From: Alphaproteobacteria bacterium
Lineage (GTDB): Bacteria > Pseudomonadota > Alphaproteobacteria > UBA6615
Direction of reading: 5' to 3'
Length of the DNA stretch: 41,305 nucleotides
Assembly: GCA_003230015.1 (NCBI GenBank)
Contig: QIGO01000155.1
Location: 1 to 41,305, forward strand
Positions 1-41,305 of this stretch are shown here, one piece after another. The notes under the pieces were generated by a model. The model did no database searches, was not told the DNA's origin, and saw only the letters and a program-made list of their open reading frames with translations. The position numbers were made by a program, and so were the translations under genes. Numbering within the stretch: position 1 is the first letter of the stretch; every line of letters begins with the position of its first letter.

Positions 1-614
1 CCAATGCCGACACCGACGGCAACGCCGAGGACGGCCAATCGATAGACCGGGTATTTGATATAGACGGCCGCCCCGGAATCCTTGATGACCGAAATGACCG
101 GCAACTGTGTTGCCCCGAACAGCCATTCCGGCGGCTCGAACTGATAGGTCGTGCCGGTCCAGATCGCCAACATCAAATCGGCGGCGACGATGGAAATGCC
201 GATCGTCACCAGGGTCTGGCGCAATTCATCGCCCGCCATGCGCCGGAAGATCAGGACCTGCATCAACACCCCGCTCATGGCCAGCGCCAGCACCGCCACA
301 AGCAGCCCGAAGAACCAGCTGCCACTCGCCTCGGCGGCTTCAAACCCGATGTAGCCGCCCAAAAGATACATCGAGCCATGCGCCAGATTGACGTTACGCA
401 TCAACCCAAAAACCAGCGTGAATCCACTCGCAACGAGAAAATAGAGCCCCGCCAATGTGACCCCATTGAGAAACGTGTTAACGAAGGTTTTCTTGCGCCC
501 CAGGGCGCCAACCAGCCAATCCGGCCAGACCGCGAAAATCATCCACAGGAAAACGGCCGCGGCCAAAAAGATGACGATCGCCCAAAAAGTGTGGCGCTCG
601 ATAAACGGCCTCAT
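1..614 (-). CDS. livH: Branched-chain amino acid ABC transporter permease, LivH type (partial)
   Basis: This is the N-terminal ~204 residues of an inner-membrane permease of the LivH family; the gene runs off the left edge. It is absent from the ORF track because it has no stop inside the window, but the minus-strand frame is open from 614 to 1. Several hydrophobic segments are visible, and the stretch GLMRNVNLAHGSMYLLGGY is the typical LivH region after the first core helices. LivH proteins form the membrane channel with LivM and work with LivF/LivG ATPases and a periplasmic binding protein. The N-terminus carries an extra helix (FWAIVIFLAAAVFLWMIF) ahead of the core. An in-frame ATG also exists at 647. 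Neither start has a strong ribosome binding site, so the start is uncertain. Partner genes probably lie to the left. Confidence 0.9.
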   Translation of the reverse strand, partial: MRPFIERHTFWAIVIFLAAAVFLWMIFAVWPDWLVGALGRKKTFVNTFLNGVTLAGLYFLVASGFTLVFGLMRNVNLAHGSMYLLGGYIGFEAAEASGSWFFGLLVAVLALAMSGVLMQVLIFRRMAGDELRQTLVTIGISIVAADLMLAIWTGTTYQFEPPEWLFGATQLPVISVIKDSGAAVYIKYPVYRLAVLGVAVGVGI

Positions 615-1035
615 GGCTCGCGGCGCATGCGCGCGGCCTGTCCGCATACCAGAGGTTGCGGCATCACTTGGGTCCTCCCCCGGGGCGGCACCTCCCTCTT
701 ACGTGGAGTACACCCTTCCTCACGCCGGCGACCGGCACCTGGCTGCCTCTTCGTCGCTGGAGCCCAATATGGACTGTCATAAAGGGTGTCGCGAGATGAT
801 CGCAATCGCAACGCCTTCACGACCCTGTTTCGGGTAAGATCGGGTAAAGTTCCTCCGCCATGCTATTTTTTCGGGGCGGCGGCCTCGAGAATTCGGCCAC
901 GGTGGCGGTCCCATCGTCGAAAGAGCACGCGAGACAAATCATGTCATAGGCGGCGATGGTGCGCACCACCGGGCACATGCCGGACCGCCACCTCGCTTTT
1001 AAGACGGGTAAAAATGTGTAAAATCCTCTTCCACA
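615..1035. promoter_or_regulatory. Structured divergent control region between livH and the small TIM-barrel gene
   Basis: I see no convincing gene here, but there is unusual symmetry. A perfect 11-bp inverted repeat GGTGGCGGTCC (901-911) pairs with GGACCGCCACC (982-992). Between the arms lies a perfect 12-bp palindrome, TGGTGCGCACCA (957-968). Outside the arms sit two related direct-repeat pairs: GGGTAA-N4-GGGTAAA (832-848) and GGGTAA-N4-GTGTAAAA (1006-1023), each with repeat starts 10 bp apart, about one helical turn. The region lies upstream of both livH (minus) and the gene at 1036 (plus), so it probably holds their promoters and operators. No clear -35/-10 pair was identified. Short ORFs in the track here look like shadows. 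Confidence 0.5.
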
Positions 1036-1734
1036 ATGGTCGATCTAATGACATGGCGGATCGCTCTGCGATCCCCCGGCGTAACACTCGGGCCGGGCCT
1101 GCCGGCGGCTGTCGTCACGGCCGAGCCACGTTTTCGCCATGAGAGAATGCCGGCCGAAATTGGCCTCTTATTACCCACCAACGAAGGCCCCAAACAACTG
1201 ATCGACGCAGTCGTCGCGGATCCGGCCCGCTGCGGCGACGCCATCCTCGGCCTGTTTATGGCCAATCCTTTCCTCAACATATCCCTGGAGGGTCCAAGAC
1301 TGACCGGCGCCGGCGTCCGTTGGGTCGCGAACCTTCCCAGCGTCGAACAGCAGGACGAGGATTTCTCCAAACACCTGGCTGACGTCGCTTTGGATCGCGA
1401 GCGCGAATTGGACTGTCTTTCCAGATTTCGCGCCCAGGGGTTCCGTATTGCCGTCGTCGTCGCCGATGGACCAGGTGCTGTGGCGGCGGCCGCCATCGAG
1501 CCCGACACCATGATCATCCTGCCGCGCGTGGCCGATTTCGCCGCGGCATTCCCCTCTCTTCGCCAGCGCGGTGCGGCGGCGCAGGCCGTCTATGAGGCCA
1601 CGCGCGCCAACGGCTGGCACGGCCCGATTTTAGGCCTCGGGAAAGCCCGGGAAGCCCAACATCAGGGGCTTTGGCCCGAACGCCTGGACGGCTTGCTCTG
1701 CCGCCCGATCCGTGTTTCACATGAAATGAGCTAG
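1036..1734 (+). CDS. Small divergent PEP-hydrolase/TIM-barrel family protein
   Basis: This 232-residue protein resembles a shortened, diverged member of the family called PEP hydrolase (formerly TIM-barrel signal transduction protein). The segment TGAGVRWVANLPSV corresponds to AGFAGAVNFPSC in the neighbouring large regulator, and the order of beta-strand-like hydrophobic stretches also matches (VTLGPGL, AEIGLLLP, DAILGLFMANPF, FRIAVVVAD, DTMIILP). The C-terminal part with the family's GGP region and final strands looks shortened or absent. It converges tail-to-tail with the large regulator; the stop codons overlap by 4 bp (1731-1734). The start is uncertain: ATG at 1036 or 1051 fits the N-terminal alignment, but neither has a good ribosome binding site. 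Overlapping minus-strand ORFs show no family resemblance. The function is unknown; it may be a non-catalytic sensor or a decaying paralogue. Confidence 0.6.
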   Translation: MVDLMTWRIALRSPGVTLGPGLPAAVVTAEPRFRHERMPAEIGLLLPTNEGPKQLIDAVVADPARCGDAILGLFMANPFLNISLEGPRLTGAGVRWVANLPSVEQQDEDFSKHLADVALDRERELDCLSRFRAQGFRIAVVVADGPGAVAAAAIEPDTMIILPRVADFAAAFPSLRQRGAAAQAVYEATRANGWHGPILGLGKAREAQHQGLWPERLDGLLCRPIRVSHEMS

Positions 1735-3548
1735 CCGGAAAGCCCAAATCGCTTAATCTTGTTATAGAGGGTCTTGCGCGACATCCCCAACGCCTGCGCG
1801 GCCCGGGTGCGGTTGAACCCATGGCGCCAGAGGGCATCGACGATCCTGTCCTTCTCGGTGCGGACATTGCCGTCGGCACCGCTCTTTTGCCGCAGCAATG
1901 GCAAAAGCTCGGCCGGCTGAACCGGTTCGCTGCGCAACGGCCCGGCCAGCGCCCCAAGAACCGAGCGCAATTCCGCCTCGTTGCCGGGCCAAAGATGGGC
2001 CTGCAGGCACTGAATTGCCGCGAATGAAAAGAATGACCGATCCATGCTGGTGCTAAGACTATCGGCTGCCCGGGCGCTGACGATGGCCATAAGATCGTCG
2101 ATGCGCTCTCGCAACGGCGGCACACGCAGTGTCCAGCCGGCCATATGTGTCACTAGATCGGCTTCCAGCCCGGCTCCCAGCAGGTCCTCCTCCACCCGGC
2201 CCGCCATCACCGGTATATCGCAAACCAGCACGACACGCGGCGCCACTGGCAGGGTTCGCCGGGTCCCCGGCGCCCGAAACACACCGTCGCGCAGCGCCCG
2301 GGCCAAACGCCGTTGCGTCGCCCCCGGCAGACGGTGTGGTGCATGGATGACCAAAAGGCCGACTTCGCTGTCGGCCAAAGCCGGCCGGCGTTTGGCCAGG
2401 GTATCGGGATGCCCGAACAGGATGCTGCGCGCCCGGGCTGGAAAGTCTTCTCCGGCGACGTCGACATGCAGCATGCCTTGGGCACGGGCCGGATCGGCCA
2501 AACCGCTCAGGGCTTGCAGAACCGGCATTGGCCCCAGTCCCGGTTCTGCCAGCAGCAGGACGGCGTCGGAGGCCCCCGCCATTGTGCGCAGGCGGCGCAA
2601 AAAATCCAGATGGGCCTTCGAGCGGCCGACAAAGCCAAATCTCTGCGACCAGGAAACCAGGCCGGCACTCTCATTGTCTAGCGCCGCCCGCCGCTTGCTG
2701 GCTTGGCGAAAGGCGTCGACCTGATCGGCGACGGAAACCTCCAAAGGCATACGGTCGAAGGTGGAGCCGCCCACATAACCGTCGATGGGTGCCAGGGCAA
2801 GAATGCGGCCAAGATCTTCCGCCGTCGCGATCGGTCCGCCTTCCAGCAGAAACCGTGTATCCGGGTTGATGCGCTTGACCAGGCGGCCGATCTCGCGGGC
2901 CACGGTTGCCACTTCCTCGATCGTCGCCCGACGGCGATGGCCCAGCGCCCCACCCACATTCCAGCCCAGATTGAGGCAAATATGGTCGAGACCCGCATCC
3001 GCCGCGAGCCGTGCCTGGGTCCGGGTCGCGCAATAAAACATCGACGTGAGACCCGCATCCTGCGCCGCCCGCAATTGTTCCACCTCGATTTCAATGCCGC
3101 GCCCCGCTCGCGCAAGAATCTGCTGCATCGGTCGCGAAAAATGCATACAGCTTGGGAAGTTAACAGCCCCGGCGAATCCGGCGTGGCGGATCGAGTCCGC
3201 CTCGGCCACAGGATCGAACCGCGGCCCCCAGACATTGACACCCAGCAGAATCGGCACCCCGCATTGGGCCAGCAATTCCTCCCGCGCAAAGCCGTCCGTC
3301 AGGGTCCGTGCGTCAAAGATCGGCAGCATACAAGCAATCGAGGGTGCCCCCATATTGCGCAGCCGGCCAGCACTGATCGCCAGCAGAAAAGCCGCCCCGC
3401 CGCGTTCGGCCGCCAGGGCGGTATTCCCCGACCCGATGCACCGATAAGAAATCCAGATTTTCCGCCGATCGCAGTCAACGGCGACCTCCCAGGACCGTCG
3501 CGTCCGCTGGATACACGCCGGTCCGAAAACCCCAACGCCGGGCCTCAT
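1731..3548 (-). CDS. Transcriptional regulator: TIM-barrel (PEP hydrolase) + degenerate AAA + Fis HTH
   Basis: The predicted protein has about 605 residues and three parts. Residues ~30-290 form a PEP-hydrolase-family TIM barrel (LLGVNVWGP, AGFAGAVNFPS, LEGGPIATAEDL, GYVGGSTFDRMPLE). Residues ~300-545 resemble the sigma-54 activator AAA domain, keeping RVPPLRERIDDL and LWPGNEAELRSVL. The C-terminus (NRTRAAQALGMSRKTLYNK) is a Fis-type helix-turn-helix. The AAA domain is degenerate: the Walker A position reads AEPGLGPMPVL with no GK, the Walker B position reads LLVIHAPHRL without the acidic pair, and GAFTGA is missing. It therefore probably does not hydrolyse ATP or activate sigma-54 polymerase, and may act like a TyrR-type or sigma-70 regulator. 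The track ORF begins at 4046, but that part overlaps the cytochrome gene. ATG 3548 is the first plausible start, although it lacks a good ribosome binding site. Confidence 0.8.
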   Translation of the reverse strand: MRPGVGVFGPACIQRTRRSWEVAVDCDRRKIWISYRCIGSGNTALAAERGGAAFLLAISAGRLRNMGAPSIACMLPIFDARTLTDGFAREELLAQCGVPILLGVNVWGPRFDPVAEADSIRHAGFAGAVNFPSCMHFSRPMQQILARAGRGIEIEVEQLRAAQDAGLTSMFYCATRTQARLAADAGLDHICLNLGWNVGGALGHRRRATIEEVATVAREIGRLVKRINPDTRFLLEGGPIATAEDLGRILALAPIDGYVGGSTFDRMPLEVSVADQVDAFRQASKRRAALDNESAGLVSWSQRFGFVGRSKAHLDFLRRLRTMAGASDAVLLLAEPGLGPMPVLQALSGLADPARAQGMLHVDVAGEDFPARARSILFGHPDTLAKRRPALADSEVGLLVIHAPHRLPGATQRRLARALRDGVFRAPGTRRTLPVAPRVVLVCDIPVMAGRVEEDLLGAGLEADLVTHMAGWTLRVPPLRERIDDLMAIVSARAADSLSTSMDRSFFSFAAIQCLQAHLWPGNEAELRSVLGALAGPLRSEPVQPAELLPLLRQKSGADGNVRTEKDRIVDALWRHGFNRTRAAQALGMSRKTLYNKIKRFGLSG

Positions 3549-3811
3549 CTGAGCAAAGCGCGAACATCTGTGACAAATCGCCCGGAAATGACTGTTGAGG
3601 CGCCAGTGACATTGACATTTCGCTCGCCCGAAGGTGTATGTCCTTTCTGATCTTCCTGAGTAGCTTCGATGTTTTCTTGGCATAGTGCCACTGATTTTCC
3701 CGGCGGCCCGCTTGACCCTCCACGTAATCGCCTCAATAACGAAGTCGCAATGGGCCCGGCTGGGCAGGGCGCAAGGCGCATGACCATGTCGGTATTTGCC
3801 GGGGGGTGACG
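3549..3811. promoter_or_regulatory. Divergent promoter region between the regulator and the cytochrome c gene
   Basis: These ~260 bp separate the start of the TIM-barrel regulator (minus) from the start of the cytochrome c gene (plus), so both promoters should be here. A short direct repeat is visible (GTGACATTGACATT, around 3605). No confident -35/-10 pair or palindrome could be assigned, and the ORFs listed here are shadows. Confidence 0.35.
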
Positions 3812-4282
3812 ATGAAACGACGCATTTTCTGGGCCGCCGGCGGCGCGCTTTTGGTCGCCGCTGCCGCACTTTTGGCGGCCATAGTGTGGCGGCAGCCGGC
3901 GAAGCCCTCAATGGACCCGAACAATGCCGCTTTAGTGGCGCTGGGACAAAGCACCTATGCGCAAAATTGCGCCGCTTGCCACGGTCAAAATCTGCAAGGT
4001 CAGCCGGACTGGCAAATTCGCTTGCCCAATGGCCTGCTCCCCGCACCCCCCCACGACGAGTCCGGCCACACCTGGCATCATCCCGACGACGTGTTATTTG
4101 ACCTGACCAAGAAGGGCCTGGTGCCCCCCAACGCTCCTGATGGCTATGAAACAGCGATGCCGGCCTACGAGGATATCCTTACCGACGCCGAAATAGCGGC
4201 GGTGCTGGCATATATCAAGAGCACCTGGCCACCGAATGTTCAAAAACGTCAACGGCGCCTGACCGAGCAGTCGCAACCCTGA
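3812..4282 (+). CDS. Membrane-anchored or exported monohaem cytochrome c
   Basis: This ~156-residue protein has an N-terminal signal or anchor segment (IFWAAGGALLVAAAALLAAIVW), one CxxCH haem site (CAACH, near residues 53-57) and a later methionine in TAMPAYEDILTDAEIAAVL, the usual axial ligand region of class I cytochromes. The C-terminal helix AAVLAYIKSTWP is also typical. It should carry electrons on the periplasmic side of the inner membrane. The chosen ATG at 3812 follows a GGGGGGTG stretch; GTG at 3806 is an in-frame alternative. It is followed by a run of thioredoxin-like and DsbD-like genes on the same strand after a ~200 bp gap, which hints at a role in the same periplasmic redox system. 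The specific partner is unknown. Confidence 0.88.
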   Translation: MKRRIFWAAGGALLVAAAALLAAIVWRQPAKPSMDPNNAALVALGQSTYAQNCAACHGQNLQGQPDWQIRLPNGLLPAPPHDESGHTWHHPDDVLFDLTKKGLVPPNAPDGYETAMPAYEDILTDAEIAAVLAYIKSTWPPNVQKRQRRLTEQSQP

Positions 4283-4486
4283 GCCGGCAGGGATACCTCC
4301 ACCGCTGGTGACCGCCGGGCCGCCACCGCCGCGACGTCTCGGATTCGGCTGCCTCAACACCATCCTGCCCTCACTAGATTGTCAAATATCTTGTACGAAG
4401 ACGCTATTGAACCTGAAGGAGGTATAGGCCCCTATTTAAAGGGCGCGGATCGGCGATGAATCCGTCCTCAGACGAGAAGACTAAGG

Positions 4487-5059
4487 ATGAGAAGTTTAAC
4501 CATAGCGGCGCTCATCGGTGCCGTGCTGGCGTTAACCTTGGCGGTACCCGGCGTACGGGCCGCGGAGGGCCCGCCCATCTCGGGCTCCGTGCAGAATTTC
4601 GACGTCCGGGACGAGCCGGTACCGATGCCGCAAATACCCTTGCAGACAAATCTTAACCAGGACCGGCCCCTCTCGGATTTCCGCGGCAGGGTCATATTGG
4701 TTAACTTTTGGGCCACTTGGTGCACCGGGAGTTGGCGTGAGCTGCCGACCCTCGAACGGCTACAGGCCAGGCTTGGTGGTGATAGTTTCACCGTCGTCAT
4801 TGTCAGCCAGGATGTTGAGGGCTGGCCGGTGATCGAGCCATTCCTCAAGCAGCGCCGCTTCGGCTTCCCTGAAAGCTACTATGACGCCGGTTTCAAGCTC
4901 GGAGATGCCGTCAACCTTCCGCCGCAAATGGGGTCGATACTGATCGACGAGCAAGGGCGCGAGGTCGGCCGCCTGGATGGCCCGGCCGATTGGGATACCG
5001 ACGAAGCGGCGGCACTCATTCAATATTACATAAATGCTGCTAGTGACGGTGCGACATGA
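4487..5059 (+). CDS. TlpA-like thioredoxin-fold protein with a CTGS active-site motif
   Basis: This 190-residue exported protein has a signal peptide (LTIAALIGAVLALTLAVPGVRA) and a TlpA/ResA-type thioredoxin fold (GRVILVNFWATWC). The active-site segment reads WCTGSW, so the resolving cysteine is replaced by serine (C79, S82), and no other cysteine is present. CxxS thioredoxin folds cannot form the internal disulfide; relatives act through mixed disulfides, as isomerase-like or glutathione-linked proteins, or as redox-dead binding proteins. It is a tandem paralogue of the next gene: both begin with PPISGSVQNF after the signal peptide, but the next one keeps CGPC. The ATG at 4487 directly follows AAGG, an unusually close ribosome binding site. 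Confidence 0.88.
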   Translation: MRSLTIAALIGAVLALTLAVPGVRAAEGPPISGSVQNFDVRDEPVPMPQIPLQTNLNQDRPLSDFRGRVILVNFWATWCTGSWRELPTLERLQARLGGDSFTVVIVSQDVEGWPVIEPFLKQRRFGFPESYYDAGFKLGDAVNLPPQMGSILIDEQGREVGRLDGPADWDTDEAAALIQYYINAASDGAT

Positions 5060-5113
5060 CGCCATGGCGTGTCCGTCGATGCGGCATGGCAACCTCTTGC
5101 GCAGGAGTATGAG

Positions 5114-5698
5114 ATGAGGAAATCGGTTATCGCTGGAGCAGGCATATTGGCGGCTGTTGCCACAATGCTGCTGTTCGAGACCCCTGCCGCGCTCGCCGAT
5201 GTTCCGCCCATATCTGGATCGGTGCAGAATTTTGTCGCCTTTGACGAGCCGATACCCGCGTCAATCATCCCCTTGAGCACCAGAGACGGCGGCGAACAGA
5301 CATTCGAGGATTTCCGCGGCAAAGTCGTGGTGGTCAATTTTTGGGCGACTTGGTGCGGCCCCTGTGTGCGCGAGATGCCGACCCTGGCCAAGCTTCAGGA
5401 ACATTTCGCCGACAACGATGATTTCGCCTTCGTCATCGTTAGTCAGGATCGCGGCGGCTGGAAGGAAATCGCGCGTTTCATGAAAAGGCTGAAGCTGGAT
5501 TTCCCCAACAGTCTTCTCGATGACAAACTGAAGCTGAGCCGGCCCATGCAGGTGCGCAGCCTGCCCGTCGTGGCCATCATTGACCGCCAGGGCGGCGAGG
5601 TCGGCCGCCTCGTCGGTGGCGCCGAGTGGGACTCCCCCGAGGCCATCGAGCTTATCCAATACTATCTGGACGACGACGGCGGTCACGGCACCAGTTGA
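5114..5698 (+). CDS. TlpA-like periplasmic thiol:disulfide oxidoreductase (CGPC)
   Basis: This ~194-residue protein has a signal peptide ending near ALADVPP and a canonical TlpA/ResA thioredoxin domain with ATWCGPCVREMPTL (C81 and C84) and a cis-proline region RSLPVVAIID. Such proteins reduce periplasmic disulfides, often apocytochrome or copper-site thiols, and are recharged by DsbD/CcdA-type membrane proteins; a DsbD-like gene follows 32 bp downstream. The track ORF starts at 5069, but the ATG at 5114 is preceded by AGGAG at good spacing and begins the signal peptide (MRKSVIAGAGILAAVATMLL), so it is preferred. It forms a tandem pair with the upstream CTGS paralogue, separated by 54 bp. Confidence 0.92.
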   Translation: MRKSVIAGAGILAAVATMLLFETPAALADVPPISGSVQNFVAFDEPIPASIIPLSTRDGGEQTFEDFRGKVVVVNFWATWCGPCVREMPTLAKLQEHFADNDDFAFVIVSQDRGGWKEIARFMKRLKLDFPNSLLDDKLKLSRPMQVRSLPVVAIIDRQGGEVGRLVGGAEWDSPEAIELIQYYLDDDGGHGTS

Positions 5699-5730
5699 TG
5701 CCCCGCGAAACCCGAACAAGGAACGAAGCG

Positions 5731-7959
5731 ATGAAGACGAACGCCCTGCGCTTTGGCCGTCTGCTCACCCTGGGACTGGCGGCGCAAATTATCGCGCTGA
5801 CCGGCGCTTTCGCTCAGACCGACGGCGCCGCCAGCGACTGGGACGGTTCGCTTGACGAAGTCCCGGCCCGCGCCCGGCTCATCGCCGCCACCACCGGTGT
5901 CGGCCAGTTGGACGAGCTCCGCGTCGGCATTGAAATTGAGCTGGAGCCGGGGTTCAAGACCTATTGGCGCACCCCGGGCGGCCCGGGTTTCCCCACGTCC
6001 ATAGATTGGGAGGGCAGCACCAACCTGGATACGGCGGCGTTCAAATGGCCGGCGCCGACCCGGTTCGACGTTCTCGGCTTCGATTCCTTCGGTTATATAG
6101 ACCACGTCATTTTCCCCATTGAAATAATTCCCATAGAGATCGGCCAGCCGGTCCAACTGCGGGCCAATGTCGGCTATCTTGCCTGCGACGATATCTGTGT
6201 GCCCATGTCGGCCGATTTGACGCTTGACCTGCCGGCGGGACCGGCAGCCCCCTCCCAGTTCGCCAATCAGATAGATCAGTTTCGTGCCAGGGTCCCGGTG
6301 ACCGACGGCGTCATGGTGGGACTCAATTTCGAAGGCGCCGGGCTCCAGGGCACGACCGACGCGCCTCTCGTACAGATCGCTTTCAGCGCCACTGAACCGT
6401 TCGTGTCGCCCGATGTATTTGTCGAGGGCCCGGAAGAGATCTTCTTTGGCCGGCCCGAGATGCGCCTCGATGGCAATACAGTGGTCTTCACCGTGCCGGC
6501 CGAGGACGCTTTCGGCGAGGAACAGGTGAACATCTCCGGCCAGCCGTTGCGGGTTACCCTGGTCGAGGGTGGGCGCGCCTTGGAGGCGCGCATCAACCCG
6601 GAATGGGGCGGATTCGACGTCGCCGCACTCAGTCCCGCGATAGCTTCGGGCGGCGGGGTAGGAATCGGTGGACTGGGCGCCGCTGGCGCCGCTGGCGCGA
6701 CTGGCGCCGCCGGCCTGTCGATTTTTGCCGTCCTCGTTTTTGCCCTGCTCGGCGGCATGATCCTCAACATCTTTCCCTGTGTGCTGCCGGTGCTGTCCAT
6801 CAAGCTGTTGTCGGTCGTCGGTCACGGCGGTGGTAGCACCCGCGAGGTTCGCACCGGTTTTCTGGCCTCTGTTGCTGGCATTATTGCCGCATTTCTTGTT
6901 CTCGCGACCCTTGTCGTCGGTTTGAAGGCGGCTGGGCAGACGGTCGGCTGGGGCATTCAGTTCCAGCAACCGCTGTTCCTGGTTGGCATGATCCTCCTCC
7001 TGACCCTTTTCGCCTGTAACATGTGGGGCCTGTTCGAGATCCGTCTGCCGGGTCTCGTATCTGACACGGCCGTTCGGCACTCGGGTGGAACAAGTCTGAA
7101 GGGGCATTTTTTCTCCGGTAGTTTCACCACTCTCCTGGCGACACCGTGCACCGCACCTTTCCTGACCACCGCTATCGGTTTCGCGCTAACGCGGGGTATT
7201 GGCGAGGTTTACGCCGTTTTCACTGCCTTGGGAGTAGGCTTGGCGATGCCGTTCATATTAATTGCGGCCTTCCCCAAAATGGTCACCAAACTGCCCAAGC
7301 CGGGTCCCTGGATGATCACGGTCAAGAAAGTGCTGTCCCTGGCGCTGGTGGCGACCGCGGTATGGCTGCTGTCAGTCATGGCGGCACAGGTTTCCCTACT
7401 CACCGCATCCACCGTGGCCGCCTTGATGGTCGTCGTCGCATTGATCTTTGCCATGCGCAAATTCATACCCGCGCGCGCCGGCCGGGCAGTACCGGTGGCG
7501 ATCGCGGCGGTCGCCATATTCGCCTTCGCCACGCCGGCACTTCTGCCCCGTTCGGAGGTTGCATCAGCCGGCGTCGAGGTGCGCGCCGAGGTCGCCTATC
7601 AACCCTTTGATCCGGCGGCCATCCCGGCGCTGATATCCACCGGCAAAGTCGTATTTGTCCATGTTACCGCCGATTGGTGCATAACCTGCAAGGTCAATGA
7701 GAAACGTGTCCTCGAGGTTGGTGACGTCGCCTCGGCCCTGGCCAGGGACGATATAGTTGTCATGGAAGCCGACTGGACCCGACCGAACGACGATATCGCC
7801 GCCTACTTGGCAACCTTTGACCGGTTTGGTATTCCGTTCGACGTTGTTTACGGTCAGGACACGCCCAATGGCAAAACCTTGCCGGAGCTGCTGACGGCGA
7901 ACGCGGTTTTGACCGCCCTGGGTAATGCCAGCCCCACCCTGCGGCTGGCCCTAAACTAA
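5731..7959 (+). CDS. DsbD/ScsB-like transmembrane thiol:disulfide interchange protein
   Basis: This 742-residue protein moves electrons from cytoplasmic thioredoxin to periplasmic thiol proteins. After a signal peptide there is a large periplasmic N-terminal domain (to ~residue 300) with a CxxxC pair in YLACDDICVP (near 151/155). A Gly/Ala linker (GIGGLGAAGAAGATGAAG) follows, then a membrane domain with conserved cysteines in FPCVLP (~350) and ATPCTAPF (~473). The C-terminal thioredoxin domain has VTADWCITCKVNEKRVL (C650/C653). All cysteine pairs expected for a full DsbD relay are present. The length and N-terminal domain are closer to ScsB, the suppressor of copper sensitivity protein, than to classical ~570-residue DsbD. 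ATG 5731 follows AAGGAACG. The thioredoxin genes on both sides are its likely partners. Confidence 0.92.
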   Translation: MKTNALRFGRLLTLGLAAQIIALTGAFAQTDGAASDWDGSLDEVPARARLIAATTGVGQLDELRVGIEIELEPGFKTYWRTPGGPGFPTSIDWEGSTNLDTAAFKWPAPTRFDVLGFDSFGYIDHVIFPIEIIPIEIGQPVQLRANVGYLACDDICVPMSADLTLDLPAGPAAPSQFANQIDQFRARVPVTDGVMVGLNFEGAGLQGTTDAPLVQIAFSATEPFVSPDVFVEGPEEIFFGRPEMRLDGNTVVFTVPAEDAFGEEQVNISGQPLRVTLVEGGRALEARINPEWGGFDVAALSPAIASGGGVGIGGLGAAGAAGATGAAGLSIFAVLVFALLGGMILNIFPCVLPVLSIKLLSVVGHGGGSTREVRTGFLASVAGIIAAFLVLATLVVGLKAAGQTVGWGIQFQQPLFLVGMILLLTLFACNMWGLFEIRLPGLVSDTAVRHSGGTSLKGHFFSGSFTTLLATPCTAPFLTTAIGFALTRGIGEVYAVFTALGVGLAMPFILIAAFPKMVTKLPKPGPWMITVKKVLSLALVATAVWLLSVMAAQVSLLTASTVAALMVVVALIFAMRKFIPARAGRAVPVAIAAVAIFAFATPALLPRSEVASAGVEVRAEVAYQPFDPAAIPALISTGKVVFVHVTADWCITCKVNEKRVLEVGDVASALARDDIVVMEADWTRPNDDIAAYLATFDRFGIPFDVVYGQDTPNGKTLPELLTANAVLTALGNASPTLRLALN

Positions 7960-7996
7960 GATCGCGAGCGATCGCGGTCGACCCCGAGGAGGGGCA

Positions 7997-8569
7997 ATGC
8001 CCAAACGATTGTTGGCTTTTCTGCCGGCTTTGATTGCTGTTGGCGTCGGTGGCTTTTTTCTATGGGCGCTGGTCTCGGGTCGTGACGCTTCCATCCTGCC
8101 GTCAGTGCTCATTAACGAACCGGCGCCGCAATTCGCTTTGGCGCCGGTCGAGGATGTCGACCGGCCGGGCGTCAGCCGGGAAGACCTTTTGGGGCAGGTG
8201 ACTTTGGTCAATTTTTTCGCTTCCTGGTGCATACCCTGTCTGGCGGAACACCCACTGATCACCCGCATGGCCGAGGATGGCTTGCCGGTGTTCGGCATCA
8301 ACTACAAGAACGAGCCGACGGAGGCGCGCAATTGGCTGCGTAAATATGGCAACCCCTACACACGCATTGGATCGGATTACGACGGCCGCACCGGCATCGA
8401 GTTCGGCGTCGTCGCCTTGCCGGAAAGCTTTGTCATCGATCAAAATGGAGTGATCCGCTACAAGCAAGTTGGCGTGATTACGCCCGATGATTTGGAGAAC
8501 ATAATCCTTCCTCTGATTGCGGTGCTGCAAAAGGAGGGGGTTGCGAACGAAGGCGCCGATCCGCTTTAA
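7997..8569 (+). CDS. dsbE: DsbE/CcmG-family thiol:disulfide interchange protein
   Basis: This 190-residue membrane-anchored thioredoxin-fold protein has an N-terminal anchor (LLAFLPALIAVGVGGFFLWAL) and active site FFASWCIPCLAEHP. It has the CcmG/DsbE features INYKNEPTEARNWLRKYGNPY, GVVALPESFVID (cis-Pro and the acidic site) and NGVIRYKQVGVI. CcmG proteins reduce the CxxCH cysteines of apocytochrome c before haem attachment and are reduced by DsbD or CcdA. No other ccm genes are nearby, so this may be a second, specialised copy serving the DsbD-like protein 37 bp upstream. The start is supported by GAGGAGGGG just before ATG 7997. Confidence 0.93.
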   Translation: MPKRLLAFLPALIAVGVGGFFLWALVSGRDASILPSVLINEPAPQFALAPVEDVDRPGVSREDLLGQVTLVNFFASWCIPCLAEHPLITRMAEDGLPVFGINYKNEPTEARNWLRKYGNPYTRIGSDYDGRTGIEFGVVALPESFVIDQNGVIRYKQVGVITPDDLENIILPLIAVLQKEGVANEGADPL

Positions 8570-8649
8570 CCTGCAGGTGGTAAAGGAATTGGCTTCGTCA
8601 GGTCGTTAGCCTGTATTGAAGCCTCAAGACAATAACGCGGAGATGTCCC

Positions 8650-9201
8650 ATGCCGCAGCGTTGGCTTTCGGCTTTGCTCCTGTCCATGGCCATGTGGTTT
8701 GCGACGCCCGACAGCCTAGCGGCGGCCGAACACCCGTTTGTGCTGACGCCCCAACTGAAGGCCCAGCTTGCGCAACTGGACGTCCTGCGCGGCGCCGACT
8801 TCGATCCGTTGGATTTCGGCGGCAAGGCCGTCCTGGTAGGTTTTTTTGCTAGCTGGTGCGTGCCTTGCCGCAAGGGTTTCATCGAGCAGCGCAAGCTTCT
8901 CGATCGGCTGGGCCGCGACCGCCTGAAGATCCTAGCCGTCAACTGGTTCGAAGATGCCACCCGCTATCCCGGTGAATCCATGCGGCTCAACCGTCTCCTC
9001 GATCGCATAACCCCCGGCATCACGGCCCTGGAGGGCAACCAAGCGGTCTATGACGCTTTTGGCCGTTTCCGCGGTCTCCCGGCAATATTCGTGTTTGATC
9101 GCACGGGTCGGGAGATCTATCGGTTCATGTATCTTGGCGGCCCCGGTAACGTTAACGCCGACTACCAGACAATCCGCACCCTGCTCGAAGCTCTCTCCTA
9201 A
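8650..9201 (+). CDS. TlpA-like periplasmic thioredoxin-fold protein
   Basis: This 183-residue protein has a signal peptide (LSALLLSMAMWFATPDSLAAA) and a thioredoxin domain with active site FFASWCVPCRKGF, followed by ILAVNWFED and a cis-proline in FRGLPAIFVFDRTG. It is the fourth thioredoxin-like protein in this gene run and is clearly different from the DsbE-like one. An upstream GGAGA supports the ATG. It presumably exchanges electrons with the upstream DsbD-like protein. The stretch AVNWFEDATRYP, where other members carry a helix preceding the next strand, is unusual. The specific substrate is unknown. Confidence 0.88.
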   Translation: MPQRWLSALLLSMAMWFATPDSLAAAEHPFVLTPQLKAQLAQLDVLRGADFDPLDFGGKAVLVGFFASWCVPCRKGFIEQRKLLDRLGRDRLKILAVNWFEDATRYPGESMRLNRLLDRITPGITALEGNQAVYDAFGRFRGLPAIFVFDRTGREIYRFMYLGGPGNVNADYQTIRTLLEALS

Positions 9202-9319
9202 CGGTATCGCCTCACACATTGTTGAGTCACGGTGACCAATATAGGTGCTTCGACTGGTTTATGATCAGAAACGCTTAACACGCCGGGGAACCGTCTCCGC
9301 CAACCTTGGGAAAGCCGCA

Positions 9320-10342
9320 ATGACCACTGCAAGAACAGCCACGACCCGAATCGCGGTCGGATTCGCTATGGGCCTTATGGCCCTCACAGCGTCAAGTTTA
9401 AGCCAGGCCCAGCCGCAGCTCTGGCAGTCCGAATGGCCACGCACGGACTTCGACAACACCAGCATCGACTACAGCGAGATCCTGTCGGGCGGTCCGCCCA
9501 AGGACGGCATCCCAGCGATCGATGATCCCCAATTCGGGACCATTGCCGATGGCGAGGCATATCTCGCCGATACCGAGCCGGTCGCCAGCATCGTGGTCAA
9601 TGGCAACGCCCGCGCCTATCCCATTTCGATCTTGATGTGGCATGAGATCGTCAATGACGAGTTCGACGGCCTGCCTGTGTCGATGACCTTCTGTCCCCTG
9701 TGCAACTCCGTCATTGCATTCGATCGGCGCGTTGGCGATCAGGTGCTGGACTTCGGCACCACCGGCAAACTGCGTTTTTCGGACTTGGTCATGTATGACC
9801 GCCAGACGGAGAGCTGGTGGCAACAGTTCCTCGGCGAGGCTGTCGTCGGCGAAATGACCGGACAGTTATTGAAAATGATTCCGTCACGGACGGAGTCTTT
9901 CGCCAAATACAAAGAACGCTTCCCCACCGGCGAGGTCATGCTGGTTCCCACTAATTTCCGCCGGTCGTATGGCGAGAACCCCTACGTCGGATATGACAGC
10001 TCAGCGCAACCCTTCCTATTTCGCGGTGAGTCTCCCAAGGACATCGCGCCTATGGCTTATGTCCTCGCCATTGGCAAGGAGGCATGGAGCTTGGATCTTC
10101 TTAAGGAACAGCGCCGCATCGAGATGGATGATGGCACTGTCATCACCTGGGAGCCCGGCATGAATGCGAGTATGGACGCCCGGGTGATCTCGCAAGGGCA
10201 AGATCTGGGCAATGTTGCCGTGCAGCGGCGCAACGCCGACGGAGAAATGGTAGACGTCGTACACGACCTCACTTTCTCCTTTGCCTTCAATGCGTTCAAC
10301 CCCGGCGCACCGATCTATCAGGCATGGCCGCCGGAAAGTTAA
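9320..10342 (+). CDS. DUF3179 domain-containing protein (intact copy)
   Basis: This ~340-residue exported protein has a signal peptide (GFAMGLMALTASSLSQA) and a full DUF3179 domain. The hallmark is MTFCPLCNSVIAFDRRV (C125/C128), followed by GKLRFSDLVMYDRQTESWWQQF and a C-terminal NPYVGYDSS and TFSFAFNAFNPG. The biochemical function of the family is not established. Some family members are annotated as selenoproteins, which together with the CxxC suggests thiol/selenol redox or metal chemistry. It sits directly after the DsbD/TlpA genes on the same strand. ATG 9320 is preferred over the track start (9245) because it begins the signal peptide and is preceded by GGGAAAG. Confidence 0.9.
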   Translation: MTTARTATTRIAVGFAMGLMALTASSLSQAQPQLWQSEWPRTDFDNTSIDYSEILSGGPPKDGIPAIDDPQFGTIADGEAYLADTEPVASIVVNGNARAYPISILMWHEIVNDEFDGLPVSMTFCPLCNSVIAFDRRVGDQVLDFGTTGKLRFSDLVMYDRQTESWWQQFLGEAVVGEMTGQLLKMIPSRTESFAKYKERFPTGEVMLVPTNFRRSYGENPYVGYDSSAQPFLFRGESPKDIAPMAYVLAIGKEAWSLDLLKEQRRIEMDDGTVITWEPGMNASMDARVISQGQDLGNVAVQRRNADGEMVDVVHDLTFSFAFNAFNPGAPIYQAWPPES

Positions 10343-10379
10343 GCAGATAGCGTATGGCGCCAGAGCTTATTGTTACAGC

Positions 10380-10456
10380 TAGAGTGTTTCCAGGAAAAGC
10401 GGACACCGCTTTTCCGCCAGCAAACACGCTAAATGGTTTTGAGTCCATCAAAACCA
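10380..10456. repeat. Dispersed-type palindromic repeat: two adjacent hairpins
   Basis: The spacer between the two DUF3179 genes contains a perfect hairpin, GGAAAAGCGG-ACA-CCGCTTTTCC (10393-10415). It is framed by outer arms TAGAGTGTTT (10380-10389) and AAACACGCTA (10422-10431) that pair at 9 of 10 positions. A second perfect hairpin, TGGTTTTGA-N5-TCAAAACCA, follows at 10434-10456. The wording (tagagtgtttccaggaaaag...) resembles intergenic palindromic repeats widely scattered in alphaproteobacterial genomes; this is from memory, not a search. It could act as a terminator or mRNA-stabilising structure after the first DUF3179 gene. Confidence 0.7.
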
Positions 10457-10491
10457 GACCCTGGGGCAATGGCGCCATCACGCCACCCACG

Positions 10492-11528
10492 ATGAGCATC
10501 TTCATGCGACTCATCCCATCAACCACCCACGGGAAGGTTATAGCGGGTGGCTTGATTGCGGTGCTGCTGATCGCTTTCATCGTCACAAGACAGTCGGGCG
10601 AGGCGTCGTTTGCCACCAAATTTGCCTGGCCACAAACCGATTTCTCCCAATTTTCTCCCAATCGAATGTTGATTTCGGTGAGATCCTGTCCGGTGGTCCG
10701 CCCAAGGACGGTATCCCATCGATTGACGATCCAATATTCGCCACCATCGCCGACGTAAAAGACTTCCTCACCGATACCGAGCCGGTCGCCAGCATAGTCA
10801 TCAACGGCGACGCTCGGGCCTATCCCATGTCGATAATGATCTGGCACGAGATCGTCAATGACGAGGTCGGCGGTGTCCCCGTATCCATGACCTTCTGTCC
10901 CTTGTGCAATTCCGTCATCGCCTTCGACCGGCGCGTCGACGGCCAAATTCTGGACTTCGGAACCACCGGAAAACTGCGTTTTTCGGACCTGATCATGTAT
11001 GACCGGCAAACCGAGAGCTGGTGGCAACAATTCATCGGTGAAGGCATTGTCGGCGAGATGACGGGACAGCGCTTGCAGATGATACCCTCACGCACGGAAT
11101 CATTCGCGCGGTTCAAGGAACGCTTCCCCAACGGCCAGGTCCTGCTCCCGCCCCAGGGTGCGCGACGCTCATACGGCCAGAACCCCTATGTCGGATACGA
11201 CTCGTCGTCGAAGCCATTCATGTTCCGTGGAAAGTCGCCCGAAAACATCGCGCCCATGGCCTACGTCGTGGCTGTTGGCGACCAGGCCTGGAGTCTCGAT
11301 CTGCTCAAAAAAGACCGTCGTATCGAGACCGGCAACGGCCTGATTATTTCCTGGGAGCCGGGCATGAACTCAACGATGGACGCACGGGTAATTTCCCAGG
11401 GGCAGGATCTCGGCAATGTGGTTGTACAGCGCCGCAATACCGCCGGAGAGTTGGAAGACGTCGTGCACGACCTCACTTTTTCCTTTGCTTTCAACGCCTT
11501 CAACCCAGGCGGCACAATCCATCAATAG
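10492..11528 (+). pseudogene. Second DUF3179 gene, frameshifted by an 11-bp tandem duplication
   Basis: The 5' part (MSIFMRLIPSTTHGKVIAG..., then FAWPQTDFS) and the 3' part (from EILSGGPPKDGIPSIDD, including MTFCPLCNSVIAFDRRVD, to FNAFNPGGTIHQ) are homologous to the upstream DUF3179 gene but lie in different frames. The break coincides with a perfect tandem repeat of TTTCTCCCAAT at 10641-10651 and 10652-10662. Removing one unit restores the frame (TDFSQSNVDFGEILSGG) and gives exactly the same spacing, 8 codons, as the intact copy. The rest of the gene shows no damage, so this is either a very recent mutation, a phase-variable slippage site or a sequencing/assembly error. The C-terminal two thirds could still be translated from ATG 10827, but without a signal peptide. 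Confidence 0.88.
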
Positions 11529-11597
11529 GCGCCACGACCAAACAAGTGGCTGCGGCGTAGAACTTCGAATCCGGATTGGCGAAGCACGTAAAACCGA

Positions 11598-12113
11598 TCA
11601 CTCATCTTCCTCCGTGCCGCGGAACGAACCGATAAGCATCACCGCCACGCCAATGAAAATAGCGGTATCGGCAAGGTTGAAGGTTGGCCAGCGATATTGT
11701 CCCACAAAGAAATCCAGGAAATCCGTCACGGCCCCGGCCCGGACGCGATCCAATATATTTCCCAGCGCGCCGCCGACAATCATGCCAATGCCGATAACAT
11801 CCCATACCGCGGTTGACCGCCACAGCCAAACCAGCAGGAAGATGACAACGGCAAGCGACAGAGCCGTGATCACCATCGGACCGGCCGGTCCCAGGCCGCT
11901 TAGAAAGCCGAAACTCACGCCTCGATTATAGCCCAGGACCAGGTTGAAGAACGGTGTCACCGGGATGATCCGCGGCGGATCCATCACCACGGCAACCATC
12001 AGCCACTTGGAGAACTGGTCGACGCCCAGCGCCACCAACGCAATCAGCAGTCCTTGTTTGACCTGGCGCGTCGGCGCCAATACCCGCGCGGCTATGCTCG
12101 CCCTGGCTTTCAT
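11598..12113 (-). CDS. lspA: Lipoprotein signal peptidase (signal peptidase II)
   Basis: This 171-residue inner-membrane aspartyl peptidase cleaves prolipoprotein signal peptides. The family blocks are present: DQFSKW near the N-terminus, LGYNRGVSFGFLSG, GGALGNILDRVRAGAVTDFLDFF with the first catalytic Asp region, and WPTFNLADTAIFIG with the second catalytic Asp. Four hydrophobic helices are visible. The start has a GGGAG ribosome site. Housekeeping lspA usually sits by ileS or in a division/biogenesis cluster. Here it lies beside a MerR regulator and a heavy-metal ATPase, like the signal peptidase genes (pbrC) of lead/cadmium resistance loci, so it is probably an accessory copy. Confidence 0.96.
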   Translation of the reverse strand: MKARASIAARVLAPTRQVKQGLLIALVALGVDQFSKWLMVAVVMDPPRIIPVTPFFNLVLGYNRGVSFGFLSGLGPAGPMVITALSLAVVIFLLVWLWRSTAVWDVIGIGMIVGGALGNILDRVRAGAVTDFLDFFVGQYRWPTFNLADTAIFIGVAVMLIGSFRGTEEDE

Positions 12114-12224
12114 CGAACTCCCTCATCTCTACGTTCCGGCCCGGAGTGTAGATGTATGTTTTCAAGAATGCCCCAAGAAAATCCGCCACCCGGCGCCATC
12201 ACCGGGTCCGCCTTGTCCTCGGGT

Positions 12225-12674
12225 CTAGTGGGCTTCTTCGGGTTCGAGGTGGTTTACATGCAGGCATTGTGAATGATCGCTTAACACCTCGATGACACGG
12301 CAGTCGGCAACCTGGCCCCCCGCGCATTGCTCGACCATTCTGTTTAATTCCGCCTTCAGGGCCAGCAACCGTGCGATCCGGCTTTCGACTTCCTGCAGTT
12401 GGGATCGGGCGATACTGTCCGCTGAATCACAGGGCTGCTCGCCGCTATCGGCCAGTCTCAGCAATTGTCGGATCGCTTCGAGGGGAAAGCCCAGCTGCCT
12501 GCCATGGCGTATAAAAGCCAGCCGCTCGATATGCCGTGCCCCGTAGCGGCGCTGGTTACCCGCCGTTCGGTCAGGCGTCGGCATCAGCCCGACTTTTTCG
12601 TAATACCTGATGGTCTGGACCTTGCAGCCGGTGTCTTTGGCCAGCCGCCCTATCGTATAGCTTTGTTCCATCAT
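12225..12674 (-). CDS. MerR-family heavy-metal-responsive regulator (CadR/PbrR/ZntR-like)
   Basis: This 149-residue protein has an N-terminal MerR winged helix (YTIGRLAKDTGCKVQTIRYYEKVGLM), a dimerisation coiled coil (SQLQEVESRIARLLALKAELNRMVEQC) and a C-terminal metal-binding tail with CAGGQVADCRVIEVLSDHSQCLH. The Cys placement fits divalent soft-metal sensors (Pb, Cd, Zn) better than CueR. It is divergent from the P-type ATPase gene, and the intergenic region carries a MerR-type promoter with a 19-bp spacer, so it should activate the ATPase when metal is bound by untwisting the promoter. The gene downstream on the same strand is lspA. The tandem MM start makes the exact first codon uncertain by one. 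Confidence 0.93.
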   Translation of the reverse strand: MMEQSYTIGRLAKDTGCKVQTIRYYEKVGLMPTPDRTAGNQRRYGARHIERLAFIRHGRQLGFPLEAIRQLLRLADSGEQPCDSADSIARSQLQEVESRIARLLALKAELNRMVEQCAGGQVADCRVIEVLSDHSQCLHVNHLEPEEAH

Positions 12675-12686
12675 CGAAATTTTTCC

Positions 12687-12717
12687 TTGAACCTACAGTC
12701 GCTGTAGCTCCTATATT
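12687..12717 (+). promoter_or_regulatory. MerR-type promoter/operator for the metal ATPase
   Basis: A -35 box TTGAAC (12687-12692) and a -10 box TATATT (12712-12717) are separated by 19 bp instead of the usual 17. The spacer holds the perfect dyad CTACAG-TCG-CTGTAG. This is the classic arrangement recognised by MerR-family activators, pointing toward the P-type ATPase, with the MerR gene starting 13 bp upstream of the -35 on the opposite strand. Confidence 0.9.
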
Positions 12718-12856
12718 TAGAGCTAACACGGTTTCCGGACCAGGTCAAAGGCAGAAAATCCCCAAAACCCGGGAGATTCCTCCTCTGAAATAGGTCGCCG
12801 GGGCCCGTATCTGACATTCCTTTTAGCTCAAATAGACATTGGGCTGGAGTATTTCC

Positions 12857-15190
12857 ATGTCAACGCACCAAAAGCACCAACACAGCCACAAGCCCGAAAC
12901 CCAGGCATCGTCTGGCGGCGATTGCTGCAGCACGGCAGTATACAACATCGCCGGCACCGCCGGTTCGAGCCGATATCGTTACACTTTCGCGGTTCAGGGG
13001 CTCGATTGCGCCGAAGAGGTCTCGGCGCTCAAAAAGGTGGTTGGACCGGTCGCGGGCGGGCATGAGCATCTGGCTTTCGATGTCCTCAACGGCCGCATGA
13101 TGGTGCTCGAAGACGCCGGCACGGTAACCGCCGAGGAAATTCGTAAAGCGGTGCAAAGGACCGGCATGAGTGCCGTCGAATGGCGCGAGGGCGACGTTGA
13201 GGCCAAGCAGGCGAGCGAGAGGCACCACCGTGTTCAAACCTGGCTGACAGCACTCAGCGGCGTGTCCCTATTCACCGGATTAGCCCTGCATATCTGGCTC
13301 GCCGGCGGCTTTGGCGCCCATGACGGGCAGCCGACGCCGTTGCCTGAAATCATTGCCTATATCTTGGCTATTGGATTCGGCGCCCGCTTCGTCGTCGTCA
13401 AGGCCTGGTATGCCGCCCGCGGCCTGCGGCCGGATATGAACTTGCTCATGGTCATCGCGGTCTCCGGCGCCATCGGCATCGGCGTCTGGTTTGAGGCGGC
13501 GGCAATCAGTTTCCTGTTCGCCTTGTCGCTGCTGCTGGAAAGCTGGAGCGTCGGTCGCGCCCGCCGCGCCATCGCTCAATTGCTCGATCTGGCGCCGCCC
13601 ACGGCGCGCGTAATATTCGATTCCGGCGAGGAAAAAGAAGTTCCGGCGGCCCAGGTAGCGGTCGGATCGCGCTTTGTCGTCAAGCCGGGGGAGAAAATCG
13701 CCCTCGACGGCACGGTCCTGATGGGCATCAGCGCTGTGAACCAAGCGCCCATCACCGGCGAGAGCGTCCCGGCCTTGAAGGAGCCCGGCGCCGATGTTTT
13801 CGCCGGCACCATCAACGGCGAAGGCGCCATCGAGGTGGAAAGCACCAAGGCGTCCAACGATACCACGCTGGCGCGTATCATCCGCCTGATCGAGGAAGCC
13901 CAGGGCCGCCGCGCCGCCGCCGAGCAATGGGTTGAAAAATTCGCCCGCGTCTACACGCCCCTGGTCATCGTCCTGGCGATCGCCGTGTTTGCGCTGCCGC
14001 CGCTGCTGTTCGGTGGCATATGGGCCGAGTGGTTCTATCGCGCGCTGGTATTGCTGGTGATTGCCTGCCCCTGCGCCCTGGTGATTTCGACGCCGGTCAG
14101 CATCGTCTCCTCGCTGGCCGCGGCCGCCCGTCAGGGCGTGCTGGTCAAGGGCGGCACATATATCGAACAGCCCGCCCACCTCAAGGCCATCGCCTTCGAC
14201 AAAACCGGAACCCTGACGCGCGGCGAGCCGGCTGTGGCGGGTATCATCCCGCTCAACGGCCACACCGACGCCGAACTGCTGGAGCGCGCCGCCGCCCTGG
14301 AGGCACGCTCCAGCCATCCTCTTGCCCAGGCGATCCTGGACCGCGCCGCCCGCGCCAACATCGCGGTAACACCGGCGCAGGATGTGCAGGTGCTGCCGGG
14401 CAAGGGCGTCACCGGACGTTTTAAGGGTGAGGAATTCTGGCTCGGCTCCCATCGCTACTTGATGGAGCGCGGCCAGGAGACGGCCGAAACCAAGGCCCAG
14501 GCCGAGGTGCTGGAACGCCAGGGACGGACGGTTGTGGTGATCGGCAGTGACTCGCATGTTTGCGGTCTGATCGCGGTCGCCGATACGGTTCGCCCGGCTG
14601 CCCGAGAGGTCATCGCGGCATTGCGTGCCCGCGGGGTCGAGCATCTGATCATGCTCACCGGCGACAATCGGGCCACCGGCGAGGCCATCGCCCGCGAAGT
14701 CGGCATCGACGAGGTTCATGCCGAACTGCTGCCCGAGGACAAGGTCGCGGCGGTTGAGGCGTTGGTCGAAAAATACGGCACGGTGGCGATGGTCGGCGAT
14801 GGTGTTAACGACGCGCCGGCCATGGCACGGGCGAGCTTTGGCATCGCCATGGGCGCCATGGGCAGCGACGCGGCCATCGAGACCGCTGATATCGCGCTGA
14901 TGACCGATGATTTGGCCAAATTGCCGTGGCTGGTCGGCCACTCCAAACGAACGCTGGCCATTATCCGCGCCAACATCGTCTTTTCGCTGGGCGTCAAGGC
15001 TGCCTTCGCCATCCTCGCCTTTGCCGGCATTGCCACCCTGTGGGGGGCCATTGCTGCCGATGTCGGCGCTTCGCTCTTGGTCGTCGCCAACGCCATGCGA
15101 CTGCTTAACCAACGGCAGATGACCAAGGAAAAGCCCCCCTCACTGGCGGCGGAGCCTGCTCCTGCCCAGCGCATGGCCCATGGGCATTAA
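12857..15190 (+). CDS. Heavy-metal translocating P1B-type ATPase (Zn/Cd/Pb type)
   Basis: This 777-residue efflux pump exports divalent soft metals using ATP. The order is a His-rich N-terminus (HQKHQHSHKPE) with GGDCC, then an HMA-like domain whose metal loop is GLDCAEE. Next come membrane helices, the actuator motif TGESVP, the membrane metal site CPC in VIACPCALVIST (~404), the phosphorylation site DKTGTLTRGEP (~448), the SSHPLAQAI nucleotide motif, TGDN and MVGDGVNDAPAMA. The GLDCAEE loop and CPC together are typical of ZntA/CadA-like pumps rather than copper pumps. ATG 12857 has GGAG 7 bp upstream; the track start at 12839 is a weak TTG. A hairpin follows the stop codon. The MerR promoter upstream should make it metal-inducible. 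Confidence 0.95.
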   Translation: MSTHQKHQHSHKPETQASSGGDCCSTAVYNIAGTAGSSRYRYTFAVQGLDCAEEVSALKKVVGPVAGGHEHLAFDVLNGRMMVLEDAGTVTAEEIRKAVQRTGMSAVEWREGDVEAKQASERHHRVQTWLTALSGVSLFTGLALHIWLAGGFGAHDGQPTPLPEIIAYILAIGFGARFVVVKAWYAARGLRPDMNLLMVIAVSGAIGIGVWFEAAAISFLFALSLLLESWSVGRARRAIAQLLDLAPPTARVIFDSGEEKEVPAAQVAVGSRFVVKPGEKIALDGTVLMGISAVNQAPITGESVPALKEPGADVFAGTINGEGAIEVESTKASNDTTLARIIRLIEEAQGRRAAAEQWVEKFARVYTPLVIVLAIAVFALPPLLFGGIWAEWFYRALVLLVIACPCALVISTPVSIVSSLAAAARQGVLVKGGTYIEQPAHLKAIAFDKTGTLTRGEPAVAGIIPLNGHTDAELLERAAALEARSSHPLAQAILDRAARANIAVTPAQDVQVLPGKGVTGRFKGEEFWLGSHRYLMERGQETAETKAQAEVLERQGRTVVVIGSDSHVCGLIAVADTVRPAAREVIAALRARGVEHLIMLTGDNRATGEAIAREVGIDEVHAELLPEDKVAAVEALVEKYGTVAMVGDGVNDAPAMARASFGIAMGAMGSDAAIETADIALMTDDLAKLPWLVGHSKRTLAIIRANIVFSLGVKAAFAILAFAGIATLWGAIAADVGASLLVVANAMRLLNQRQMTKEKPPSLAAEPAPAQRMAHGH

Positions 15191-15195
15191 TAATT

Positions 15196-15223
15196 GCCGG
15201 CATTGATCGAGAACAATGCCGGC
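15196..15223 (+). terminator. Hairpin after the P-type ATPase
   Basis: A perfect 10-bp stem GCCGGCATTG / CAATGCCGGC with an 8-nt loop begins a few bases after the ATPase stop codon. No long T-run follows, so it may be a weak or Rho-assisted terminator, or an mRNA-stabilising stem before the DUF411 gene. Confidence 0.55.
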
Positions 15224-15300
15224 TGGACACGATCAGGGCTATAGAAGCCTTTGGACCGAACAACATGCCGACCCAATGAGTATCGGTGCGGAGTAGTAAA

Positions 15301-15783
15301 ATGACTGATCAAGAACCTCGCCGGAATACACTTAGCGTTAGACCCCTTGCATTATTCACCGCCATCGCTATCGCCGGGGGCATCGCCACCGCATCACTCT
15401 CCGGGGCGGCAAACGCCGCCGCGATCACCGTTTACAAGTCCCCTTGGTGCGGTTGCTGTGCAAGTTGGGCGGAGCGTCTAGAGGCCGAAGGCCACACCCT
15501 GACGATCAATGACGTCGAGGACCTGGGCCAAATCAAGAAGTTGGCCGGCGTTCCCGAAGAACTGCAAGCTTGTCACACCGCCTCGGCGGAGGGTTATATC
15601 ATCGAGGGCCACGTACCGGCCAAGGAGCTCGCACGGCTACTCGCCGAACGCCCGGAGGCCAGGGGACTTGCCGTTCCGGGCATGCCGGGCGGATCGCTCG
15701 GTATGGAAGGCGGCGAGCCGGAGCCTTACGACGTCTTGCTCTTTGATGCCGATGGCACGACGACTGTCTACGCGCAATACTGA
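15301..15783 (+). CDS. DUF411 family exported metal-binding protein
   Basis: This 160-residue protein has a signal peptide (LALFTAIAIAGGIATASLSGAANAA) and the DUF411 domain with the metal-binding segment YKSPWCGCCASWAERL, the conserved ELQACHTA and the C-terminal GLAVPGMPGGSLGME. DUF411 proteins are usually found in copper and silver resistance clusters and are thought to bind metal in the periplasm; no enzymatic role is established. GGAG precedes the ATG at 15301. It lies between the metal ATPase and a CtaG-like gene, all on the plus strand, which supports a metal homeostasis role. Confidence 0.92.
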   Translation: MTDQEPRRNTLSVRPLALFTAIAIAGGIATASLSGAANAAAITVYKSPWCGCCASWAERLEAEGHTLTINDVEDLGQIKKLAGVPEELQACHTASAEGYIIEGHVPAKELARLLAERPEARGLAVPGMPGGSLGMEGGEPEPYDVLLFDADGTTTVYAQY

Positions 15784-15936
15784 GGACGACGCCCGGTCGG
15801 TATATTGGTGACCCGCAAAGCAGCCCCCCGCTCCATCAACGGCCATGAATAACTCGAGATCGATAGAATCGACACACGTCTTGAATGCTGCGGCGGCAGG
15901 CTTTCGCGGAAACGGCCTGGATAACGGGATGAACTC

Positions 15937-17049
15937 TTGGCTGGATGGTCCATCGACGTGCTGAGAGCAAGGCATTTGATCGCGTTGGCTGTGTTGGCCT
16001 TCGGTTTGTTGGTTGCCCGCGGCGCCCAGGCGCATGGCGTCCTACGGCCCGATCAAAATCTTTGGACGGCTTGGAATCTTACCCCGGAGGTCACGCTCGG
16101 CACGCTGCTCGTGGCCGGCCTCTACATGACCGGTCTCTGGCGCCGGCAATATAAAACCGATCGCGCGCATCCCTGGCGGCATTTCTCCTTCTTCATCGGG
16201 CTCGCGGCGATCTTTCTCGCCCTTCAATCTCCCATCGACGCCATTGCCGAACGGATATTTCTGGTCCATCAGGTCCAGCACCTGTTGTTGCGCATGATCG
16301 GCCCGCTGGCGCTGTTCCTGGCCGCCCCGCAGGCGCTTCTGATCGCCGGCACGCCCGCTTGGGCACAACGCCGAATTGTCGCGCCCATCCTCACCAATGG
16401 CACCGTTCGCAACCTCTTCGGTATGCTCACTCATCCAGCACTGGTGACGGCACTTTTCATCGGCACCCTCTATTTCTGGCAGATTCCCCGCTTCCATAAC
16501 CAGGCCCTGCTAAACGACGCCATGCACTACCTCATGCATGTCAGTATGTTGATTCCGGGTCTGTTGTTTTTCTGGCGTATTTTCGATTCCCGACCGGCGC
16601 CCAAGGGCACCCGTTACGGCGTGCGCATTATGATGCTGTGGGTGATGATCCTCTCCAATATCGTCATTGGCTCCTATCTTGCGTTCAAGCAAGTGGTCCT
16701 TTACTCCGCCTATGCCGAACTCGGCCGTATTTGGGATATTTCTGCTCAAGCGGACGAGCTTTTCGGCGGCGCATTTATTTGGATACCCAGCAGCATGATG
16801 GGTGTTGTTACGGTCCTGATCGTGGTCCATATGTGGGGAAATCAGGAAACAAAAGACGAGAGCCGCCGCACTACCAGATTGCTGCGACAAGGCAATGGGC
16901 AAAACAATCTGTCAATAACGGCAGCCGACCTATACCGACAGACAGCCCGAAGAAACCGAGTTATGGCGCTCGGATATGCCAGCTTTGTGATCGTCGTATT
17001 CACCACGGCAATCACTATCGGAATATTCAGCCAGATTATGGGCTCTTGA
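15937..17049 (+). CDS. ctaG: CtaG-like cytochrome c oxidase assembly factor (caa3-type)
   Basis: This ~370-residue polytopic membrane protein of the caa3-type CtaG family helps insert copper and assemble haem-copper oxidases in bacteria lacking the Cox11-type factor in that role. Conserved features include QSPIDAIAERIFLVHQVQHLLLRM, which has His residues in a membrane helix, LTHPALV, DAMHYLMHVSMLIPGLLFFW and many hydrophobic helices. The start is unclear: the frame opens with TTG at 15937, with GTG at 15958 as an alternative, and no ATG fits. The C-terminal ~40 residues after the last conserved histidine (VHMWGNQ) are hydrophilic and then end in an extra helix. It follows the DUF411 gene, which supports a copper-related role. 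Confidence 0.88.
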   Translation: MAGWSIDVLRARHLIALAVLAFGLLVARGAQAHGVLRPDQNLWTAWNLTPEVTLGTLLVAGLYMTGLWRRQYKTDRAHPWRHFSFFIGLAAIFLALQSPIDAIAERIFLVHQVQHLLLRMIGPLALFLAAPQALLIAGTPAWAQRRIVAPILTNGTVRNLFGMLTHPALVTALFIGTLYFWQIPRFHNQALLNDAMHYLMHVSMLIPGLLFFWRIFDSRPAPKGTRYGVRIMMLWVMILSNIVIGSYLAFKQVVLYSAYAELGRIWDISAQADELFGGAFIWIPSSMMGVVTVLIVVHMWGNQETKDESRRTTRLLRQGNGQNNLSITAADLYRQTARRNRVMALGYASFVIVVFTTAITIGIFSQIMGS

Positions 17050-17115
17050 AGGCACCGTCGCGTTTCGCTGGCGTCCCTGCTCGCTCGACGGCAGGTGATT
17101 GCAGTTTACCGCCCC

Positions 17116-17385
17116 GCGCCCCGGCCACAGATAGGGCGAGCTGGCCCCTTGTTGATCGCGGCACGCCAACATTCGCCGGCGCTCGTTCTTGACCGTCACG
17201 CGTCGCCCTTGGTTGCCGCCAAGGAGTTCGAACTGCCGCCCGGCCCGCCCTTCGATCGCGACATGCCCGTCTGGATTGTTTGGCAAGTTGCGGGAGCTCC
17301 ACAGAAACCCAACATGGGCGCCGCGGCTTGAGCCGTCGGCACCAACCACCACCACGCAACCCTGCCGCGGCTCATATGGACTTCC
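17116..17385 (-). pseudogene. Possible remnant of a TIGR02594/CHAP-like peptidoglycan hydrolase
   Basis: The minus-strand frame contains RQGCVVVVGADGSSRGAHVG, then QFELLGGNQGRRVTV and RRMLACR. This order (G-x-V-V-V, HVGF, LGGNQ-x3-V, then an R-x-L-x-x-R end) matches the C-terminal half of TIGR02594/CHAP-type amidase domains. The upstream half with the catalytic cysteine (WCSAFV-type) is missing: the sequence there is antisense to the EF-hand gene, and frame continuity is lost. The surrounding 17050-17522 interval otherwise contains no gene I can support. I infer a decayed fragment; chance similarity is possible. Confidence 0.4.
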
Positions 17386-17522
17386 GCCGCCTGCCGCCTC
17401 TCCAGGTCCCACCGCTGTTGCTCGGCCTGGGCGGCTTGTAGCCACGCCGGCCCAGCGCCCGTTCGGGCCACGGGATCCGCTGCAACCGTCGCGCGAACGA
17501 GCCAGTCCGGCGCCACGGGGCC

Positions 17523-17870
17523 ATGATGGGCGGGAACAATTCGGTAATGACCTTCGACACCAACGGCGACGGCCGCGTGACTCAGGCCGAGATCGACGAA
17601 TTTCGCAGCAACCGCTTGTCGGAATTCGATACCAATAGCGACGGCAACCTGACATTGACGGAATACCAGGCGCTTTGGCTCGCCGCCATGCGCGAGAAGA
17701 TGGTCGACCGCTTCCAGGACCTGGATGCTGACGGTAACGCTGTGGTGACGACCGAGGATTTCAAAAGACCATTCGCCAACTTGGTCCGCCGCTTGGATAA
17801 GAACGGCGACGGCGATTTATCTCGCGAACACAAAAAGAACGAAGCAATGGAGGAGAAGAAACAGGAATAG
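17523..17870 (+). CDS. Small EF-hand calcium-binding protein
   Basis: This 115-residue protein carries up to four EF-hand loops: DTNGDGRVTQAE and DTNSDGNLTLTE are good, DADGNAVVTTED is acceptable and DKNGDGDLSRE is good. It probably binds calcium and may sense or buffer it. Bacterial relatives usually carry a signal peptide. Here none is present, and the N-terminus (MMGGNNSVMTF) is abrupt, so the 5' end may have been lost or the real start lies in another frame. The lysine/glutamate-rich tail ends in MEEKKQE. It lies 470 bp after ctaG and converges on the ABC operon to the right. Confidence 0.75.
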   Translation: MMGGNNSVMTFDTNGDGRVTQAEIDEFRSNRLSEFDTNSDGNLTLTEYQALWLAAMREKMVDRFQDLDADGNAVVTTEDFKRPFANLVRRLDKNGDGDLSREHKKNEAMEEKKQE

Positions 17871-17927
17871 GCGACGTCACAAGACACCGTCAACATAACG
17901 GCCGATTTTGTAGAACCGCCACTCTGA

Positions 17928-18995
17928 TCAGGCTGCGGCGGTAACGCCACGCAGGTCCAATTCCTCGGCCCTGTGGCAGGCGACGGCGTGGTCTGGGGCA
18001 GTCTCGTTGAGCGTCGGCGTTTCGCTGCGGCAGCGATCTGTCGCGTGCGGGCATCGCGGATGGAAGTAACAGCCGCTGGGCGGGTGTGCGGGATCGGCGA
18101 CATCGCCTTCCAAGACGATGCGTTTCGACCGGGCACGGGGATCGGGCACGGGGACGGCGGAGAGCAGGGCCTCGGTATAGGGATGTTTGGGCGTTTCGAA
18201 GAGATCGCTGGTCTTGGCGATTTCGACGATCTTGCCTACATACATGACGGCGACCCGGTCGCTGACATGTTTCACGACGCTTAAATCATGGGCCACAAAC
18301 AGATAGGACAGGCCCAGGCGGTCCTGAAGCTCCAGCAACAGGTTGACGATCTGCGCCTGTACCGATACGTCCAGGGCCGACACCGGTTCATCGGCGACGA
18401 TCAGGCTGGGGTTGAGTGCCAAGGCCCGGGCGATACCGATGCGCTGGCGCTGGCCGCCGCTGAAGGCGTGCGGAAAACGATTGATGTAGGCCGCCGGTAG
18501 CTGCACGAGTCCCATCAGCTCCTGGACACGCTCTCGTCGCTCGACGAGATTTGTCATGCCGTTGACCAGCAGCGGCTCGCCGATAATGTCCATGATCGTC
18601 ATGCGCGGGTTGAGGGACGAGAAAGGATCCTGAAAGATCATCTGCATATGCTGGCGCATGGGCCGCAGATCACGCTTGCGCATGGGGCCGAGGTCGAGTG
18701 GCTCGCCCTGGTCGATACGGAAATGGATGGCCCCGGCGGTGGGTTCGATGGCGCGTAGAATACAGCGCGATGTGGTGGTCTTGCCGCAACCGCTTTCACC
18801 CACCAGGGACAGGGTCTCGCCTTGGCGGATATTGAAGCTGACATCGTCGACGGCACGCACCTGGCCGACCACCCGGCGCAGCAAGCCGCGGCGGATGGGA
18901 AAGTGCTTTTTCAGATTCTTGACGTCGAGAATAATCTGGCCCTGTGCAGGGTCCTTGGCGCCGCCGCCATCGCTTGTTTGCTGATCAAACGGCAT
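17928..18995 (-). CDS. Oligopeptide/oligosaccharide-type ABC transporter ATPase (DppF/OppF class)
   Basis: This 355-residue cytoplasmic ATPase is the last gene of a family-5 importer operon. It has Walker [11 protein letters not shown]-loop [14 protein letters not shown], signature [15 protein letters not shown], Walker [13 protein letters not shown] and H-loop AHDLSV. The C-terminus has the Opp/Dpp-specific region [15 protein letters not shown], a Cys cluster that in relatives binds a [4Fe-4S] cluster. The start overlaps the upstream ATPase gene by 11 bp, indicating translational coupling. It would form a heterodimer with that ATPase. The class covers peptides, nickel and oligosaccharides, so the substrate follows from the binding protein. 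Confidence 0.94.
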
Positions 18996-20076
18996 CGTGC
19001 CGGGCCCCGGTATCTTTGCCGGATGGCATGCTTTGGCCGCTCGGGCCGTGATGGAGAAAGCAGCTCACGCCCTGCCTGTCGCCCATGGGCAGAAAGCGTG
19101 GGGTCTGACTGTCACAGAGACCCGGTATCGCGACGGTGCAACGCGGGTGGAAGGGGCAACCCGGCGGCCGCGCATAGGGGTGCGGGATAGAGCCTTCGAT
19201 GGTCGATAATTTAGAGCGCGGCCGCGCCAGGATGCTGGGAATCGAGTTAAGCAATGAGCGGGTATAGGGGTGTTTTGGATTGTGAAAAATATCGTCGACA
19301 GGCCCGTTCTCGACCTCTTTGCCCAGATACATGACCACCACATCGTCGGCCATTTCCGCGATCACGCCCATGTCGTGGGTGATCAGAATAATGGCCAGGT
19401 CGCGTTCGTCCTGGAGCTGGCGCAGCAAGTCGAGGACCTGGGCTTGAGTGGTAACGTCCAGCGCCGTGGTCGGCTCGTCGGCGATAAGAATGCGCGGGTC
19501 GCTGGACAGGGCCATGGCGACCATCACCCGTTGGCGCAGGCCGCCGCTGAGTTCGAACGAATATTCATCGATACGCCGGTCGGGCTTGGGCACCCCCACC
19601 ATATGCAGCAAATCGATGGCCTTGTTGCGCGCTTGTTTCTTGGTCAGCGGCTGGTGCAGGCGAATGGCCTCGATAATCTGATTGCCCACCGTGTGGTAGG
19701 CGCTGAAGGAACTCATGGGTTCTTGGAATACCAGCGCGATTTCAGCACCGCGAATTGCGCGATAGCGATCGCCCTTGGGGTCGAGTTTTGCCAGGTCGAT
19801 CATCTCCCGCGCGCCGTCCCGGCGCAGCATGACTTCACCGCCGACGACCTTTCCCGGGCTCTCGACAATGCCCAGTATCGAACGGGCGGTGACGCTCTTG
19901 CCGCAGCCACTTTCGCCGACGATGCCCAGTGTTTGCTTGCTGAACAAATCGAAACTCGTTCCGTCGACCGCACGAACGACCCCTTCGTCGAGGAGGAAAT
20001 GGGTCTCTAGGTTGCGCACCGAGAGGATCGGCTCGCGCCTCGGCCGGGCGGGCTCACCCATAGGGATCGGCGGCAT
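18985..20076 (-). CDS. Oligopeptide/oligosaccharide-type ABC transporter ATPase (DppD/OppD class)
   Basis: This 363-residue ATPase has Walker [11 protein letters not shown]-loop [15 protein letters not shown], signature [16 protein letters not shown], Walker [13 protein letters not shown] and H-loop THDMGV. It has the C-terminal [16 protein letters not shown] region of the OppD/DppD class. Q-loop residues SSFSAYHTV differ from the usual peptide transporter SSLNPxxTI and recall sugar-type family-5 importers. The first ATG (20076) overlaps the upstream permease gene by 23 bp; ATG 20061 overlaps it by 8 bp and is equally plausible. It is translationally coupled to the genes on both sides. Confidence 0.94.
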
Positions 20077-21199
20077 CGCGCAAACCGTCTCCCAGGAAGT
20101 TAAAAGCCAGAATGACGATGATCACCGGAATGGCGGAAAACAGCAGCCACGGGGCGATGGAAAGCGCTTGCAGATTTTGCGCGTCTTGCAGCAGCACGCC
20201 CCAGCTGATGGCCGGCGGCCGCAGGCCAAGCCCGAGAAAACTCAATGTGGTTTCGCTGATAATCATCGCCGGCAGGGCCAGGCTGACGGCGGCGATGATA
20301 TGGCTGAGAAAGGACGGCACCATGTGCCGAATGATAATGCGCAGCTGCGAGGCGCCGGAGAGTTCGGCCGCGACCACGAAATCTTCCTCTCGCAAGGCCA
20401 GAAAACGGCCACGCACGACGCGGGCAAGCTCGGTCCAGCCGATCAGCGAGATGATGACCGTGATGGCTATATAGACCTGCACGACACTCCATTGCCGCGG
20501 CAAGGCAGCGGCTAGACCCATCCATAGCGGTATGGTGGGAATGGAGCGCAATATTTCGATCAGACGCTGAATGAGGATGTCGATGGCGCCGCCATAATAA
20601 CCGGAGATACCACCCAAAAGAACACCAAGAAACAGGCTGATGGTCACGCCGGCAAGGCCGACCGACAAGGATATGCGCGTGGCGACCATGAGGCGCGACC
20701 ACAGGTCACGTCCCAGCAGGTCGGTGCCCAGCAGAAAGATCCGATCCTCGACCTTGCCGTCGTCCACGCCGATAAGGTGAATATCGGTCTTAAACAGGCC
20801 GAATAGCCGATAGCTGTAGCCGCGGGCGAATAATTTGACATCGATCTTCTGGGTCGGGTCGGGAGCGTAGATGATTTTGAATGTTTTCGCGTCGCGCTTG
20901 CCGGTGATCGCAAAAACATGGGGCCGGAATTCGCCCTCGTCGAACCATTGGATGCCTTGCGGGGCGATGAAGCTGCGGGCGGCTGCCGTCGATTGGGGAT
21001 CTGAATATGCAAGGAAATCCGCAAATATGGCTATGAGGTAGAACAATATGACAACGATGCCGCTGGCATAGGCCAATTTGTGTTTTTTGAAGCGCCACCA
21101 GGTGAGTTGCAGTTGGGTGGCGACGGCGATGCGTTCTTCGGCACTGCTGGCGGCTTTCGAGGTGGTGCCAAGGGGTAGCGTTGCGGCTTGTTCGCTCAT
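20054..21199 (-). CDS. ABC transporter permease (DppC class) with a large periplasmic insertion
   Basis: This ~381-residue inner-membrane permease belongs to the DppC family. A first helix (LAYASGIVVILFYLIAIFADFL) is followed by an unusually long ~110-residue hydrophilic loop up to FLLGTDLLGRDLWSRLMVATRIS. The five core helices and EAA-like loop (AAELSGASQLRIIIRHMVPS) come after it. Family members with this loop (often containing FGLFKTDIHL...G) occur in oligosaccharide importers such as the AgpC type, so peptides are not the only possible substrate. ATG 21199 gives an ATGA overlap with the dppB-like stop codon and is preferred over the track start at 21235. Confidence 0.92.
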   Translation of the reverse strand: MSEQAATLPLGTTSKAASSAEERIAVATQLQLTWWRFKKHKLAYASGIVVILFYLIAIFADFLAYSDPQSTAAARSFIAPQGIQWFDEGEFRPHVFAITGKRDAKTFKIIYAPDPTQKIDVKLFARGYSYRLFGLFKTDIHLIGVDDGKVEDRIFLLGTDLLGRDLWSRLMVATRISLSVGLAGVTISLFLGVLLGGISGYYGGAIDILIQRLIEILRSIPTIPLWMGLAAALPRQWSVVQVYIAITVIISLIGWTELARVVRGRFLALREEDFVVAAELSGASQLRIIIRHMVPSFLSHIIAAVSLALPAMIISETTLSFLGLGLRPPAISWGVLLQDAQNLQALSIAPWLLFSAIPVIIVILAFNFLGDGLRDAADPYG

Positions 21200-22188
21200 C
21201 CATCCAGCCCCGCGCGCAGCCGTGGATCGACCCACATCAGAACAAGATCGGAGATGAAGGTGCCAATGACGGTCAGCACCCCGAGCATCAACACGATGGT
21301 TCCGGCGAGCTGCATGTCTTGGGCAACAAGCGAGCGCAACAGCAGCGGGCCCACCGTCGGCAAACTCAGCACAAGAGAAATAATGATGCTGCCCGACACC
21401 ACAAACGGGAACAGATAACCGATGGTGCTGGCAAATGGATTGAGTGCGGCGCGTACCGGGTATTTTAGGATAACCCGGCTCTCCCGCATGCCCTTGGCGC
21501 GCGCCGTCACGACATAAGGTTTGCGCAACTCATCGAGCAGATTGGCGCGCATGATCCGGATCAGCTGTGCGGTACCGCCGATCGCCAGGATTAGTCCCGG
21601 CAGCGGCAAGTGTTTTGCCAGGTCCCAGACCTTGCCCCAACTCCAAGGTTCGAGCTGATATTCGGCCGAGAACAGGCCGCCAACATTGGCACCGAACAGC
21701 ACAAAAGAGAAATACAAGATAATGAGCGCCAGCAGGAAATTCGGCACCGCGAGGCCGAAAAAACCGACAAAAGTAAACACATAATCACCGATGGAATATT
21801 GACGCACGGCGGAATAGATACCGATCGGCAGCGCCAGGCCCCAGCTCAACAGAATGGCAAAAACAGAAATGATGACCGTCATCCAGAGCCGGTCGCCGAT
21901 AACCTCTGAAACTGGCCGCCGCCATTCCACCGAGAAACCAAAATCGCCCTGCACAACCCCGGTGATCCAAGCGAAATATTGCAAATACATGGGCCGGTCG
22001 AGGCCGAACTGGATGCGCAGCCCTTCGGCTTCCGCCAGGGAAACCTGACCGCCGGTGGCCGAGATGGAGGCAATATAGGCGTCAACGAAGTCGCCGGGAG
22101 GTAGCTGTATAATGACAAAGGCAATCACCGAAATGGCGACTGTCGTTGCAGCGGCGAAGATCAGGCGTCGGAAAATATATGCGAGCAT
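21196..22188 (-). CDS. ABC transporter permease (DppB class)
   Basis: This ~330-residue permease has six predicted helices and the DppB-type N-terminal segment MLAYIFRRLIFAAATTVAISVIAFVIIQLPPGDFVD. Its EAA-like loop reads TARAKGMRESRVILKYPVRAALNP, and the C-terminus DLVLMWVDPRLR is typical of the family. The stop codon overlaps the following permease's start (ATGA). The track ORF starts at 22224, but ATG 22188 follows GGAAGG and begins the canonical N-terminus. A strong hairpin lies between this start and the binding-protein gene upstream. Confidence 0.93.
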   Translation of the reverse strand: MLAYIFRRLIFAAATTVAISVIAFVIIQLPPGDFVDAYIASISATGGQVSLAEAEGLRIQFGLDRPMYLQYFAWITGVVQGDFGFSVEWRRPVSEVIGDRLWMTVIISVFAILLSWGLALPIGIYSAVRQYSIGDYVFTFVGFFGLAVPNFLLALIILYFSFVLFGANVGGLFSAEYQLEPWSWGKVWDLAKHLPLPGLILAIGGTAQLIRIMRANLLDELRKPYVVTARAKGMRESRVILKYPVRAALNPFASTIGYLFPFVVSGSIIISLVLSLPTVGPLLLRSLVAQDMQLAGTIVLMLGVLTVIGTFISDLVLMWVDPRLRAGLDG

Positions 22189-22207
22189 GGCCTTCCAACA
22201 ACAAGCT

Positions 22208-22237
22208 GCCTGGCGTCCCAACAATGGGACGCCAGGC
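22208..22237 (-). terminator. Strong intercistronic hairpin between binding protein and permease genes
   Basis: A perfect 12-bp stem GCCTGGCGTCCC / GGGACGCCAGGC with a 6-nt loop lies in the 71 bp between the binding-protein stop (22260) and the DppB-type start (22188). Such stems commonly protect the binding-protein mRNA 3' end or attenuate downstream expression, giving much more binding protein than permease. There is no U-tract, so full termination is less likely. Confidence 0.7.
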
Positions 22238-22259
22238 CAACCAAGTAAACGTTAGCGCG

Positions 22260-24302
22260 CTACTCTTTGAAGAACCAGGTCTCCGGATGCGAGCCGCCCG
22301 GCGTCCGGCAATGCTGTGCGATACACACCCGCGAAGGGATGTTGCCCAGTTTGTTGCTGACAATACGCACGCCCATCAAGGCCGGCGATTGACCAACGGT
22401 ACCGATGCCGTATTGCTGGTCGATAACGATCTTCCAGATTTCCTGCGCCGTCTTAAAGCGCTCCTGCTCACGTTGGCCACCGGCCGAGCGGAACAGGTCG
22501 AAGATCTTTAACATATTCGGATCGTCCGGCTTGACCCCCTGTTCGCCGTTGGAGGCGAACCAGCTCGCCCACCGCGGCCCCATGAAGGCCTCGGTCGGAT
22601 CAACCGGGATGGCGTGGCGCGGGAAGAGATACAGCAGTTCTGTGCCGCCATTGGTCCACACCATGATTTGGTGTTTATTCTCGCGGGTACGGCCCATGGC
22701 CTGGCCACGCTCGAACTCGCGCACGTCAGCTTGAATGCCGATGTCCTTCCACTGTTCGGCAATCATCTCTGCTTGCTGGGGCCAAGGCAGGAAGGCTTTC
22801 ACCGCCTGGACCTCGATCCGCAGACGCTCGCCATTGTCGGTGCGCAGGCGGAAGCCTTCGCTGTCTTTTTTGTCCAGCCCGATGCTGTCAAGCAGTGCGT
22901 TAGCCTGGTCGGGTTCGAAGGTCGACCATTTGTCGCGCCATTCGGGGCCTGGGTTGTAGGGCGAGGAATCCGCCGGCACGGCCGAACCGGGAATACCAAC
23001 GCCCAGCCAGAACGTCTCGTTAAGCTGATCGCGATCGATGCCCATGGACAAGCTGCGGCGGAAGTCGGCGTTCTTCAGCCACTTGGCGATCTCCGGGTCC
23101 TCGTCATAGGTCTGATTGATCTGCAAAACCGTATCGGAGCCGTTGAAGGCCAGATCCAGGCGGACCGTGTAGTCGCTCTTCTCCTGGTTTTCCAAGATCA
23201 CCGGCAATTTCCCCAGGTCGATATGCCTCTCCTGCATGTCATACTCGCCGGCAATGGCGCGCAGGTTCAGGACCTCCGTATCCTCGGCCAGGGTCATGAC
23301 GATGCGATCGATGTAGGGAAGCTGATTGCCTTCGGTGTCGACGGCCCAATAGTATGGGTTGCGTTCCATCACCCAGGTCGGCGTATTGATCGGCGTTGTG
23401 GTCACCCAGGGTCCGAGGCGCGGTACTTCGGGATTGAGCTGCCAATCCTTCTTGAAATGCAGCATCTGCACCCAATCGTCGAAGCCTTCCGCCTCGGCCA
23501 TCGCGTTGACTTCTTCGAGCGACGAGTTTTCCGGCAGGAATTGCTTCAGATAATGCGCCGGTGCGTAAGCGCCGAAAGTCTGTCCGCGCGCCTGACGTAC
23601 GGATTGTCCGCCGCCGATCAGGGTATCGCCCGCCAACATGTCGATGAACAGGAAGTAGGGATCATCGAACTCGAACCGGACCGTGGTTTCGTCAACCTTG
23701 ACCACGCGACCGGGTTTGCCGTTCGGCGACATGTCGGCGATCGGCGTCGGCACGATGTCCGTATTGCTGTAAAGATCCTCGAACCAGAAAACGAAATCGT
23801 CGGCGGTGAATGGCGCTCCATCCGACCACCTCATGCCTTTACGCAGGCTTAGCGTAATGACACGGCCGTCATCGCTGATCGACCAATCCTTGGCCACGCT
23901 GGGCACGATCTCTGTGCCAGAAAAGTCCCAGAACAAGAGTTTGTCCGAGGCGTTGATACGGTTGCCGTTTTCGCCATCCGACGGGCCGATGAAACCGCGC
24001 CGCCACGTGCCGCCATATTTGCCGATCTCGTCCAGAACCTGAATAACGAGCGGTTCCGAAGGCAGCCGTGACTCGACCGCGGGCAGATCACCTGCCGCGA
24101 CCCGTTCGGCCAACATTGGCGCTTCGCTAAAGCTTGTTGGTATTCTTGCCGGGTCGCGAATAATTGTGGCGCCCTCGAGCTCACCAACCAGGCCCGACTC
24201 CGCCAGAGTCGATTGGGCTATAGCATCAACGACCAGACCGGTCGTCGACGTAAGAGCCGCTAATGTGGCGAAGCCAACAAGATAACGACTAAATCGATTC
24301 AT
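22260..24302 (-). CDS. ABC transporter substrate-binding protein, family 5
   Basis: This 680-residue periplasmic solute-binding protein has a signal peptide (YLVGFATLAALTSTTGLVVDAIAQ) and family-5 landmarks: YGGTWRRGFIGPSDG, RKGMRWSDGAPFTADDFVFWF, then LNLRAIAGEYDMQ and FRRSLSMGIDRDQLN. It is longer than DppA/OppA (~530-550 residues) and closer in size and style to binding proteins for oligosaccharides such as AgpA, so sugars or sugar-acid oligomers are possible ligands. GGGAGGACGAG precedes the ATG. It is the second gene of an operon led by a GntR regulator (37 bp gap) and followed by both permeases and both ATPases. Confidence 0.94.
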   Translation of the reverse strand: MNRFSRYLVGFATLAALTSTTGLVVDAIAQSTLAESGLVGELEGATIIRDPARIPTSFSEAPMLAERVAAGDLPAVESRLPSEPLVIQVLDEIGKYGGTWRRGFIGPSDGENGNRINASDKLLFWDFSGTEIVPSVAKDWSISDDGRVITLSLRKGMRWSDGAPFTADDFVFWFEDLYSNTDIVPTPIADMSPNGKPGRVVKVDETTVRFEFDDPYFLFIDMLAGDTLIGGGQSVRQARGQTFGAYAPAHYLKQFLPENSSLEEVNAMAEAEGFDDWVQMLHFKKDWQLNPEVPRLGPWVTTTPINTPTWVMERNPYYWAVDTEGNQLPYIDRIVMTLAEDTEVLNLRAIAGEYDMQERHIDLGKLPVILENQEKSDYTVRLDLAFNGSDTVLQINQTYDEDPEIAKWLKNADFRRSLSMGIDRDQLNETFWLGVGIPGSAVPADSSPYNPGPEWRDKWSTFEPDQANALLDSIGLDKKDSEGFRLRTDNGERLRIEVQAVKAFLPWPQQAEMIAEQWKDIGIQADVREFERGQAMGRTRENKHQIMVWTNGGTELLYLFPRHAIPVDPTEAFMGPRWASWFASNGEQGVKPDDPNMLKIFDLFRSAGGQREQERFKTAQEIWKIVIDQQYGIGTVGQSPALMGVRIVSNKLGNIPSRVCIAQHCRTPGGSHPETWFFKE

Positions 24303-24339
24303 CTCGTCCTCCCATTAGATTCACCCACGGTTTAATGCC

Positions 24340-25104
24340 TCACACTGCCTCTGCAATCTTCTGATAACGGGCCCGGCTATTCATGCAGTGACGACGGGCC
24401 GATTCGCGCGCCGCGTCGGCGTCTTGCGCTTTGATAGCGGCATAGATTTCGCGATGCTCGGTTTGCACTTTATGCAAGTAGGCAGTTTGCTCCTCGGGTG
24501 TATGGACATCCACGCGTATGCGTTGGCGCGGAATAGTGAAGTTGCCGAGAAACTCAAGAAACTTCATATGGTAGGGATTGTGTGTCGCCCGGGCGATCGC
24601 GTGGTGGAAATCAAAATCGGCGGCGATCGCCGTGTCGCCTTGGGCAATGGCCTGATCAATTCGCCCCAAGGCATCGTCGATGTCACGTAAATTTTCGTCT
24701 TGCCGTCGTTCGGCAGCCAGCCCGGCCGCGTCGAGTTCAACGCTCGCGCGCAATTCCATCAGATGAATCACATCATGAATGGAGTCGAGCTGATCCGGGT
24801 CGATGCGGAAAGGACGCCGGCCCCGATCGGAGGCTACAAAGGCGCCGCTGCCCTGACGCGTTACCACAAGTCCATCGGCCCTGAGCGCCGAAACAGCCTC
24901 GCGGATAACGGTGCGGCTGACCCCAAAAGACGCCATCATCTCTTGCTCGGTCGGCAGTTTTACACCCGGCGCCAGGCGGCCCGAGGTGATCTCCTCCCGC
25001 AGTCGTGCAACCAAGGTACCGGTCAGATTCGCCGGCTGCTGTAGCGGCCGGAACGCCGAATGGGCGTCGCGCCGTGTATCTGCCATATCCATGCGATGGA
25101 CCAT
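24340..25104 (-). CDS. GntR-family (FadR/FCD subgroup) regulator of the ABC operon
   Basis: This 254-residue regulator has an N-terminal GntR winged helix (LREEITSGRLAPGVKLPTEQEMMASFGVSRTVIREAVSALRADGLV) and a C-terminal FCD ligand domain with helices containing DFDFHHAIARATHNPYH and EHREIYAAIKAQDADAA, which include the usual metal-site His/Asp residues. FCD regulators respond to sugar acids, lactate or related carboxylates. It is the first gene of the family-5 importer operon and is divergent from kdgD, so it likely represses both until the imported compound or an intermediate is present. Several Met codons make the start uncertain (25104, 25092 or 25086). Confidence 0.93.
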   Translation of the reverse strand: MVHRMDMADTRRDAHSAFRPLQQPANLTGTLVARLREEITSGRLAPGVKLPTEQEMMASFGVSRTVIREAVSALRADGLVVTRQGSGAFVASDRGRRPFRIDPDQLDSIHDVIHLMELRASVELDAAGLAAERRQDENLRDIDDALGRIDQAIAQGDTAIAADFDFHHAIARATHNPYHMKFLEFLGNFTIPRQRIRVDVHTPEEQTAYLHKVQTEHREIYAAIKAQDADAARESARRHCMNSRARYQKIAEAV

Positions 25105-25210
25105 AACCGATCAAATCCGTATTGTCACTAGACTAAACAGGTATCCATATTATAATGTTATCGTACAAATCGGGCGTGGGCGATAATGCTCTATCTGGGA
25201 CGGGGCTGGC
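25105..25210. promoter_or_regulatory. Divergent promoter/operator between the GntR gene and kdgD
   Basis: This 106-bp AT-rich interval holds TATTATAATG around 25148-25157, a good -10-like core readable on both strands, and TTGTCA at 25122, which is not ideally spaced from it (20 bp). It is the natural place for the GntR/FCD operator controlling both directions; a GGTATCC element lies at 25140-25146. No single palindrome can be assigned with confidence. Confidence 0.45.
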
Positions 25211-26116
25211 ATGGATTTGCTTGAGCTACAGAAACGAGTGGGAGGGGGCCTTTTATGTTTCCCCGTTACTCATTTCGACGCCGACCTCCATTTCGACCCG
25301 GAAGGCTACCGGAGGCACATCGACTGGCTGCTCGGGCACCGTCCGGCCGCATTGTTCGCGGCGGGCGGCACCGGAGAATTCTTCTCCCTCGGCCTTGAGG
25401 AATATGGCGATGTCATCAAAGCGGCCGTGGAGGTGTCCGGCGGGCGCACGCCGGTTATCGCCGGTTGTGGTTATGGCACGGTTATGGCGACTGATTTTGC
25501 CAAAGCTGCCGAAGCAGCGGGTGCCGATGCGTTATTGCTCCTGCCGCCCTACCTGCTGCGCTCGGAACAGGAGGGCCTATACCGGCATTTCAAAGCGGTG
25601 TGCGGCAGCGTTGGGCTTGGAATCATTGTCTACAACAGGGATAACGCCATTCTACAGCCGGATACCTTGATGCGCTTGGCCGCTTCCTGTCCGAATCTGA
25701 TCGGCTTTAAGGATGGCCATGGCGATATCGAACTGTTGACCCGGATCCGCCATATGCTTGGCGACCGGCTGATCTATATCGGTGGGATGCCGACGGCCGA
25801 ATTATTCGCCACGCCTTACCGGGCCGCGGGGATATCGACCTATTCGTCGGCCGTTTTCAACTTTATTCCCGAATGCGCAAAGGAATTTTTTAGCGCCGTA
25901 CTGGATGACGATCATGCCAGGACAACGGCGTTGCTCAAGTCATTCTTCTTGCCCTATCTGGAAATCCGCAACCGATGCAATGGCTATGCGGTCAGTATCG
26001 TCAAGGCCGGGTTACGCGTTGTCGGACGCGATGCCGGGCCGGTCCGCGCGCCGATCACCGATTTGACCGCGGCGGAACACGGTGAGTTAGCGGCAATCAT
26101 CGACCGAATGACCTGA
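25211..26116 (+). CDS. kdgD: 5-dehydro-4-deoxyglucarate dehydratase
   Basis: This 301-residue DapA/NAL-superfamily TIM-barrel lyase should convert 5-dehydro-4-deoxy-D-glucarate to 2,5-dioxopentanoate (alpha-ketoglutarate semialdehyde), water and CO2 in glucarate/galactarate breakdown. The subfamily signature is visible: LLCFPVTHFDADLHFD, AAGGTGEFFSL, then IIVYNRDNA with the catalytic Tyr, and NLIGFKDGHGD with the Schiff-base Lys. YSSAVFNFIPECA and FFLPYLEIRNRCNGYAVSIVKAG also fit. The ribosome site is weak. It is divergent from the GntR/ABC operon, suggesting that operon imports a uronate-, aldarate- or pectin-like compound. N-acetylneuraminate lyase is a distant relative, but the motifs fit KdgD better. 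Confidence 0.93.
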   Translation: MDLLELQKRVGGGLLCFPVTHFDADLHFDPEGYRRHIDWLLGHRPAALFAAGGTGEFFSLGLEEYGDVIKAAVEVSGGRTPVIAGCGYGTVMATDFAKAAEAAGADALLLLPPYLLRSEQEGLYRHFKAVCGSVGLGIIVYNRDNAILQPDTLMRLAASCPNLIGFKDGHGDIELLTRIRHMLGDRLIYIGGMPTAELFATPYRAAGISTYSSAVFNFIPECAKEFFSAVLDDDHARTTALLKSFFLPYLEIRNRCNGYAVSIVKAGLRVVGRDAGPVRAPITDLTAAEHGELAAIIDRMT

Positions 26117-26529
26117 TATCCGTACCTGCGCGGGATCGGGTTTCAATATTATGACGCGCGCCACCTACCCTTTCTGTCACGACGGCCATGCGGCAACAAT
26201 CTGCCGCAGGCGCAAACACGACTCTGGATCAAACAGCAGGGTAGGTTTCGCGGTTGCACGACCCATCGCCCGGTCAGGACCAAAGTCCGGATACCACGTC
26301 GATTAGGAGCAGGTGTGGACGAGCGGCTCAAAACTGGTCGCAGCTCGATAATTCGTCCAGCCCTCAGTTCGCCAACGGGCAACACGGACTTTTCGGCCGC
26401 CGGCCGGGAAATCACCAACCGGTCTTGCGCATTCCCCCGTATCTCACTATCATCCTATTAGGCTCTTGAGCTATTATACCAATTTGCGAATCTCGCCGTG
26501 CGGACGGCTGAAAATTGGCAGGAAAATCA
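26117..26529. other. Gene-poor spacer with a possible gene remnant
   Basis: No intact gene is convincing in these 413 bp. On the minus strand, roughly 26188-26307, one frame reads YPDFGPDRAMGRATAKPTLL and ends AAWPS-stop. It looks protein-like but is blocked upstream by an in-frame stop, so it may be the 3' tail of a lost gene; I do not recognise it. The right end (around 26472, CTATTATACCAATTTG) is AT-rich and may be the old promoter of the broken binding-protein gene that follows. Confidence 0.35.
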
Positions 26530-27250
26530 ATGACCATCAAGTGTGCCGTTATCGCGGTTGCCGCAAGCCTGAGCTTGTTTGGCTTTGCCGCAACGGCAGC
26601 CGACTACCAAGAAGCGCCAATACTCAGTGAGATGGTTTAGGCAGATACGCTGCCACCCGTGGATGAACGCTTGCCCACCAACCCACGAGTCATCGAGCCC
26701 CAGAACGAAGTTGGGACTTACGGCGGCACGATCCGTCGGGGATCGGCTCTATTATTTCCCGTTCCTTTACGTCAACATGACCCGGGAACCGCTCATTACC
26801 TATAACTACCCGTTCCCAGGCGACGCCCCGCCACAGCCTAACTTGGCCGAATCTTGGACCTTCAACGACGAAGGTACCGAAATGGCGATTAAGATACGAG
26901 AGGGGATAAAGTGGTCCGACGGCGCGCCTTTCACAACCGACGACATCATGTTTTATTGGTACGACGTGATGCTCGACGAGAATACCTCGGTGCCAATGGC
27001 GCCCGCGCTGTTCGTCGAAGCTGGTGTGGTACCCGAGCTCGAACAGATTGATGCCCTGACTATCAAGTTGATCTTCCCAGTCCCTTACAATTACGCTGAG
27101 CAATCACTGGCTGCGATCTGGGATAATTTCGCCTGGCCGAAGCATTTTCTGAGCGAATTCCATCCGCGATACAACAGCAACGCCACCTATGAAGATTTCA
27201 ACAAATTCGCTCCCTATTGGTCTGACCGTTCGAAAGTCACACTCGGCGCA
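26530..27250 (+). pseudogene. Broken family-5 substrate-binding protein gene
   Basis: Translation begins MTIKCAVIAVAASLSLFGFA, a clear signal peptide, and continues YQEAPILSEMV before an in-frame TAG at 26638. The same frame then resumes ADTLPPVDERLPTNPRVIEP and EVGTYGGTIRRGS, typical of the family-5 N-terminus. Around 26737-26750 homology jumps to another frame (LYYFPFLYVNMTREPLITY, later REGIKWSDGAPFTTDDIMFYW) with part of the usual sequence missing. The gene is cut at about 27250 after WSDRSKVTLGA by an IS3-family element, and its C-terminal half is not found beyond the IS. It is a paralogue of the intact binding protein at 22260-24302. The damage is multiple and old; it cannot make a working binding protein. 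Confidence 0.9.
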
Positions 27251-27303
27251 TGTGCTCTGCCCCCATTCTTTGGACCGCCGGAGGTTGGAGTTTTCCGGCT
27301 TGA

Positions 27304-28122
27304 TCAGGGTGACGGGCTGGTGGCGCCCCCCGATTTTGTCAGCGTGATCGGGACGTTGTTGCCGATCGCGCCATGTGGTCGTTCTTCGTTGTAGTATCTA
27401 CGCCAAGCCTCCAACTTTTCAGCCGCATCTGCAAGTGTCAGAAACCAGTGCTGGTTCAGGCACTCGGCCCGGAACCTGCTATTGAAGGCTTCGATGAACG
27501 CATTGTCGGTCGGCTTCCCCGGCCGCGAGAAGTCCAGAACGACGCCGCGCTGATAGGCCCACAGATTCATGTCGCGAGAGATAAACTCGCTGCCTTGGTC
27601 AACCCGGATCGTCTTTGGATAGCCGGTCCGGCGGCACACCCGATCCAAGGTCGCCACGACGTCTTCACCGCGATAGCTAAACCGGGCGTCGAGTACCGGC
27701 ACATAGCGCGAGAAGGTATCGACGACCGTCAGCACCCGTAGCTTCTTGCCCGTCGCGAGCTGGTCATGCACGAAGTCCATGGCCCAGACATCGTTCGGCC
27801 CCACCGCTTTCTGGCGACCTTCGCGCAGCTTGGCTTTCACCCGCCGCTTCGGCGTCTTGTTCCTGAGTTGCATGCCCAACTCCCTGTAGATGCGATATAC
27901 TTTCTTGATGTTGATCTGCCAACCTTCACGTTCCAGCAGCACATGGACGCGGCGATAGCCATAGCGCACACGTGTTTGGCAGATCTCTTTGATCCGTTTT
28001 TCAACGGCGGCCTGATCGGCGCGGCGGGATTTGTAGTGATACGTCGAACGGTCAAATCTCAGAGCCCCACAAGCCCGTCGGATCGACACCGCCCAATCGC
28101 GGCACATCCCGGCAACCAACAC
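27304..28122 (-). CDS. IS3-family transposase OrfB
   Basis: This 272-residue DDE integrase-core transposase has an N-terminal HTH_21-like region (RIKEICQTRVRYGYRRVHVLLEREG) and a catalytic core with the first Asp in NDVWAMDFVHD, the second in IRVDQGSEFIS, and the Glu in DNAFIEAFNSRFRAECL. The C-terminal EAWRRYYNEERPH motif is typical of IS3 members, probably of the IS407-like group. The start is a GTG 17 bp after the orfA stop; in living IS3 elements OrfB is usually made as an OrfAB frameshift fusion. Since orfA lacks its 5' end, normal expression is doubtful. Confidence 0.93.
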   Translation of the reverse strand: MLVAGMCRDWAVSIRRACGALRFDRSTYHYKSRRADQAAVEKRIKEICQTRVRYGYRRVHVLLEREGWQINIKKVYRIYRELGMQLRNKTPKRRVKAKLREGRQKAVGPNDVWAMDFVHDQLATGKKLRVLTVVDTFSRYVPVLDARFSYRGEDVVATLDRVCRRTGYPKTIRVDQGSEFISRDMNLWAYQRGVVLDFSRPGKPTDNAFIEAFNSRFRAECLNQHWFLTLADAAEKLEAWRRYYNEERPHGAIGNNVPITLTKSGGATSPSP

Positions 28123-28139
28123 ACGCTTCCGAGCAGGCC

Positions 28140-28328
28140 TCAGAGCTTTCGTTTGACAATGTCCTGCAGCATCGCTTTGTCCAGTGACAGATCAGCGACG
28201 ATCTTCTTCAAGCGGCCGTTCTCATCCTCGAGCTGCTTCAGCCGCTTCATCTCGCTCGGCAGCAGACCCGCATACTTCTTCTTCCAGTTGAAGTAGGTCG
28301 CCGGGCTGATCCCAGCCTTGCGACAGCC
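28140..28328 (-). pseudogene. IS3-family orfA, 5'-truncated remnant
   Basis: The readable segment is CRKAGISPATYFNWKKKYAG, then SEMKRLKQLEDENGRLKKIVADL and LQDIVKRKL-stop. This is the C-terminal two thirds of an IS3 OrfA, with the end of the HTH and the leucine-zipper region. An in-frame TAG lies immediately upstream (about 28329-28331), and the expected first ~25 residues are absent. Confidence 0.85.
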
Positions 28329-28461
28329 CTAAAGCTCCGCGGCTACACGTGACGATAATTCGCACAGGGCACGCCCCCAAGAGCCTGCAACGGTGAGGCA
28401 GAGCCATTCTGGCGACGGCGTGGCCGCCCACATCCTGATCGTCAAAAAATTGGACGAGGAA

Positions 28462-29250
28462 ATGAGGTTAACCGAAGAGCAGCGATTCTTCTTCGACATT
28501 AAAGGGTATCTTGTCTTGCCAGATGTTCTGGACGAAGACATCGTCGAGCGACTGAAGGCCTACATCAATATCTTGGAAACAGCGCCACAGTCACTGCCGC
28601 CGGCCGACCGCGGCCTGCCCGGCGGTCCCGCCGCGGAACTGATCGACCACCCCGCCGTTATGGGGGCGTTGGAGTTCGCCATCCATGAGAACCGCGATAA
28701 GATCCGTCTGGAAGCCGCCCACTGCTCAATTCGCACAGCCGGTGATACACCGCCGCTCGGCCCCCATGCCGGGGGTCGTACGGTCAACCCAAACTATAGT
28801 TACCAATATCATGACGGTTGTATCTTCGCAGGCATGACGCGCGTCGTTTTTGAGCTCAACCCGGTAAGTCACGGTGCCGGCGGCACCTATTTTAAGCCCG
28901 GATCACACAAAGCAAACTTTCCCATTCCGCCCGCTGTCAAGAATATCGGTCACGCACTATTCGAAACCTACGGCTGCCCTGCCGGATCCATGGTGGTTTT
29001 TTCAGAAGCGGTTTGCCACTCGTCGGCACCTTGGTTAGACGAGAGCCGACCCCGTATCGCCATCTTTTATGCCTACAACCATATCAACTTGCGGCACCAC
29101 AAACCCGCCTTCAACCCAGACGTAATCGCCGGACTTTCCGAACCGCGGCGTCGGTTATTCCATGAGGTCTATCATCGCCTCTGGGATACGCGGGCCGAAC
29201 GTGATCCCGTCGGCGTCCACCGGGCAAGTCGGCAGGGCGCGGTGCGGTGA
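28462..29250 (+). CDS. Phytanoyl-CoA dioxygenase (PhyH) family protein
   Basis: This ~262-residue protein looks like a non-haem Fe(II)/2-oxoglutarate-dependent oxygenase. It has the PhyH N-terminus (LTEEQRFFFDIKGYLVLPDVLDEDIVERL), a metal-site region around LGPHAGG and YSYQYHDGCIFAG, the family block GAGGTYFKPGSHKANFP, a distal EAVCHSSAPW with the likely third ligand His, and SRPRIAIFYAYNH with the oxoglutarate-binding Arg. The subfamily resembles those next to sugar ABC transporters and catabolic genes; the substrate cannot be deduced. ATG 28462 follows GACGAGGAA and is preferred over 28393, which reaches toward the IS remnant. Its promoter region is very close to the IS deletion junction. 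Confidence 0.87.
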   Translation: MRLTEEQRFFFDIKGYLVLPDVLDEDIVERLKAYINILETAPQSLPPADRGLPGGPAAELIDHPAVMGALEFAIHENRDKIRLEAAHCSIRTAGDTPPLGPHAGGRTVNPNYSYQYHDGCIFAGMTRVVFELNPVSHGAGGTYFKPGSHKANFPIPPAVKNIGHALFETYGCPAGSMVVFSEAVCHSSAPWLDESRPRIAIFYAYNHINLRHHKPAFNPDVIAGLSEPRRRLFHEVYHRLWDTRAERDPVGVHRASRQGAVR

Positions 29251-29320
29251 TCGGACATTCACAGCACAACATTGCCGGCGGATTTCGATCGAACAGCAAA
29301 CCGGTCGGCCGCAACGATAG

Positions 29321-30055
29321 TCAAGGCCCCTTTGGCGCCTGCCAATAGATGTCCGCGACATGGTCGAGGTGAACTTTCATGGCTTTCTCGGCGGCATCGG
29401 GATCGCGGTCGCGGATCGCGTCAAAGACGCGCTCATGGTCCTCGTAAACTTTTACAGGACTCGCACCGACCCGTGCGGAAACGCTGCGCTGCTCGGCGAG
29501 CCACTCGGAAAGCGCGGCGTCCAAAGCGGTGAATATCGGATTGGCCACGGCGGCAAATATGGCGCTATGAAAAGCTATATCGCTTCGTTCAAAGGCCGGC
29601 CCGTCACCAATATCCGCTTTATTGGCAGCCAGGGTTTTTTCTATGGCGGCAATATCTTCGTCCGATGCGCTCACCGCTGCGCGCCGCACGACGGCGCCCT
29701 CAAACAGCAGCCGTGCGTCCTGGAAATGGCGGATACCCTCGGGTTTCGAAAGAAACAGGCGCGCCGCCCCCCCCAGTTCATTGACCAACGCAGATGGCGT
29801 CGGCTCAACGACCCGAGCACGTTCGCCGCTGCTAACTTGGATCAATCCCATCTTCTGAAGAGCAAACATGGCCTCACGAACCGCCGTCCGGCCGACGCCA
29901 AACTGCTCCATGACCTCACGCTCGGACGGCAGGCGAGCGCCCGGACCGTACTCGCCGGAGTGAATAAGGCTCTCCAATTCCGTGACGACGTCTTCGTAAA
30001 GCTTCCGGCGGCGAATTTGGCGTTTTAACAATGGTTTATTTGTGGTCATTCCCAT
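29321..30055 (-). CDS. NanR-like GntR/FCD transcriptional regulator (copy 1)
   Basis: This 244-residue protein has a GntR winged helix (LIHSGEYGPGARLPSEREVMEQFGVGRTAVREAMFALQKMGLI) and an FCD domain. Several stretches closely follow E. coli NanR, the sialic-acid regulator: a GERARVxxP-type wing, NELGGAARLFLSKPEGIRHF, and SDIAFHSAIFAAVANPIF. The ligand is not necessarily sialate; such NanR-like proteins control many sugar and sugar-acid operons. It converges with the PhyH gene and is about 280 bp from the end of the alpha/beta hydrolase gene, so it may be transcribed alone. It is clearly paralogous to the regulator at 32786-33469. Confidence 0.9.
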   Translation of the reverse strand: MGMTTNKPLLKRQIRRRKLYEDVVTELESLIHSGEYGPGARLPSEREVMEQFGVGRTAVREAMFALQKMGLIQVSSGERARVVEPTPSALVNELGGAARLFLSKPEGIRHFQDARLLFEGAVVRRAAVSASDEDIAAIEKTLAANKADIGDGPAFERSDIAFHSAIFAAVANPIFTALDAALSEWLAEQRSVSARVGASPVKVYEDHERVFDAIRDRDPDAAEKAMKVHLDHVADIYWQAPKGP

Positions 30056-30333
30056 CCGTCAATGCTGCGTGTAAGCAGTTAGTCTACCGCAGACCCTATG
30101 CCATGTCTATCATTCAGTCAGGCTATCAGACTATCAACTAGGTTAGAAGAATGCCCCGTTCGAGGTGCACCTGTTTAAGCAGGAAGGCTGCGCCGCGAGC
30201 CTTAACGAAAGTTTGCATCTACATGCCCGCGGTCCAGCGCTGCGCAAAAGCGCGCCTGGCAAGATGTCTCCGACGTAATTCGTCTCGAGATGCCCACCAA
30301 GCCAGTCTGGCAGGCGCCTACCGCAGTCGCTAT

Positions 30334-31338
30334 CTAGTCAGCGGCGATAGTTTGCAGCCATTGAGCCGCCCGCTTTATGGCGACCTGGCTAATCGGCGCC
30401 AGCGTCAGCGCCTCAAGAAACGCGTGCGGAGCGTCGGGGTAGCGATCGACGGAAACGCTAATCCCGGCGCCCTCCAGAGCTGCCGCAAATGCCTCATTCT
30501 CGTCATGTAGAATGTCCCTGCCCGCGATCACCAGATGGGCCGGCGGAAGACCGGCAAGGTGAGCGCGCAGGGGCGAGGCCAACGGCTCTCGGCGCCGCGT
30601 CTCGTCGCGGCAATAACACCGCCAGAACCATGAGATTTTCTCGCAAGTAAGCTGGAATGGCTCGGCACTAAACAACCGGTAAGACGGGCGCGTCAGGTCA
30701 CAATCGTAAACGCCGTAGTTGAGTAACATTCCCAAGGCTGGAATATGCCCCGCATCTCGCATGGCCAGGGCCAGTGCGGCGGCTAGATTTGCCCCTGAGG
30801 AATCACCGCCCAGAACCATTCTCTCAGCCGCCAAACCCAATGACGCGCTGCGCTCCCGAAGGTCGTGAATGGCGGCCAGGCATGCCTCGGAAATGTGAGG
30901 ATAGACAGTCTCCGGAGCGCGTGGATAGTCAAGTCCAATGACCGCCCAGCCGCTGGCGGCTGCATACTCACGCATCAGCCGGTCATGGGTGTCGATACCA
31001 AGTAGCGCCCAACCGCCCCCGTGCAAATAAACAAGTGTACGCGCTGGCCGCCTTGCCGTAGGCCGATAGAGCCGTGCCTTCATCGGCCCTTCCACCGCCG
31101 CCAACTCGAGATCGAGTATCTCGGCCATGGCAGGCCCCCCTTGGTTCCAAGGGTGACGAACCGCCGCCGCGGTTGCACGAAGCTGTTGTAGGGAAGGCTC
31201 TTGTGAACCTAAGGAAACCGACCCGGAATTCAGCGCTTCGAGGAATGCGTGCAGACCATCATAGAGCTCACTGGCCGGATCTCCGGCGCCCTGAGTTTCC
31301 ATTTTTTCGAGTTTCGCATTTTCCTCGGACGGCGGCAT
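30334..31338 (-). CDS. Alpha/beta hydrolase (HSL-type esterase/lipase family)
   Basis: This ~334-residue cytoplasmic hydrolase has the hormone-sensitive-lipase pattern: oxyanion motif YLHGGGW, nucleophile elbow GGDSSGANLA, acid residue in VIAGRDILHDENEAF and catalytic His in PDAPHAFLE. It should hydrolyse a small ester or lactone. The gene lies 20 bp after the Ldh-family dehydrogenase gene on the same strand, suggesting a two-gene catabolic unit. The track start at 31350 is TTG; ATG 31338 is preferred, and ATG 31302 is also possible since the N-terminal ~40 residues are poorly conserved. Confidence 0.88.
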   Translation of the reverse strand: MPPSEENAKLEKMETQGAGDPASELYDGLHAFLEALNSGSVSLGSQEPSLQQLRATAAAVRHPWNQGGPAMAEILDLELAAVEGPMKARLYRPTARRPARTLVYLHGGGWALLGIDTHDRLMREYAAASGWAVIGLDYPRAPETVYPHISEACLAAIHDLRERSASLGLAAERMVLGGDSSGANLAAALALAMRDAGHIPALGMLLNYGVYDCDLTRPSYRLFSAEPFQLTCEKISWFWRCYCRDETRRREPLASPLRAHLAGLPPAHLVIAGRDILHDENEAFAAALEGAGISVSVDRYPDAPHAFLEALTLAPISQVAIKRAAQWLQTIAAD

Positions 31339-31358
31339 ATTCTCGGTCAACAGCTGGG

Positions 31359-32438
31359 TCAGGCCGCGGGAAACAAAGGCCCGGCGTCGACACCAAGTGC
31401 GACAGCCTGTTCGGCAATATCGTCAATCGTCTGGGCCGCCAGCAAGATACCCGCGCGCGCGTATTCGCGTTCAAAATCAGCCTCGATTTCCCCGGGAACA
31501 AACAACCGCTCGACACCTGCGCGACGTCGCGACGTATGGACTTGTTCTCGGGCATGGATAATCCGCGCCTGGAGTGTCGCCGGTTCGACGAATGCCCCTA
31601 TATCGATGGCGATGAAAAATTGTCCGTCGAGGCCCGCCGTCGGGCCGTCAACCATATTGCCTAACTCGCTACCGTAGGCCGCCCCGGAAAGCAGGCTCGC
31701 GAGCAAGCCGACCATCATGCCCAACCCAACGCCTTTATGGGCACCGATGGGCTGGATAAGCCCTTCAAGCGCACGGCTGGCGTCCGTTGTCGGATTGCCA
31801 TCCACATCAAAGGCCCAGTCCGCAGGTATCGGGCTGCCCTTTTGGTGATAGACGCGGATCTTGCCATGCGCCGTGGCGCCGAAAGCGAAATCAAGTACGA
31901 GGGGGTCCTGCCTCCCCCCGATGGCAATCGACAACGGGTTAATGCCGACGATTTTGTCTCTGCCTCCCCACGGGGCCATCGTCGGCAGGGCATTTGTGCC
32001 ACATAGTCCGACCATATCCTGGCTGGCAGCTCGCAGGGTATACCAATCCAAGGCACCGCAGTGGTTTGAGCCGCGCAGAGCCGCGAACGCCACGCCATTC
32101 TCGCGCGCGGAGTCGATCGCGGCATCCATTGCGAACGTACCGCCGATCTGGCCCATGGCATTGCCGCCGTCGACGACGAGGGCGCCGCGGCGTTTCGAAA
32201 CGATTCTTGGGCGACCCTTCGGGTCAACGCCTTCCAAGGTCAGCTTTTTTACATAATCGGGAACACGCAAGACGCCATGCGAATGCACCCCGCGCCTGTC
32301 TGAATGCACGAGGGTTTCCGCCAGCAGGGAGGCGTCTGCCCCGCTCATACCACAGGCTAGAAATATCCCGCTTGTCACCGTGAGCAGATCGTCGGCCTTG
32401 ACCCGGCCATCGCTCTCGCTTTTTGGATAGACCGCCAT
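31359..32438 (-). CDS. Ldh-family NAD(P)H-dependent oxidoreductase (malate/L-lactate dehydrogenase type)
   Basis: This 359-residue protein belongs to the Ldh family of unusual-fold dehydrogenases, which also includes ureidoglycolate, sulfolactate and 2,3-diketo-L-gulonate enzymes. Visible motifs are SDRRGVHSHGVLRVPDYV, RGSNHCGALDWYTLRA with the catalytic His, and DFAFGATAHGKIRVY; the C-terminus has the usual helical dimer region. It probably oxidises a 2-hydroxy acid or reduces a 2-oxo acid. It is the first gene of a pair with the alpha/beta hydrolase and is preceded by a ~350 bp spacer with hairpin and operator-like symmetry. The substrate is unknown. Confidence 0.9.
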   Translation of the reverse strand: MAVYPKSESDGRVKADDLLTVTSGIFLACGMSGADASLLAETLVHSDRRGVHSHGVLRVPDYVKKLTLEGVDPKGRPRIVSKRRGALVVDGGNAMGQIGGTFAMDAAIDSARENGVAFAALRGSNHCGALDWYTLRAASQDMVGLCGTNALPTMAPWGGRDKIVGINPLSIAIGGRQDPLVLDFAFGATAHGKIRVYHQKGSPIPADWAFDVDGNPTTDASRALEGLIQPIGAHKGVGLGMMVGLLASLLSGAAYGSELGNMVDGPTAGLDGQFFIAIDIGAFVEPATLQARIIHAREQVHTSRRRAGVERLFVPGEIEADFEREYARAGILLAAQTIDDIAEQAVALGVDAGPLFPAA

Positions 32439-32785
32439 CCAGGTCTCCTAGCGCGCTCGGCTCAATCAAATTTTCGCCGCATGGCAACCAGTGGCGAGCC
32501 CAACGGTCTTACAGGTTTGCCACGACGCATTCTGCCACCATTATTCCAATTCAGCCTCTATCTTACTGTTTTTACGCCTGTTTTTCAAGTACAAATCGCC
32601 AGATATACATTATTTTGTCTAGTGTATCCAATTTGGTATCAGTAGATAGCCGGTGCTGGAAGGCGTGCCGAACCGGCCGGCTTCCAGCACCGGCATCGTC
32701 TTCAGTGACAGGCCAATTTCTGGATGCCGGCGCGGTTGTTTCGATGGTCTCGGTAACGCTGGATAGCCTCAGCCACTGACCGGTG
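32439..32785. promoter_or_regulatory. Spacer upstream of the Ldh gene with operator-like dyad and large hairpin
   Basis: This 347-bp interval has no convincing gene. On the minus strand, GATACCAAATTGGATAC (32623-32639) is a near-palindrome around CCAAATTGG. This symmetric element would suit the GntR/FCD regulator encoded immediately upstream. A perfect 14-bp stem GCCGGTGCTGGAAG (32649-32662) / CTTCCAGCACCGGC (32681-32694) with an 18-nt loop follows the NanR-like gene and could end its transcript. The AT-rich stretch around 32570-32640 likely holds the Ldh promoter, but no exact -35/-10 pair is assigned. Confidence 0.5.
32649..32694 (-). terminator. Hairpin downstream of NanR-like regulator copy 2
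   Basis: A perfect 14-bp GC-rich inverted repeat with an 18-nt loop lies about 90 bp after the stop codon of the regulator. It lacks an obvious U-tract, so it is either a Rho-assisted terminator or a structural leader element of the Ldh transcript. Confidence 0.55.
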
Positions 32786-33469
32786 CTATTTCGTCGTATG
32801 TTGCCAATACAGGCGCGAGACCGAGTCTAGGTGCCGCTCCATGGCACCTTCGGCAGCGACCGCGTCGCGGGCGGCGATAGCATCAAAGATCGCCTTATGC
32901 TCGGCAAAGACACCCTCGAATGTAGCACCTGCCTTTGCCGAAACATCCCTCTGCTCAGCCAGCCACTCATTGAGCGCCATGTTGAGAGAGGTAAAAATCT
33001 GATTTCGGGAAATCATCGCGAGCGTATAGTGGAACATCATATCCGTGCTCGCGAATGTCTTGTGATCACTAGCTCTGCGATTTTCTTCCAGGGCGCTTTC
33101 CAGTGCCGCGATATCATCGTCGGTGGCATGCAGTGCCGCCTTGCGGGCCAAGCCAATCTCAAGCAGCGCACGGGCGTCCTGCAAATATCGGATACCTTCC
33201 GGGCGGCTCAGAAGATGCCGCGCCGGGCCCGAGAGTTCACTGACCATAGTATCGGCGGTGGGTCTTGAGACCCGCGCCGCAGCACCGGGTCGCGCGGTAA
33301 GCAGGCCTTTTCGCTGTAGCGCGAACAAGGCCTCACGAACACTGGACCGCCCGGCACCGAACTGCTCCATCAGCTTGCGCTCTGAAGGAATTCTGTCGCC
33401 AATCTGAAGTTTGCCTGAAAAAATCAGCAGTTCCAAATGATCGGCGATCTCTTCATATTTCTTCCGCAT
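32786..33469 (-). CDS. NanR-like GntR/FCD transcriptional regulator (copy 2)
   Basis: This 227-residue protein is a paralogue of the regulator at 29321-30055. It has a GntR helix-turn-helix (LQIGDRIPSERKLMEQFGAGRSSVREALFALQRKGLL) and an FCD domain with SELSGPARHLLSRPEGIRYLQDARALLE, STDMMFHYTLAMISRNQIF and EHKAIFDAIAARDAVAAE. It resembles E. coli NanR but has a shorter N-terminus. It lies between the lactonase/transport operon and the Ldh/hydrolase pair and may regulate either. The ribosome site (GGAAGT) is weak. Confidence 0.9.
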   Translation of the reverse strand: MRKKYEEIADHLELLIFSGKLQIGDRIPSERKLMEQFGAGRSSVREALFALQRKGLLTARPGAAARVSRPTADTMVSELSGPARHLLSRPEGIRYLQDARALLEIGLARKAALHATDDDIAALESALEENRRASDHKTFASTDMMFHYTLAMISRNQIFTSLNMALNEWLAEQRDVSAKAGATFEGVFAEHKAIFDAIAARDAVAAEGAMERHLDSVSRLYWQHTTK

Positions 33470-33627
33470 ACTTCCGCTGTCTTGCTGTTAGCACGTACAT
33501 TCCTTTCATAACACATGACCTCTACTGCTTTCAGTAGCCAATAGGGCGTTATGTCTATTCCCGAAGCGGTATACGGCTGACTATTACCAGCTCAGGCGCC
33601 GGAAATTGCAGATTACCCAATCTAAGG

Positions 33628-34515
33628 TCACATACCGGGGCCGGTATTGAGCCGGAGGCCGCTGGCATCCACGCAGAACACTTCAATTCGACCATGCTGG
33701 TGTTCGGAGACATAAAGGCGCTTCTCGTTATTGGCGCCGAAAGCAACATTTGTCGGCGCATTTCCGGCCGTGGGGATTCGGGCCGTTACCTCCCCTTCCG
33801 CCGATAGAACCGCCACATTGCCCTCACCATACACCGTGCACCAAAGCCGGCCATCGGAGGAAAACCCCATGCCATCGGGCCCGCGAAACCCGCCGCCCCA
33901 ATCGGTCGACAATACATTGGCAAAAAATTTGCGCGCGCCGAGCACCCGCCCATCTTTGCAGGCATATCGGTACACATTGCCGGTAATCATCTCATTTGCG
34001 TACAGATGACCGTCCGGTCCAAACGCAATGCCATTGGCAAAACGCAATCCGCGGTCAATTGCGCGCGCCGTCTTCTGGGCCAAGTCAATTTCATAAATTC
34101 GACCGTCGAAGTCGGCGCTTGCCCAGTCGGGCCGGATCTCCCCGTTGAGCACCCAATCCGTCATTAACATGCCACTATCGGTCATATAGAGCAGACCGCA
34201 CGAAGAAAAACACAGATCGTTCGGCAGCAAGAATTGCCCAACATCCGACAGGCCAAGAAATGTCTCGACAATGCCGTCCATGGTCACGCGGAGTAGCGCC
34301 GGCGGGCTTGTCTCCGCCACCCACGCAACCCCTTCGCCGTCAATGCAGAGACCATTCGGGCAACCCGTGCGCGCGATGCGCGTCACCGCCGAACCATCGG
34401 CGGCGATATGAGCCACACCGCCCCGGTCGGGCGCCATTTCTACACATAGCCAAGACCCATCAGGGCGCAGACGCGGGGTTTCCGGCGCGCCCAGTCCGTC
34501 TATGAAGATAGCCAT
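33628..34515 (-). CDS. SMP-30/gluconolactonase-family sugar lactonase
   Basis: This ~295-residue six-bladed beta-propeller hydrolase opens sugar 1,4- or 1,5-lactones. Metal-site regions are visible: the early Glu in GLGAPETPRL, Asn in LLPNDLCFSSCGLLYMTDSG, Asn in RFANGIAFGPDGHLYANE and Asp in FRGPDGMGFSSDGRLW. It begins 11 bp after the stop of the aldo/keto reductase, which would make the lactone from a free aldose, so the pair forms two consecutive steps. The track start at 34590 overlaps the reductase gene; ATG 34515 is therefore chosen. The C-terminal codons form a short self-complementary element (ATACCGGGGCCGGTAT). Confidence 0.9.
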   Translation of the reverse strand: MAIFIDGLGAPETPRLRPDGSWLCVEMAPDRGGVAHIAADGSAVTRIARTGCPNGLCIDGEGVAWVAETSPPALLRVTMDGIVETFLGLSDVGQFLLPNDLCFSSCGLLYMTDSGMLMTDWVLNGEIRPDWASADFDGRIYEIDLAQKTARAIDRGLRFANGIAFGPDGHLYANEMITGNVYRYACKDGRVLGARKFFANVLSTDWGGGFRGPDGMGFSSDGRLWCTVYGEGNVAVLSAEGEVTARIPTAGNAPTNVAFGANNEKRLYVSEHQHGRIEVFCVDASGLRLNTGPGM

Positions 34516-34526
34516 TTGCGGTATGC

Positions 34527-35609
34527 CTACGAGTTCAGTGGGATTGGGACATCGCTCGGCAGCAAACCCTGTGCGACAAGGTCCTGCCACAACGCGGCTG
34601 GGATCTGCTCGGTGAACGCGTCGACATTGTCATCGACCTGTGCGGCATCGCGCGGCCCCATCAGTACCGATGCAACCGCGCCATGGTGCAGTGGAAATTG
34701 AATCGCCGCGGCCTTGAGAGACACCCCATGCGCGGCGCATATATTTTGCAAGCTGGCAGCCTTGGCAATGATTTCGGGCGGCGCGGGCACATAGTTGAAA
34801 GTTACGTTCTCTGTCCAAGTGGAGATCGCCGACCGATCGTCGCTGACGCCGCCAATCGATCCGGGCTCTGGGTGTGAAAGAATACCGCTATTATAGACAC
34901 CGCCGACAATCACGGAGACATGATGGCGCAGGCATTTTGGCAGCAGCTCTTGCAGCGCCGATTGATCGAGCAACGAATAGCGTCCGGCCAGCAGAAAGCA
35001 GTCAAACGCGGCACGGTCGATGAACTGCGCGAGCATCTCCCATTGATTCATGCCGCAGCCAATCGCCCCAATGGCCCCTTGGTCCCGTAAGTCCGAAAGC
35101 GCCCGGAACGCTCCGTCGATGGCCTCGTCGGGATGTAGATCCGGGTCGTGAATATGCAGCGCATCAAATCGGTTGAGGCCGGTTCTCGCCAAACTCGCCT
35201 CGACTGAACGCATAACGCCGTCATAACTAAAGTCGAAATACGGGCGCACCGGATCCGTACCTTTGTAAAGCTGCTCGCCTTGCCAGAGCACCATTGTGTC
35301 TTCTCGGCTGGCCAGTGGGCCAGCGTCCTCAGGTCTCAGCAACAGACGCCCAACCTTGGTAGACAGGATATATTCATCGCGCGGTCGCCCGGCCAAAGCA
35401 GCGCCGACATTGCGCTCCGCATTGCCATATCCATAGACCGGCGCGAGATCGAAGAACGAAATTCCGCGCGCGAAGGCACGGTCGACGATTGCCTTCACTT
35501 CGCCCGCCGAGATCGCTTCGTAGAGCCCGCCCAGCGGATTGGTGCCGAGTCCAAGAACCGGAATCTTTAGATCGGTTTTGCCGATTTTTCGGGTATCTGA
35601 AACGCGCAT
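34527..35609 (-). CDS. Aldo/keto reductase (D-threo-aldose/L-fucose dehydrogenase-like)
   Basis: This ~360-residue NAD(P)-dependent (beta/alpha)8 enzyme has the catalytic tetrad in context: Asp and Tyr in FFDLAPVYGYGNAE, Lys in ILSTKVGR and His in ALHIHDPDLHPDEA. The insertion around YFDFSYDGVMRSVEASLARTG and the IHDPD motif are typical of the aldose/L-fucose dehydrogenase and pyridoxal 4-dehydrogenase subgroup rather than the xylose reductases. It probably oxidises a free sugar to its lactone, with the downstream lactonase opening it. ATG 35609 has AGGAGG at ideal spacing, so the track start (35663) is rejected. It begins 35 bp after the sugar transporter ATPase gene. Confidence 0.92.
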   Translation of the reverse strand: MRVSDTRKIGKTDLKIPVLGLGTNPLGGLYEAISAGEVKAIVDRAFARGISFFDLAPVYGYGNAERNVGAALAGRPRDEYILSTKVGRLLLRPEDAGPLASREDTMVLWQGEQLYKGTDPVRPYFDFSYDGVMRSVEASLARTGLNRFDALHIHDPDLHPDEAIDGAFRALSDLRDQGAIGAIGCGMNQWEMLAQFIDRAAFDCFLLAGRYSLLDQSALQELLPKCLRHHVSVIVGGVYNSGILSHPEPGSIGGVSDDRSAISTWTENVTFNYVPAPPEIIAKAASLQNICAAHGVSLKAAAIQFPLHHGAVASVLMGPRDAAQVDDNVDAFTEQIPAALWQDLVAQGLLPSDVPIPLNS

Positions 35610-35643
35610 TGGCGCCTCCTGAGAAGAGTAATTCGATGGCGGA

Positions 35644-37215
35644 CTACGCAACCGCCTCGCCACCGTCCTTTATCAGCCTGTCGGCGACGCGCCCAACATT
35701 GATCGCCTCGAGCAGAACCTGATCGGTCGCCTGCGGCCCCGCGACCTCACCGACCGCCCTGCCCTGATAGAAAACAATTACCCGGTCGCAGACCTGGCTA
35801 AACTCGGTAAGCTCGCTTGAATGAAACAAAAGGATTTTGCCGGCTTGTGCCTGTTGCTCGATAATGCGGTAGATCTCCTTCTTGGCGCCCACATCGACGC
35901 CGCGCGTTGGATCATTCAACAAGATGATCGCGGGGTCGGCTTCGAGCCATTTGCCAATCACCACTTTCTGCTGGTTGCCGCCCGATAGGCTGCCCACCCG
36001 CTGATGGAAACTGTCAAACACCAGACGCAGCGACTCGGCTTGACGCTGCGCGGCCTCGGCCATGGGCGCCTGGGAAAGAATGGAGCCAAACCGCGAAAGT
36101 GCACCCGCGACCACAACATTGAGATTGCTCAGAATATCTTGCTCCAGAGATAGTCCTTCGGTGCGCCGGTCGCCGGGGATGAGGGCAATACCGGCACGAA
36201 CCGCCCCTGGGATCGTGCGCGGGGCGCTCTGGCCATTGGGCAGGTTGATTGTACCCTGGCTCGCACGCGTGCGACCGAACAGCAAATCGAATATCGAAAG
36301 CAGACCGGAGCCATCCAAACCTGCCAGACCGATGGTCTCTCCCTTACGGGCCACAAGATCGAAATCCATCAGATCGGTGCCCAGAGAAACCCCGTCGATG
36401 CGCAAGCACTCATCCTCGTCGGGCGCGCCCGAAACCGGCGTCACGCGGCGCTGAGCGGTTTGGCCGAGATCCTTTTCACCCAACATATCCGTGACAATCG
36501 ACGTCATTGTCACATCGGAACGCGCTTGCTCGGACACCTTGTGGCCGTTGCGAAACACCGTCACCCGATCGGATAGGTCAAGAACTTCCTCGAGCCTATG
36601 GGAGATAAACAGGATGCCCACGCCCTTGTCGCGCAGCTTTCGCACGATAGCGAACAGCCGCGCACTCTCCTGAGCGTTCAACGCCGAGTTCGGCTCGTCG
36701 AGGATGAGTAGGCGCGCATCGATAGCGATTGCCTTGGCAACCTCGACAAGCTGCTGGTCGGCGATGCGCAAATTCCCGATCGGGCGGTCCAGTTGAATAT
36801 CCAGCCCGAGCCCTGACAGCAGCGGCCGCGCCCTGGCCTCCATCGCTTTCCGGTTGACCAAACCGAACCGCTGCGGCTCGCGGCCGACAAATATGTTCGC
36901 CACCGCGTCCAGATCGGGAAACAGCGATAACTCCTGAAAAACAATGGCAATACCGGCGCGATTGGCGTCGGCGACGGATTTGAAGAATACCGGGCGGCCT
37001 TCAAATTCGAAGCTGCCGCTATCGGCCTGCTCGGCACCCGCGACAATTTTCATCAATGTGGATTTGCCGGCGCCATTCTCGCCGCAAACAGCATGGATCT
37101 CGCCGGCGCGAACCTCCAGGTCAACGCCGGCGAGCGCCTGAATACCGCCATACCGCTTCTTGATCCCGCCAAGCCACAGCAGGACAGATGCCTCGCTGGG
37201 CTTGGACGCCATCAT
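35644..37215 (-). CDS. Sugar ABC transporter ATPase (RbsA/MglA/XylG type)
   Basis: This 523-residue fused double ATPase energises a ribose-type sugar importer. The first domain has Walker [11 protein letters not shown]-loop [12 protein letters not shown], a relaxed signature [17 protein letters not shown], Walker [13 protein letters not shown] and H-loop SHRLEEV. The second domain has the usual degenerate P-loop [12 protein letters not shown], a good signature [15 protein letters not shown] and [16 protein letters not shown]. In this family only one of the two sites is generally fully active. It lies between the binding-protein gene (18 bp upstream) and the aldo/keto reductase gene, all on the same strand, indicating one transport and oxidation operon. 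Confidence 0.95.
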
Positions 37216-37233
37216 CGGGTTTCCCGCTACCGC

Positions 37234-38310
37234 CTATTGCGCGAGCAAATCGGCGAAGGATTGGACCTTGCTGTCAATATCGGCGAACAGGCTGTCGATC
37301 TCACTGGCATAGAATTCCCGCGTCGGCCCGACACCGCTGGCTAAAGAAGCCTCACGCTCGGTCACTGCCGCTACGTTTTCCGCCGTGATCACTTCGGGCT
37401 GCACATCGATCCACCCACGCGGAACATCTTCGCCGCTGGCGATTTTCTCCAGCATCGCGCGCATGGCGACATAGCCCTGCAGGAAAGGCTTTTGGCCAAC
37501 CGCTACAAGGGCGGTGCCGCTGGCAATACCCGCAAGTCCATCCGGATTGATGCCGATGGACGCGATTTCATAATCGGCACCATCGGCTTCTTTGATACGA
37601 ACAAGACTGGGCAGGTCATTTTCGCAAAAGCCCACATAAGCCAGCCCATCGGGATTGACATCCACGACCGAACGCCATTGCGAGAAATTCTCGGTCTGAT
37701 CGAATTTCACGTCGAACGGCCCCAACACCTCCACATTGGGCAGGCGCTCGGCGACACGCGTCTTGAAGCCGGTGACCCGGGCCTCGATGAGTGCCAGACC
37801 CGGCAGACAAATACCGGTGACAATCTGCCCCGCCGCGCTATCGCCAAGAGCATCGGCGATAACATCGGCCATCACCCTGCCCTGGTCGGCCTGTTTGGGT
37901 GCTGTATGCAAGGATTGCAGGGAAGCCGGCGATTCGACGTCGAAGGTCGAAACAACGACACCGGATTTGACCGCATTGTCGATGGGCCGGATCCAGAAAT
38001 CGGAGGGAAACGCGACCACAACGATGGCGTCGGCACCGGCGAGCACCAGATCCTGGAAAGCCGCGACCTCGGCCGAAACATCGAAGGCGGCTGGCCCACC
38101 GCTGCGAAAATTACCGCCGCACTCGGCGACCGCGGCTTCGGCGCCTTTTACAAGCTGCTGGGTATATGGTCCTTGAAAGTGAACCACGGCCGCGCCGGTC
38201 AGGCCCGAACAATCGAAACTCGTATCCTGTGCAAAGGCGCCGGGTGCCGTGAAGGCAAAACTGGCGCCGAGAGCAACCGTGAGCATTCCGGTTCTTATTC
38301 CACTTGTCAT
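37234..38310 (-). CDS. Periplasmic sugar-binding protein (Peripla_BP_4 type)
   Basis: This 358-residue protein has a signal peptide (MLTVALGASFAFTAPGAFAQ) and a two-lobed ribose-binding-protein-like fold. AFQDLVLAGADAIVVVAFPSDF and DQGRVMADVIADALG are the typical segments of the first lobe, and ASIGINPDGLAGIASGTALVAVGQKPFLQGYVAMRAML those of the second. It should deliver a mono- or small oligosaccharide to the RbsC-like permease. AAGGAA precedes ATG 38310. Unusual features are the two Cys pairs (FDCSG/AECGG and TGICLPG/GFCEND), which could form disulfides. The sugar cannot be deduced from sequence alone. Confidence 0.93.
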   Translation of the reverse strand: MTSGIRTGMLTVALGASFAFTAPGAFAQDTSFDCSGLTGAAVVHFQGPYTQQLVKGAEAAVAECGGNFRSGGPAAFDVSAEVAAFQDLVLAGADAIVVVAFPSDFWIRPIDNAVKSGVVVSTFDVESPASLQSLHTAPKQADQGRVMADVIADALGDSAAGQIVTGICLPGLALIEARVTGFKTRVAERLPNVEVLGPFDVKFDQTENFSQWRSVVDVNPDGLAYVGFCENDLPSLVRIKEADGADYEIASIGINPDGLAGIASGTALVAVGQKPFLQGYVAMRAMLEKIASGEDVPRGWIDVQPEVITAENVAAVTEREASLASGVGPTREFYASEIDSLFADIDSKVQSFADLLAQ

Positions 38311-38337
38311 AGCATTCCTTCCCTTTTGGATGGTTCG

Positions 38338-39339
38338 TTACTTTCCTTGTCGTCTTCTGATTGTCGCGTCTAGCGCCACCGCGGCGATGATCATCACGCC
38401 GGTAACAAAGATGCTCCAATTCGCGGTGATACCGAACTGGACGATGCCGCTGCTAATAACGGCAATGACCAACGCCCCCAACGCCGCGCCGAGCACGGTA
38501 CCCCGGCCGCCCGACAATGCGGTGCCACCGACGATAGCCGCGGTAATCGCCAGCAGCTCAAACCCGGTGCCGAGATTGGGGTCGGCTGTCGAAAAAAAGG
38601 CCAGTGTAAGCATCCCGGAGACCGCACATAGGAACCCCGTGAGCATCAGGGTCTGAATGCGCACGCGGGCGATATTTATCCCACTGAGTTCGGCCGCTTT
38701 TAGATTAGAGCCAATGCAGCGCACCATGAAACCATATCGCGTGCGCCTATAGATGACGCTCAATATGATTGTGAGTGCTGCAAACACCCATATGACCATG
38801 GGTATGCCCAGGGGCGTGCCACCCAACAGCACAAAAAACGGATGTTCGCGAGGCAGGCCGTAGATATAACCGCCGCCGGAAATAATCAGAGTAATGCCCT
38901 TGAAAGCCGACAACGTACCCAAGGTAATTATGATCACCGGGATACCGAATAGCGTCGACAAAATCCCGTTAACAGCGCCAAGCGCCACACCGACGCCAAG
39001 ACAAATGACCACCGATACCCATGGGTCGATACCAAAATTGACCATCAGTATCGCGGCCAAGTTGATGGTGAGTCCATAAATTGAGGCTGTCGAAAGGTCG
39101 ATCTCCCCCATCGATAACTGGAAAACCACACCCAGCGCGATAATGCCGAACCAGGACGCCCGGGCACCGAAATTCGAAAGCGATGCAATCGACAGGAAAT
39201 TGGGCTGAAAGAGCGTTACCACCCCGATCAAAAGCACCAGAACGAGGAAAATCCCTAACTCACCGGCCCCGAGTATTCCGCTTTTGCGGGGCATGTTAAC
39301 GCGCATGGATGCCGGTGAAATGCTCACAGGTTCGCTCAT
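38338..39339 (-). CDS. Sugar ABC transporter permease (RbsC type)
   Basis: This 333-residue inner-membrane permease of the RbsC/XylH family has about nine or ten hydrophobic segments and the family blocks LGVVFQLSMGEIDLSTASIYGL, GIPVIIITLGTLSAFKGI and AITAAIVGGTALSGGRGTVLGAALGAL. With the ATPase and binding protein downstream it forms a complete ribose-type importer. It lies 28 bp upstream of the binding-protein gene. An alternative start is MPRKSGILG, 15 codons in. The preceding 186 bp are AT-rich and may contain the operon promoter. Confidence 0.94.
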   Translation of the reverse strand: MSEPVSISPASMRVNMPRKSGILGAGELGIFLVLVLLIGVVTLFQPNFLSIASLSNFGARASWFGIIALGVVFQLSMGEIDLSTASIYGLTINLAAILMVNFGIDPWVSVVICLGVGVALGAVNGILSTLFGIPVIIITLGTLSAFKGITLIISGGGYIYGLPREHPFFVLLGGTPLGIPMVIWVFAALTIILSVIYRRTRYGFMVRCIGSNLKAAELSGINIARVRIQTLMLTGFLCAVSGMLTLAFFSTADPNLGTGFELLAITAAIVGGTALSGGRGTVLGAALGALVIAVISSGIVQFGITANWSIFVTGVMIIAAVALDATIRRRQGK

Positions 39340-39525
39340 ACCCCACCACGGGAGGCGCCAAAAAACCCTGTGCGCCCTCTATCCGGAGCGATTTTGGCAC
39401 AACTGGTCTCATAGATCAACGTGGCCTTTCACTTCAACTTTCTTTGTATTTCTCCATATTTTATGCCGCAAAGGAGGATTTTCCTGTTTTCTAGGAACAT
39501 TTTGGTCTGATAAGATTTGGGTTTC
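39340..39525. promoter_or_regulatory. AT-rich leader upstream of the sugar importer operon
   Basis: This interval is much more AT-rich than its surroundings. On the minus strand TTGCGG-N17-TACAAA could serve as a promoter reading toward the permease gene, and a T-rich run follows near the gene start. The assignment is tentative; no palindromic operator was found. Confidence 0.35.
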
Positions 39526-40620
39526 TTAGAACGCCCCTGGTCGATCGCGTTTGAGGAATGGTTGGCGGGACCCTTCAGGATTCTGGCAGGGTTGGTCGGT
39601 GGGCGGAAACTTCATCTCACGCAGCTCGATTTGCGACCACTCAATGCTGCACCCCATATGCTGGAATAGGCCGAAACTCGCCGCTTTCGGGCGCGGCAAG
39701 TCCACTGGCAGTGCCCCCGTATCCTCCTCGCAGAGCCAATACCCTGGCTCGGCGGTTTCTGCCGGCCAAATTCTCCAGCGCACCCGCATCCCCTCCGGTT
39801 CCAATGCAGTTTGGTGACGCACGCGATAGAGACGGTTGCGCTCAATTGGAAAAGGCGTTGCCGGATTTGTCGCAATCGCCCACTCCCGCGGGTCGCCGGA
39901 ATGGTCGCCCCAGGCCAAGAAAGATCTGGCGCCGTCGCGCGGGCTCATCGCCGCCATGCCCGCCGAAATCCATCCCACCTTGATGCCGCGCCCTGGCATG
40001 CCTTCGGTCAAACCGGCAAAGAAGTCACTGCATCCCAGCCATTTAGCACCTTGCGTTTCGAGGAACCGGACCGCGTATGTCGCTTCCTGGCTTTGGGCAA
40101 GCGGGCCGATCACAAAAAGCGCATCCGGTGCGACCGGCGCACGTGAGCGGATGACATTGCGGATCGGATCCAAATCGAACACGCCATTGACCGCCTGACC
40201 AATCTCCTGAACGGACCGAGAGATCGTCAGGTCGCGCAGGTCCAGTGGCAAAGAAGGCGGCGTCGGATCCCAGTCATACGCCATGACCCGGCGATGACAG
40301 GTACCATGGGCATCGACCGCCTCGATCGCGATCGTATTTTCACCGGCGCGCAATTCGGGATCATGGGCCGAAAACTCAACGCAAAACTCACCTTGATCCC
40401 GGCACCGCAGCTCAGCGGGCGTATCTTTATAGCCATTGAGCCAGTCCGTATCCCGGTCGATCTGCGCCTCGACATAGAGCGCACGCCAAGGCCCTTGATT
40501 GAGGGAGAACCGGCTGTCGGAAACCGGGAAAGCCGCATCCTCAACCTTGCCGCGTATGGTGATATCGGCAGCTCTATACCTGAATGCCTGACGATCTCCA
40601 TAATCCAGCGCAATGGTCAT
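39526..40620 (-). CDS. Unrecognised protein, probable beta-sandwich (Ig-like plus lectin-like) architecture
   Basis: This ~364-residue protein has no signal peptide and no family I can name with confidence. The N-terminal half contains strand-rich text like RAGENTIAIEAVDAHGTCHRR, reminiscent of Ig/cadherin-like folds. The C-terminal half (YRVRHQTALEPEGMRVRWRIWP, GYWLCEEDTG and a final FGLFQHMGCSIEWSQIEL) resembles concanavalin A/LamG-like or DUF1080-type carbohydrate-binding domains. It precedes the sugar importer operon on the same strand, so a role in handling the same carbohydrate is plausible. The track start is 40785; ATG 40620 is chosen because the coding character begins there, but neither has a clear ribosome site. 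Confidence 0.65.
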   Translation of the reverse strand: MTIALDYGDRQAFRYRAADITIRGKVEDAAFPVSDSRFSLNQGPWRALYVEAQIDRDTDWLNGYKDTPAELRCRDQGEFCVEFSAHDPELRAGENTIAIEAVDAHGTCHRRVMAYDWDPTPPSLPLDLRDLTISRSVQEIGQAVNGVFDLDPIRNVIRSRAPVAPDALFVIGPLAQSQEATYAVRFLETQGAKWLGCSDFFAGLTEGMPGRGIKVGWISAGMAAMSPRDGARSFLAWGDHSGDPREWAIATNPATPFPIERNRLYRVRHQTALEPEGMRVRWRIWPAETAEPGYWLCEEDTGALPVDLPRPKAASFGLFQHMGCSIEWSQIELREMKFPPTDQPCQNPEGSRQPFLKRDRPGAF

Positions 40621-40871
40621 GCCGAGTATCCAGTTTGATCGGAGCCGGGCCCCTTCACCGACCCGGCCAGTGACCATAATATCGGTATGACAAGTGCACG
40701 CAATACAGATCGGCGTGAGCGACCACCGCTGACGAAAGCATTTTCCCAAAAGCGCGACATCGCCGTGCCTATCGTCCGACAGCATCTGTCAAGTGTCACG
40801 CTGACCTTGACAGACCGATAACGACAATACCAAGTAGCGCGGAGCAACCGAAAGAGTGCGGCCGGCAGATC
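40621..40871. promoter_or_regulatory. Divergent intergenic region before the MBL-fold gene
   Basis: These ~250 bp separate the lectin-like gene (minus) from the MBL hydrolase (plus) and should hold both promoters. TGTCAAGTGTCACGCTGACCTTGACAG near 40787-40813 contains partly symmetrical TTGACA/TGTCAA arms and could be an operator or promoter. This is tentative. Confidence 0.35.
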
Positions 40872-41305
40872 ATGATAGAGCCCATCGTTACGGATTTATT
40901 TCTTGCCCACCAACGGGTTGTCGAGGGTAAGAACGCAATCCTTATATCTCCCGAAGGCATAGCACTGGCGGTCGACACCGGAATCGAGCCCCATGAAGGC
41001 GCCGAGATGTTTGCCTTCATTCGTGCTGCGGGTGCCAATGATATTACCCTTTGCATAACGCACCACCACGGCGATCATGTGCTTGGCAGCGGCGCCTTCA
41101 GAGGCCTGCCGGTTGTCGCGCACGAACTTGTTGTACCGGCGATGCGTCAAAATCTGCCGCGCTACGCAAAAACCCTGGACCTGTCGATCGATGAAGTCAC
41201 GCAATCCCTGGCGTGGCCCACCAAGACATACAAGAAGACGGCGACAATCGAAGTCGGCCGATATTCGGTTCACCTTTCCCATGCGCCCGGTCACAGCGCC
41301 GATTC
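40872..41305 (+). CDS. MBL-fold metallo-hydrolase (partial)
   Basis: The first ~144 residues of a metallo-beta-lactamase-fold hydrolase are present; the gene runs off the right edge and so is missing from the ORF track as a plus-strand gene. The metal-binding motif THHHGDHVLGSGAF (HxHxDH) is clear, preceded by the usual first strands (NAILISPEGIALAVDTGIEP). The next metal-ligand His is seen in LSHAPGHSADS at the window end. The superfamily includes lactonases, glyoxalases, phosphodiesterases and sulfatases, so the substrate is unknown; next to a sugar operon a lactonase-like role is possible. The start ATG 40872 has only a weak ribosome site. Confidence 0.88.
   Translation, partial: MIEPIVTDLFLAHQRVVEGKNAILISPEGIALAVDTGIEPHEGAEMFAFIRAAGANDITLCITHHHGDHVLGSGAFRGLPVVAHELVVPAMRQNLPRYAKTLDLSIDEVTQSLAWPTKTYKKTATIEVGRYSVHLSHAPGHSAD

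Follow-up and report, generated by a model that had tools for sequence, protein, structure and literature searches.

A shortened PEP_hydrolase-family barrel as probable partner of a barrel-containing Fis-type regulator in alphaproteobacteria

Regulatory circuits on which a paralogous copy of a domain acts by protein contact are known from yeast Gal1/Gal3, where the sensor is derived from an enzyme, and from truncated paralogues such as TrlR-TraR and plant microProteins. NtrC-type enhancer-binding proteins have a sensor-AAA-Fis layout and are subject to antiactivators such as NifL-NifA. For the barrel described here, the structural reference is PDB entry 2P10, Mll9387 of Mesorhizobium, the canonical member of the PEP_hydrolase/TBST family (PF09370). 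UPF0261 and PEP_hydrolase proteins are both widespread, and each corresponds in bacteria to one half of Tm-1, a virus-resistance protein of plants (PMC5028733). In the literature searched, no function was found for the bacterial UPF0261/PEP_hydrolase pair, and no description of the bacterial regulator, of the shortened barrel ("mini" in the following) or of the regulator-mini pair. The family, its fold, short genes annotated as "phosphoenolpyruvate hydrolase family" and the theme of a regulator with a paralogous partner are known already. In Gal1/Gal3, TrlR-TraR and the microProteins the folds differ from the present one, whereas here enzyme, sensor and presumed modulator would be versions of one TIM barrel; the likeness is an analogy of working, not of membership.

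The window analysed is a stretch of 41,305 nucleotides from an alphaproteobacterial draft assembly (contig QIGO01000155.1). The mini gene occupies positions 1036..1734 of the forward strand and encodes 232 residues, and open reading frame, Pfam, profile and AlphaFold results together assign it to a diverged (beta-alpha)8 barrel of the PEP_hydrolase/TBST type. The match to PF09370 is weak, with E 0.0027 and 17.4 bits against a gathering cut-off of 33.8 bits, so that by score the protein falls outside the family; five other minis score above this cut-off (34.9-73.7 bits), and a search of NCBIfam with the window mini gave no match. The best PDB match of a profile built from seven mini sequences was 2P10 (E 1.2e-7). 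The AlphaFold model of the window mini (pLDDT 86, pTM 0.86) shows eight ordered strands, and a structure search with this model returned the six 2P10 chains at ranks 1-6 (E 2e-9 to 4e-8, TM 0.58-0.67), which places the predicted structure in the same (beta-alpha)8 fold. Because of the eight ordered strands and the retrieval of 2P10, the window mini is apparently a shortened but whole barrel of the family. A sequence-only reading had taken it for a short, diverged relative of the barrel family of the neighbouring regulator and had proposed a fold comparison; the relationship holds on all three lines, the weak Pfam match, the profile match to 2P10 and the predicted barrel. "Mini" thus denotes a shorter protein (232 against about 290 residues) and not a half barrel in the window group, whose model has all eight strands; several minis elsewhere measure just 166-209 residues, and their final strands are gone.

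Compared with 2P10, with which the mini shares the fold and a detectable sequence relation over the central strands, it is reduced in length, scores under the Pfam cut-off in the case of the window protein, and is strongly altered in conserved residues. At 71 positions conserved among the enzymes, the minis keep 24% and the regulator barrels 60%. Every mini keeps N125, P127 and E150 (Mll9387 numbering), and most keep D103-P104; G56, R59, Y167, G233, S258 and E266, invariant in both enzymes and regulators, are mostly lost, along with almost every residue that the family conserves in its C-terminal strands (GGP, GxSS); some of these losses may be overstated, since the alignment is uncertain in the diverged mini ends. 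The set of residues presumed from conservation to form the ligand site of the PEP_hydrolase/TBST family (GRxR..G, GGP, GxSS..R) is not retained in the minis. As the GGP and GxSS residues are among those lost, titration of a ligand by the mini, one of the roles proposed earlier, is less likely.

The regulator is encoded on the reverse strand and consists of a barrel domain, the presumed sensor (2703..3440, PF09370, E 2e-52), a degenerate AAA/sigma-54-interaction domain (2220..2630, E 0.0027, under the cut-off and assigned by reading the sequence) and a Fis-type HTH_8 DNA-binding domain (1746..1859, E 3e-13 in Pfam). It thereby resembles the NtrC type in its sensor-AAA-Fis layout, and a separate partner may control it as in NifL-NifA; it differs in that Walker A and GAFTGA are gone. 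The Walker A position reads AEPGLGPMP, GAFTGA is absent, and Sigma54_activat stays under its cut-off. As both motifs are missing, a role as sigma-54 activator is unlikely. A relative in another genome (G859; L138 4987-7113) has kept both Walker A and GAFTGA and may therefore function as a genuine sigma-54 activator. The predicted model of the whole window regulator was poor (pTM 0.53). At about 3436-3445 (reverse strand), at the start of the barrel, the regulator frame is shifted in comparison with its relatives, with the conserved FLIGA and IGSGN in different frames; this may be an error of the draft assembly or a real lesion, and the mini is unaffected.

Mini and regulator lie tail to tail, the TAG stop of the mini at 1732-1734 and that of the regulator, CTA on the forward strand, at 1731-1733, so that both share CTAG at 1731..1734; the 4-bp overlap of the stop codons had been read correctly. 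On the other side of the mini, a LivH-type ABC permease (3..647, reverse strand) is the first gene of a transporter/UPF0261/PEP_hydrolase operon, which the end of the contig truncates; the PEP_hydrolase of the window genome was found on contig C196. In all window-group loci that are long enough, a Liv-type ABC transporter, UPF0261 and a canonical PEP_hydrolase form one operon divergent from the mini. The regulator adjoins the mini convergently in every locus of this group, with a GntR gene in between in two (L028, L036). Convergence with the regulator also occurs in Bradyrhizobium, Phyllobacterium, Azospirillum and G859. On the rhizobial symbiotic plasmids pMLa and pNGR234a mini and enzyme operon are divergently oriented, and in G924, a genome of another class that we took to be gammaproteobacterial, the mini lies ahead of the regulator, both being on one strand. 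The conserved feature is the linkage between mini and regulator, and convergence is one of several layouts; of the paired arrangement pointed out beforehand, the pairing recurs and the convergent layout is not general. In several rhizobial, Bosea, Terrarubrum and Qingshengfaniella loci (L110, L111, L149-L151, L153-L154, L114-L116), genes for a cupin and a Gfo/Idh/MocA oxidoreductase stand ahead of the regulator, a hint of a sugar-type pathway.

Used as a single-protein query against GTDB contigs, the window mini found nothing; an alignment-based scan of the same contigs yielded 23 named loci with a mini, from Sneathiella, Pelagibius, Denitrobaculum, Hwanghaeella, Kiloniellales, other alphaproteobacterial assemblies and a few drafts labelled otherwise. 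The mini was also found in six further genomes of the class, a set that overlaps with these 23 loci, and relatives in the window group are 41-68% identical. The mini-regulator pair, a search for which had been suggested, recurs in about 25 alphaproteobacterial loci. Searches seeded with the regulator led to distantly related regulators in Bradyrhizobium, Phyllobacterium, Shinella, Azospirillum, Rhizobium, Sinorhizobium, Mesorhizobium, Bosea, Terrarubrum and Qingshengfaniella plasmids and in G924, with a mini in each locus inspected. Profiles built with one subfamily left out at a time recovered 37 of the 38 mini seeds (E 1e-15 to 1e-30 among the matches listed); the minis are therefore one family, and their detection is not circular. 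Previously annotated members of other mini subfamilies are the short RefSeq genes NGR_RS30970 (pNGR234a), MAFF_RS36505 (pMLa) and D3093_RS29615 (Azospirillum), named "phosphoenolpyruvate hydrolase family protein"; compared with the window mini they are shorter (196-209 residues), stand in other gene orders, and are annotated by family name alone, with no recorded function. The pMLa locus is also the source of the protein in 2P10, its PEP_hydrolase (285/285 residues identical), and beside this gene the locus carries a mini of 196 residues and a regulator of the present type.

Presence of the mini follows the regulator and not the enzymes: it was found in all 46 loci with an intact regulator, one of these minis being split by an insertion, and in none of the 36 loci with UPF0261 and PEP_hydrolase lacking an intact regulator. 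The split mini belongs to Shinella sumterensis (plasmid locus L148, 9741-13116), and the insertion resembles an IS66-family element. One gene flagged as a mini, in L082, proved to be a broken regulator; in this locus (4805-5937, genome G579) the regulator barrel lies in two frames near UPF0261/PEP_hydrolase and a mini is absent, and regulator and mini seem to have been lost together. Fisher's exact test of mini against regulator presence, with L082 counted against the association, gave p of about 2e-22, a value that overstates the evidence because the loci are related, many coming from related genera and hence not independent, and because the window group was found partly via the mini. The regulator-seeded loci taken alone (8, plus G859, G924 and 16 plasmids) all have a mini.

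The pairwise distances of minis correlate with those of the regulator barrels (r = 0.90 over 24 loci). Partial correlations were 0.83 for mini and regulator given the enzyme and 0.37 for mini and enzyme given the regulator (permutation p 0.0005), and inside the window group the mini-enzyme value fell to -0.05. A maximum-likelihood tree separates minis, regulator barrels and enzymes into three groups, so that the mini is an old lineage and no recent copy of a neighbour; the long mini branches make the deeper order of the tree unsafe. With hhalign, the minis matched the enzymes at E 2e-7 over 92 columns and the regulator barrels at E 1e-5 over 159 columns. A recent duplication of the regulator's own barrel was considered and rejected, as the match to the enzyme is at least as good and the three groups are separate.

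A direct repeat, GGGTAA-N4-GGGTAA, with a consensus of about TTGGGTAAAATTGGGTAAT, emerged from words over-represented in the region where the permease gene diverges from the mini or GntR gene. The window contains a perfect copy (GGGTAAGATCGGGTAA, 832..847, forward strand) between the divergent permease and mini genes and a second one with one mismatch (GGGTAAAAATGTGTAA, 1006..1021, forward strand) 14 bp before the mini ATG; two more one-mismatch sites occur in the window genome outside the window. With up to one mismatch, the repeat is present in 40/45 regulator loci and in 0/36 others. A gap of 4 alone gives 40/45, other gaps yielding 0-5 loci, and 12 permuted control words were found in 0-5 of the 45 loci. 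Within 300 bp upstream of the mini, 29/45 loci have the repeat at up to one mismatch and 36/45 at up to two; in 35 of these 36 the best site is on the strand of the mini, and the repeat often ends within about 35 bp of its conserved start. The 16 loci that lack such a one-mismatch repeat within 300 bp of the mini include some with a GntR gene in between. GntR/FCD regulators of some loci could bind the repeat; in several repeat-bearing loci, the window included, a GntR gene was not found. Since the occurrence of the repeat tracks that of the regulator, and extends to loci in which no GntR gene was detected, its likeliest reader is the regulator. A perfect second GGGTAA repeat was observed in L152 (872-887), upstream of a sugar ABC transporter operon, and in L077 (1208-1223), the former suggesting a wider regulon.

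We consider it somewhat probable that the mini is a dedicated protein that partners the regulator's barrel, has no catalytic role and is produced under the control of that same regulator; that it would modulate the sensor barrel, be it by inhibition, priming or stabilisation, is suggested by its lack of the sensor's residues and by its following and co-evolving with the regulator. A partnership of this kind had been anticipated and is strongly supported by co-occurrence, co-evolution and the shared operator-like repeat. In the proposed course of events, the regulator barrel, which has kept most of the enzyme-family residues, would sense a metabolite of the transport/UPF0261/PEP_hydrolase pathway, and the Fis-type domain would act on direct repeats TTGGGTAA-N2-TTGGGTAA ahead of both the transporter/enzyme operon and the mini gene. 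The mini, which has lost most of the residues presumed to form the ligand site, would bind the regulator barrel in a mixed barrel oligomer and thereby set its sensitivity or keep it off, and its production under the same regulator would make a feedback loop.

That the mini is a decaying duplicate of the regulator's or the enzyme's barrel, kept by chance, was another early suggestion, in line with its shortness, its weak Pfam score and its fast evolution with long branches; selection and conservation refute it, leaving it with next to no probability, as the gene is intact in about 25 window-group relatives and in five further subfamilies, and pairwise dN/dS, a check proposed at the outset, is 0.09-0.33, indicating purifying selection. 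The mini could also be a stand-alone pathway enzyme with a changed active site, such as a hydrolase or aldolase acting after UPF0261/PEP_hydrolase. The retention of N125, P127 and E150 in all minis and of D103-P104 in most, and the position beside a catabolic-looking transporter locus, would fit such a role, but the 36 enzyme loci without a regulator have no mini, co-evolution is stronger with the regulator than with the enzyme, and several minis of 166-209 residues have lost their last strands; we regard it as unlikely.

Two further readings appear more doubtful still, to about the same degree. In one, the mini is a ligand sink, a soluble protein that takes up the metabolite in competition with the regulator and makes no contact with the latter, as the sensor's fold family and the nearby operator-like repeat would allow; G56, R59, Y167, G233, S258 and E266, mostly lost in the mini, speak against it. 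In the other, the mini is a subunit or inhibitor of a UPF0261/PEP_hydrolase complex and tied to the regulator through regulation alone. The divergent arrangement with the enzyme operon on rhizobial plasmids and the weak residual correlation with enzyme distances (0.37) point this way, but the latter vanishes within the window group and the mini is missing from 36/36 enzyme loci that lack the regulator.

If the mini is indeed a partner of the regulator's barrel, one TIM-barrel family may be used three times per locus, as enzyme, as sensor and as a stripped third barrel that tunes the sensor, with the GGGTAA operator closing the feedback loop; we advance this wider picture tentatively, at slightly less than even confidence. 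The sensor barrel, its dedicated partner and the putative operator would give a handle on the UPF0261/PEP_hydrolase system, through a regulon search based on the repeat and through the inducing metabolite, accessible via binding of the regulator to DNA. The comparison further suggests that the short "phosphoenolpyruvate hydrolase family protein" genes on symbiotic plasmids encode regulators and not enzymes.
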